A DNA stretch of 46,494 nucleotides from the NCBI GenBank assembly GCA_036273715.1, contig DASUHB010000064.1, positions 1 through 46,494 on the forward strand. Reading direction: 5' to 3'. This DNA is from Gemmatimonadaceae bacterium. GTDB taxonomy: Bacteria > Gemmatimonadota > Gemmatimonadetes > Gemmatimonadales > Gemmatimonadaceae. The notes under the pieces are model-generated. The model was not told the origin of the DNA and did not search any database. It was given only the letters and a program-made list of their open reading frames with translations. Below, in pieces: positions 1 to 46,494 of this stretch. Made by a program: the position numbers and the translations under genes. Each line of letters starts with the position of its first letter. Positions within the stretch are counted from its first letter, which is position 1.

Positions 1-710
1 GGCGGATAGAGTCCGGCATCGGCGGAGATCCCGACGCGCGGCGCAACCCAGAACACCGCGCCGGCGGCGCCCCAGGCGCGGCCGTTCGTCACCGCGGCAA
101 GCGCGTGTCCCGCGCGCGCGCCGAGCGATGCGCGCAGCTCGAGGCGTCCGCGCGCCCAACGTGCGGCCGCCTCGAAGTCCGTGTACGTGATGCTGTCGTC
201 GATCTCGGTCGGCGTCGCACTGAGGCTGGCGGTGAGCGCGTCGCGGCTGAGCCAGACGCCGGCGTCGGCCAATGCGAGGCTGTGTCCCGCGAATCCATCC
301 CATGCGCGGCCGGCGCCGCCGCCTAACCATGCGCCCCACGCGGCGTGCACCAGGTCGGCGCGCGCCAACGCCTGCAGCTGGCCGGTGCGCGCGCCGCCCT
401 GGCGGTCCGACCCGGCGGCGTCCACCGCGAGCTCGCCGCGCAGCGCGCCTAACGCCGGGGTGTAGAACGAGCCGCCTAACGAACCCTGCGCCGCCCAATC
501 GCCGCTGTTCAACTGGGCGACGCTCGCTACGGCGCCCACGTCGAGGGCGCGCGTCGCGAGGCGGAGGCTCGGCGACAGCACGGCCGCTGCCGCGTCGATC
601 GAATCGTTATAGCGGATGCCCGCGGCGCCGGCATCCAGGGTGGCGTCGATGCGTTGCGCGGCGGCCGTCCGGGTGACAGCCGCCGCGATGCACACCAGCA
701 CGAGCACCAC
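1..710 (-). CDS. Secreted beta-rich protein, probable outer-membrane barrel (partial)
   Basis: An open minus-strand frame runs from a GTG at 710 off the left edge, at least 236 residues with no stop. Residues 1-20 form a hydrophobic signal peptide ending in an Ala-rich site before QRIDATLDAG. The rest is Gly/Ala-rich with alternating polar and hydrophobic stretches, for example ALTASLSATPTEIDDSITY, as in small outer-membrane beta-barrels. I recognise no named family. It lies about 58 nt downstream of the CBM48-domain membrane protein on the same strand and may be the last gene of the sigma-factor operon. The GTG start is chosen because it places the hydrophobic core right after it; another GTG follows at 707. 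The barrel role is inferred from composition only. Confidence 0.55.
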   Translation of the reverse strand, partial: MVLVLVCIAAAVTRTAAAQRIDATLDAGAAGIRYNDSIDAAAAVLSPSLRLATRALDVGAVASVAQLNSGDWAAQGSLGGSFYTPALGALRGELAVDAAGSDRQGGARTGQLQALARADLVHAAWGAWLGGGAGRAWDGFAGHSLALADAGVWLSRDALTASLSATPTEIDDSITYTDFEAAARWARGRLELRASLGARAGHALAAVTNGRAWGAAGAVFWVAPRVGISADAGLYP

Positions 711-768
711 ACGCGGGTCTACCCGCGCCGATGCGCCAATCGATATCCGGTGCCGATGGGCGGACCGG

Positions 769-1374
769 TCAGGTCGCGTCACCGACGGCAATGACGGACG
801 TCGTCGTGCCGAAGTCGTCGGTCACGGTCGTGGAGGTGGCGGGATCGGGAGTCCAACGCGTTCCGTCGACGATGAAGGCATACTGGTGGAGACCGCGCGG
901 AAGCGGCAGCGACACAGCCCACACACCGGCGGCGCCGGCTGGGCGGAGCGGCGTGGCGTCCCGCTGCCAGTCGTTGAAGTCGCCGACGATCGAGACGCTC
1001 GACGCCGATGGCGCAAGGAGCACGAAGCGCACGATGTGCACCGTGTCTGCCCTCACCGGGGCCGACGCGAGCGTCCGCGCGTCTACGCCCGGGCGCGACA
1101 CCGCGCGCCCAACGATCGCGCCGACGACTGCGATCACCAGCGCGGCGGCGATGGCGCCGACGGCTGAAAACGAGAGATGGATCGTGCGTCGGCGCGTCCA
1201 CCACCCGCGGGCGGCCGAGTGCGAACGGCGCGCGTCGAAATGCACGAGGTGCATCACCCGCTCGGTGAGATCGGGGCGCGCCGGCTCGGCCGAACGCAGC
1301 GCGTCGGCGACGCCGCGGATGAACGCGTCGTCCCGGCCGCCGTCGTTCAGGTCTCGATCATCGTGATCCGTCAT
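769..1374 (-). CDS. Membrane-anchored protein with extracytoplasmic glycogen-binding (CBM48/AMPK-beta-like) domain
   Basis: A 201-residue protein in three parts. A charged N-terminal section (about 1-55, DDAFIRGVADALRS...LTERVMHLV) has the position and look of an anti-sigma cytoplasmic domain. One transmembrane helix follows at about 68-92 (AVGAIAAALVIAVVGAIVG). The C-terminal E-set domain (about 110-195) carries the glycogen-binding signature VSIVGDFNDWQRDATPL and GLHQYAFIVDGTRWTPDP. Its ATG overlaps the sigma-factor stop by 4 nt (ATGA), so the two are translationally coupled. Inference: it may regulate or sense for the sigma factor, with the CBM48-like domain in the periplasm. No zinc-binding HxxxCxxC anti-sigma motif is present, so an anti-sigma role is unproven. 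Confidence 0.75.
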   Translation of the reverse strand: MTDHDDRDLNDGGRDDAFIRGVADALRSAEPARPDLTERVMHLVHFDARRSHSAARGWWTRRRTIHLSFSAVGAIAAALVIAVVGAIVGRAVSRPGVDARTLASAPVRADTVHIVRFVLLAPSASSVSIVGDFNDWQRDATPLRPAGAAGVWAVSLPLPRGLHQYAFIVDGTRWTPDPATSTTVTDDFGTTTSVIAVGDAT

Positions 1375-1919
1375 GAATGAATCCCCTCTCGTTTGAGGAG
1401 CTTCCGCAGCTGCGCGCACGCGCGACTCACCCGCATCTTGAGCGCCGGAACGCTGGCGCCCGTGAGCGACGACATCTCGTCGTAGCTCAGCTCCTCCACG
1501 TACTTGAGCAGAAACGCTTCCCGTTGGTCCAACTCGATCTTGTCGAGCGCGAACTGAATTTCTTCGAGCATCGCCGTTGTCTCGGCGGGTTGCTCGATCG
1601 GCGCGTTGTTCAACTCGTCGTCGTCGCGGACGAAGCGCTGTGCCCGCTTGGCGCGGCGACCGGCAATCGTGCGGCACTCGTTGCGCACGATCTGGAGCAG
1701 CCACGCCGAAAGGTGGTCGCGGTTCCGACATCCCGCGAGTCCCCGGAACGCACGCACGAACGCAGACTGCAGTGCTTCATCCGCATCGTCGCGATCGCCG
1801 AGGAGTCGTACGGCGAACCGATAACAGCGGTCGCGATGACGATCGACGAGGATTGCGTACGCGTCGGAATGCCCAGCGAGCACCTGGGCGATGAGGTCTG
1901 CGTCCGAACGTGTCTCCAC
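1371..1919 (-). CDS. ECF (sigma-70 family) RNA polymerase sigma factor
   Basis: A protein of 182 residues with region 2 at about 12-80 (YAILVDRHRDRCYRFAVRLL, then DDADEALQSAFVRAFRGL, the -10-recognition and core-binding part) and region 4 at about 118-172 (LDQREAFLLKYVEELSYDEM, then GASVPALKMRVSRACAQLRK, the helix-turn-helix that reads -35). It directs RNA polymerase to a dedicated promoter set. I chose GTG at 1919 because it puts the sigma-2 domain at the usual distance from the N-terminus; the frame stays open upstream to a TTG at 2009. No strong ribosome site is visible at either. It overlaps the downstream membrane protein by 4 nt, the normal layout of a sigma factor with its partner. Confidence 0.9.
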   Translation of the reverse strand: METRSDADLIAQVLAGHSDAYAILVDRHRDRCYRFAVRLLGDRDDADEALQSAFVRAFRGLAGCRNRDHLSAWLLQIVRNECRTIAGRRAKRAQRFVRDDDELNNAPIEQPAETTAMLEEIQFALDKIELDQREAFLLKYVEELSYDEMSSLTGASVPALKMRVSRACAQLRKLLKREGIHS

Positions 1920-2066
1920 TAGTAAAGGACTGTCGATGCCCCGGGTCGCGTCACGGGGTCGCCCGCTCTCTGTTGAGGTATTCGGGGACTCCGGGAAACG
2001 TGGCCGCAAAGAAAATGGAACGAACGATAGAAAATGGATCGTGAGGCAGCTTGGGCGGGCGGAGTA

Positions 2067-2195
2067 CTACGCTCATGAAGACGCTGACAAAGCAGGACAC
2101 AACGGACAAAGCACCGAAAAAAAATCAACGCCTTGGTGATGCTGGTGTCGTGTCCGCTGTGTTCGTTCTGTGTCCGCGTCTTCATGAACGGAGAT
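2067..2195. repeat. Palindromic intergenic repeat, copy A
   Basis: The left end reads ACGCTCATGAAGACGCTGAC and the right end is its near-inverse, GTCCGCGTCTTCATGAACGG. Between them GGACA/TGTCC units repeat in opposite orientations on the two arms, around a centre that includes AACGCCTTG. The same ends and the same centre word occur in copy B (5602-5810), and the right end recurs in copy C (14530-14625). The arms have diverged more than in copy B. No open reading frame of note lies inside, so it looks like a non-coding mobile or structural repeat (MITE- or REP-like) rather than a gene. Confidence 0.7.
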
Positions 2196-2332
2196 ACATG
2201 ACATGAGAAAACGGCATCCGATCCGCTAGCGCAGGAGAAGAGACCGCCGGTGGTATTATCTTCGACCCTGTGTTAGGGTCCAGCACCGCCGCGCTTCCCG
2301 GAAATTCCCGGTATAACCCTTCTTGCAGTATC

Positions 2333-2411
2333 CGGCCTTGTCCCGCCTTGTCCCGCCTTGTCCCGCCTTGTCCGCCTTCCGCCTTGTCCGCCTTCCGCCT
2401 TGTCCGCCCTT
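2333..2411. repeat. Short tandem repeat array, CCGCCTTGTC units
   Basis: Roughly seven imperfect units of 7-10 nt alternate CGCCTTGTCC and CGCCTTC. The TGTCC core is the one found in the palindromic repeat family, so this array may be a degenerate or expanded arm of that family. It ends about 16 nt before the chosen M28 peptidase start and stays open in the peptidase frame, which makes a naive start call too long. Confidence 0.75.
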
Positions 2412-2427
2412 CGTGATCGGGAGATTT

Positions 2428-3831
2428 ATGGGTCAGAGTACTCCGGCGCCACTGCGCCTTGGTGGCGCGGGGCGCATGTTGCGCGCCTGGCGCGTGGTCC
2501 TCGCAGGCGCGGTGTGTGGGGGGCTCATCTGTGCGGTGCCGGCGGGAGCCGCCGCGCAGGTGGGAACGGCCGGACACGCCATCGGGCGCACGGCGGGCCT
2601 GGTGAAAAATCCCACGCTGGCGCTGGCGGTGAAGGACATCTCGGCGGCGAACATCCGGCGCACGGACTCGGTGTTGGCGTCGTTCGGGACGCGGCACACG
2701 TTGAGCGACACGACGAGTGAGACTCGCGGCATCGGCGCCGCGCGACGCTACATCTACACGACGCTCAGCGCCATCAGCGCGAAGTGCGGCGGGTGTCTCA
2801 GGGTGGAATACGATCCGGCCATGGTGCCGCTGCCGCGGGCGCCTAACCATCCGCCGGTGAAGGTGGTGAACGTTCTGGCGTGGCTGCCGGGGCGCGACAC
2901 CTCGCGCGTGGTGGTGCTCACGGGGCATTACGATTCGTGTCGCTGCGCGCTCGACCCGATGGACTCGGTGGGCGACGCGCCGGGCGCGGACGATGATGCA
3001 TCGGGCACGTCGGACGTGATCGAGCTGGCGCGGGTATTCTCGCGCCGCTTCCCGAAAGGCCTGGATGCGACAGTGCTCTTCGCCGCGGTGGCGGGGGAAG
3101 AGCAGGGCTTGTTGGGCTCGTCGCACCTGGCGCGGCGGCTGCACGATGCGGGGTATCGCGTGTCGGCCGACATGTCGGACGATCTCGACGGCAATGTCGC
3201 GGCGGACAACGGGCGCACGGATTCGACGAACATGCGGATCTACAGCGGCGACCCGGACAACAGCCCGGGCCGCGAGCTGGCGCGCTACGCGGGTGCGTTA
3301 GGCGCGCTCTACCATCCGGGCATCGCGATCATGCAGGTGTACCGCATCGACCGCATCGGGCGCGGCACCGACCACGAGCCGTTTGTTGCGTTAGGCGAGC
3401 CCGGCATCCGCACCACCGAGCGCATGGAAGCGCTCGATCGCCAGCACACGCCGAACGACGTTTTCTCGCATGTCAATTTCGGCTACGCGGCCAACATCGC
3501 GCGGGTGAACGCGCTGGTGTTGGGCGCGGTGGGCGCGGCGCCGGCGCCGCCGGACAGCGTGCGGATCGAGCGCGTGCGTCCGTACGGGCAGACGTGGCGC
3601 CTCACGTGGAAGCCCGTGGCCGGCGCCGCCGCGTACGAGATCCTGCTGCGCTCCACGACGTCGCCGGCCTGGCAGCGCGTGGTGGCGGCGGGTGACAGCA
3701 CGTCGGTGGTGGTGGATGCGCAACTCGATGACCTGTGGGCCGGTGTGCGAAGCATCGGGCCGCACGGCGCGCGGTCGCCGGCGACGGTGGTGCCGGAGCC
3801 GCGCCCGCCCCGCCGCGCGGCGCAGCGTTAG
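2428..3831 (+). CDS. Exported M28-family zinc aminopeptidase
   Basis: A protein of 467 residues. A signal peptide or anchor lies near residues 17-44 (MLRAWRVVLAGAVCGG...AAAQ). The peptidase core carries the co-catalytic zinc ligands of family M28: His in TGHYDS (about 167), Asp in ADDDASG (188-190), the Glu pair in AGEEQGL (224-225) and His in TDHEPF. The last 90 residues (from about PDSVRIERVRP) look like an added beta-sandwich (fibronectin-like) domain. Role: removal of N-terminal residues from extracellular or periplasmic peptides. Start: ATG 2428 has CGGGAGA just upstream; the frame is open back to 2323 through the tandem repeat, and ATG 2476 is an alternative that begins at the hydrophobic core. 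The TAG stop lies in a GTTAGGC motif. Confidence 0.88.
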   Translation: MGQSTPAPLRLGGAGRMLRAWRVVLAGAVCGGLICAVPAGAAAQVGTAGHAIGRTAGLVKNPTLALAVKDISAANIRRTDSVLASFGTRHTLSDTTSETRGIGAARRYIYTTLSAISAKCGGCLRVEYDPAMVPLPRAPNHPPVKVVNVLAWLPGRDTSRVVVLTGHYDSCRCALDPMDSVGDAPGADDDASGTSDVIELARVFSRRFPKGLDATVLFAAVAGEEQGLLGSSHLARRLHDAGYRVSADMSDDLDGNVAADNGRTDSTNMRIYSGDPDNSPGRELARYAGALGALYHPGIAIMQVYRIDRIGRGTDHEPFVALGEPGIRTTERMEALDRQHTPNDVFSHVNFGYAANIARVNALVLGAVGAAPAPPDSVRIERVRPYGQTWRLTWKPVAGAAAYEILLRSTTSPAWQRVVAAGDSTSVVVDAQLDDLWAGVRSIGPHGARSPATVVPEPRPPRRAAQR

Positions 3832-3891
3832 GCATGCACGCGTCCGCCTTGGCGGCGCGGCGCGGAAACTCAGCCGGGAGTCGGCTCCCCG

Positions 3892-5535
3892 TTGCCTAAC
3901 CGTCGCCAGTTTCTCGTCGAATCGGCCGCCGCCGCGGCGCTGGTGCTCGCCGGCTGCGCGCCGGCGATTCGTGCGCCGGGCCGGCGGCGGTTCGACCTCA
4001 TCATTCGCGGCGGCACGGTGTTCGACGGCACCGGCGCGGACGGCATCGAGCGCGACGTCGGCATCGCGGGCGGGCGGATCACCGCCGTGGCTCGCTCGTT
4101 GGGCGACGACGCTCGCGACCTGATCGACGCGCGCGGGCTCGCCGTCGCGCCGGGCTTCATCGACATCCACTCCCACGCCGACGACGGGCTGTTCGTGGAC
4201 CCGCTCGCCGAATCCATCATCCGGCAGGGCGTGACGACGGTCATCGTTGGGCAGGATGGCTCATCGCGCGCGCCCACGCGGACCGGCGAAGCGGGCGAAC
4301 CCGCGTACGCCACGATGCGCGGCTTCTTTGCCGCTATCGACGCACTGCCGAGCGCCGTGAACGTGGCGAGCATGCTCGGGCTCGGAACCGTCCGGCACGT
4401 GGTCGTGGGCGACGACGACCGGCCCGCGACACGCGACGAGCTGCGTCGCATGACCGCGCTCGTCGAGGCCGCGCTCGCCGACGGCGCGTGCGGCGTGTCG
4501 TCGGGCCTCGAGTACATCCCGGGACAATTTGCTCCGTTAGGCGAGCTGATCGCCCTCTCGCGCCCGTGCGCGCGGCGCCGGCTGCCGTACGCCACGCACA
4601 TGCGCAACGAAGACGACCGATTGCTCGAGGCGCTGGACGAAGCGATCGCCGTGGCGGGCGGCGCGGGCTGCCCGCTCGAAGTGTCGCACCTCAAGACGGA
4701 AGGCCGGCGCAATTGGAACAAGATCGACGAAGTGCTCCGGCGCATCCACGGCGCGCGCGTGTCGGGTCTCGACGTCACGTTCGATCGCTATCCGTACATC
4801 GCGTATCAGACCGACTTGGGCAACCTGTTCCCGGCCTGGAGCAAGGACGGCGGCAACGATGCCTTCGTTGGGCGGCTGTCGCAGCCGGATCTCGCGCCCA
4901 AGCTGCGGGCGGCGGCGGCCGAGAAGATTCAATTGTTAGGCGGATGGGACAACGTGCTCATCTCGTCCGTCGCGGCCGACGACGATCGCAAGGTGGAAGG
5001 ACAGCGCATGGGCCAGTACGCGTCTTCGATCGGACGGGATCCGTTCGACGCGGCGGTGGGGCTGCTCGTGCGAAGCCATGGCGACGTGGGCATGGTGGGT
5101 TTCGCCATGAGCGAGACGAATCTCGAACGCTTTCTCGCCGATCCGTTGTGCACGATTTGCAGTGACGGCGGCGCAGTCGCGATTTCCGGCCCGGGTCGTT
5201 CCGGTCACCCGCACCCGCGCTCGCTCGGAACGTTCGCACGCATCCTCGGCCACTACGTGCGCGAGCGCCACGTGCTCACCCTGCCGCAGGCGATTCACAA
5301 AATGTCGGCGCAAACAGCGGCCCGCATGCGACTGCCGAATCGCGGACGAATCGCGCCCGGATACGCAGCCGACGTCGTGGTGTTCGATCCATCGACGGTG
5401 AGCGACCGGGCAACGTTCGCTGATCCGTTTCAGTACGCAGTCGGGGTCTCAGCGGTGGTCGTGAATGGCGGAATAGCGCTTCGCGACGGACAACGCGGGC
5501 CGAGGACGGGTCGGTCGATAGCGCTCCGGGCGTAG
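3892..5535 (+). CDS. N-acyl-D-amino-acid deacylase-like amidohydrolase, Tat lipoprotein
   Basis: A protein of 547 residues beginning NRRQFLVESAAAAALVLAGC, a twin-arginine signal followed by a lipobox, so it is probably folded and exported by Tat and lipid-anchored. The amidohydrolase core starts at about residue 38 (FDLIIRGGTVFDGTG) and has the metal-binding HxH at 93-95 (DIHSHADD), then EVSHLKTEG and the late Asp in CSDGGAV, as in D-aminoacylases and dihydroorotase-like enzymes. The family hydrolyses N-acyl-D-amino acids; the exact substrate here is unknown. Start: TTG 3892, the only candidate that keeps the RR motif next to the N-terminus; a GGGAG lies about 14 nt upstream. A tatA gene is present at 41414. 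It follows the M28 peptidase by 60 nt and may be co-transcribed. Confidence 0.85.
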   Translation: MPNRRQFLVESAAAAALVLAGCAPAIRAPGRRRFDLIIRGGTVFDGTGADGIERDVGIAGGRITAVARSLGDDARDLIDARGLAVAPGFIDIHSHADDGLFVDPLAESIIRQGVTTVIVGQDGSSRAPTRTGEAGEPAYATMRGFFAAIDALPSAVNVASMLGLGTVRHVVVGDDDRPATRDELRRMTALVEAALADGACGVSSGLEYIPGQFAPLGELIALSRPCARRRLPYATHMRNEDDRLLEALDEAIAVAGGAGCPLEVSHLKTEGRRNWNKIDEVLRRIHGARVSGLDVTFDRYPYIAYQTDLGNLFPAWSKDGGNDAFVGRLSQPDLAPKLRAAAAEKIQLLGGWDNVLISSVAADDDRKVEGQRMGQYASSIGRDPFDAAVGLLVRSHGDVGMVGFAMSETNLERFLADPLCTICSDGGAVAISGPGRSGHPHPRSLGTFARILGHYVRERHVLTLPQAIHKMSAQTAARMRLPNRGRIAPGYAADVVVFDPSTVSDRATFADPFQYAVGVSAVVVNGGIALRDGQRGPRTGRSIALRA

Positions 5536-5601
5536 CCGAGCCGGCGTTTGGAGGGGCCAGTCCTATACTATAGATGGTTGGCCTGTGTGAGGCGGCTGGA
5601 A

Positions 5602-5810
5602 GGTCTCTACGCTCATGAAGACGCGGACAAAGCACGGACAGAACGGACAAAGCACGGGTCGCTCGGCTGCACAGGAACAACGCCTTGTTTTTTTGTGAAA
5701 CAGAACAGTTTGTTCGTTCTCTCACAACAGAGCCATCCTGTTCAGCCGAGCGATCCGTGCTTTGTCCGTTCCGTCCGTGCTTTGTCCGCGTCTTCATGAG
5801 CGTAGAGACC
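5602..5810. repeat. Long palindromic intergenic repeat, copy B (best copy)
   Basis: The arms 5602-5676 and 5736-5810 are inverse complements with about three mismatches over 75 bp, beginning GGTCTCTACGCTCATGAAGA and ending with the inverse. The 59-nt centre contains AACGCCTTG and weaker internal complementarity (TTGTGAAACAGAAC against GTTCTCTCACAA). If transcribed it would make a very long hairpin. The ends match copies A and C. It lies between the deacylase stop and the beta-lactamase-like gene, so it could also limit read-through. Such near-perfect arms imply recent formation or active maintenance. Confidence 0.85.
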
Positions 5811-5899
5811 CGCACGCGAGCCTCCCGCTCTTCCGCGTATTGACACCGATGCTATTACAAGGAGTGACCTCTCTGATTGATGTCGCGCGGTGCCGGGCG

Positions 5900-7126
5900 A
5901 TGCCGCTTTCGCGGTCCAGCGTCAGTCGCGCGCTGGTGACTGCTCTCGCCGCGTCGGTCGTCGCCGCGCCTGGAGCGCGCGCCCAACACAAGGAATCGGT
6001 CGCCGAACCGGCCGCGTGGCGCGGGTTCGCAAATCTGTTCGACAGCGCGGCGCACAGCGACAGCATCGTCGGAGCCGCGGTGCTGCTCATGCGCGACGGA
6101 CGCGTCGTGGCGCACCACGAATATGGTTGGGCGGATCGTGCACGCGGTCAGCGCGTCACGCAGAACACGATCTTTCACTACGGATCGATCACCAAGCAGC
6201 TCACCGCAATCTCGATCATGCAGCTGCGCGATCGAGGCAAGCTGGCGTTGGACGATCGCGTGACGAGCTACATCCCTGAACTGCGGCAGGTGCACGACCC
6301 GTTCGGGTCGATGGACAGCATCACCATCCACATGCTGATGTCGCACTCCGCCGGGTTTCAGAACCCGACGTGGCCGTACAAGCAGGGCTTGCCGTGGGAA
6401 CCGTTCGAGCCGACGACGTGGTCGCAGCTCGTTGCGATGATGCCCTACCAGCAGATCTACTTCAAACCGGGATCGAAATACAGCTACTCGAACCCCGGTT
6501 TCATCTATCTGGGCCGCATCATCAGCGAGCTGACCGACGATCCCTGGGAGACGTACGTCCAGAAGAACATTCTGTCTCCGTTAGGCCTGACGCGCAGCTA
6601 CTTCAACACGACGCCCTACTACCTGGCTGACGATCGCTCGGCGAACTACACTGTGGTGCACGACACGGCGACCGGCGGCGTGCACGTGCAGGACAACGGG
6701 CGCGAGTTCGACCCGGGGATCACGATCCCGAACGGCGGCTGGAACGCGCCGCTGGCGGATCTGGCGACGTACCTGGCGTTCCTCACCGACGCGTCGCGCG
6801 GCGATCCGGCGCTCGAGCGGCGATACGGATACGTGCTGTCGCGCAAATCGCTCGAAGAGATGTGGCATCCGCTGTATCTGACGACGCCCGACAGCGCCGC
6901 GCACCCGGAATGGATGGGACTCTCGTTCTTCGTGCTGCCGCGCGGCACGTCGACGCTCATCGGCCACACCGGAAGCCAGGCCGGGTTCCTGGCGTTCATG
7001 TACTTCAATCCGGCCACCAAGGCGGCCGTCGTGGCCGCGTTCAACACCAACGATGACGCGAACGAGGACGGAAAGCCGAGCGCGTTCGAGGTGATCCGGC
7101 AGGCGGCGCTCACGCTCATCCAGTAA
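5900..7126 (+). CDS. Class C beta-lactamase-family serine hydrolase, exported
   Basis: A protein of 408 residues with a signal peptide (MPLSRSSVSRALVTALAASV...ARA before QHK). The serine beta-lactamase/esterase motifs are in order: SxxK as SITK (Ser96, Lys99), YxN as YSN (196-198) and HTG in GHTGSQAG (about 356). In this family such proteins are esterases, D-peptidases or peptidoglycan-related hydrolases more often than true beta-lactamases, so no antibiotic claim is made. Start: ATG 5900 gives a textbook signal peptide but has no clear ribosome site; ATG 5849 and GTG 5864 are in frame upstream, and the frame remains open into the right arm of repeat copy B. Confidence 0.85.
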   Translation: MPLSRSSVSRALVTALAASVVAAPGARAQHKESVAEPAAWRGFANLFDSAAHSDSIVGAAVLLMRDGRVVAHHEYGWADRARGQRVTQNTIFHYGSITKQLTAISIMQLRDRGKLALDDRVTSYIPELRQVHDPFGSMDSITIHMLMSHSAGFQNPTWPYKQGLPWEPFEPTTWSQLVAMMPYQQIYFKPGSKYSYSNPGFIYLGRIISELTDDPWETYVQKNILSPLGLTRSYFNTTPYYLADDRSANYTVVHDTATGGVHVQDNGREFDPGITIPNGGWNAPLADLATYLAFLTDASRGDPALERRYGYVLSRKSLEEMWHPLYLTTPDSAAHPEWMGLSFFVLPRGTSTLIGHTGSQAGFLAFMYFNPATKAAVVAAFNTNDDANEDGKPSAFEVIRQAALTLIQ

Positions 7127-7131
7127 GCTGC

Positions 7132-7716
7132 CTAACCGAGCGCGTCGAGCACCTCGAGCACCTCCCGCGCCGACCGCACGCGGCCGATGGTCGGAAAATA
7201 CCGAGTGACCGGAAAGGTGTGCAGATCCGCCTCGCGCGCAGCCATCGCATCTTCGACGAACACGAAGTTGTATCCGAGGTCGTAGCCGGCGCGCGCCGTC
7301 GACTCGACGCCGACGTTGGTCGAGATTCCGCCCATCACGATCGTGTCCACGCGATGCCGGCGCAGCTGCAGATCGAGATCCGTGCCGTGGAACGCACCCG
7401 GCTGATGCTTGGTGATGCGGACGTCCGACTCGGCGGCATTGAGCTCGGGCACGATCTCAGACCAGTCGCGCGGCGCGTCGAATGGCGGACGAGGCCGGTC
7501 GACGATCGGTCGCGGAAACAATACGCCGTGCGGTCCCGGGTCCACGTTCACGAGCACGACCATGGAACCGCGCTTCCGAAATCCGGCTGCGAGCTGCGCG
7601 GCGCGCGCAATCACGTCCGCTGCGGCGTGCGGCTGGGTGGCTGTGGACGCGATGCCGCGCTGCAAGTCGATGAGGACGAGCGCGGTGCTCGATGGATCCA
7701 GCGTGAGAGACGTCAT
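7132..7716 (-). CDS. Isochorismatase-fold (cysteine hydrolase-like) protein, catalytic Cys replaced by Gly
   Basis: A protein of 194 residues of the isochorismatase superfamily: Asp17 in LVLIDLQRG, Lys103 in RITKHQPGAF, and the third catalytic segment GGISTNVGVESTARAGYDLG. In nicotinamidases, RutB and most cysteine hydrolases the residue at position 136 is the nucleophilic Cys; here codon 7311-7309 is GGC (Gly). True isochorismatases such as EntB and PhzD also have Gly there and use acid catalysis through Asp, so it may be an isochorismatase-type enzyme with an unknown vinyl-ether or other substrate. It lies 11 nt after the haem-type membrane gene on the same strand. Its TAG stop falls in a GTTAGGC motif and it converges on the serine hydrolase with a 5-nt gap. 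Confidence 0.8.
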   Translation of the reverse strand: MTSLTLDPSSTALVLIDLQRGIASTATQPHAAADVIARAAQLAAGFRKRGSMVVLVNVDPGPHGVLFPRPIVDRPRPPFDAPRDWSEIVPELNAAESDVRITKHQPGAFHGTDLDLQLRRHRVDTIVMGGISTNVGVESTARAGYDLGYNFVFVEDAMAAREADLHTFPVTRYFPTIGRVRSAREVLEVLDALG

Positions 7717-7727
7717 ATCGGGTTCCG

Positions 7728-8351
7728 TCAGGAGGCGCCGGCGCCGGACGCCGAGACCGGCGCGGCCGGGAGCGCGCGCGCGCTGCCTAACGACCGACGC
7801 TTCGCGTGCACCATGCCCCACTTCACGCGATACGCCGATGCCGCGGCGATCAGCAGCACGCACAGTTCGATGTACACCTTCTCGCCGTCCAACCAGTCGA
7901 CCGGTTGGCCCTTGAGCGTCGGATCAGAGAACAGCGAGTGGGCGAAGAAAAACGCGGCCGACACGTACGCCACGTAATGCAGCAGCTTCCACCTGTGGCG
8001 GGTCATCCGATGCCGGACGTACGATGTGACAACCACCAGCGCCAACGTGTAGAGACCGATCGCGCCCAACGAGTTGACCAGCGGTTGCTTGGGCGACTGC
8101 ACAGGTACGACGATGTCGAACACGCGGAAGTTCGCGGTGGCGGAAAACAACACGATCACAGGGTGCAGCGCCGAGACCCCGAGCGCGATGTATCCTGTCC
8201 AGTTGTGGATGCGAAAATAGTTGAAGCGCCGGTGGGGCCAGTGCGTCCACGGGTTGTACCGCATGGACAGGAGGAGGCCCAGGAGGATGTTGAGCGTGAG
8301 GAGGCCGCAGGCCGCGAGACCAACGTCGCTCGATAGGTCGATAGCGCTCAC
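7728..8351 (-). CDS. Ferric reductase-like haem transmembrane protein
   Basis: A protein of 207 residues with about five or six hydrophobic helices. His residues placed for haem ligation include those in YFRIHNWTGYIALGVSALHP and, in later helices, WKLLHYVAYVSAAFFFAHSLF. This is the pattern of the ferric reductase-like transmembrane domain (MsrQ/YedZ/NOX type), which carries electrons across the membrane through b-type haem. There is no FAD- or NAD-binding domain, so it needs a partner for electrons. MsrQ normally pairs with MsrP, which is not in this window; an exported MsrA lies 30 kb away. Start: GTG 8351. It appears to form an operon with the downstream isochorismatase-fold gene. Confidence 0.75.
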   Translation of the reverse strand: MSAIDLSSDVGLAACGLLTLNILLGLLLSMRYNPWTHWPHRRFNYFRIHNWTGYIALGVSALHPVIVLFSATANFRVFDIVVPVQSPKQPLVNSLGAIGLYTLALVVVTSYVRHRMTRHRWKLLHYVAYVSAAFFFAHSLFSDPTLKGQPVDWLDGEKVYIELCVLLIAAASAYRVKWGMVHAKRRSLGSARALPAAPVSASGAGAS

Positions 8352-8430
8352 GCGGGGCAGGGAAGCTGGTGGTCGAGGCGTGCCATCCTTGCAATACGTC
8401 TTTCAACGGAAGCCTGTTGGAGCGGAGCCG

Positions 8431-9486
8431 TCAAGGCGCCGCCGCGGCCACCGGCCGGCGGCCGCCCGGCTCGACGCCGCGCTTCGCGTAGAGCTCGACC
8501 CAGGGGGCGCGCCAGCCGCGTTCGACGATGCGTTCGAAGGCCTTCACGCCGCGCTCCTCGAGCTCGCCTAACCAGGTGGTCCACCGGTCCGCCACGGGCA
8601 CCAGCGTGTCGCCGACGACGCGCACGGTGGTGAACCCGGCGCGGTCGAGCAGCAGGGACAGCGAGCGTTCGCTGAACGCCTGGCGATACGGGAAGCTCAG
8701 CAGGTTGTTGTGCGCGAGGAGGCGGACCGCGAGGGCGGCGAGCGGGCCGCGCAGGCGGGCGCGCCAGCGCCGGTAGAACGTTCCGTTAGGCACGCGGAGC
8801 GACAGCACGCCGCCGGGCCGGAGCACACGGTGTGCCGATCGCAGCACCGCCGCCGGATCGTACAGCTGCTCGAACGTGTTGTACACGACCACCGCGTCGT
8901 AGGGCCGCGCCGGACGAATGTCGTCGATCCCGCCGAGCGTGACACGCAGGCCGTGCGCGGCCGCGAAGGCAACGGCGTCGCAACTGATGTCGACGCCCTC
9001 GAACGACCACGCGGTGTTCTGCATGGCCGAGAGAAATGCGCCGACGTAGCTGCCCACCTCGAGGCCGCGGCCCGTGCGTCCTGCCGTGTCGACCAGCCGT
9101 CGCGCCTGCGTCAGGAAGGCCGCGCGCTGCATGCGATACAGGTGCTCGAAGGAGACGCTCGCGGACTGCGCGTCCTGATACGCGCGCTCCAGCGCTTCGC
9201 GCCGCTCCGAGGGATTGCGATACACGTGCGCGCACCGCTCGCACGCCACGAGCCGCAGGGGAGGGCGCTGGGAGAACACGACGCGGTCCAACAAGCGATG
9301 CACGGGCGTCTGATCGTCGAGGCGGCGCCCCTGAAACACCCACAATCGTTCGACTTCGGCGCGGATGTCGTCCGCGTCGGCGACCACCGAGGCCGCCACG
9401 GCGCCGCAGATCGGGCACGGAGTGAACTCGTACGACACATCGCTCACGATGGACCCGTGAAGCGCAACATCCGATCCCGCGCTCAT
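8431..9486 (-). CDS. Class I SAM-dependent methyltransferase with N-terminal zinc ribbon
   Basis: A protein of 351 residues. The N-terminus has two CxxC pairs (CPIC at about 24-27 and CERC at about 79-82), a zinc-ribbon-like arrangement seen in small-molecule or sugar methyltransferases. The Rossmann SAM-binding motif is GRGLEVGSYVGAFLSAM at about 138, with FEGVDIS, YDAVVVYNTFEQL and LRPGGVLSLRVPN as the following motifs. The substrate is not evident. The C-terminus from about 300 is Arg/Trp-rich and unassigned. It is transcribed toward the haem-membrane gene with a 79-nt gap, so joint transcription is possible. Confidence 0.8.
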   Translation of the reverse strand: MSAGSDVALHGSIVSDVSYEFTPCPICGAVAASVVADADDIRAEVERLWVFQGRRLDDQTPVHRLLDRVVFSQRPPLRLVACERCAHVYRNPSERREALERAYQDAQSASVSFEHLYRMQRAAFLTQARRLVDTAGRTGRGLEVGSYVGAFLSAMQNTAWSFEGVDISCDAVAFAAAHGLRVTLGGIDDIRPARPYDAVVVYNTFEQLYDPAAVLRSAHRVLRPGGVLSLRVPNGTFYRRWRARLRGPLAALAVRLLAHNNLLSFPYRQAFSERSLSLLLDRAGFTTVRVVGDTLVPVADRWTTWLGELEERGVKAFERIVERGWRAPWVELYAKRGVEPGGRRPVAAAAP

Positions 9487-9641
9487 GTGATCCGCTCAGA
9501 TCGGACGCGTTCGCCGAGCGCGTGCATAGCGCCGGGGGGCGCGGCGAGCGCTGCGTTGCGGCATCGGCAATTACATGGGACCCCATAAACGTGGCGCGTG
9601 GATTGCGAAACAGGGTGGATGTCGTCTGGAATGGGGTTGTT

Positions 9642-10397
9642 ATGGGCTCGGGAGCTCGGACACGGGGTGCGTCGATCGCTCTGTTGGCGGTCGCAGTGCT
9701 GGCCACGCGCGCAACTGCGCAAGACTCGACACAGAAAAAGGACACGACCACCTGCAAGGCGATCTGCAAGCCACAGCTGCTGCTTCAGCCCGGGCTCATC
9801 CGGACGCACGTCATCAACGGGCCGCGCGTCAAATCGCTGTCGACCGGCGCCATTACGAGAATTCCGGGGCAGACCAGCAGCCTGATCGTGCTCACGGGCA
9901 CGGCGAAGACGGCGATTCCGCTGACGTCGGTCTTCTTCAACGTGTCGTGGTTGCCTAACGCAACGGCGCACGCCAATCCATACACCCAGTACACGGCCAG
10001 CGAAGTCGGCGCGCAGAACATCCGCGCCAACTCACCCGCCGTCGACATGGGCGCCTTCGTCTCCGTGCTGCCCAAAACGAAGACCGACGGCTTGCTGACG
10101 ATCAATCTGCAGGTGGCGGACCAGTTCAGCGCGGCCGCGCAGCCGAACGATCAGAGCGGCTACACGCACAAGCTCGATCTCACGGCGATCGGGGATTGGA
10201 GCCTCTTTTCGAGGCTCGGCATCCCGTATCTCAAGAACGTGGACGTGTTGACGGTGTTCGACTACGTGGCGACCGGCCTGCCGAAGAAGGGCGACGAAGT
10301 GCCGCTCGGCGAACGCGTCTTTCTCGACAATGCCCACTCGGCGTCGCTCGAGCTCCAGTTGTCGTTCCCGTTAGCACCGCTCTTCCCCAAGTCATGA
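9642..10397 (+). CDS. Secreted protein of unknown function upstream of PQQ dehydrogenase
   Basis: A protein of 251 residues with a signal peptide (GASIALLAVAVLATRATAQ before DSTQKK). It has a CxxxC near the mature N-terminus (TTTCKAICKPQ), then a mostly beta protein with motifs LIVLTGTAKTAIPLTSVFF and DVLTVFDYVATGLPKKGD. It ends in LELQLSFPLAPLF, an outer-membrane-strand-like C-terminus. I do not recognise the family. It ends 13 nt before the PQQ dehydrogenase start, so it is probably the first gene of that operon and may act as a porin-like or accessory component. Start: ATG 9642 after TGGGGTTG; the frame is open upstream to 9522. Confidence 0.65.
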   Translation: MGSGARTRGASIALLAVAVLATRATAQDSTQKKDTTTCKAICKPQLLLQPGLIRTHVINGPRVKSLSTGAITRIPGQTSSLIVLTGTAKTAIPLTSVFFNVSWLPNATAHANPYTQYTASEVGAQNIRANSPAVDMGAFVSVLPKTKTDGLLTINLQVADQFSAAAQPNDQSGYTHKLDLTAIGDWSLFSRLGIPYLKNVDVLTVFDYVATGLPKKGDEVPLGERVFLDNAHSASLELQLSFPLAPLFPKS

Positions 10398-10410
10398 CGA
10401 GGCTCGAGCG

Positions 10411-12171
10411 ATGACACGATCGGGACCGGGACTTCCAACGAGTCGTTGGGCAGCCGCCCTGGCCATCGCGTCCCTGTTCGCGTGCTCGAACAACACGCCG
10501 CAGAAGGCCCACGCGGGCGAGACGTCGCACTTCGATGCCGCAGGCGCCCAACGGACCAAGAATGCAAGAATGCGCGATTCGACGCAATGGGCGGCGTACG
10601 GGAAGGACTACACGAACCGGCGCTGGTCCACGCTCGCGTCGATCAACACGACGAACGTCTCGAAGCTGCGTCCGGCGTGGATCCACCACTCGGGCATTCC
10701 GCACGCATCGGAAACGAATCCGATCGTCATCGACAGCGTGATGTATTTCACGACCGCGCTCAACAACGTGTTTGCCGTCGACGCGCGCAGCGGGAAAACG
10801 CTGTGGCACTACGCGTATCCGTACCTCGGACACACGGTCGTCGATTGCTGCTCGACCAACAACAAAGGCGTAGCCGTGTACGGCGGACGCGTGTTCATGG
10901 CGACGCTCGACGCCCGGCTCGTCGCCCTCGACGCGAGAAACGGTCATCCGATCTGGACGGTGCAGGTGGGGAACAATGAAGCCGGCTATCACATGACGGG
11001 TGCGCCGACGGTGGTGAACGGATTGGTGATCACCGGCGTGAGCGGCGGCGAACAAGGATGCCGGTGTTACGTGGACGCGTACGACGCAGGCGATGGGCAT
11101 CGCGTGTGGCGGTGGTACACGGTGCCGAGTCCGCAGGAAGGCGGGTGGTGGGGCAAGTGGCGCGCGACCGATGACTGGGGGATGTCGTTCGCGCGCGACT
11201 TGAAGCGCGAGCACGCCGACAGCGCCAAATACGCGGACTCGTGGCGTCACGGCGGCGCGCCGATGTGGCAGCATCCGGCATACGACCCGGAGACAGGCTT
11301 GCTGTTCCTCGATATCGGGAACCCGGCGCCGGACATCGACGCATCGATACGGCCGGGGGACAATCTCTACAGCGACTGCATCGTCGCGCTCGATGCGAAA
11401 ACGGGCAAGCTCAAGTGGTATTTCCAGGAAGTGTCGCACGATGTATGGGACTACGATGCAACGACGCCGCCCGTGCTGGCGGACCTGCCCGACAGCAGCG
11501 GCCACGTGACGAAGGTGGTCGCCGAAGCGGGGAAGGATGGATACGTGTACGTGCTCGACCGCGAGACCGGGAAACCGATCCGCAAGAGCGCCCCGTTCGT
11601 GCCGTTCCTCAACTACATGAAGCGGCCCGATACCGCCGGCGTGGTGGTCAACCCCGGTCCGTTAGGCGGCTCGGACTGGAGCCCGACCGCGTTCAGCCCG
11701 GCGACGAACTACCTGTACGTGGACGGCAACTACCTGCCGCACAAGTACTGGTTGCAGCACATGACGCTCAAGCAGCCGGCGCAATGGTGGGGCGGGACGG
11801 TGGAAGCGAAACCGACGGGCGTGTACGGCGTGTTCAGCGCCGTCGATCTCCGCACCGGGAAGATTGCCTGGAAGGACAGCGTCTCGAAGCCGATCATCAG
11901 CGGTGTGTTGGCCACCGCGGGCGGCGTGGTGTTCACGGGATCGTCAGACAAGCAGCTCCTGGCGTTCGATGCTCGCACCGGACGCAAGCTCTGGAGCTAC
12001 AAGACCGATGCCGCGATCAACGCGCCGCCGATCAGCTACGCCGTCGACGGCAAACAGTACATCGCCGTCGCCGTCACGGGGAGCCAGACGCTCGACACGC
12101 CGCGCGGCGACGAGATGATCGCGTTTGCATTGCCTAACGATTCATCGGCGGCGGGAGCGCCGGCCCGATGA
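10411..12171 (+). CDS. PQQ-dependent dehydrogenase (quinoprotein), lipoprotein
   Basis: A protein of 586 residues. The signal peptide ends in the lipobox LFACS, so it is probably lipid-anchored. The rest is an eight-bladed propeller with repeated W-docking motifs (GKTLWHYAYP, GHPIWTVQV, GKLKWYFQ, GKIAWKDSV, GRKLWSYKTD). The vicinal disulphide typical of PQQ alcohol dehydrogenases is present (Cys146-Cys147 in VDCCSTNN), as is the catalytic Asp in VWDYDATTPP (347). It lacks a fused cytochrome domain; two c-type cytochromes follow immediately and should take the electrons. The substrate (alcohol, aldose or polyol) is not determinable. Its stop overlaps the next start (ATGA). Confidence 0.9.
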   Translation: MTRSGPGLPTSRWAAALAIASLFACSNNTPQKAHAGETSHFDAAGAQRTKNARMRDSTQWAAYGKDYTNRRWSTLASINTTNVSKLRPAWIHHSGIPHASETNPIVIDSVMYFTTALNNVFAVDARSGKTLWHYAYPYLGHTVVDCCSTNNKGVAVYGGRVFMATLDARLVALDARNGHPIWTVQVGNNEAGYHMTGAPTVVNGLVITGVSGGEQGCRCYVDAYDAGDGHRVWRWYTVPSPQEGGWWGKWRATDDWGMSFARDLKREHADSAKYADSWRHGGAPMWQHPAYDPETGLLFLDIGNPAPDIDASIRPGDNLYSDCIVALDAKTGKLKWYFQEVSHDVWDYDATTPPVLADLPDSSGHVTKVVAEAGKDGYVYVLDRETGKPIRKSAPFVPFLNYMKRPDTAGVVVNPGPLGGSDWSPTAFSPATNYLYVDGNYLPHKYWLQHMTLKQPAQWWGGTVEAKPTGVYGVFSAVDLRTGKIAWKDSVSKPIISGVLATAGGVVFTGSSDKQLLAFDARTGRKLWSYKTDAAINAPPISYAVDGKQYIAVAVTGSQTLDTPRGDEMIAFALPNDSSAAGAPAR

Positions 12172-12782
12172 GACGCCCCGCGTGGTGCATCGCAGCGGCG
12201 GCGGCCGCCGCGCTCTGGCTCGTGTCGCCGCTGGACGCGCAGGCGGGACACAACGCCCCGCACGAGAGCAACCAGCCGCCGGCGTCGAAGATGCCGAAGG
12301 TAAAAACGCACGACGATCTGCAACCGGACACGCTGCCCACGCTGCCCGCGGGCATGACGACGCAGATGCTCGTCGAGGGCGACAGCATCTTTCACAACCA
12401 GGGGCACTGCTTCGCCTGTCACGGGCAGGAGGCGGAAGGCATGCCGGCGATGGGCGACGCATTGACGGCCGGCCTCAACTGGGCGCAGCCTAACTGGCAG
12501 TCCATCGATTCGCTGATCAAGACGGGCATGCCGCAGGATCTGACCCGCAGCCCCATCGCCATGCCGCCGCGCGGCGGGCGATCGGATCTCACGGATGCGC
12601 AGGTGCACCTCGTCGCCGCGTACGTGTGGGCGATCAGCCAGGCGCGCGGCGAACCGTGGCCGGGCGGGCACCAGTCGCACAATCCTCTTGTGCCTAACGC
12701 AATGCCGGCGACGGCCGCCAAGACAAAGCCGGCGCACGGGGCCGCGCACGCCGCGCACCGCGGCGCCCACTCGGAGGAATGA
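12168..12782 (+). CDS. Exported c-type cytochrome, probable electron acceptor of the PQQ dehydrogenase
   Basis: A protein of 204 residues with an N-terminal signal peptide (AAAAAAALWLVSPLDAQA). A single haem-binding site CFACH (Cys81, Cys84, His85) lies in a class I cytochrome c domain, with a likely axial Met in IAMPPRGG (about 129). The C-terminal 40 residues are rich in His, Ala and Lys (GHQSHNPLVP, HGAAHAAHRGAHSEE), a low-complexity tail that may bind metal. Its ATG overlaps the stop of the dehydrogenase by 4 nt, and it is followed directly by a second cytochrome. Confidence 0.88.
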   Translation: MRRPAWCIAAAAAAALWLVSPLDAQAGHNAPHESNQPPASKMPKVKTHDDLQPDTLPTLPAGMTTQMLVEGDSIFHNQGHCFACHGQEAEGMPAMGDALTAGLNWAQPNWQSIDSLIKTGMPQDLTRSPIAMPPRGGRSDLTDAQVHLVAAYVWAISQARGEPWPGGHQSHNPLVPNAMPATAAKTKPAHGAAHAAHRGAHSEE

Positions 12783-13199
12783 ATGCGTACTGTCCAACGA
12801 TTCGCCGCGACTCGTAGCCGCCGGACGCTCGGCGTCGTCGCCCTCCTGGCGGCGGCCGCGATCGTGTCCGCGTGCAACAAGACCGCCGACGCCGCCGAAC
12901 CGTCGCAGACCATCGTCGGCGCCGATCCGCAGCGCGGCGCACAGGACATCGTCGCCGCGGGGTGTGGAACGTGTCACATGATTCCAGGCATCAAGGACGC
13001 GCAGGGACTCGTGGGACCGCCCTTGATTCACTGGTCGCGCCGCACGTACATCGCGGGCGAGGCGCCGAACACGCCGACGATGCTCATTCGCTGGATCGAA
13101 ACACCGCAGGCGATCGAGCCGAGCACCGCCATGCCCAACCTCGGCATCACGGAGCAAAAGGCGCGCGACATCGCCGCATATCTGTACACGCTGCGATAG
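12783..13199 (+). CDS. Small c-type cytochrome lipoprotein
   Basis: A protein of 138 residues with a signal peptide ending in the lipobox VSAC. One haem site CGTCH (Cys61, Cys64, His65) and an axial Met in AMPNLG (117) mark a class I cytochrome c. The layout resembles the cytochrome domain of cytochrome c oxidase subunit II or CccA-type carriers, so it could pass electrons from the PQQ dehydrogenase and its first cytochrome to a terminal oxidase. It starts right after the previous TGA, and the ribosome site GGAGG lies inside the end of that gene. Last gene of the apparent operon. Confidence 0.88.
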   Translation: MRTVQRFAATRSRRTLGVVALLAAAAIVSACNKTADAAEPSQTIVGADPQRGAQDIVAAGCGTCHMIPGIKDAQGLVGPPLIHWSRRTYIAGEAPNTPTMLIRWIETPQAIEPSTAMPNLGITEQKARDIAAYLYTLR

Positions 13200-13284
13200 G
13201 CTGAACGACGCGGGCTGACTGACCCGGGCACGCGAGGACTGCTTCTTGCCCTGCACGCGAATTCCCGTTGCGTGCAGGTGGACC

Positions 13285-14205
13285 GTGCCGAAGTCGATGA
13301 AGAAAACGAAGCGCGCCGCGCCCAAGATGCAGGCGCATGGCGGCAAACGACCCAAGCCGCCGTTCCCCAAACAGAGTCAACCGCGGCCGGGCATCGAGGC
13401 GAAGATGAAACCTCGTCCGGCGTTCATGGCGCCGGCCTATCACGGAGCCGGTCGCCTCGACGGCAAAGTCGCGCTGATCACGGGCGGCGACTCGGGCATC
13501 GGACGATCGGTGGCAGTGCTCTACGCGCGCGAGGGCGCTGATGTCGCCATCGTGTACACGCAGCCCGAGCAGCAGGACGCGGAAGAAACCAAATCGGCCA
13601 TTGAACACGAGGGCCGCCAATGTCTGCTCATTCCGGGTGATGTGCGCGATTCCTCGTTCTGCGAACGGGCGGTCGAGCGTACGGTTCGCGAGTTAGGCCG
13701 GCTCGACGTGCTCGTCAACAACGCGGCCTACCAGGAGCATCAGAAGAGCATCGGCGACATTACCGACGAACAGCTCGAGCGAACCTTCCGCACGAACATC
13801 TTCGGCTATTTCTACATGGCTCGCGCGGCGATCCCGCACCTCGAGCCGGGCTCGGCCATCATCAACACCGGGTCGATCACGGGACTCGAAGGCAGCGGAC
13901 AGCTGCTCGACTATTCGGCCACCAAAGGGGCGATTCACGCATTCACGAAGTCGCTCGCGCGGATGCTGGTCGACAAGAAGATCCGGGTGAATTGCGTGGC
14001 GCCCGGTCCGATCTGGACGCCGCTCAACGTGGCCGACAAGGGCGGCAGCGAAGTCGCCCAACACGGCGAAGACACGCCGATGAGCCGTCCCGGCCAGCCC
14101 GAAGAGGTGTCGCCGAGCTACGTGTTCTTCGCGTCTAACGCAGACTCGAGCTACATCACCGGAGAAGTGCTGACGCTCCTCGGCGGCTCGACGACGGCCG
14201 GTTAG
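13285..14205 (+). CDS. SDR-family oxidoreductase (YghA/stress-type, with basic N-terminal extension)
   Basis: A protein of about 306 residues. The first 45 residues are basic and Pro-rich (MKKTKRAAPKMQAHGGKRPK), an extension usual in the YghA/YhdF-like group. The NAD(P)-binding motif is ITGGDSGIG at about 60; the catalytic Ser lies in NTGSITG, and the YxxxK is YSATK. The substrate is unknown, and members are often stress-linked. Start: GTG 13285 with GCAGGTGGA upstream is preferred; ATG 13297 is possible, and the open frame reaches 13246. The TAG stop falls in a GTTAGGC motif. Confidence 0.85.
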   Translation: MPKSMKKTKRAAPKMQAHGGKRPKPPFPKQSQPRPGIEAKMKPRPAFMAPAYHGAGRLDGKVALITGGDSGIGRSVAVLYAREGADVAIVYTQPEQQDAEETKSAIEHEGRQCLLIPGDVRDSSFCERAVERTVRELGRLDVLVNNAAYQEHQKSIGDITDEQLERTFRTNIFGYFYMARAAIPHLEPGSAIINTGSITGLEGSGQLLDYSATKGAIHAFTKSLARMLVDKKIRVNCVAPGPIWTPLNVADKGGSEVAQHGEDTPMSRPGQPEEVSPSYVFFASNADSSYITGEVLTLLGGSTTAG

Positions 14206-14529
14206 GCGCGCGCGTGCCGTTACAAGGTGCGTGCGCATCGTCGCCGGGAGCGCTTTCGCCTTCGTGTAATCGGCCGGCTGCAATGAACGCCGCACCGAGG
14301 CCAGGTCTCATTTTCGACTCTTCGCGGATTTGTGCGGGTGGTGCCGGGAAGTGCAGCCTCGGCCCTGGTCCGGCGGTGGTGAAAGGCCGCGCCGGTCAAC
14401 ACGCGGCCTCCCATGCAGGCGGGCCCGCTCTGCCTGGAGAGATCTACGACAAAGGTTCAAAAGGATAAAAAAAGGATGTAAGAGATGGGGTCGGTGCATA
14501 TCCAACCGCAACGACGCGTCGTTAAGCGT

Positions 14530-14625
14530 GGAGCAGGACACAACGGGCACAGCCCGAATAACAATCAAAGACGTTGTTTTGTCCTGTCGTGTCCGCGCCG
14601 TGTCCGCGTCTTCATGAGCGTATCA
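14530..14625. repeat. Palindromic intergenic repeat, copy C (one end degraded)
   Basis: The right end GTCCGCGTCTTCATGAGCGT is the same as in copy B. The interior has GGACACAACGGGCAC on the left and TGTCGTGTCCGCG on the right, around AACAATCAAAGACGTTGTT. The left terminal ATGAAGACGC word is missing, so the copy looks truncated or diverged. Confidence 0.65.
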
Positions 14626-14741
14626 CTCTCCTCGGCCGGGCCCAGCCTCACGATCCAGGGATCAGCCCATTGAGAGGGCCCAAACCACCACAGCTGTCGT
14701 GTCCGGTTTTGCCGTGTCCAGAGGAGTATACCACGATGCGC

Positions 14742-14771
14742 GACGGCGGGGACCGTTCGGCCCCCGCCGTC
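14742..14771 (-). terminator. Hairpin after the SusC/SusD genes
   Basis: GACGGCGGGGACC at 14742-14754 and GGCCCCCGCCGTC at 14759-14771 pair over 13 positions with one mismatch and a 4-nt loop. It lies 24 nt past the SusD stop on the minus strand. There is no U-tract, so it may stabilise the 3' end or work as a terminator without U residues. Confidence 0.55.
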
Positions 14772-14794
14772 GTCATTGCTCGTCCAGCTCGCGA

Positions 14795-16243
14795 TCAGGT
14801 GCCTAACGGATCGCAATTGGTGGGCAGGTTGCGTGCGCTGCATTCGTCCTGCGGAATCGGCATGCGCTGCGGAACCTGACCACCCGGAACCCCCGGCTCG
14901 ATGGTGCCGAGCAGGTTGTAGCGCCGTGCATCGATCCAGCGGGTGCCCTGCTCCCACATGAGTGAGAACCAGCGGTTGTACAACAACTCGTTGATGCGCT
15001 CGGCGTTGGACATGGACGTCCAGGTGCCGGACGAGATCGCCGGGAGATGTCCGGAATTCGTTCGGATGAAGTTGATGTCCGTGAGCGCGTCGGTGAGATC
15101 GCCGGTTTGGATCTCGGCCTCTGCACGCAACAGGATCAACTCTTCGTCGCGAATGATCGGAACCGGCTTGCCGAGATCGGGCTGGCCGCCGGTGAAATAG
15201 ATGACGTACTTGAGCACGCCCGGCAGCGGCACGGCGGGAATCGACCAGACCGGATCGCGGGTCGCGCGCGCGGTCTTGGCGAGGACACGCGCGTCCAGCT
15301 CGCCGCCGGCCTGACGTTGCGCGTGCACCAGCATGAACGTGTCGGCGAAGAACGTGGTGCCATCGAGCGGCTCGGCGAGTCCGTTCTGTTGGTCGCCGGA
15401 TGCGGTCGAGAAATCGAACTGCGGTCCGATGCCTAACGACGAGGGCGTCGGGTCGATGAAGGTTTGCGGCAGCGTGGCCAGCGCGGCCTGGAAGCACGGT
15501 TGACCGCACCCCGCCGTGCCCCGCAGGATCTCGGCTTTCGCCTTGAGCGCGCGGTTGAACAGGAGGAACGTGGATGGTTGGTCGAAGCCGGTGAATCCCG
15601 GTGGAATCGGGAACGGGAACGACGTGCCGTCCGCGTTCTGCAGCGCCGTCTGCGCGCTGTCCAACAATCCGATGATGTAGCCGTACACGCTGTCTTCACT
15701 CACGAAATCGGCTGGCGGCGCCGTCACCGGGCGATCGACATCGACTGGTGCGCCGAGGCCCGCGCGCGTTTCGATCACGTACATGAAGGCGAGCGCTTCC
15801 ATCGTTTTGCCGAACCCCTGCGACGCCGAGAGCTCCTGGGGCGAGAGGTCCTTCGCCTTGGGCGCGGCATCGAGGTAGACGTTGATCGTGCGAATGTTGG
15901 CGTAGCGCCCGGCCCACTCCGAGCCGCCGAATTGCGTGGACGAGAGCGGACCGAAGTACGGCTCCTGGTAGTCCGGCTGGTTGTTGCCGGAGAGATTGAT
16001 GCCTTCGCGGCCCATCGAGCCCACCTGCCAGATGAAGCCCGTGATGTCCGAGCGCGCGCCCGAGAAAATGCCGGTCGCGGCCGCGGCCAGCTTGGACTTC
16101 GTCGGATTGTTCTCGAGGTCGGTTTGGGTGGGCTGGTTGGTGTCGGTGATGTTGAACCCGCCGCAGGCGCCTAACGACAGCCCGGCGGCGAGGCACAGCG
16201 CCGCCGTGAGCGCGGATCCAACCCGGTGCACAGTGCGTGTCAT
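14795..16243 (-). CDS. SusD/RagB-family outer-membrane nutrient-binding lipoprotein
   Basis: A protein of 482 residues with a signal peptide ending in the lipobox LGACGG. SusD-like features are present: the early FNITDTNQPT segment, the helical TPR-like body with AEIQTGDLTDALTDINFIRT, and the C-terminal ELLYNRWFSLMWEQGTRWID segment. With the SusC-type receptor it forms a lidded outer-membrane importer for oligosaccharides or peptides. Its ATG lies 2 nt after the stop of the SusC gene. No glycoside hydrolase is adjacent, so the ligand is unknown; the surrounding peptidases make a peptide ligand possible. Confidence 0.88.
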   Translation of the reverse strand: MTRTVHRVGSALTAALCLAAGLSLGACGGFNITDTNQPTQTDLENNPTKSKLAAAATGIFSGARSDITGFIWQVGSMGREGINLSGNNQPDYQEPYFGPLSSTQFGGSEWAGRYANIRTINVYLDAAPKAKDLSPQELSASQGFGKTMEALAFMYVIETRAGLGAPVDVDRPVTAPPADFVSEDSVYGYIIGLLDSAQTALQNADGTSFPFPIPPGFTGFDQPSTFLLFNRALKAKAEILRGTAGCGQPCFQAALATLPQTFIDPTPSSLGIGPQFDFSTASGDQQNGLAEPLDGTTFFADTFMLVHAQRQAGGELDARVLAKTARATRDPVWSIPAVPLPGVLKYVIYFTGGQPDLGKPVPIIRDEELILLRAEAEIQTGDLTDALTDINFIRTNSGHLPAISSGTWTSMSNAERINELLYNRWFSLMWEQGTRWIDARRYNLLGTIEPGVPGGQVPQRMPIPQDECSARNLPTNCDPLGT

Positions 16244-16245
16244 GG

Positions 16246-19218
16246 TCAGAACCCCGCGGTGATGGAGAACATGAATTGGCGCGACGGCGGATACGGTCCC
16301 AGATCGATGTTCCGTGTGATGGCCTGCTGTCCGAAATTGCTGGACTCGGGATCGTATCCCCAATAGTTCGTGAAGATGAGCAGGTTGCGTCCCGTCAACT
16401 CGAGCTTGACGTCGCTCGATCCGAAGAACTTTTTGGCCATGTTCTCCGACAGCGTGTAGCCGATGCTCACTTCACGCAGCTTGAGGAACGACGTGGATTG
16501 CACGTATGGCGTCGCGATGCCGTCGAAGCAATCCTGGATGCGCGCCTGTCCGGCCGGCGTACCGGCGTCCGACGTCAACTCGTTGCAGTCGTAGAGCGAC
16601 AGCGTCTGGTTCTGCGCGAGGCCGCCGTACTGCCAATCCCACAGCGACGTCAGGAAAAATCCCTTGTACGTGAAGTCGTTGCCGAGGGCCCAGTCCCAAT
16701 TCGGCGAGGCGGTACCGAACGATTTGACCACGAATGAGCCGTCGGGATTGATCGCGGTTTGACCGATGATCTGGTCGATCGGATGGCCCTGTTGGACGAA
16801 GAATTCGCCGAACGCGAGGCCGAAACCCGCGGACGGCGGGCTGAAGCCGGTGCCGGGCAGTTTCAGCACGAGCGACCGGGTGCGGCTGAAAGTGGAGTGC
16901 ACGGTCCAGGTGAAGTCGTGGTCCTGGACGGCGGCGATGCCTAACGCTGCCTCGATGCCGGTGTTGCGGAGCTCGCCGCCGTTGGCGATCACTTCGCTGT
17001 AGCCTGTGGATGTCGCGGGCGTGACCGGGAGCAGCAGGTTCGTGGTGTGGCGCAGGTACCAGGTCACCTCGAGGGTGGCGCGTCCGTGGAACGGCGACAT
17101 GTCGATGCCGGTCTCGAATTCGCGCACGCGCTCGGGTTCGATGGTGGGCGAGCCGGCGACGCCGCCGACCACTGTCCCGGCGCTGCCGCCGATGTTCTGC
17201 CCGCCGATCAGCGTCGTGAACTTCTGGCCGAACAGGGGCTGGTTGCCGGTTTCGCCGTACGCCGCGCGGATCTTGAAGTCGCTGCCGCTGCCTAACAGAT
17301 CGGGGAAGCGGTAGGCGCCCGAGATCTTCGGATAGATGAAGTACTGGTCGGTGTTCCCGAACACGCTGCTGCGCTCGGCCCGAAGTCCGACTTCGGCCAA
17401 CAGCCGTTCGTCGAACGCCTGCAGCTGTTCCTGCGCGTACATGGCGAACGTTTTCTCGTGCGTGTTGAACTCGAACGGCTGGCCGAAGATCGCGCCCTGA
17501 TCGATGTTGGATTGTCCTTCGAGCAATCCGTTCGCGGTGGTGCGCGATTGGTCGAGCTGCCGATCCTCGAATTGCAGGCCGGCCGACGTCGTGAACGACA
17601 TCGTCCCGGAGGAGGATGGCGTGAAGACGTCGATCGCATTGAGGTTCCAGTTCACCTGGCGGCTTTCGGCATTGCCTAACGTAGAGACGCCCGGCGCCGT
17701 CTGATTCGCCTCGAAGTAGAGGTCGGGCGGGGCGAACACCGAGTTGTTCTGGTTGAAGATGTCGGCGCCGGCGCCGCCCACGATCTTGAGGTCGTGCCTG
17801 CCGCCCGACAGCGCCTGGAACGTGGCCGTCGCGCCGCCGGTGAAGCGGTTCACGGTCTGCTCGTTCGACGCCAGAGCGATCGTCTGCAGCGGATTCGAGT
17901 TGAGGTACGTGAATGCCGGCAGCGGGAAGACGCCGTTCACGGGTTTGAGCGGCACGAAACTCGGGATGTACGCCAGCGCGTACGTGATGCCCGCGCCCGC
18001 GTTGTCGTTGTTCGTCATGCCGTTGTCGGTCGTGGTGCGCGTGAACGCGTTGCTCAGCGCCAGCGTGAGCCTGTCGCCCAGGCGCTGATCGAGGTTCACT
18101 CGCAAATTCTGACGGCCGGCATCGGTGTTGTTGATGATGCCGCCGGTGTGCGACCAGTCGCCCGACACGAAGTACTTCGTGTTGTCGTTGCCGCCGCTCA
18201 CGTTGAGCGACGTTTCGTACGCCAGCGGATGGTTGCCCGCGGCTTCTTGCAAGTGATCGAACACGGGCAATTTGCCGTTAGGCAATATCAGCGAATCGAT
18301 AGTGGCGGTGTCCGATGGCGAGTTGTACAGGTTCATCGCCTCCGCCGGCGTGAATACTCGGGATGCCGGCCCGCGCAAGAGGTTCGAGTATCCGATCCGT
18401 TGGGTGATGCTCGCCTTCGGCGTGCCGCCTAACCCGCGCTTGGTGGTGATGATGATGACGCCGTTGGCCGCCTTCGATCCATAGATCGACGAGGCCGCCG
18501 CGCTCTTGAGCACTTCCACTGAGGCGATGTCGTTGGGATCGAGGTCCGCGAGCCGGTTGCCGGCATCGTCCTGCTCGGGGCCGGTGCCCGACGCGCTGCC
18601 GCTGCTCGTCACCGTGTACAAACCCGACGCGACCGACACGTTGCTGTAGATGACGCCGTCGACGACGATCAGCGGATCCGATGCGCCGATCACCGTGTTG
18701 ATGCCGCGAATCTGGATCTGTGCGCCGCCGCCCGGTGCGCCGGAGTTGGTCTGGATGTTGGCGCCCGCGATTTTTCCTTGCAGCGCCTTGTCCACCGACG
18801 CCGCCGGCACGGTCGTCACTTGATCGCCGGTCACGAGCGATGTCGACGTCGTGGCGAGGCGCCGCGAGACGTTCGTGGCTTGCCCCGTCACGACCACGGC
18901 CTGCAACTGCAGCGGATCGCTCTTGAGCGTGAAGTTGACGAGGGTGTCGGTCGCCGCCACCGGGGCCTCCGATGGCGCGTAGCCGAGTGCGCGCGCCAAA
19001 AGCCTAACGGCGCCGCCATCCACGGTGAGCGTGAACTTGCCGTCATCTCCGGTTTGCGCGAGGCCGCGGCCTTCGCGCACGGTGACCACGGCGCCGGAGA
19101 TCGGATGGCCGTCCGCCGCGTCAGTCACCGTTCCCCTGATTCGTCGCTGTTGCGCCAACAGCGTCGTTGGCGTGACGAGCGCCGCGAGCAGGGCCCATCG
19201 GACCAGGCGTGTGTGCAT
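16246..19218 (-). CDS. SusC/RagA-type TonB-dependent outer-membrane receptor
   Basis: A protein of 990 residues. In order: a signal peptide (ALLAALVTPTTLLAQ), a carboxypeptidase-D-like regulatory domain (RIRGTVTDAADGHPISGAVVTV), the plug with IQIRGINTVIGASDPLIVVDG (the SusC/RagA signature) and EVLKSAAASSIYGSKAANGV, then a long barrel ending in a C-terminal aromatic strand (RQFMFSITAGF). It imports ligands with TonB energy together with the downstream SusD protein. Start: ATG 19218 with an excellent GGGAGGAG site just upstream. The frame remains open to 19455, but that part is not needed. The TonB/ExbB/ExbD proteins are not in the window. Confidence 0.92.
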   Translation of the reverse strand: MHTRLVRWALLAALVTPTTLLAQQRRIRGTVTDAADGHPISGAVVTVREGRGLAQTGDDGKFTLTVDGGAVRLLARALGYAPSEAPVAATDTLVNFTLKSDPLQLQAVVVTGQATNVSRRLATTSTSLVTGDQVTTVPAASVDKALQGKIAGANIQTNSGAPGGGAQIQIRGINTVIGASDPLIVVDGVIYSNVSVASGLYTVTSSGSASGTGPEQDDAGNRLADLDPNDIASVEVLKSAAASSIYGSKAANGVIIITTKRGLGGTPKASITQRIGYSNLLRGPASRVFTPAEAMNLYNSPSDTATIDSLILPNGKLPVFDHLQEAAGNHPLAYETSLNVSGGNDNTKYFVSGDWSHTGGIINNTDAGRQNLRVNLDQRLGDRLTLALSNAFTRTTTDNGMTNNDNAGAGITYALAYIPSFVPLKPVNGVFPLPAFTYLNSNPLQTIALASNEQTVNRFTGGATATFQALSGGRHDLKIVGGAGADIFNQNNSVFAPPDLYFEANQTAPGVSTLGNAESRQVNWNLNAIDVFTPSSSGTMSFTTSAGLQFEDRQLDQSRTTANGLLEGQSNIDQGAIFGQPFEFNTHEKTFAMYAQEQLQAFDERLLAEVGLRAERSSVFGNTDQYFIYPKISGAYRFPDLLGSGSDFKIRAAYGETGNQPLFGQKFTTLIGGQNIGGSAGTVVGGVAGSPTIEPERVREFETGIDMSPFHGRATLEVTWYLRHTTNLLLPVTPATSTGYSEVIANGGELRNTGIEAALGIAAVQDHDFTWTVHSTFSRTRSLVLKLPGTGFSPPSAGFGLAFGEFFVQQGHPIDQIIGQTAINPDGSFVVKSFGTASPNWDWALGNDFTYKGFFLTSLWDWQYGGLAQNQTLSLYDCNELTSDAGTPAGQARIQDCFDGIATPYVQSTSFLKLREVSIGYTLSENMAKKFFGSSDVKLELTGRNLLIFTNYWGYDPESSNFGQQAITRNIDLGPYPPSRQFMFSITAGF

Positions 19219-19501
19219 TGCTCCTCCCGGCAGAACTATGGATGAAGGCGAACGAAAGACAGCGCGGGACGGGGAACGTGCGCCGACTCGAGGCGCCGCG
19301 TCACCGCGCGGGAACACAGAGTGGGATGCGGTGCTGTGTACTGTGCGACCTTTGGCGCGAGCATACGATGCAGTCCCGAGACGCGCAAGCATGATCACGC
19401 ACTCCTGACGTCGGCTCACGATGCTCTTGCGGTGCATCGAGCCCGGACGCAACATCGACGGCTCGATCGACTGTCGTTGACGCGCTCACAGACAAATCAT
19501 C

Positions 19502-21178
19502 ATGAACCGGACTCTGCTGCTCTTGGCGTGCGCTGTCGTCGCACAGCCCACCACGCGCACCGTGTCGTGCCAATCCACGTCCGGGCTTCGCTTCGAGCTC
19601 GCCTTTCCGAACGCGACCGGGCCGCGCACCGGGCGCGCGTACGTCGCCGTTGCCCGGGACGGCACGCCGGAGCCGCGACTGCAAGCCGGCGAGCTCGCTC
19701 GCAGCACGCCGTTCTTCGGCACCGACGTGCGCGCCCTCGCGCCCGGTCAGACGGTCATCGTGGACGCGAACGCAGCGGGATATCCGCTGCGGAGTCTGGC
19801 GTCGCTGCCGGCCGGCGACTACTGGGTGCAGGCGGTGTTCAACGTGTACACGGAATTCCACCGCGCCGATGGACGCACCCTCTGGCTGCACCAGGACCAG
19901 TGGGAAGGCCAGAAGTGGAACGAATCGCCGGGCAATCTGGTGAGCGAGCCGCAGCGCATCCACCTGGATCCGCACCGCACGCAGACCGTTCGCCTAACGC
20001 TCTCGCGCACGCTGCCGCCGATCGCGCTGCCGCCCGACACCAAGTGGGTGAAGCACGTCAAAATCCAGAGCCGCCTGCTCACCGCCTTCTGGGGCCATCC
20101 GATGTACCTGGGCGCCACCGTGCTGCTTCCGGCAGGATACGACGAGCACGCCGATCAGCACTATGCGGTGATTTACGAACAGGGACACTTCACGCTGTCG
20201 CCGCCCTTTGGGTTCGATCCAAACGGCACGCCCGAGACAGCGGAGCACGCGGCGCGGCGGCGCATGAATACCGAGCGAGAACCCGGTTACGAATTCGCGC
20301 GCGCCTGGATGAGCGACAGTTTTCCGCGCGTCATTGCCATCACGTTCCAGCATCCGACGCCGTACTACGATGATTCGTATGCCATCAATTCCGTGAACGA
20401 CGGGCCCTACGGCGACGCGATCGTGCAGGAGCTCATCCCGTATCTCGAAAAGCAATTCCGCATCGTCGCCAAACCATATGCGCGGATTCTGATCGGCGGA
20501 TCCACGGGCGGGTGGGAAGCGCTGGCGCTCCAGATCTATCATCCCGACTTCTTCGGCGGCGCCTGGGGTCTCTATCCCGACCCGGTGGATTTCCGGCGGT
20601 ATCAGTTGAGCAACATCTACGAGGACACGAGCGCGTTCGCCATAGCACGCAGTCCGTGGCTCGCGTCAGAGGTGCCGGCGGAGCGCGAGAGCAGCGGCAT
20701 GCCGACGATCACGATGCGCCAGGAGAGCCAGCTCGAGGATGCGTTAGGCACGCACGGACGCTCCGGGGAGCAGCTCGAGGCGTGGGAGGCGGTGTGGGGG
20801 CCGACGGATGCCGACGGCTATCCCGCCGCCTTGTGGGACAAGCGGACCGGGCACATGAATCGCCAGGTGGCCGATTACATGCGCGACCACGGCTACGACC
20901 TGCGCGCGTATCTCCAGAATCACTGGAGCACGGTGGGCCCCGAGCTACAGGGGAAACTCCACGTCGTGGTCGGAGAGATGGACAGCTACTATCTCAACCT
21001 GGCCTGCTATCTGTTGCAGGATTTTCTCGACAGCACGACGGCGCCCCACTCGGATGCGACGTTCACCTACGGCCGGCCGCTCAAGCCGCACGGGTGGCAG
21101 CCGTGGACGGACGCGGCGTTCGTGCGCATGGCCTTCGACACGATCTCGGCGCACGCCTCCGCGGACGCTGGCCGTTAG
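19502..21178 (+). CDS. Exported alpha/beta-hydrolase, putative esterase (enterochelin-esterase-like)
   Basis: A protein of 558 residues with a signal peptide at 1-23. An N-terminal beta domain (about 25-170, LASLPAGDYWVQAVFNVYTEF) precedes the esterase domain from about 200 (HPMYLGATVLLPAGYDEHAD). The nucleophile elbow is GGSTGG with Ser334. A late His in PLKPHGWQPW (about 535) could complete the triad. The family hydrolyses ester bonds in siderophores, acetylated sugars and similar compounds; the substrate is not set by the sequence. It is divergent from the SusC/SusD genes with about 280 nt between, so the two may serve one uptake pathway. The TAG stop falls in a GTTAGGC motif. Confidence 0.75.
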   Translation: MNRTLLLLACAVVAQPTTRTVSCQSTSGLRFELAFPNATGPRTGRAYVAVARDGTPEPRLQAGELARSTPFFGTDVRALAPGQTVIVDANAAGYPLRSLASLPAGDYWVQAVFNVYTEFHRADGRTLWLHQDQWEGQKWNESPGNLVSEPQRIHLDPHRTQTVRLTLSRTLPPIALPPDTKWVKHVKIQSRLLTAFWGHPMYLGATVLLPAGYDEHADQHYAVIYEQGHFTLSPPFGFDPNGTPETAEHAARRRMNTEREPGYEFARAWMSDSFPRVIAITFQHPTPYYDDSYAINSVNDGPYGDAIVQELIPYLEKQFRIVAKPYARILIGGSTGGWEALALQIYHPDFFGGAWGLYPDPVDFRRYQLSNIYEDTSAFAIARSPWLASEVPAERESSGMPTITMRQESQLEDALGTHGRSGEQLEAWEAVWGPTDADGYPAALWDKRTGHMNRQVADYMRDHGYDLRAYLQNHWSTVGPELQGKLHVVVGEMDSYYLNLACYLLQDFLDSTTAPHSDATFTYGRPLKPHGWQPWTDAAFVRMAFDTISAHASADAGR

Positions 21179-21352
21179 GCAAGAACCTCGATCGCCGAGG
21201 CCGCACGGCGACGGCGGATGCGATCAGTCAGGAATGCGATCCGGAGGACCGCCGGCGAAGAGCCGTTCTCTTGACGACGGATCGGTGCGCTCGATGCCGA
21301 CGCGCAAGGCCGGCCCTGGAGCGGCGGGACGGTGGGCCCCCAGGCGCCGCGT

Positions 21353-21380
21353 GCCGGCGCGGGCCGGCGCGGGCCGGCGC
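21353..21380. repeat. Short GC-rich tandem repeat GCCGGCGCGG
   Basis: Nearly three direct units of a 10-nt word sit in the gap between the esterase and the DinB-like gene. It is a local slippage-type repeat. The rest of the gap (21179-21450) shows no gene. Confidence 0.6.
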
Positions 21381-21450
21381 CACGACCCGGTCTGGACATC
21401 GTTCGCGATGTCAACCAACATCAACCTCCCCCCAAACACGAGCGAGATCC

Positions 21451-21990
21451 ATGCGTGTCCGTATTTGTCTTGCGACTGTGGCTGCCGCCATCGTGCCGGG
21501 ACTTGTGGCGGCGCAGTCGTCGTCGAGCCCGGTGGCCGACGCATTCCGCGAAAATGCCAGCCGTGTCGGCAAGAACTTGATTGCCGCCGCCGAAACGATG
21601 CCGGCCGACAAGTACAGCTTCAAGCCGACGCCCGCGCAGATGAGCTTCGGCCAGATCGTGGTGCACCTGTCCCAAGGCAACGATTATCTGTGCGGCACGA
21701 TCGGCGGCGAGAAGGCTCCGACGCGCACCAAGGTGGCGGATACCGCCAGCAAGGAGGTGCTCGTTGCGCGCCTCAAGGAGACGTTCGCCTTCTGCGATCA
21801 GGCGCTGGCGAAGCTCGACGACTCGAAGTTGAGTGAGCAGCTGCCGTTCTTCGGCGGGCGGACGCGGTCGCGTGCTGCGATCATGACGCTGACCACCGGC
21901 GACTGGGCCGACCACTACAGCCAGTCGTCAGTCTATCTGCGGCTCAACGGCGAACTCCCGCCGACCGCGAAGGGCAAGCAGGCCGAGTAG
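21451..21990 (+). CDS. Secreted DinB-fold protein
   Basis: A protein of 179 residues with a signal peptide (MRVRICLATVAAAIVPGLVAAQ). The mature part is a four-helix bundle of the DinB/YfiT type: helix 1 SPVADAFRENASRVGKNLIAA, then PADKYSFKPTPAQMSFGQIVVHL and the later GDWADHYSQSSVYLR. The metal-site His residues of the fold are visible in VHLSQGND and ADHYSQ. Cytoplasmic DinB-fold proteins are thiol-dependent transferases or metalloenzymes; the role of exported forms is not established. ATG 21451 is chosen because the signal peptide begins there. Confidence 0.8.
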   Translation: MRVRICLATVAAAIVPGLVAAQSSSSPVADAFRENASRVGKNLIAAAETMPADKYSFKPTPAQMSFGQIVVHLSQGNDYLCGTIGGEKAPTRTKVADTASKEVLVARLKETFAFCDQALAKLDDSKLSEQLPFFGGRTRSRAAIMTLTTGDWADHYSQSSVYLRLNGELPPTAKGKQAE

Positions 21991-22032
21991 CGCGGCCCAT
22001 CGATCGGGCGGATCGATGTCGTCGCGGACGCC

Positions 22033-23538
22033 TTACGTGCACTTCGAGTGGAGCGCTCCGTTGACGACGTCGATTCGTCCGAAGTTGTAGTTCACATCCG
22101 GCTTCGATTTTCCCTTCGGAGCATCGGCCGAATTGAGGACACACGACTCGAGCTGGGCCGGACTCGGTGCGCTCGCGGCGTGCGCCTTGATGACCGCGGC
22201 TTCTGCGGCCACGAGCGGAGACGAGAAGCTCGTGCCGGCACCCGAGAGGTAGGAGCGTTCGTTCGCACACTCGACAAAGACGAACTGGCTGCAGGCGCCG
22301 ATCACGAGATCGCTGAGATTTGTCGAGTCGACGGTGTTGCCGCCCGGCGCGAACACCGCCACGTCGACCTTCCCGAAATTCGAGTACACGGCGATCGAGT
22401 CGAAGTTTTTCTGATCGACCGGACCGGTGGCGCCCACGCTGACCACTTGCCGGATACCGCCGGCGAGCACGTGCAGGCTGTCGCTATAGCTGCCCTTGGG
22501 GCTCGTGGCCGTATTGGAGTTGAGCGACTCGTTGCCGGCGGCGGCGACGACCAGCGCGCCGCGTGCGACGGCGTAGTCGATGGCGCGCTGGATGAGATCC
22601 GAGATAGCGAGGTCGAACGCATTGGAGCGGCTCAGGTATCCGCCGAGGCTGACGTTGATGACGTCGGCGCCGTTGTCGGCGGCGTAGATGATGCCGCTGA
22701 TGACGGCGAAGTCATCGCCCGCGCCATTGTCATCGAGCACGCGGACCATGACCAGGTCCGTCTGTGGGGCGACGGCGGCGATGCCTAACGAATTGGTCGC
22801 GATGAGCGACGAGACGAACGTACCGTGTCCGGCGACGTCGTGGTAGAACGGCAGCGGCAGCGTGTCGGTGGTGTCGCCGGCGGCGAACGCGAACGACGTG
22901 CTGAGGGCGGCGTCGACGCGGCCTTCCAGGTCGATGTGCGCGGTGTCGACGCCGGTGTCGAGAATGAAGACCTTGGTGCCCGCGCCCTGCGTGGTGACCT
23001 GCCAGGCCGAATCGGCGCGGATCACCGACATGTTCCACTGATCGCTGAAGAATTCGGCGGACCGCGGGTCGACGGCGCCTAACGGAGTGAGGCGCCGCGC
23101 CGACGCGCCGGCCGCGATCCGGGGACTGCCCAACACGACGTGCGATGCCGCGAGACGCTCGCGCACGTATTGGCGCCTGGCGTTGGGCAGGATCAGGGTC
23201 GCCGCTCCGGACGAACGGAGCGCGGTTGCCGCGGCGGGCGTGAGTCCGGTGACCAGCGCCAGTCCCATGCGCTTCTGGACGCGGACGATGCGTCCGCCCG
23301 CGCTCGCGATGGCTTGCTGGAGCGCCTGCGGCACCACGCCGTCGTTGCCGAACTGGATGATGTAGCTCGGCGCCGCCGGCAGCTGGAGCTTGGCGACTTG
23401 TTTGGCCGACGGGGCGAGCGGCATCGGTTCCCCGCATGCCACCAGCTGCGCGGCAGCGAGCGTCGCCGCGAACATCAATGCCCAACGAACGGCGGGCGCC
23501 CGTCGGGCGCGATGCGAGCCTAGCGCGGAGTTGTCCAT
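22033..23538 (-). CDS. S8 (subtilisin-like) serine protease lipoprotein
   Basis: A protein of 501 residues with an N-terminal lipobox (LVAC, Cys35). A propeptide-like I9 region follows (about 55-115, PSYIIQFGNDGVVPQALQQA). The catalytic triad is complete: Asp194 in FILDTGVD, His238 in VAGHGTFVSS and Ser437 in GAGTSFSSPL, with oxyanion Asn336 in AAAGNES. Two Cys near 416 and 424 and one near the C-terminus may form disulphides. It probably degrades proteins at the cell surface. Start: ATG 23538; the frame is open to 23790 but overlaps the promoter region of the divergent lipoprotein gene. Confidence 0.92.
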   Translation of the reverse strand: MDNSALGSHRARRAPAVRWALMFAATLAAAQLVACGEPMPLAPSAKQVAKLQLPAAPSYIIQFGNDGVVPQALQQAIASAGGRIVRVQKRMGLALVTGLTPAAATALRSSGAATLILPNARRQYVRERLAASHVVLGSPRIAAGASARRLTPLGAVDPRSAEFFSDQWNMSVIRADSAWQVTTQGAGTKVFILDTGVDTAHIDLEGRVDAALSTSFAFAAGDTTDTLPLPFYHDVAGHGTFVSSLIATNSLGIAAVAPQTDLVMVRVLDDNGAGDDFAVISGIIYAADNGADVINVSLGGYLSRSNAFDLAISDLIQRAIDYAVARGALVVAAAGNESLNSNTATSPKGSYSDSLHVLAGGIRQVVSVGATGPVDQKNFDSIAVYSNFGKVDVAVFAPGGNTVDSTNLSDLVIGACSQFVFVECANERSYLSGAGTSFSSPLVAAEAAVIKAHAASAPSPAQLESCVLNSADAPKGKSKPDVNYNFGRIDVVNGALHSKCT

Positions 23539-23677
23539 GGGCCGAAGCTCGCTCCCCGGGTCGCACGAGTCAAGGCTTTCGTGGCCGGCGTCGTGCGCGC
23601 CCAACACTCGCATTTCGTCCCGCGACACCGCATACTTGCGGGGGTCGCGTCTTTCACTCGCCTTCGAGGTGTTCTGG

Positions 23678-24394
23678 ATGCCCAAGCCTTGGACCTGTCT
23701 CGCTCCGTTCGCAGCCGTGGCCGCAATCTGCGGTCTGTCGGCGCTCACCGCGTGCGGCAGCTCCACCGCCCCATCGGCGCCATCGTTCAACGAGGCGCGC
23801 CACCTCGATACGCTCGCCCAACAGGCGGCGAGCGCGGGCGAGTTCGATCGCTTCCGGCTGCTCCAGTACCCGATCGCGATTCTCGCGCACGGCGTGAGTC
23901 CGGAATCGGTGACGGTGAGCGTGAACGGATCGGATCAGACCTTCGAGGTGGCGGCTGCGGAGCTGGTCGGCACGACGGCCGGCAAGACGCCTACGCCTAA
24001 CGATTCGGTGTTCGTTGTCGTCGCGTGGCAGGGGAGCGCGGTGTCGCAGCTCGTGTATTCGGTGATCGACGTGCAGTCCGATCTCATCGATGTCGCGCTC
24101 CTGCAGGACACCACTGCCGACATCGACCTCACCACGCAAGCCGTCGGTGCCTCGCTCACCAGTTCCGCGGGCGCCTGTCCGACCTTGCGGCTCTCCTCCC
24201 CGTCGAACCTGATCAGCGCCAAGTGCACCAAGGCGACGGTGACCGGCGCCTTCGATCTCACGTTCGCCACGGACGCCGGCAACACCGAGTTCGTGCTGTC
24301 GTCCCAGGCCATTCCTGCGGTGCGCCTGCTGATGACGTCATCGAACGGCGGGCAAGATCTGATCTCGAGGTTCGTGCCGAAGCCGGTTCGATAG
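23678..24394 (+). CDS. Lipoprotein of unknown function, divergent from the S8 protease
   Basis: A protein of 238 residues with a signal peptide ending in the lipobox LTACGSS. The mature part begins with a short helical stretch (FNEARHLDTLAQQAASAGEFDRFRLLQ) and continues as a beta-rich domain with VSPESVTVSVNGSDQTFEV and two Cys (about 178 and 195) that could form a disulphide. I do not recognise the family. The 139 nt between it and the divergent S8 protease must hold both promoters, so a shared role such as surface processing or inhibition is possible but unproven. ATG 23678 follows CGAGGTG. Confidence 0.65.
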   Translation: MPKPWTCLAPFAAVAAICGLSALTACGSSTAPSAPSFNEARHLDTLAQQAASAGEFDRFRLLQYPIAILAHGVSPESVTVSVNGSDQTFEVAAAELVGTTAGKTPTPNDSVFVVVAWQGSAVSQLVYSVIDVQSDLIDVALLQDTTADIDLTTQAVGASLTSSAGACPTLRLSSPSNLISAKCTKATVTGAFDLTFATDAGNTEFVLSSQAIPAVRLLMTSSNGGQDLISRFVPKPVR

Positions 24395-24479
24395 CGAGCA
24401 GCGGAATACGCGCGTCGTCCATGGCGCAGCCAGACGACCGCTCCTGCACTCGAGCCAATGCCGGTGTTCCCCGGCGGTG

Positions 24480-26141
24480 TCAGTCGCCGCTCCCCACCTC
24501 GGCGCCAGCGACGCGGGCCGTCACGTAGTAGTTCTGATCCACCTTGAACGCGGCGGCGCTGGCGAGCTTGACGCGCTTCGTCTGCCACGATTCCGTTGGG
24601 CGGATGACGGCGTACGTGTCGGGCGCGACGGTGACCCTCACCGGCATCGCGAATCCCGCGACGACGTTCGCCCAACGGTACTTGAGCGTGCCGCCGTCGA
24701 GCGAATACTCGAGCACCGGCACCTGCGTGGTCGTCAGATACTGCTCGAACACCTTGCTCAGATCGATGCCCGCGGCGCGGCTGATGTAGTTCTCGATCTG
24801 CGTCCCGCTGACCGTCTGGTGCCGGAACGTCGTCTGCAGGCCGCGTAAAATGCTGCGCCATTTCTCGTCGTTGCCGACGATCTGACGAATGGTGTGCAGC
24901 ATGTTGCCGCCCTTGTAGTACATGTCTTCCGAGCCTTCATCGTTCACGCCGAAGTGCCCAACGATCGGGCGGTCGTTCTTGATGAGCCGCCGGGTGCCGA
25001 TCACATACTCGGCGCCGGCTTGTTTGCCCTGCTGGCACTCGGTGTACAGCGACTCCGAGTAGTTGGCGAAACTTTCATGGATCCACATGTCGGCGTGGTC
25101 CTTGTCCGTTAGGCTGTTGCCCCACCACTCGTGCGCGCTTTCGTGCACGATGATGAAATCCCACTTCAGTCCGTGGCCGGTGCTCGACAGGTCGCGGCCC
25201 AGGTAGCCGTTCTTGAAGTGGTTGCCGTAGGCGACGCCGCTCTGATGCTCCATGCCTAAATGCGGCGCCTCGATGAGCTTGTATCCGTCGGCGTACCAGG
25301 GATACGGGCCGAACCAGTGCTCGAAGCACGCGAGCATCGACGTCGCCTGCTGCCACTGGACCTTGGCCGTGTCGAGATGGTAGGCGAGCGGCCAGAAATC
25401 CATGGTGAGATTGCCGCTCTCGCCGTGATAGATCTGCTGCCAGTGGGCGTAGGTGCCGGCGTTGACCTCGACATCGTAGTTGTTGATCGGGTTCGTGACG
25501 AACCATTCGTACGTCGTGGTGCCGTCGCTGTGGCGCGTGGTGCTGCGGAGCCTTCCGTTAGACACATCGGTCATCGAGTCGGGCACGGTGATCGCGATGC
25601 GCTGGCTGTCGGGCTCGTCGGCGGGAATGTCCTTGTTGGGCCACCACACGCTGGCGCCCAGTCCTTCGTTGGCGGTCGCAACCCAGGGGTGTCCGAGGCT
25701 GTCGTGCTGCCAGATGAAACCGCCGTCCCACGGTGGATGCTTGGCGACGCGCGGATGGCCGTGGTAGTACACGGTGACCGACTTGGTGTCGCCGATGTTC
25801 TGCGGCGACGGCATCGTCACGAACAGCGCATTGCCATCTCGGCGCGACGTGAGCGGGTGGCCATCCTGGATGATGCTGTCCGCTTCCATCGGAACCTGCA
25901 GGTCGATCTGCATCTCTTTCGCCGGCGCGATCACGCGATATGTGATCCCGTTGTAGCCGCGAATGCTGCTGTCGGCCAGGTTCACCGCGACGTGCAAATC
26001 GTAGAACGTCGCGTCCCACCAGGACCGGCCTGGTCCGTTGGTCCCGCGCAGCGTGTCGGCGTGCGTGAACGTCGTCTGCTGCGCCGGGAGGGTCCCGGCG
26101 CACAGGGCAACGAAGCAGAGTGCGAAAGCGAGACGTCGCAT
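24480..26141 (-). CDS. Exported M1-family metallopeptidase (gluzincin aminopeptidase)
   Basis: A protein of 553 residues with a signal peptide (LAFALCFVALCAGTLPAQ). The M1 zinc site is HESAH at 333-337 with the third ligand Glu356 in WIHESFANYSE. The substrate-binding GAMEN-type motif appears as LGMEHQSG at about 295-302. The N-terminal beta domain (about 35-250) is of the M1 saddle type. It should cleave N-terminal residues from peptides in the periplasm. Start: ATG 26141 opens the signal peptide; the open frame extends to 26270 across the divergent promoter region. It is divergent from the ACMSD-like gene. Confidence 0.9.
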   Translation of the reverse strand: MRRLAFALCFVALCAGTLPAQQTTFTHADTLRGTNGPGRSWWDATFYDLHVAVNLADSSIRGYNGITYRVIAPAKEMQIDLQVPMEADSIIQDGHPLTSRRDGNALFVTMPSPQNIGDTKSVTVYYHGHPRVAKHPPWDGGFIWQHDSLGHPWVATANEGLGASVWWPNKDIPADEPDSQRIAITVPDSMTDVSNGRLRSTTRHSDGTTTYEWFVTNPINNYDVEVNAGTYAHWQQIYHGESGNLTMDFWPLAYHLDTAKVQWQQATSMLACFEHWFGPYPWYADGYKLIEAPHLGMEHQSGVAYGNHFKNGYLGRDLSSTGHGLKWDFIIVHESAHEWWGNSLTDKDHADMWIHESFANYSESLYTECQQGKQAGAEYVIGTRRLIKNDRPIVGHFGVNDEGSEDMYYKGGNMLHTIRQIVGNDEKWRSILRGLQTTFRHQTVSGTQIENYISRAAGIDLSKVFEQYLTTTQVPVLEYSLDGGTLKYRWANVVAGFAMPVRVTVAPDTYAVIRPTESWQTKRVKLASAAAFKVDQNYYVTARVAGAEVGSGD

Positions 26142-26191
26142 TGCGAGCACGCGAGAGGAATGAGTGGGTCTGCGGGCGGTATGTGCGGTCA

Positions 26192-26209
26192 CCCTACTAT
26201 AATAGTGGG
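26192..26209. promoter_or_regulatory. Palindromic -10-like element between divergent genes
   Basis: CCCTACTATAATAGTGGG contains a perfect -10 word TATAAT (26198-26203) inside the palindrome ACTATAATAGT. It lies 48 nt before the amidohydrolase start and about 55 nt before the M1 peptidase start, so it could serve either or both directions. No good -35 is seen. Confidence 0.45.
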
Positions 26210-26250
26210 ACGCCATGCTGTGAACGCTCGCGGCCTCCCTTGAACAGCGC

Positions 26251-27231
26251 ATGCTGATCGACATCCACAATCACTACTATCCGCCCGCCTATCTCGACGC
26301 GCTTCGCGAACCCGATAGCGTGGTCCGCCTTACGGAAGACGACGCCGGCAATCCGGTCGTGCACTATCCCGGCGATTACAACGTCGCAGTGCGCGGCCAT
26401 CGCGACATTGCGTATCGACAGTCTGTACTCGAGCGAGACGGTGTCGACACGCAGGTGATCACGCTGACGACGCCGGGCACTCACGTCGAAGCGCCGGCGC
26501 GCGCGGTGCGGCTCGCGCGCCTGGTGAACGATGCGTTCGCGGAGGTCGTGCGCGAGCGCGGTCCGCGATTCGCGGCGCTGGCGACGCTGCCGCTGTGCGA
26601 CCCGGCTGCGTCGGCGACGGAGCTGCGGCGCGCGATGGCGGAGTTAGGCTTTGCCGGTGCCATGCTCTTCAGCAACGTGAACGGCGTGCCGCTTGCCGAC
26701 CCGCGCTTCGAGCCGCTGTACGCCGAAGCCAATCGGTTAGGCGCGGTGTTGCACATCCATCCGACGAACCCGGCGAGCGTGACCGGCATGACGGAGTACT
26801 GGCTGACGGCGCTCGTCGGTTTTCTGTTCGACACGAGTCTCGCCGCGGCGCATCTCGTGTTTGCCGGCATTCCCGAGCGATATCCGCGCATTCGCTGGGT
26901 GCTCGCGCACCTGGGCGGCGCGATTCCGTATCTCGCCGAGCGTCTCGATCGCGGCTGGCGCGCGTTCCCCGAATGCCGCGAGCACGTGAAGCGTGCGCCC
27001 AGCGAGTATCTGCGCGAATTTTATTTCGACACGGTGAACTTCGACCCGGCGGCGCTCCGGCTCGCGGTGGATTTCGCGGGGGCGGATCATGTACTGGCGG
27101 GAAGCGACTACCCGCACATGATCGGCAGCATTACGCTGATGAAAGAAAGCCTAACGGCGCTGCGCGTCTCGCCCGAGGAGCGTGCGAAGATTCTTGGCGG
27201 CAACACGGCAGCATTGCTGAGGCTGTCGTGA
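26251..27231 (+). CDS. ACMSD-family amidohydrolase (metal-dependent decarboxylase/hydrolase)
   Basis: A protein of 326 residues, with a TIM-barrel amidohydrolase pattern: metal site HxH at 6-8 (IDIHNHYYP), His in LHIHPTNP (about 169), His in LAHLGGAIP (about 221) and Asp in AGSDYPH (about 287). This matches the aminocarboxymuconate-semialdehyde decarboxylase family, which decarboxylates or hydrolyses aromatic ring-cleavage products. The substrate is not assigned and no ring-cleavage dioxygenase is nearby. It is cytosolic, with no signal peptide. ATG 26251 has no clear ribosome site, so a leaderless or weakly initiated transcript is possible. Confidence 0.85.
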   Translation: MLIDIHNHYYPPAYLDALREPDSVVRLTEDDAGNPVVHYPGDYNVAVRGHRDIAYRQSVLERDGVDTQVITLTTPGTHVEAPARAVRLARLVNDAFAEVVRERGPRFAALATLPLCDPAASATELRRAMAELGFAGAMLFSNVNGVPLADPRFEPLYAEANRLGAVLHIHPTNPASVTGMTEYWLTALVGFLFDTSLAAAHLVFAGIPERYPRIRWVLAHLGGAIPYLAERLDRGWRAFPECREHVKRAPSEYLREFYFDTVNFDPAALRLAVDFAGADHVLAGSDYPHMIGSITLMKESLTALRVSPEERAKILGGNTAALLRLS

Positions 27232-27557
27232 GTTCTGCCTGAGGCGGGCACAGCATTCGGCGTGAGCCCTTGCACTACCGGTCTGCGTGGCGGCAACTGG
27301 CGACGCCTCGAACAACCCCACTTCCGGACGCCGTTCCCGCCCAGTAGAATCTTCTTCCCCGCGATTCACACCGTTGGTCGCCCACGCGCACGGCCCCGAT
27401 GGTCTCCCGTTAGGCATTCCGGTTACGCACCATGTACACGCGCTTCGAAACTTGACCGCACGGAGCACTACGGTACTACGTGCCCGCCGATGACATAAGT
27501 TCGGCCCGTACGCGTGCCGCCGCTTCCTTCGACTAACGGAAGCTGGCTTTCTGCTAA
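27232..27557. other. Convergent intergenic gap without recognisable feature
   Basis: The 326 nt lie between the amidohydrolase and the convergent haem-importer operon. The short open frames are unsupported. One GTTAGGC motif (27408) and two CTAAC words near the hmuV stop (about 27533 and 27553) are all I see; no strong terminator hairpin was found. Confidence 0.5.
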
Positions 27558-28346
27558 CTACAGACTGAAGCGCCAGGTCGTACGCCCGCCCTCACCCACC
27601 CGCGTCGCCCGCACACGAAACACGCGCTCGACGAGCTCCGCGGAGATTGCCGATGCATCCGACGTCTCGTACGCGATCCGGCCGCCGTCGATCACGAACA
27701 AGTGCTCGCCATACTGAAATGCGACGTTGAGGTCGTGAAGCACGGCGATCACCGTGCAGTTGTGCGCGAGCAAGTCACGAGCGACATCGAGCAGGTGCAG
27801 CTGATAGTGCACGTCGAGGCTCGATGTCGGTTCATCGAGGAACAGGTACTTGTGCTCGTGTGAGTCGTCGAGATTCCAGATCTGCGCGAGCACGCGTGCC
27901 AACTGCACCTTCTGCTGCTCGCCGCCGGACAACGTCGGATACGGCTGTCGCCGCTTCTCCGTCATGCCGACGATCTCGAGCGCGCGCGACACGATCTCGC
28001 GATCTCGGCTCGTCGGTGCTGCGCCGTAGTGCGGGTAGCGCCCTATGAGCACCACCTCCTCGGCGGGAAGCGGGAACGCGAGCTCCACGTGCTGCGACAA
28101 CACCGCGCGCGTCCGCGCGAGCTCATCGGCGCCGAACGCGGTGACGGGGCGATCACCATATCGCACGTCGCCGGCCGATGGGCGCAGCAGGCCGGTGGCC
28201 ACGCGCAGCAGCGTCGACTTGCCGGCGCCGTTAGGCCCGAGAATGACGTTGAACTTGCACGCGTCGAAGCGCGCCGTCACGTCGTCGAGAATGCGCGGGC
28301 CGTTCGGGCCCCCGACACGGTACGTGACGCCTTTCACTTCAACCAT
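27558..28346 (-). CDS. hmuV: Haem ABC transporter ATP-binding protein HmuV
   Basis: A protein of 262 residues and a complete ABC ATPase: Walker A GPNGAGKST (37-45), signature LSGGEQQ (139-145), Walker B YLFLDEP (167-173), D-loop SSLD, and the H-loop His in VLHDLN (about 206). The segment RAVLSQHVELAFPLPAEEVV followed by LIGRYPH is characteristic of HmuV-type haem importers rather than BtuD. It drives haem import by HmuU. Its ATG overlaps the end of hmuU by 8 nt, so the genes are translationally coupled. A cobalamin or siderophore importer is the alternative. Confidence 0.85.
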   Translation of the reverse strand: MVEVKGVTYRVGGPNGPRILDDVTARFDACKFNVILGPNGAGKSTLLRVATGLLRPSAGDVRYGDRPVTAFGADELARTRAVLSQHVELAFPLPAEEVVLIGRYPHYGAAPTSRDREIVSRALEIVGMTEKRRQPYPTLSGGEQQKVQLARVLAQIWNLDDSHEHKYLFLDEPTSSLDVHYQLHLLDVARDLLAHNCTVIAVLHDLNVAFQYGEHLFVIDGGRIAYETSDASAISAELVERVFRVRATRVGEGGRTTWRFSL

Positions 28347-29433
28347 AGAATCCGGCGCCCGCGCCCGACTCGACACTCGTTCCCGTGCCGCGCTGGGGCT
28401 GCTGGCGGAGCAGGATCCACAGGAAAATCGGCGCACCAATCACCGCCGTGATGATGCCGATCGGCAGCTCGGCCGGCGGGATGATGATACGCGCGACGAT
28501 GTCCACCAGCTCCATGAGCACCGCGCCTAACAATGCCGACCCGGGAAGGAGAAACGTGTAGTCGCTCGACTTGAGGATGCGGAGGACGTGCGGCACGATC
28601 AGTCCCACGAACGCGATCACACCCACCATGGCGGTGGCGACGGCCACCATGATCGTATTCACGACCAGCAGCCGGAAAATCAACCTCCGCGAATCGACGC
28701 CGAGGAACGCTGCTTCGTCTTCGCCCAACATCAGCGCGTTGAGCGCTTTGCCGTAGCGCAGCGACCACGCGAAACAAACGGCGAAGAACACGCCCACGAG
28801 CATCGTGCCGTGCCAGTCGGCCGTCGTGAACGTGCCGAGATTCCAGAAGGTGATGTTGCGCGCTTGCGGGTCGCGCGCCACATAGGAGAGAAACCCCGTA
28901 CCGGCCGCGCACACGGCGTTCACCGCGATGCCGGCCAAGAGCAGCGTGAACACGTTCACTTTGCCGAACGACGTCGACAGCCGGTACACCAGCATCGTCG
29001 CTGCGAAGGCGCCGATGAACGCGAGCACCGGCACCGCGATCGACCCCAGCGGCGCCGTGAAAGACAGCGCCGTGCTGCCGCCGAACACGAACACGAGCGC
29101 CGCGCCTAACGCAGCGCCGGCCGAGGTGCCCGCCAGTCCCGGCTCGACAATCGGGTTCCGGAACAAGCCCTGCATCAGCGTGCCGGACACGCCTAACACG
29201 GCGCCGGTGAGCCCCGCGAGCAGCACGCGCGGCAGGCGGAGGTCGAGAAACACATTCCGGCTCAGCGCATCGGCGCTCGTTGCCGGCAGCCACCCGGCCG
29301 CCACGCCGAGGTGCCGGAGCATTTCCGCCGGCGTGAACGAGAAGGCGCCGATCGCCGCGGATGCGATAACCAGAACGATGAGCAGCGCGGCGAGCAGCAG
29401 ATACGTCTGACGGTACGAAAGACGCCGCAGCAT
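28339..29433 (-). CDS. hmuU: Haem ABC transporter permease HmuU (FecCD family)
   Basis: A protein of 364 residues with about ten transmembrane helices. FecCD-family motifs: LRLPRVLLAGLTGAVLGVSG near 66-85, LMQGLFRNPIVEPGLAGTSAG at about 87-107, and GLIVPHVLRIL near 276, the cytoplasmic coupling region. Two copies would form the membrane channel with HmuV and receive haem from HmuT. The start ATG lies 1 nt after the hmuT stop, and the end overlaps hmuV. Haem specificity follows from the neighbours rather than from the permease itself. Confidence 0.88.
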   Translation of the reverse strand: MLRRLSYRQTYLLLAALLIVLVIASAAIGAFSFTPAEMLRHLGVAAGWLPATSADALSRNVFLDLRLPRVLLAGLTGAVLGVSGTLMQGLFRNPIVEPGLAGTSAGAALGAALVFVFGGSTALSFTAPLGSIAVPVLAFIGAFAATMLVYRLSTSFGKVNVFTLLLAGIAVNAVCAAGTGFLSYVARDPQARNITFWNLGTFTTADWHGTMLVGVFFAVCFAWSLRYGKALNALMLGEDEAAFLGVDSRRLIFRLLVVNTIMVAVATAMVGVIAFVGLIVPHVLRILKSSDYTFLLPGSALLGAVLMELVDIVARIIIPPAELPIGIITAVIGAPIFLWILLRQQPQRGTGTSVESGAGAGFYG

Positions 29434-29434
29434 C

Positions 29435-30298
29435 TCAGGCGTGGAAATCCGCGCGCAACTGCCGCACCGTCCCGGGCGTCCGCGGCCCGAAGTACAACAG
29501 CTCCTGCTCCGTGATCCGGTAGATGCGCAACGACTTTCCGGCCGGCGTCAACGCGATGCCGGGCATCGTCGCGAACTTGGCCGCGCTCCCGTACCGGTCG
29601 AACCCCAGGTCGGTCGCCACGATGATGTCGGGCGCGATCCTGGCGATCAGCTCCGGCGTTAGGCGCATCATCCCGCCCACCGAGTCCACCGCGTTCTCGC
29701 CGCCCGCCCATCGGATCATGTCGTCAGCGGGTCCGCCCGCCTTTAGCGCCAGGTAATCGTTCGCGATCTGCCCGAAATGAATGATCAGCACGCGCGGCTT
29801 CTCCCTGCCGGCGTATTGCGCCGTGTCCTTCCAGATGTCCTGCATCCCGGCCTTCCACTGCGCGAGCACGCTGTCCGCCGCCTGCCGCCGGCCGAACCTG
29901 TCGCCTAACTGAACCAGCAGCTGCTGCGCGCTGTCGAGCGTGTTGCCGGGCGGCATCACGGCGATCGGGATGCCGACCTGCTTCAACTGCTCCAGCACGG
30001 CGCTCGGCCCAACGTTGCCGTCGGTCAGAAACAACGTCGGCTTCATCGAGATGATGCCCTCCGCGCTCAACGCCCGGTGATACCCCACCGTAGGAAGCTT
30101 CTTGATCTGCGGCGGATAAATCGACGTGAGATCCACCGCCACCAGGTGCTGCTCCGCACCGATGGCGTACATGAACTCGTTGATTTGCTTGGAGACGCAG
30201 ACCACGCGATCCGTGCCCGAGGCCTGTGTCGACTTCTCTACGAATCGCCCGCACGCGCTGACGCCAATCATCACGCAAAGCACCAAAAGACCGGACAC
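29435..30298 (-). CDS. hmuT: Haem-binding lipoprotein HmuT (periplasmic)
   Basis: About 287 residues. A short hydrophobic leader ends in a lipobox (IGVSAC), then the binding protein begins at DRVVCVSKQINEFMYAIG. The stretches LPTVGYHRALSAEGIISMKP and YRITEQELLYFGPRTPGTV match the HmuT group; a haem-ligand Tyr or His is likely, for example in VGYHRAL. It delivers haem to HmuUV. Start: GTG 30298, which gives a short leader; the frame is open to 30397 but that part lies in repeat copy D. No TonB-dependent haem receptor lies adjacent. Confidence 0.8.
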   Translation of the reverse strand: MSGLLVLCVMIGVSACGRFVEKSTQASGTDRVVCVSKQINEFMYAIGAEQHLVAVDLTSIYPPQIKKLPTVGYHRALSAEGIISMKPTLFLTDGNVGPSAVLEQLKQVGIPIAVMPPGNTLDSAQQLLVQLGDRFGRRQAADSVLAQWKAGMQDIWKDTAQYAGREKPRVLIIHFGQIANDYLALKAGGPADDMIRWAGGENAVDSVGGMMRLTPELIARIAPDIIVATDLGFDRYGSAAKFATMPGIALTPAGKSLRIYRITEQELLYFGPRTPGTVRQLRADFHA

Positions 30299-30490
30299 GG
30301 AGGGACAAAGCCGGACACGACCGGCCGATGCTGGCGCACCGGAGCATCCACGTCGATTGCCTGGCTGAGATGCGGGCGTTCGTGGAAACAAGTACATGGA
30401 CTTTCATCCGCTTGCGATGAGGTTTGTTCGCGAGCCGAGCCGTCCGGCAGTGTCCGGCTTGTCCGGATCCTGTCCGCCTTTTACGCGGGC
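30275..30490. repeat. Diverged palindromic repeat, copy D, overlapping the hmuT 5' end
   Basis: GCAAAGCACCAAAAGACCGG and GGACACGGAGGGACAAAGCC on the left are mirrored by GTCCGGCAGTGTCCGGCTTG and GGATCCTGTCCGCCTTTTAC on the right. The arms share the TGTCC/GGACA units and the AAAGCA word of copies A and B, but the ATGAAGACGC terminus is lost. The left arm encodes the first residues of HmuT, so insertion or conversion here may have reset the start of that gene. Confidence 0.5.
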
Positions 30491-30516
30491 GCTCGCTGCA
30501 ACGCTGGCGAGGAAGA

Positions 30517-31110
30517 TCATGAACGCAGTACGCGCTCTCCAGCGTCGAGAGCCGCGACGAACATCGCGGTCCCCGCCAAAGCGCCTATCGCGAGCGGCGG
30601 ATCCATGCGTGCAGGAAGATCGCCGAGCGGGCGCTCCCACCATCCGACGTCGTGCCAGCGTCCGAGCTTGTAGCCGACGCGGTGAAACACACCCACGGGC
30701 CGAAAGCCGAGCGCTTCGTGAAGACCGACGCTCGCCGGATTGGGCAGCGTGATGCCGGCATATGCGTTCGCATATCCGAGTGCGCGAAGCAAGGCAAACA
30801 GCGACGTGTACAAGGCGCGCGCCACGCCGCGTCGACGTGCGTCTTCGTGCACATACGCCGACACCTCGGCGGACCACTGATAGGCGGGACGAGCGCGATG
30901 CGTCCCCGCGTACGCATAGCCTCTTGCGACGCCGCCGTCGTCGAACGCGAGCCACGGAAACCGGGCGAGTGCGGCGCTCACGCGGCGTGACATTTCCGCG
31001 GCATCGGGCGGCTCGATCTCGAAGGAGATCGGACTGCTGACAACCGCCGGCCGGTAGATCTCGGCGAAGGCAGCGCCGTCGTCGGGTGTCGCTAGTCGAA
31101 TGTGCGGCAT
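30517..31110 (-). CDS. GNAT N-acetyltransferase, phosphinothricin-acetyltransferase-like
   Basis: A protein of 197 residues. The order IRLATPDDGAAFAEIYRPAV, then SAYVHEDARRRGVARALYTS (the acetyl-CoA pyrophosphate loop RRRGVA at about 98), YANAYAGITLPNPASVGLHE, and GFRPVGVFHRVGYKLGRWHD is that of the PAT/MnaT family, which acetylates amino acids or amino-acid-like compounds. The C-terminal hydrophobic tail (ALAGTAMFVAALDAG) extends past the domain. A resistance role cannot be claimed. It is divergent from the FtsX-type permease. Confidence 0.85.
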   Translation of the reverse strand: MPHIRLATPDDGAAFAEIYRPAVVSSPISFEIEPPDAAEMSRRVSAALARFPWLAFDDGGVARGYAYAGTHRARPAYQWSAEVSAYVHEDARRRGVARALYTSLFALLRALGYANAYAGITLPNPASVGLHEALGFRPVGVFHRVGYKLGRWHDVGWWERPLGDLPARMDPPLAIGALAGTAMFVAALDAGERVLRS

Positions 31111-31207
31111 CCGACGAACGATGTACGGTTGTCCAAGGGATGGACAGGCAAGGGTGGGGCGTCGCCCTCCCATTGCGTGGCGATGGGAGAGCGTGCATCG
31201 TGCAGCC

Positions 31208-34006
31208 ATGACGCCGGATCGACGGTTCCGCATCGACACCGGTCCGCACCGCGTGACCCGCGACGTCGATGACGAGATCGATTTTCATCTCGCGATGCGC
31301 ATCGCGAAGCTCGTCGCGGCGGGACTCGACCCCGCCGCGGCGCGCGTCGAGGCGCTGCGCCAGTTCGGCGACGCCTCGGCCGTACGCGCCGAATGCCTAA
31401 CGATTGACCGGGACCGGGAGCGAACGATGCGACGGGCGAACCGCATGTCCGACCTGTGGCAGGACGTGTCCTACGCGTTCCGCACGATGCGCAATCATAA
31501 GAGCGTGATGGCGGTCATGATCGTGATTCTCGCGTTGGGCATCGGCGCCAACACCGCGATGTTCACGCTGATCGACGCCATCATGCTCCGGTCGCTGGCG
31601 GTGCCGCACCCCGAGCAGCTGGTGACGATCGGCGACGAGTGGCGCACGGGCGGTCTTTCGCAGGGCACGCCCGATGAGAGGCTCGCGTCCTATCCGGCAT
31701 ACGAGGACCTCAGGGATCAGAACACGGTGTTCTCGGGCCTGTACGCGACCGGGCGCGTGGACTTTCTGAATGTGACGATCCCGCGCGCGGGAGCCACGGC
31801 GGCCGGTGGCACGGGCGACGCCGAACATCCCTCGGCCCGCTACGTGTCGGGAAATTTCTTCACGGTGTTGGAAGCACGGCCGCTTCTCGGCCGCACGTTC
31901 GCCGCCGACGAGGACAGGACGCCCGGCGACGACCCGGTGGTCGTGATCAGCTACGCGTACTGGCAGAATCGATTCGGCGGAGAGCGATCGGCTGTCGGCT
32001 CCACGATCACCATCAACGGCACTCCGATGACGATCATCGGCGTCATGCCGCGCGACTTCTGGGGAGATGTGGTGGGACAACTCCCCAACCTGTGGTTGCC
32101 GATGATAATGCAACCGATTCTCGACCCGCACGAGGCGTCGCTCAAAGACCGGACCATCAGCTGGCTCCTGCTCATGGGCCGCCTCAAGCCCGGGGTGTCG
32201 TTAGGCCAGGCGCGCGCGCAGATCGCGACGATTTACGCACGCACGCTCCTCGAGCATGCCGGCAAGGATCGGGTCAGCATCGAACGCAACATCCGGATGA
32301 AGCCCGCACGCGTGCTGGGCGGGGCGCGCGGCTTCTCGTACTACCGGCGGGCGCTGGCGTCGTTTCTCTACACGCTCATGGCGGCGGTGGGACTCGTGCT
32401 GCTCGTGGTGTGCGCCAACGTGGCCAATCTGATGCTCTCGCGCGCCGCGGCCCGCGGGCGCGAGATGAGCATCCGCATGGCGTTGGGCGCCGGCCGCGGC
32501 CGGTTGCTGCAGCAGCTGCTCACCGAGAGCGCGATGCTCGCCGCGATCGGCGGCGCGTTAGGCCTGCTCGTCGCCTACTGGGGCAGCACCGTGCTGCTCA
32601 AGATGGCGGCCGGGGGACCGCACCCGATTCCCGTCGACATCCGGCCCGACGGCCGCATCCTCGCGTTCACCGCCGCCGTTGCGTTAGTCACGGCGCTGCT
32701 CTTCGGCCTCGCGCCGGCGCTGCGCGCGACGCGCATCCAGCTGGCGAGCGCGCTCAGGGCGCAGGGCCGTAACGTCCTCGGCGCGGGAAGCGTGCGTGTG
32801 CTGTCGCCTGGTAAAGTGCTGGTGATCGCGCAGGTGGCGCTGTCCGTGTTGCTGCTCGTCACCACCGGCCTGCTGGTGCGCACCACGCTGAGCCTGTTGC
32901 GCGCCGATGTCGGCATCGCACGCGACCAGATTCTCATCGCCCGCGTGAACGCGGCGCGCAGCGGGTATGCAGACGCGCGGCTGGTCGCGCTCATGCGCGG
33001 TCTCATCCAGCGCACGTCGCAGGTGCCGGGCGTCGCATCGAGCACCCTATCGGAGAATGGCATTTTCAGCGGCACCGAATCGGGGACCACCGTCGAGGTG
33101 GAAGGATTCACACCGCGGGTCGACTCGGACACGGTGGTCGCGTACGATGACGTCGGACCCGGATACTTCACGACCACCGGCGCGCATCTGCTCCGCGGCC
33201 GCGACATCGAGCCCCGCGACAACGAAACGGCGCCCAAAGTGGTCGTGCTGAATCAGACGATGGCGAACTACTATTTCCCGCATGGCGACGCCGTGGGCCA
33301 TCACCTCAGTGTTGACACCACGTCGTTCGACATCGTCGGCGTCGTGGCCGACATCGAGGAGCAGAACGTTCGCGCGCCGCATGTGCGCCGATTCTACACG
33401 GCCACCATGCAGCTCGGCTGCGAGCCCGACATGCGGTCGGCTTGCACGTCGGGCCTTCCCGGTCAGTTCTATCTCGAGATGCGCGCCCGGCCGGGTGTCG
33501 ATCCCGCGCGCCTGGTCGAGCCGGTGCGTCGCGCGATCAGGTCCGCCGATCCGTCGCTGACCATTCTGAGCGTCGATCCGCTCAACGAAAACATCAGCGA
33601 TTCGATCAGCGCCGACCTGCTCGTAGCCAAAGTGGTGAGCGCGTTCGGCGCGCTCGCGCTGGTGCTGGCATCGCTCGGCCTCTACGGGGTGATGGCGTAC
33701 GCGACAGTTAGGCGGACGGGGGAGTTCGGGCTGCGCATGGCCCTCGGCGCCCAGTCGGGCGCGATGACGCGCATGGTGCTGCGCGAGTCGATGCTGCTCG
33801 TGGTGATCGGCGCCGTCATCGGCATTCCCGCAGCCCTCCTGGCGGCGCCGCTGCTCAAAGGCTTGCTCTACGGCGTGAGCACGTTCGACCCGTCGTCGAT
33901 CGGCATTGCGCTCGCCGCCATGACGCTGACCGCCGCGGTCGCCGCCGCGCTGCCGGCGCTGCGCGCGTCGCGGGTGTCGCCCATGGAGGCGCTCCGCGAG
34001 GAGTGA
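31208..34006 (+). CDS. MacB/FtsX-type ABC permease with N-terminal prefix domain
   Basis: A protein of 932 residues. A soluble prefix domain at about 1-80 (RVTRDVDDEIDFHLAMRIAK, then EALRQFGDASAVRAECL) precedes the first helix (SVMAVMIVILALGIGANTAM), a periplasmic MacB-PCD domain (IGDEWRTGG to about 340), an FtsX core of three helices, a second periplasmic domain, and a final FtsX core ending in ALPALRASRVSPMEALREE. Two FtsX halves in one chain are typical of the ADOP group in Acidobacteria and Gemmatimonadota. Probable export of a small molecule, peptide or lipoprotein with an ATPase partner; none is adjacent, so the ATPase is elsewhere or shared. Start: ATG 31208; the open frame extends to 31100 but overlaps the divergent GNAT start. 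Confidence 0.88.
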   Translation: MTPDRRFRIDTGPHRVTRDVDDEIDFHLAMRIAKLVAAGLDPAAARVEALRQFGDASAVRAECLTIDRDRERTMRRANRMSDLWQDVSYAFRTMRNHKSVMAVMIVILALGIGANTAMFTLIDAIMLRSLAVPHPEQLVTIGDEWRTGGLSQGTPDERLASYPAYEDLRDQNTVFSGLYATGRVDFLNVTIPRAGATAAGGTGDAEHPSARYVSGNFFTVLEARPLLGRTFAADEDRTPGDDPVVVISYAYWQNRFGGERSAVGSTITINGTPMTIIGVMPRDFWGDVVGQLPNLWLPMIMQPILDPHEASLKDRTISWLLLMGRLKPGVSLGQARAQIATIYARTLLEHAGKDRVSIERNIRMKPARVLGGARGFSYYRRALASFLYTLMAAVGLVLLVVCANVANLMLSRAAARGREMSIRMALGAGRGRLLQQLLTESAMLAAIGGALGLLVAYWGSTVLLKMAAGGPHPIPVDIRPDGRILAFTAAVALVTALLFGLAPALRATRIQLASALRAQGRNVLGAGSVRVLSPGKVLVIAQVALSVLLLVTTGLLVRTTLSLLRADVGIARDQILIARVNAARSGYADARLVALMRGLIQRTSQVPGVASSTLSENGIFSGTESGTTVEVEGFTPRVDSDTVVAYDDVGPGYFTTTGAHLLRGRDIEPRDNETAPKVVVLNQTMANYYFPHGDAVGHHLSVDTTSFDIVGVVADIEEQNVRAPHVRRFYTATMQLGCEPDMRSACTSGLPGQFYLEMRARPGVDPARLVEPVRRAIRSADPSLTILSVDPLNENISDSISADLLVAKVVSAFGALALVLASLGLYGVMAYATVRRTGEFGLRMALGAQSGAMTRMVLRESMLLVVIGAVIGIPAALLAAPLLKGLLYGVSTFDPSSIGIALAAMTLTAAVAAALPALRASRVSPMEALREE

Positions 34007-34033
34007 CGCGGAGCGCCGCCATCCGTTAGGTCG

Positions 34034-34486
34034 TTAGGCAGCCGCCAGCTGCGACGTGCAGTTCGGGCACCGCTTGGCCGCCAGCGGAATGTCCGTCGCG
34101 CAGTACGGACAGGGTTTGGTCGACGGCGGCGGCGCCGCCGGCGCCTTGTGCAGCTTGCTCACCAACCGCACGATCAGAAAGACCGCCGCGGCAATGATGA
34201 TGAACGAGATGACGGTATTGACGAAAGCGCCGTAGTTGAGCGTCACCGCGCCGGCAGCCTTGGCGTCGGCGAGCGATGCATACGGCGGCGGAGCCTTCGT
34301 CCCCTCGTGCAGCAGCACGTACAGGTTCGAAAAATCCACCTTGCCCAGCAGCAGTCCGATGGGCGGCATGATCACGTCGTCGACCAGCGACTTCACGATC
34401 GCGCCGAACGCCGCGCCGACCACGAAGCCGACTGCCAGGTCGATGACGTTGCCTCGCATGAGGAACGCCTTGAAGTCCTTCCACAT
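34034..34486 (-). CDS. mscL: Large-conductance mechanosensitive channel MscL with C-terminal zinc ribbon
   Basis: A protein of 150 residues. The MscL domain (1-115) has MRGNVIDLAVGFVVGAAFGA for the first helix, LVDDVIMPPIG for the loop, and the second helix FVNTVISFIIIAAAVFLIVR. It opens under membrane tension to release solutes. The last 25 residues add a zinc ribbon: Cys126, Cys129, Cys140 and Cys143 in KPCPYCATDIPLAAKRCPNC, replacing the usual amphipathic C-terminal bundle. ATG 34486 has GGAGG 8-12 nt upstream. It lies 32 nt after the FTR1 gene. The TAA stop lies in a GCCTAAC motif. Confidence 0.9.
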   Translation of the reverse strand: MWKDFKAFLMRGNVIDLAVGFVVGAAFGAIVKSLVDDVIMPPIGLLLGKVDFSNLYVLLHEGTKAPPPYASLADAKAAGAVTLNYGAFVNTVISFIIIAAAVFLIVRLVSKLHKAPAAPPPSTKPCPYCATDIPLAAKRCPNCTSQLAAA

Positions 34487-34518
34487 ATGGCCGCCTCCGG
34501 TGAAGGTCTGAGGGCGCC

Positions 34519-35577
34519 TCAGCGCTCCCGGTCCAACGTCGCGGACTGCGAGGATATTGAGGAGGAATGAACCGGATCGCCAGTACGCGCCGCCGATTTC
34601 GAGCGCACGCGGCCGCGCGCGACGAAGTACGACCCGATCACGAGCGCCGCGGCGGCGAGCTGTGCGACCAGCGACTCGACGGTTGGAAAGACCGAGAACC
34701 AGAGTCCCATCCAATCGGGAATCCGGCCCTCGAGCCACGAGATGTTCGTCGTGGACACCCAGTGCGCGAGCTGCATCTCCTGCACCTGCTCGCCGACCAT
34801 CACGAGCAGCACCAAGCCCAGCAGCGTACCGGTGAGCACCAGCATCTTTTTGTACGGGAGACGCCGGTGCGCGACGAACGTGAGCAGCGCCACCAGCACA
34901 GCCGCCGCGGTGCCGACGAGCACGCCCTCGAGGACGATCTTGCCACCCATCTGAAGCCGGTAGCTCTGCAGGAACAGCACGACCTCGAATCCTTCGCGAT
35001 AAAGCGAGGTGAAGCCGAGTAGCCCGAGTCCCCACAACAAGCCGCTGCGCGAGGCGATTCCATCGGCCTCGTCCATGAGCTTCCGCTTCTTGCGGGTATG
35101 CAGCGAGATCCAACCCGTCCAGTAGACCTTGTGGAAGAACCAGTTCATCACCACGAGCAGCACGACGATCGCGAGCAGCCCGGTGGCCGCCTGGATGTCG
35201 AGGGCGGGAAGACTTGTGGTGAGGTTGTCGACGATCGCGATCACGATGCTCCACGTGAGCAGCGTGGCCACGAGTCCGGCGCCGACGCCGGCAGCGATGG
35301 GCCGTCGGAAGGTTCGCTGGCCGTCCACCATGCTGGCGGTGATCGCCGACAATACGAGGATCGACTCGAGCCCCTCGCGGAAGACGAGCACACCAATGTC
35401 GAGCACGGCGACCGCGGCCGTGGCATGGCCGGCCGTCGGGTTGGGGACTCCGCCGCTCGTGACGCCTTGCCAGACGAGCAGGGCGAGCACGAGTACCGCA
35501 GCCACCGCGATGCCGATCGGTGCGCCGACGCGCGTGAGGCGGTGCGGCGTCCGGGCCGCGGAAAGCGTTCGATCCAT
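34519..35577 (-). CDS. FTR1-family iron permease
   Basis: A protein of 352 residues with about seven or eight helices. The two REGxE iron-binding motifs of the FTR1/EfeU family are present: REGLE at 67-71 (LVFREGLESIL) and REGFE at 194-198 (LYREGFEVVLF). The family imports iron, usually with an EfeO/EfeB partner or a multicopper oxidase; none is beside it. The short Ser-rich tail (HSSSISSQSATL) is cytoplasmic or disordered. Start: ATG 35577; the open frame extends to 36039 inside the next gene and is not used. It is probably co-transcribed with mscL. Confidence 0.88.
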   Translation of the reverse strand: MDRTLSAARTPHRLTRVGAPIGIAVAAVLVLALLVWQGVTSGGVPNPTAGHATAAVAVLDIGVLVFREGLESILVLSAITASMVDGQRTFRRPIAAGVGAGLVATLLTWSIVIAIVDNLTTSLPALDIQAATGLLAIVVLLVVMNWFFHKVYWTGWISLHTRKKRKLMDEADGIASRSGLLWGLGLLGFTSLYREGFEVVLFLQSYRLQMGGKIVLEGVLVGTAAAVLVALLTFVAHRRLPYKKMLVLTGTLLGLVLLVMVGEQVQEMQLAHWVSTTNISWLEGRIPDWMGLWFSVFPTVESLVAQLAAAALVIGSYFVARGRVRSKSAARTGDPVHSSSISSQSATLDRER

Positions 35578-35629
35578 TACTGAAAGCTTGAGCCGGTACG
35601 CGCGAATGACAACGTGTCGCGGCCAGGCG

Positions 35630-36589
35630 TCAGAGCGCCAACTCCCATGTTTGACCGACGAGATCCTCGCCGAAGTCGTTGTGCGGCGCTTCATGCACGA
35701 GTCGAAATCCTGCTGCTTCGTAGATGCGCCGCGCGGAAAGCAGGACGCTGTTGGTCCAGAGCGTGAGCGTATGGTAGCCGCTTTGCCGCGAGAAGCGAAT
35801 GCATTCGTCCACCAGTCGCCGGCCGATGCCGAGTCCTCGGGCAGACGGCTCGACGAGGAGCAGTCTGAGCTTGGCCACCCCTGGCCGCTCGGGATGCTTG
35901 ACGGCCATGACGGACCCGACGTTCTCTCCGTCGCGTTCGGCGATCCAGCACCGTTCGTGCGCCTGGTCGAAGTGCGCGACGAAGTCTGACGCGATGCGGG
36001 CGACGAGGGCTTCGAATCGCTCATCCCAGCCATATTCATCGGCGTAGAGCACGCCGTGGCGCCAGACCATCCAACCGAGGTCGCCGGGTCGGTGGGTGCG
36101 GAGCAGGTACGGAGTTCTGGCGGTGTCCGGTTGGCTGTCGTCGAGGATGGACTGGATGGCGTCCATGGCGGCGACGAGGCGCCGTTGCGGTGTGCCGCCC
36201 AGGGGTGCGAGGAGGGCGGCGATGTCGTCGGAGGCGCGGGTGTCGAGCACGGCGTAGCGCTCGCGTCCGCGAGCCGTTAGGCGGATGCGGCTCACGCGGG
36301 CGTCGTCGTGGGCGCGCTGGCGGGTGACGAGGCGGCGGCGGCCGAGGTCGGCGAGGAGGCGGGAGAGGTAGCCGGCATCGAGGTCGAGCTCGCGGGCGAG
36401 GTCGGCGGCGCTCACGGCGTCGCGGTGGGCGAGCTCGTAGAGGACGCGGACGGTGGCGAGGGGCAGGTCGCTCTCGAGGTGCGCTTCATCGAGAATATGG
36501 ATGCGGCGCGTATAGAATCGGTTGAAGCGGCGGACAGCATTTACGGTGTCGGACGAGGCGCGGGTCGAGTCGGCGGCGGTCGCATGCAC
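35630..36589 (-). CDS. MarR-type regulator fused to a GNAT acetyltransferase
   Basis: A protein of 319 residues. Residues about 15-145 form a MarR winged helix (PLATVRVLYELAHRDAVSAA, then LARELDLDAGYLSRLLADLG, the recognition helix, and the wing RRLVTRQRAHDDARVSRIRL). Residues about 160-319 form a GNAT domain with acetyl-CoA loop EPSARGLGIGRRLV and AGFRLVHEAPHNDFGEDLVG. Such fusions may let acetylation or acetyl-CoA binding affect DNA binding; that is inference. Start: GTG 36589 with GGAG upstream. It is divergent from an SDR with direct repeats between them, so autoregulation and control of the SDR are likely. Confidence 0.88.
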   Translation of the reverse strand: MHATAADSTRASSDTVNAVRRFNRFYTRRIHILDEAHLESDLPLATVRVLYELAHRDAVSAADLARELDLDAGYLSRLLADLGRRRLVTRQRAHDDARVSRIRLTARGRERYAVLDTRASDDIAALLAPLGGTPQRRLVAAMDAIQSILDDSQPDTARTPYLLRTHRPGDLGWMVWRHGVLYADEYGWDERFEALVARIASDFVAHFDQAHERCWIAERDGENVGSVMAVKHPERPGVAKLRLLLVEPSARGLGIGRRLVDECIRFSRQSGYHTLTLWTNSVLLSARRIYEAAGFRLVHEAPHNDFGEDLVGQTWELAL

Positions 36590-36620
36590 GGGAGAGCTCC
36601 GGATGGCTTATTGATGCCAA

Positions 36621-36649
36621 TGTCAACTTTATCTTTGTCACTGTCAACT
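36621..36649. promoter_or_regulatory. Direct repeats, candidate MarR operator
   Basis: TGTCAACT occurs at 36621-36628 and 36642-36649, 21 nt apart start to start, so on the same face of the helix; a third partial TTGTCAC lies between. The complement gives two TTGACA words, either of which could be a -35 for the minus-strand gene. The repeats lie in the short divergent gap, so the MarR-GNAT protein is the natural ligand. Confidence 0.5.
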
Positions 36650-36660
36650 ATCTGGTCCGC

Positions 36661-37527
36661 GTGTTGACCGGCGACCTGCGCGGACGGACGGTCGTCGTCA
36701 CCGGCGCCAGCTCCGGACTCGGACGCGCCTCCGCCATCGCGCTCGCCCGGCGCGGCGCCACCGTCGTTCTCGCGGCGCGGTCGGAAGAGCGGACCAACGC
36801 TGTGATCGACGAGATTCGCCGACTCGACGCGTCAGCCGACGTCCAGTTTCTGTCGCTCGACCTGGCGAGCTTCGCGTCGATTCGCGCCGCCGCACAGCGG
36901 CTGCTCGATTCCGGCCGGCGCATCGACGTCCTCATGAACAACGCCGGCGTCGCCGGGACCCGCGGCCTAACGCAAGAGGGGTTCGAGATCACGATCGGCA
37001 CCAACTACATCGGCCCGTTCTATCTCACATCCCTGCTGCTGCCTCGCCTGCTCGAGGCGCCGCAGGGACGGATCGTCAACGTTGCCAGCGTCGCCCACGA
37101 GCGTGTGCACGCCTTCGATTGGTCGTGGCTCGACCGCCGCACCGTCGGCGCACGGAGCGGATTCAGCATGTACGCCGCGTCCAAGCTCATGAACATCCTG
37201 CACGCACGCGAGCTCGCGCGGCGCCTCGAGTCGACGCGCGTCACCACCTACGCGGTGCACCCGGGCGGCGTCGCTTCGAACATCTGGCGATCGCTGCCAT
37301 GGATCGTCCGGCGCGCGCTGATGTTGTTCCTGATCTCGAACGAGGAAGGAGCGCGCACGCAGGTCTGGTGTGCCACCGCGCCCGAGCTCGCGTCGAGCTC
37401 GGGCCGGTATTACTACGACCGCAAGGAAGCGCGCGGGTCGTCGCTCTCGCGCGATGCAGCGCTCGCCGGCGAGCTCTACACCCGGACCGAGCGCGCCATC
37501 GCGGACGCACTCGATCCAACTGCCTAA
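36661..37527 (+). CDS. SDR-family dehydrogenase, retinol-dehydrogenase-like
   Basis: A protein of 288 residues. NADP-binding motif TGASSGLG (about 14-21), NNAG (about 97), catalytic Ser in NVASVAHERV and YAASK (about 171-175). The HPGGVASNIWRS segment after the active site is typical of the RDH/WWOX-like group that acts on lipophilic alcohols or ketones. No signal peptide. Start: GTG 36661. It is divergent from the MarR-GNAT gene and probably controlled by it. The stop is in a GCCTAAC motif, 12 nt from the convergent msrA stop. Confidence 0.85.
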   Translation: MLTGDLRGRTVVVTGASSGLGRASAIALARRGATVVLAARSEERTNAVIDEIRRLDASADVQFLSLDLASFASIRAAAQRLLDSGRRIDVLMNNAGVAGTRGLTQEGFEITIGTNYIGPFYLTSLLLPRLLEAPQGRIVNVASVAHERVHAFDWSWLDRRTVGARSGFSMYAASKLMNILHARELARRLESTRVTTYAVHPGGVASNIWRSLPWIVRRALMLFLISNEEGARTQVWCATAPELASSSGRYYYDRKEARGSSLSRDAALAGELYTRTERAIADALDPTA

Positions 37528-37539
37528 CTGACTAACGGA

Positions 37540-38235
37540 TCAGCTGGTCGCCTGCACCATCTGGTCGCGGTACAGCGCCGGCAGCTGCTCCCGCAGGCTC
37601 GCCACCTTCGGCAGGTCGTTGATCACGATGTACGGCTGATCGGGATGGTGCACCGCGTAGTTCTGGTGATACTTCTCCGCAGGGTAGAAGCCCTTGAGCG
37701 GCACCACCTGCGTGACGATCGGACTGTCGAACGTCTTGTCTTTGTCCAGCTGTGCGATGTACGCCGTGGCGATTTGCTGCTGCTCGCGCGTCGTGTAGAA
37801 AATCGCCGACCGATATTGCGTGCCGACGTCAGGCCCCTGCCGGTTGAGCTCGGTGGGATCGTGCGCAACCGTGAAGTACACCTGCAGGATCTGCCGATAC
37901 GTCACCTGCGTGGTGTCGAACACGATGCGCACTGACTCGGCGTGTCCGGTCTGACCCGTCTCCACCTGCGGGTAGGTGGCCGTGTTCTTGTCGCCGCCCG
38001 CGTACCCCGCGGCGACGGCGGTGACGCCCTTCACGTGCTCGAACACGAGCTGCATGCCCCAGAAGCATCCGCCCGCCAGCACGGCCGTTTCGAGATTGGC
38101 CGGACGCGGCGTCTGCACCACTCGGTTAGGCACCGGGTCGTCGCCGGCGTCCGCGGCCGTCGGCCGGGCGACGAATACGGCCGCGCCCAGCGCCATGCCC
38201 AACAGAGATGTCGTGCGAACGAAGGCAGCGTACAT
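37540..38235 (-). CDS. msrA: Exported peptide methionine sulfoxide reductase A
   Basis: A protein of 231 residues with a signal peptide (RTTSLLGMALGAAVFVARPTAADA). The MsrA catalytic motif GCFWG (Cys57) is followed by FEHVKGVTAVAAGYAGG, GHAESVRIVFD, and FTVAHDPTELNRQGPDVGTQ, all conserved in the family. It reduces methionine-S-sulfoxide in proteins; the signal peptide suggests periplasmic action on oxidised envelope proteins. No resolving CxxC tail is visible. It converges with the SDR and is divergent from the DUF481 gene. Confidence 0.92.
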   Translation of the reverse strand: MYAAFVRTTSLLGMALGAAVFVARPTAADAGDDPVPNRVVQTPRPANLETAVLAGGCFWGMQLVFEHVKGVTAVAAGYAGGDKNTATYPQVETGQTGHAESVRIVFDTTQVTYRQILQVYFTVAHDPTELNRQGPDVGTQYRSAIFYTTREQQQIATAYIAQLDKDKTFDSPIVTQVVPLKGFYPAEKYHQNYAVHHPDQPYIVINDLPKVASLREQLPALYRDQMVQATS

Positions 38236-38411
38236 AGCGGTGGACCTCAGGTATCGGGCGTCGGATGAGCACGCCGCAGCCGCAACGCGCGCCGTCGACT
38301 CCCTTGTCGAACATGATACACCTAACTAATGAACGAGATTCGCGCACGGGAAGTGCCCGCGTCGTTGGCGCTCACAGCCCGCCAGATTCACCCTCCGATC
38401 AGGGATCGTCC

Positions 38412-39149
38412 ATGAGGCTTCGACACGTGTTCGGCGCGACGCTCGCGCTCTGCCTTTTTTCTACGGCCGCGGTTGCCGCGCAGCAAGCCGACACCACGAA
38501 GAAAACGATCAAGTTCACCGGCAACGTCGGCCTGGTGAACGCGGCGGGCAACTCCAGCGTCACCACGCTGAATACCGACGAGCGCATCGATTGGACCGCC
38601 GGTGTCTGGGGCATCACCCAAAGCTTCTCCGTGATCTACGGGAAGAACGATTCGGCGACCACCGCCAGCACGTGGAGCGGATTGCTGCGCGGCGACCGCG
38701 CCCTTGGCTCCCGGCTGTCGCTGTATGTGTTGGGCACGTACGACCGAAACACCTTTGCCGGATTCGACCGCCGCTTCGAGGAAGGGCTGGGCCTCGGCGT
38801 TCAGGCGCTGAGCACGCCGCGCGATTCGATCAACGCGGAGCTCGGCGTGTCGTACACGGAACAGCACAACACGGACAGCACGTCCAACGATTTCCCGGCC
38901 GCGCGCGTGGCGGGCGCCTACACGCACACGTTCAGCAAGACGGCGTACTTCAAGCAGGGCGTGGAGGTCCTGCCGGATCTCAAGGTCGGACGCAATCTGC
39001 GCTTCAACACCGAGACTGCGTTAGTCGGATCCCTCTCGGCGAACATCGCGCTCAAAGTCTCGTACGTGGTCCATTTCGACAATTTGCCGGAGCCCGGATT
39101 CAAGAAGAGCGACCGGTTGCTGACCACGGGCGTGCAGGTGACCTTCTGA
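38412..39149 (+). CDS. DUF481-family (YdiY-like) outer-membrane barrel protein
   Basis: A protein of 245 residues with a signal peptide (FGATLALCLFSTAAVAAQ). The mature part is a repeating pattern of amphipathic strands (FTGNVGLVNAAGNSSVTTLN, WGITQSFSVIYGKND, LYVLGTYDRNTFAGFDRR, VSYVVHFDNLPEPGFKKSDR) ending in the aromatic strand TTGVQVTF. This is the DUF481 pattern of salt-induced outer-membrane proteins; the function is not known. Start: ATG 38412; the open frame reaches 38265 but the signal peptide begins here. A hairpin follows the stop. Confidence 0.8.
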   Translation: MRLRHVFGATLALCLFSTAAVAAQQADTTKKTIKFTGNVGLVNAAGNSSVTTLNTDERIDWTAGVWGITQSFSVIYGKNDSATTASTWSGLLRGDRALGSRLSLYVLGTYDRNTFAGFDRRFEEGLGLGVQALSTPRDSINAELGVSYTEQHNTDSTSNDFPAARVAGAYTHTFSKTAYFKQGVEVLPDLKVGRNLRFNTETALVGSLSANIALKVSYVVHFDNLPEPGFKKSDRLLTTGVQVTF

Positions 39150-39160
39150 GCTGATGCGAC

Positions 39161-39191
39161 GACGGCGCCCGGCATCGCGCCGGGCGCCGTC
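39161..39191. terminator. Bidirectional hairpin between convergent genes
   Basis: GACGGCGCCCGGC at 39161-39173 pairs perfectly with GCCGGGCGCCGTC at 39179-39191 around a 5-nt loop. It lies 11 nt after the DUF481 stop and 10 nt after the stop of the convergent gene at 39202, so it can serve both. There is no clear U-tract on either strand. Confidence 0.75.
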
Positions 39192-39201
39192 CGCCGCACA
39201 T

Positions 39202-39978
39202 TTACTTCATCGACGGCGGCGTCGAGCCCGGCGTGAACGTGTTCGCCGGGATCTTGGGATCTGCTTTGATGTCCGAGTATTCTTCGCGCTGCATCAGCTT
39301 CCCGCCCGAATAAGACTCGACGAGCGCCGAGATCCATCCGTGGCCTAACGGACGGTAGTCGTCGAAGCGCGTGTCTCCTTCCTTGGAGGAATCGCGCGGC
39401 GACGGCTCGAGCAGGCGCACGAACAGCAGCCGATCCTTGTCCACCCAGAACTGCTTCGACGTCGTATCGCCCTTGGCCGCGCCCACGACGTACACGGGAC
39501 GTCCCTCCCACGTGTCCTCGTGCACGGGACCGAGGTTGAACCCTTCGTCCTTGAGGACGTCGATGGTTTTCTCGGCCGGCTGCCCGTACACATCGAAGCC
39601 CAGTATGAGCAGCGGATTGCGGCCCGGCAGGCGACGCAGCACGCTGTCTTTGTTGGTGACGTAGACGCTGTCGTTCGCGTAGATGTACGACGTGCCGCCG
39701 CGCGGTGCGATGTCGATGCGCAGCCGTCCCGGGACTTCCGCCGTCTCGTACCACGTCTGGATTTCCATCGTGTCGGCCGGCGTGCGTCGCGTCGTCTTCT
39801 GCTGGAACGTGAGCGTCTTGTACCACTTGCCGGCGTACCGGTCGTGCATTGCGCGAATCACCTGATCGCCCGACGTCGGCGCTTGGGCCCGGGCGGATCC
39901 CGCCGCGGTGCCGGCCAATGCCAGCACGGCCGCGGCGGCGGCGGTGGCGGCGACCCATCGGACCTGTCCGGTTCTCAT
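39202..39978 (-). CDS. Exported LolA/LolB-like or outer-membrane-sorting protein of unknown function
   Basis: A protein of 258 residues with a signal peptide (TAAAAAVLALAGTAAGSARAQ). The mature part alternates strands (WYKTLTFQQKTTRR, TWYETAEVPGRLRIDIAPRG, SYIYANDSVYVTNKDS, RPVYVVGAAKG, KQFWVDKDRLLFVRLLEP), a half-barrel pattern like LolA/LolB. No lipobox was seen. A role in lipoprotein or lipid transfer is possible but not shown. It lies 10 nt after the SDR stop on the same strand, in an apparent cupin-SDR-LolA-like run. Confidence 0.6.
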   Translation of the reverse strand: MRTGQVRWVAATAAAAAVLALAGTAAGSARAQAPTSGDQVIRAMHDRYAGKWYKTLTFQQKTTRRTPADTMEIQTWYETAEVPGRLRIDIAPRGGTSYIYANDSVYVTNKDSVLRRLPGRNPLLILGFDVYGQPAEKTIDVLKDEGFNLGPVHEDTWEGRPVYVVGAAKGDTTSKQFWVDKDRLLFVRLLEPSPRDSSKEGDTRFDDYRPLGHGWISALVESYSGGKLMQREEYSDIKADPKIPANTFTPGSTPPSMK

Positions 39979-39988
39979 GCGTCCTCCG

Positions 39989-40780
39989 TTAGTAAAGTGC
40001 GCGGATCCATCCGCCGTCGACGGCGATCGACTGCGCCGTGATGTACGCGGCGCGCTCCGATGCCAGGAACGCCGTGAGCGCGGCCAACTCGTCCGGTTCG
40101 CCTAACCGGCGCGCCGGAATCTGCTTTTCCCAGTCGGCGAACGCCGCCTCGCGGCTGATGCCCTCACCCTTGCTGCGCGCCGCCGCCAGCGCCTCCATGC
40201 GTTCGGTGCGCGTATAGCCCGGCAGCACGTTGTTCACCGTGATGCCGAACGGCGCCACCTCGGTGGCCAGCGTACGCGCGAATCCCGTCACGGCCGCGCG
40301 CAAGCTGTTGGACAGGATCAGATAATCCACCGGCTGCTTCGCCGCAATCGATGTCACGTTGATGATGCGTCCCCAGCGGCGCTCTTTCATTCCGGGAAGC
40401 ACACGGCGCGCCAGCTCGACGGCCGACGCGAGCGTCAAACGGAACGCGTTCTCCCATGCTGCGGCGTCGTGCGCCTCGAAGAGACCCGCGGGCGGACCAC
40501 CCGCATTGGTGACCAACACATCCACGCGTCCGAATCGCGCGAGCGTCTCATCAACGAATCGCACGACGTCGTCGGATCGCGACACATCTGCCGTGACTGC
40601 GAGAACCGGTCGCCCCGTTTTCGACTCGATGTCGTGTCGAGCGCGTTCGAGGGCGGCGGCGTCGCGAGCGCACATGGAAATGGCGGCACCCTCGGCGGCC
40701 AGCTCCGTCGCGATCGCGCGTCCCAATCCTCTGCTGGCCGCCGCGACCAGCGCCACCTTTCCATCGAGACCAAGGTTCAT
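39989..40780 (-). CDS. SDR-family oxidoreductase lacking the canonical YxxxK lysine
   Basis: A protein of 263 residues. The cofactor motif AAASRGLGRA lies at 13-22, TNAGGPP at about 91-97, catalytic Ser144 in NVTSIAAKQP and Tyr153 in VDYLILSNSLRA. Position +4 from that Tyr is Ser157, not Lys, so the usual catalytic Lys is absent. Some related SDR groups share this local pattern, so the protein may work with a changed mechanism or a different Lys or Arg. The ending AYITAQSIAVDGGWIRALY is typical of FabG-like SDRs. Start: ATG 40780, three nt after the cupin stop. The TAA stop overlaps the motif variant GTTAGTA. Confidence 0.8.
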   Translation of the reverse strand: MNLGLDGKVALVAAASRGLGRAIATELAAEGAAISMCARDAAALERARHDIESKTGRPVLAVTADVSRSDDVVRFVDETLARFGRVDVLVTNAGGPPAGLFEAHDAAAWENAFRLTLASAVELARRVLPGMKERRWGRIINVTSIAAKQPVDYLILSNSLRAAVTGFARTLATEVAPFGITVNNVLPGYTRTERMEALAAARSKGEGISREAAFADWEKQIPARRLGEPDELAALTAFLASERAAYITAQSIAVDGGWIRALY

Positions 40781-40783
40781 GGG

Positions 40784-41164
40784 TCAGCGCTTCTCGCGAA
40801 GGTATGCGTCGGTTTTGTCGAGCCAGTCCGCGCGGGGCGGTGAAAACACGTCGACGTCGAGCGTGTCGTGCAGGGCTTCAGCTTTATGCGGAAGATTGGA
40901 CGGGATGTACAGGACTTCACCGGCTCCGACGACGAGCTCGCGTTCGCCGTTGTCGCCCAGCCAAAATTTGAGCGCGCCCTCGAGGATGTACGTGAGCTGC
41001 TCGTTGTCGTGCGAGTGTTTGGGCACGACCGCGCCCTTCTTGAGGTAAACGTGCGCAAGCATCATGCGCTCGCCGGTCACCAGGCGCCGTTCGAGCGTAT
41101 CGGACACACGTTCTTTGGGCATTTTGTCCCAGCAGTACCACACGGCCTTGCTCGCGTCGTTCAC
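40784..41164 (-). CDS. Small cupin-domain protein (KdgF-like)
   Basis: A protein of 126 residues and a single cupin barrel: motif 1 PKHSHDNEQLTYILEGALKF (His residues at about 50 and 52, Glu at 55) and motif 2 GEVLYIPSNLPHKAEAL (His about 93). The metal site of three His and one Glu is complete. KdgF-type cupins catalyse sugar-ring opening in uronate pathways; others only bind. Start: GTG 41164 with GGAG upstream. It is the first gene of the cupin-SDR run, three nt before the SDR start, which suggests a common small-molecule pathway. Confidence 0.82.
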   Translation of the reverse strand: MNDASKAVWYCWDKMPKERVSDTLERRLVTGERMMLAHVYLKKGAVVPKHSHDNEQLTYILEGALKFWLGDNGERELVVGAGEVLYIPSNLPHKAEALHDTLDVDVFSPPRADWLDKTDAYLREKR

Positions 41165-41263
41165 GGCGATTCTCCGTCAAAGTGTGTTGGTGCGGTGCGT
41201 CCGGGAGAAATAGCAAACGGTGCGGCGCGGCGCGAGCGCGCCGCGCCTCCGACGGCAGGGAGA

Positions 41264-41324
41264 TTCGGCGGCATCACAGAGTTTTTGCCTACAAAGTAGG
41301 CAAAAACTCTCTGATGCCGCCGAA
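41264..41324. repeat. 29-bp near-perfect palindrome with two flanking hairpins
   Basis: Arms 41264-41292 (TTCGGCGGCATCACAGAG, then TTTTTGCCTAC) and 41296-41324 pair at 28 of 29 positions around an AAA loop. Two smaller hairpins flank it: GGCGCGGCGC/GCGCCGCGCC (41224-41247) and GGCGCCGGCGG/CCGCCGACGCC (41335-41360, one mismatch). All three lie between the divergent cupin and tatA genes, so a normal terminator role does not fit. Confidence 0.8.
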
Positions 41325-41413
41325 AACGACCCGTGGCGCCGGCGGCTCGCCGCCGACGCCCACACCATTAGATTGAGCGTGTCCGATCGGCTTCCCACAG
41401 GCATGGAGGCACA

Positions 41414-41659
41414 ATGGGGTTCGGCGGATTTGGCATCGAAAAACTGCTCCTCGTTTTCGTCGTCGTCCTCCTCTTCTTCGGCGCCAAACGGATTCCGGAG
41501 ATCGCCGGCTCGATGGGCAAAGGCATTCGCGAATTCAAGAAGAGCGTGAGCGAGCTCCAGTCGGGATCCGCGCACGACGAGATTCCCTCTGGAAGCGAGC
41601 CCGCCGCGCCTGTCGAACGCAGCGCGGAATCGCCGCGCGAGGTCAGGCGGCTGATGTAG
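41414..41659 (+). CDS. tatA: Twin-arginine translocase protein TatA
   Basis: A protein of 81 residues. The order is the N-terminal helix (GIEKLLLVFVVVLLFF), the FG hinge (FFGAKRIPEI), the amphipathic helix (AGSMGKGIREFKKSVSELQ) and a short acidic, disordered tail. TatA forms the pore that exports folded proteins with RR signals, such as the lipoprotein at 3892. TatB and TatC are not in the window. ATG 41414 has an excellent GGAGG site (41405-41409). The Ni/Co transporter follows after 1 nt. Confidence 0.93.
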   Translation: MGFGGFGIEKLLLVFVVVLLFFGAKRIPEIAGSMGKGIREFKKSVSELQSGSAHDEIPSGSEPAAPVERSAESPREVRRLM

Positions 41660-41660
41660 C

Positions 41661-42716
41661 GTGCTGTACCACCTGCGGCGTCTCTTTTCCGATGACGCGG
41701 CCCAAGTGCGCGGCCGCGTCATCGGCATCTACACTCTGCTCGTCGCGTTCAACCTGGCGGCGTGGGCCTGGGCGCTCTCGGCGTTTCACGCGTATCCGCT
41801 GCTGCTCGGCACGGCGCTGCTCGCGTACGGGTTCGGGCTTCGCCACGCGATCGACGCCGATCACATTGCGGCCATCGACAACGTCGCGCGCAAACTCATG
41901 CACGATGGCAAGAAGCCGCTCACGGTCGGCTTCTTCTTCTCGCTAGGACATTCCACCGTGGTCGTGCTGGCGTCGGTGGCCATTGCGGTCACGGCGATGG
42001 CGCTCGAGTCGCGGATGTCGACGCTGCACGCAACGGGCAGCTTCATCGGCACGCTCGTGTCGGCGTTGTTCCTGCTCGCGATCGCGGTGATGAACCTGTT
42101 CATTCTCGCCGCGGTGTGGCGCGCGTTTCACCGCGTGCGCGCGGGCGGCGCCTTCGGCGACGAAGATTTGAACGTGCTGCTCGCAGGCCGTGGATTGATT
42201 GCGCGCATCCTGCGCCCGTTGTTCGGCATGGTGCGCCGGAGCTGGCACATGTATCCGCTCGGCCTGCTCTTCGGACTGGGCTTCGACACGGCCACCGAGA
42301 TCGGTTTGTTAGGCATCTCGGCCGCTGAGGCGGCGAAGGGAATGCCGATCTGGTCGATCCTCGTGTTTCCGGCGCTTTTCACAGCGGGCATGAGCCTCGT
42401 CGACACCACCGACAGCATACTCATGATCGGCGCGTACGGGTGGGCGTTCGTCAAGCCGATCCGGAAGTTGTACTACAACCTCACCATCACGTTCGTGTCG
42501 GTGGTGGTGGCGTTGCTGGTGGGCGGGATCGAGGCGCTGGGCCTCGTGGGTCGTCGGTTCGCGCTCGACGGCGCGTTCTGGCGCGCCGTCGGAGCGCTCA
42601 ACGAACACTTCGGCATGCTCGGCTACCTGATCGTGCTCGTGTTCGTGGTCAGCTGGGCCGCATCGGTGCTCATCTACCGTCTCAAGCGCTACGACGAGCT
42701 GGAGCCGAGCGCCTAA
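41661..42716 (+). CDS. NiCoT-family nickel/cobalt transporter
   Basis: A protein of 351 residues with eight or so helices. The NiCoT signature is in the second helix: HAIDADH (His62, Asp67, His68 in RHAIDADHIAAIDN), with GHSTVV (about 96), LGFDTATEIGLL and SLVDTTDS as other conserved segments. It imports Ni2+ or Co2+; which metal is preferred is not set by these motifs. Start: GTG 41661, directly after the tatA stop, so the genes are co-transcribed. No Ni enzyme (urease or hydrogenase) lies nearby. The TAA stop is in a GCCTAAC motif that forms a hairpin with the next one. Confidence 0.9.
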   Translation: MLYHLRRLFSDDAAQVRGRVIGIYTLLVAFNLAAWAWALSAFHAYPLLLGTALLAYGFGLRHAIDADHIAAIDNVARKLMHDGKKPLTVGFFFSLGHSTVVVLASVAIAVTAMALESRMSTLHATGSFIGTLVSALFLLAIAVMNLFILAAVWRAFHRVRAGGAFGDEDLNVLLAGRGLIARILRPLFGMVRRSWHMYPLGLLFGLGFDTATEIGLLGISAAEAAKGMPIWSILVFPALFTAGMSLVDTTDSILMIGAYGWAFVKPIRKLYYNLTITFVSVVVALLVGGIEALGLVGRRFALDGAFWRAVGALNEHFGMLGYLIVLVFVVSWAASVLIYRLKRYDELEPSA

Positions 42717-42739
42717 CGGTACGCACAACCGTTAGGCGC
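42709..42739. terminator. Hairpin built from two inverted GCCTAACG motifs
   Basis: GCGCCTAACGGT (42709-42720) and ACCGTTAGGCGC (42728-42739) are perfect inverse complements with a 7-nt loop. It lies across the end of the Ni/Co transporter gene and just before the stop of the convergent propeller gene, so it could terminate both. Inverted pairs of uptake words act this way in Haemophilus and Neisseria. Confidence 0.7.
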
Positions 42740-42746
42740 CGGTTCG

Positions 42747-43772
42747 TCAGCGGCCCAGGATGAGGAGCGTGAACGAATCGGGCAGCATCGGCGGGCGGCG
42801 CCGCGGATTCTGCGCCGTCGACTCGGCCGGCGGCGGCCCGAACTTCGCCGACACCGTGAACACGCGGTGGTGCTGCTCATCGATCTCCATCGTGCGCGCG
42901 CCGCGCATCGTGGTGTCGGTCTCGACCACGCTGAATTTGTCCGGCGAATCCTCGTGGATCACCGTGAGCGTGCCGTCGCCGGTCGAGGCGAACGCGTCTC
43001 CCGTTCCCGCGTCGTACCGCGTCGCGTCGACGCCGGCGCCGATCGGCAGCGTGGTGATCAGCTTCCCCTCGGTCGCGTTCGAAATCGCCATGACCTTGGT
43101 GCGGCATCCGCTGAACAGAATGTGGTGTGCGCGGTCGATCGCCAGTCCGGTCGCGCCCTTGCAGGAACCCAGCGGCCACTTTCGCGTCACCTTGAGCGTT
43201 TTTGCGTCGATCTCTGCGACCTCGCCGTCCTCCTCGAGATTCACGTAGACCTTACCCGCGCCATCGGACACGCCGAATTCCGGCCCGGCGCCGAGGTCGA
43301 CGGTGCCGATCTTCTTGCCCGACTGGCCGTCGATCGCCGATGAGGATTTGGAGTCGCCGTTGAACGTGAAGACGCGGCCCGTCGCCGGATCGAACAGGAT
43401 CGCATCGGCGTCCGGCGCGGCGGTCGTCCTGCCTAACACGCGCAGCGTCCTGAGATCGAACATGATCACGGAGCTGTCGCCGCCCGACGTCGCGAATCCG
43501 TGCCCGGTCTTGTAGTCGAACGCGATGCCGTGCGAGCGGTCGAAACCCTGAATTTCGCCGAGCTGCCGGCCGGTCGCGGGATCCACCACCATCACGCGGT
43601 TCTGCCGCGAGATGAACAAGCGGTGACCAACGGAGTCGTAGGCGAGATAGTCCCAGCCGCCGTCGCCGCCTAACGTGTACGTCTTGATGATGTGGTAGCC
43701 CGGGCCGGGCGCCGGGACCGCCGCCAGGGTCGCGATCGCCGCCGCGGCCAGTGCGAATCGGTGCAATGTCAT
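42747..43772 (-). CDS. Exported YVTN-type beta-propeller protein
   Basis: A protein of 341 residues with a signal peptide ([18 protein letters not shown]). Repeated blades follow: [80 protein letters not shown] and [20 protein letters not shown]. This is the YVTN or 40-residue propeller pattern, often a binding platform or substrate sensor; the ligand is unknown. Start: ATG 43772. It is divergent from the NRAMP-MntR pair, with an AT-rich regulatory stretch between. Confidence 0.8.
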
Positions 43773-43949
43773 GTGGACGAGCCTCGCGCGTGCGTGAGAG
43801 GTCGATGCTCGGGCCGCGCGCCGCTCGACGCGTGGCCGCGCAGGGAATAGTAGAAGCAGCACCTGTCACGCCGATTACACGACGCGCGCGACGGGCGCCC
43901 GATGCCGGCCGGGTGTTTTGCGCGAGCCGGATTTGCGTTTTCGTATACA

Positions 43950-43965
43950 CTAAATTATTGATTAG
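43950..43965. promoter_or_regulatory. Candidate MntR/DtxR operator before the NRAMP gene
   Basis: CTAAATTATTGATTAG is a CTAA-N8-TTAG inverted repeat in a strikingly AT-rich island (about 43931-43980) 20 nt before the NRAMP start. The regulator gene is second in the operon, so metal-dependent autorepression here is plausible. The match to a known MntR box is not exact. Confidence 0.4.
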
Positions 43966-43984
43966 CCATGCGAGAAATACCGCC

Positions 43985-45352
43985 GTGGCGACCCGGCTGA
44001 CCGAGCGAGAGCCCGAGGCTCCCGACGTACGGGCGGCCGAGCCCGGCTGGCGTCGCGCGCGCGTCACGCCGAGCCTCGCCGAGGCGTATCGCACGGTCGC
44101 GATTCCCGGGGTCAGCCGGTGGCGCAAGGCGCTGGCGTTCGCCGGCCCCGGCTTTCTCGTCGCCGTCGGCTACATGGACCCGGGCAACTGGGCCACCAGC
44201 CTCGCCGGCGGCTCCGCTTTCGGCTATTCGCTGCTCAGCGTCATCGTCATCTCGAACCTGTTGGCCATCCTGCTCCAGGCGCTGGCGGCAAAGTTAGGCA
44301 TCGCCACCGGACGCGACCTCGCTCAGGCGGTCCGCGACAGCTATTCCCGGCCGACGGTCATCGCGCATTGGCTGCTCTGCGAAATCGCCATCGCCGCGTG
44401 CGACCTGGCCGAAGTCATCGGATCCGCGATTGCGCTCAATCTGCTGTTCCGGATTCCGATCGTCGTCGGCGTGCTGCTCACGGGCCTCGACGTTCTCATC
44501 ATCCTCGTGCTGCAGCACCGCGGCTATCGCACGCTCGAAGCGCTCGTCATCGCGCTCATCGGCACGATCGGCGTGTGCTTCGTGTTCGAGATCGTCGTGT
44601 CGCGGCCCGATCTCGGCGCGGCCGCGCGCGGCCTGCTGCCGTCGCCGGAGATCATCCGCAACCCGGCCATGCTGTACCTCGCGATCGGCATCCTCGGCGC
44701 CACGGTCATGCCGCACAACCTCTACCTGCACTCATCTATAGTGCAGACGAGACGGTACGACGAAACATCGCGCGGCAAGCGCGAAGCGATCCGGTACGCC
44801 GTGCTCGACTCGACGGCGGCGCTCATGGGCGCCCTGTTCATCAACGCGGCCATTCTCGTCGTCGCGGCGGCGACCTTCCACCGGTTCGGCCACACCGAGG
44901 TGGCCGAGATCCAGGACGCGTACAAGCTGCTGACACCTCTGTTAGGCGTGGGCGGAGCGAGCACCGTGTTTGCGCTCGCGCTGCTCGCGTCGGGGCAGAA
45001 TTCGACGCTCACCGGCACGCTGGCGGGCCAGATCGCGATGGAAGGCTTCCTCGACATCCGCATGCGGCCGTGGCTGCGCCGCCTGCTCACACGAGGCATT
45101 GCCATCGTGCCGGCGGTGATCGCGGCGGCGTACTTCGGTGAGACCGGCACCGCCAAGCTGCTCATCCTGAGCCAGGTGATCCTGAGCATGCAGCTGTCGT
45201 TCGCCGTGTTCCCGCTGGTGATCTTCACGTCGAACAAGGCGAAGATGGGCGAATACGTGAATCCGGCGTGGCTCAAGCGGCTCGCGTATGCCGTGGCATT
45301 GGTGATCGCGGGGCTCAACGTCTGGCTGCTCGCCCAGCTGGTGAGGCGCTGA
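43985..45352 (+). CDS. NRAMP-family divalent metal transporter (Mn/Fe type)
   Basis: A protein of 455 residues with eleven or so helices. The metal site is complete: DPGNW at 65-69 in the first core helix and MPHN at 242-245 ([11 protein letters not shown]) in the sixth, whose Met favours transition metals such as Mn2+ or Fe2+. The first 45 residues are a soluble basic extension. Start: GTG 43985; the open frame goes back to 43751 into the promoter of the divergent propeller gene. The stop overlaps the MntR start by 1 nt, so transporter and regulator form one operon. MntH is the likely name, but the metal is unproven. Confidence 0.88.
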
Positions 45353-46077
45353 TGGCCGCGCGCGCGAAGGGCCGGAAGACCGGCGGATCGCCGGCCGGCG
45401 AGGCCGCGAAGCTTCCCGATCTCACGGCGCCGGTCGAGGACTACCTCAAGGCGATCTACGAGCTCGAGCGCGCCGGCGAGCCCGCGGCGACGACCGACCT
45501 CGCGGCGCACCTTGGCCTAACGCCGGCGTCGGTCACCGGCATGGTGCGGCGGCTCGCCGGCCACGGCCTCCTGACGCACGAGCGCTACCGCGGCGTGCGC
45601 CTAACGCAAAAGGGAAAGCGCAGCGCCCTCCGCACCATCCGCCGCCACCGGGTCATCGAGGCGTATCTCGTCCAGGCCCTGGGGTACGCCTGGGACGAGG
45701 TCCATCCGGAAGCCGAGCGTCTCGAGCATGCGGCGACCGACGCGCTCGTCGACCGCATGGCGCTCGCCATCGGCGAGCCCACGGTGGATCCGCACGGCGC
45801 GCCGATTCCGAGCCGCGAAGGCGCCGTCGACGAAGCGAGCTATCACGCGTTGGCCGACCTCGGCGCCGGTACGGCCGCGACGGTGATGCGCGTCGCCGAC
45901 GAAGACCCGATGCTGCTGCGCTATCTCGCTGATCTCGCGCTCACGCCGGGCTGCACGGTGCGCGTGGTCGAGCGCGCGCCCTACGGCGGCCCGATCACGA
46001 TCGAAGTCAACCGACGACGCAGGCTCATCGGTCCGGCGCTCGCCGAGCGCGTGCTCGTTCGCGCGGAACGCGTCTAG
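45352..46077 (+). CDS. DtxR/MntR-family metal-dependent repressor
   Basis: A protein of 241 residues. A basic, Gly-rich leader (ARAKGRKTGGSPAG) is followed by the winged-helix domain (VEDYLKAIYELERAGEPAAT, then TDLAAHLGLTPASVTGMVRR, the recognition helix), the dimerisation and metal-binding domain (RRHRVIEAYLVQALGYAWDE, VHPEAERLEHAATDALVDRM with His/Glu ligands) and a C-terminal FeoA/SH3-like domain from about 165 (MRVADEDPMLLRYLADLAL, then GCTVRVVERAPYGGPITIEV). It represses metal uptake genes when Mn2+ or Fe2+ is plentiful, most likely the NRAMP gene upstream. Confidence 0.9.
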   Translation: MAARAKGRKTGGSPAGEAAKLPDLTAPVEDYLKAIYELERAGEPAATTDLAAHLGLTPASVTGMVRRLAGHGLLTHERYRGVRLTQKGKRSALRTIRRHRVIEAYLVQALGYAWDEVHPEAERLEHAATDALVDRMALAIGEPTVDPHGAPIPSREGAVDEASYHALADLGAGTAATVMRVADEDPMLLRYLADLALTPGCTVRVVERAPYGGPITIEVNRRRRLIGPALAERVLVRAERV

Positions 46078-46177
46078 ACGGCCGGGTCCGTCGCATGCCG
46101 TTGCGGGACGCGCGGAGCACGCGATATGCTTGCGATGACGCATCACACACGCGGCGGTTCTCTCAGAGACACTACGC

Positions 46178-46494
46178 ATGCGCATCGACATCGACGTGAA
46201 CGGCCACCGGCACTCGGTGGACGTGGACCCATCGCAAACGCTGCTCGAGGTGCTGCGCGACGAGCTCGGCCTTACGGGAACGAAATACGGGTGCGGGGAA
46301 GGGCGGTGCGGCGCCTGCACGGTGCTCGTGGGGTCACACGCCGTGGCGTCGTGCACGATCCCGGCGCAATCCGCGGCCGGCCAGCCGATCACCACGATAG
46401 AAGGATTGGAGCGCGACGGTCGCCTGCACCCGGTGCAGCAAGCGTTTCTCGACGAGCAGGCCTTTCAATGTGCGTACTGCACGCCAGGGATGGT
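46178..46494 (+). CDS. 2Fe-2S small subunit of a molybdenum hydroxylase (partial)
   Basis: The first 106 residues, cut by the window edge. The plant-type ferredoxin cluster is present (Cys39, Cys44, Cys47 in YGCGEGRCGAC, Cys59 in ASCTIP), and the second cluster domain begins with Cys98 and Cys101 in CAYCTPGMV. This is the small subunit (CoxS/XdhC-type) of the xanthine dehydrogenase, CO dehydrogenase or isoquinoline oxidoreductase family; the molybdopterin and possible FAD subunits should lie to the right. ATG 46178 is chosen because the beta-grasp fold starts there; no strong ribosome site is visible. Confidence 0.9.
   Translation, partial: MRIDIDVNGHRHSVDVDPSQTLLEVLRDELGLTGTKYGCGEGRCGACTVLVGSHAVASCTIPAQSAAGQPITTIEGLERDGRLHPVQQAFLDEQAFQCAYCTPGM

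Follow-up and report, generated by a model that had tools for sequence, protein, structure and literature searches.

An amidohydrolase gene and a beta-lactamase-fold gene enclose a spacer at positions 5546-5833 (no strand) of the window, by which we mean the whole analysed stretch of 46,494 nucleotides, contig 64 of a Gemmatimonadota MAG (4.34 Mb, 81 contigs, 98.7% completeness). The spacer holds a palindrome, copy B, for which an inverted-repeat search gave a left arm at 5602-5676 on the plus strand and a right arm at 5736-5810 on the minus strand, separated by a 59-nt loop (5677-5735, no strand) that contains AACGCCTTG. With 75 nt each and 96% complementarity, the arms bear out the near-perfect 75-bp palindrome that the preliminary description had proposed for 5602-5810. 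The RNA fold of copy B reaches -163.8 kcal/mol (z -22.9 versus 200 shuffles), and an equal amount of coding sequence, screened at the same cut-off, contained no inverted repeat; the palindrome is far beyond chance.

The motif ATGAAGACGCGGAC, exact or with one mismatch, occurs five times in the window, always within copies A, B and C, and up to two mismatches give six matches against 0.78 expected, a number reached by no shuffle. Copy A is a member of the family, as proposed, and is longer than had been claimed: its hairpin core, common to the family (2067-2193, plus strand; inverted-repeat search and multi-copy alignment), lies within a full-length type I MITE (types are defined below) of ~342 bp at about 1977-2318 on the plus strand, which aligns with the elements at L042, L067 and L064 over 1981-2310. 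This element is old and lacks a clear target duplication; it is bounded by a degenerate left terminal inverted repeat (GGTATTCGGGGACTCCGGGAAAC, 1977-1999, plus strand) and a right one that reads GGTTATACCGGGAATTTCCGGGAA on the minus strand (2295-2318).

Copy C (14530-14625, plus strand) could be retained as a member in part. What it retains of a type I element is the right half; the rest of the palindrome belongs to a different hairpin family, a remnant of which is joined to it at 14473-14532 on the plus strand (GGATGTAAGAGATGGGGTCGGTGC...ACGACGCGTCGTTAAGCGTGG). The sequence of this remnant forms a free-standing hairpin in the genome of a sister MAG (L100:4499-4600), and related hairpins lie at L079:4146 and L047:3747. 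Copy C is a chimera of a type I right half and another hairpin. The second family, with the sequence GGATGCAAGAGATGGGGTCGGCGCA and 39-nt arms, is itself dispersed (L079:4146-4259, L047:3747-3860, L100:4499-4600).

Copy D, the fourth proposed member, did not hold up: it has only the GGACA/TGTCC units in common with the others and lacks the ATGAAGACGCGGAC end. This GGACA hairpin (30275-30490, arms 30308-30327 and 30441-30460) is best treated as a separate family, and TGTCCGGCTTTGTCCGCC units like those of copy D also occur in the sister genome (L100:3580-3680, L135). A further hairpin of the window, at 41264-41324 (29 nt, 97% complementary, 3-nt loop), is apparently unrelated to the family of copy B.

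A dispersed intergenic family

Across the host genome, BLAST recovered 144 pieces of the family, and CATGAAGACGCGGACA with up to three mismatches matched 64+71 times, compared with 14+19 times for the reversed control. From BLAST and pattern searches, with copies examined locus by locus, we collated ~50 elements spread over many contigs, more than the four initially claimed; such counts are approximate, as they derive from BLAST and pattern lists. All 50 placed elements are intergenic and none lies within a predicted gene. Their gene context, counted on genes predicted by a codon-usage script, is tandem in 26, divergent in 12 and convergent in 12 cases, roughly as intergenic length predicts.

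Beyond the host, ~30 BLAST matches to the family were found in the sister MAG (DAHUXU01, 'Gemmatimonadetes bacterium isolate clean1656'), which is ~95% identical to the host over common loci and gave the only match to an exact 20-mer among GTDB genomes. A third congener contributed one weak match and three other congeners none, and in 179 genomes of Gemmatimonadaceae no match lay outside the host's genus, that is, outside the host, its sister and, weakly, the third congener. Between genomes, it is the presence of elements that differs, not their orientation. A phage origin was considered and rejected, the exact 20-mer being without a match in IMG/VR.

Element types and their insertion sites

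Most copies contain a core of ~127 bp, a hairpin of about 130 bp that runs from CTACGCTCATGAAGACGCGGACA to TGTCCGCGTCTTCATGAGCGTAG with arms of GGACA units and that is usually the central part of a longer element, with longer conserved flanks around it. Type I copies are ~340 bp long and bounded by GGTTCTTCGGGAATTTCCGGGAA in inverted orientation; this terminal repeat, with up to three mismatches, was found at 13 genomic termini and at none in the control. Type III copies comprise ~230 bp between GGTACCGGTTCAGTTTGGGGC and GGTAGAGGTACAGTTTGGTCCGGTACC, with the end pattern GGTA..GGT.CAGTTTGG. The two types differ in their ends but agree over much of the interior, also outside the core. Type III ends enclose other interiors as well: a hairpin of GGAT units at L179 and, at L175, an element of 187 bp that lacks the core. 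Type II copies carry neither end type and stop near (G)GCATCTACGCT or GGTCTCTACGCT. Copy B is of this type, a bare core without type I or type III transposon ends, and its flanks (...GGCTGGAA / CGCACGCG) have no target-site duplication in common. Neither end type and no clear duplication were likewise found at L045, L048-L050, L054-L056, L065, L066, L069, L073 and L077.

Orthologous sites gathered from five congeners give a view of the insertions themselves. At L059, an element of ~333 bp has CGAAAAAA on each side, and the site is empty in the sister (GACGAACGAAAAAAAGGGAG) and in other congeners; in the sister genome, the element at L089 has CAAAAAAAA on each side. Type I target duplications at these two loci thus measure 8-9 bp. 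The element at L042 sits in the T8 tract of a terminator, and in three relatives this tract is uninterrupted and the site empty. Type III target duplications measure 8 bp: AGCGGCGT at L082, present as a single copy in the sister's empty allele, ACGTGTGC at L072 and GAGCGAGC at L175, with near-duplications that agree at 7/8 positions at L063 and L083. Insertions often lie in the T-tract of a terminator, and an A/T run of at least 5 was found within 12 bp of 17/33 type I-like (ISL3-type) ends, compared with 1.4% of intergenic 12-mers. The duplications and the empty sites in relatives show clean insertion and mark types I and III as products of transposition.

The arms of type I and type III elements are 0.72-0.86 alike within a copy and mostly 0.93-0.98 alike between copies: these elements were copied from masters. 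At L075, a type I remnant has a type III element next to it or inside it; the sister has the remnant without the type III element. At L062, L073, L046 and L074, the sister's allele is not an empty site but holds another palindrome, complete or partial.

Source of the ends and competing explanations

Type I ends, searched across genomes of Gemmatimonadaceae, had matches in six genera. In one genome of another genus (G140), two such ends 1341 bp apart (L153) flank an intact ISL3 transposase gene, whose product matches PF01610 (DDE_Tnp_ISL3, E 3e-63), HTH_Tnp_ISL3 and Zn_ribbon_ISL3, and in another genome (G153) one type I end adjoins the start of another, shorter ISL3 transposase. The type I ends of the family match those of L153/L154. 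Genome G106, from a different genus, has its own short elements with type I ends in A/T tracts; one of these (L166, 1235-1523), 289 bp long, sits in an A/T tract and encloses another interior between the same ISL3-type ends.

The host draft assembly contains no intact ISL3 gene, only a 3' fragment (C10:3599-3838), so that present-day activity of type I is unproven; an intact ISL3 gene in the same genome is, for a relic MITE, not a strict requirement. The fragment adjoins a Y1 transposase fragment with an internal stop (L110/L143, host contig 10, 3599-4042), and the region is an insertion-sequence graveyard. An autonomous partner for type III was sought by a pattern search in 60 relatives, which returned ends only in the host and its sister, with no pair far enough apart to hold a gene.

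We consider it probable, at roughly 0.8, that the family combines type I MITEs with ISL3 ends and type III elements which carry the same passenger hairpin, and that copy B is a derived core. Type I elements, with their GGTTCTTCGGGAATTTCCGGGAA repeats, would owe their mobility, present or past, to an ISL3-family DDE transposase acting in trans, which makes 8-9 bp duplications and prefers A/T tracts, for example the U-tract in rho-independent terminators. Elements of type III, with the same hairpin between other ends and with 8-bp duplications, would be moved by another transposase. The GGACA-unit hairpin would be passenger DNA that became common to both types via recombination.

Alternatively, the GGACA hairpin could itself be the mobile module, which spreads bare, makes no duplications and is captured by unrelated ends of ISL3 and GGTACC type. 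We regard this as unlikely; if true, one hairpin would travel in several MITE families and replace other palindromes at the same intergenic spots. It is very unlikely that the palindromes are REP/BIME-like and spread by a RAYT (Y1) transposase via a single-stranded hairpin. Such a process would fit the bare type II hairpins, which are only intergenic, lack duplications and include head-to-head pairs (e.g. L069), and the host genome does have one Y1_Tnp match. However, this match covers a fragment of only 72 positions, contains a stop and has no family arm near it, the arms of 40-75 nt are longer than REPs, and types I and III have DDE-type ends with 8-9 bp duplications. To our knowledge, Y1 transposition makes no target duplications of that length.

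The suggestion that selection maintains the palindromes as a structured RNA, a riboswitch or a terminator appears highly improbable. The fold is very stable, the GGACA units are conserved and some copies lie close behind a gene end, but compensatory changes were seen in 0/28 pairs among 30 aligned copies, the window has no Rfam match above the gathering score, no gene context is preferred, and presence varies even between genomes that are ~95% identical. Least probable of all is that the palindromes, copy B above all, are artefacts of MAG assembly: copy B is a palindrome of unusual perfection, and the sister MAG did not yield its flanks, yet an independent MAG has filled orthologous sites (L071/L086, L063/L087, L049/L088, L050/L096, L054/L092, L079/L093), the duplications agree with the empty alleles, and the ORF of 706 aa missing at copy B (see below) is also missing from the whole assembly.

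A dispersed, non-coding and MITE-like family is therefore what remains of the preliminary description, carried by ~50 copies, terminal inverted repeats, target-site duplications (types I and III, not copy B) and empty sites in relatives (L059, L042, L082). The elements are short (a core of 130 bp, 230-340 bp when full-length) and multicopy, all lie in spacers and, as stated there, none has a transposase inside; a transposase whose ends match those of type I came from another genus. The other two readings offered, a REP-like element and a structured RNA, fell away, the former also for want of an intact RAYT gene flanked by repeats in the host genome.

The copy B locus and relation to known elements

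At the point occupied in the host by the spacer with copy B, congeners have an extra ~3.3 kb with an ORF of 706 aa. In G002 and G004, the amidohydrolase and beta-lactamase-fold genes are ~3.4-3.9 kb apart with this ORF between them, and in G003 the same ORF is cut by a contig end (loci of the three congeners: L144, L145, L146). The ORF is absent from the whole host assembly and was not found in the sister; a scanned part of 255 aa had no Pfam match. The flanks of copy B were not recovered in the sister MAG, and copy B is known from one assembly. As the segment and its ORF are missing beside it, copy B appears, barring a misjoin in the assembly, to sit at a gene-loss junction, the loss having possibly occurred by recombination or deletion at the palindrome.

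Copy B also departs from the arm pattern of types I and III. Its arms are 97% identical to each other over 58 nt, compared with 84% to the best other copy, and the same reversed pattern was seen at L055 (0.95 within, 0.57 at best to other copies). Arms closer within than between copies are expected from arm-to-arm correction, and template switching between the arms of copy B during replication is the probable cause of their near-identity. In our reading, copy B is a core that was re-palindromised and stayed behind at the junction of a deletion, and it may mark the loss of a gene.

Type I terminal repeats resemble those of ISL3-family insertion sequences in that they begin with GG, have 8-9 bp duplications and enclose an ISL3 transposase in a relative; ISPpu12a, a member of that family, has 24-bp repeats and an 8-bp duplication (PMC4133298). 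Unlike these insertion sequences, type I elements are 340 bp long, with a GGACA hairpin interior, no transposase and no transposase remnant seen. TIMEs are Tn3-derived mosaic non-autonomous elements with Tn3 ends and 5-6 bp duplications, usually in one copy per genome (PMC4133298). The family described here is likewise mosaic and non-autonomous, but it numbers ~50 copies and surrounds one hairpin with two kinds of ends. With REP/BIME and RAYT systems (PMC2817692), it has intergenic palindromes and paired arrangements in common, whereas types I and III differ by their target duplications and DDE-type ends, and no intact RAYT was found.

Correia, ERIC, Chunjie, QMITE and BOX/RUP/SPRITE elements are intergenic hairpin MITEs with REP-looking truncated copies and nested insertions (PMC10969869). 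The present family is like them in being intergenic, nested and rich in hairpins, with truncated copies that look like REPs. Compared by description, those elements have other hosts, ends and targets.

We came across no previous report of MITEs from Gemmatimonadota in the literature searched. The family is a new MITE set of a well-known kind, with a hairpin between at least two sets of ends as its twist, and to most readers it will be an ordinary genome parasite. The set nevertheless offers insertions that are polymorphic, their sites being empty in several relatives, and evidence for a preference of ISL3-type ends for A/T tracts, those of terminators among them. It also provides a case of one hairpin inside elements with different ends, an exchange that merits a second look.
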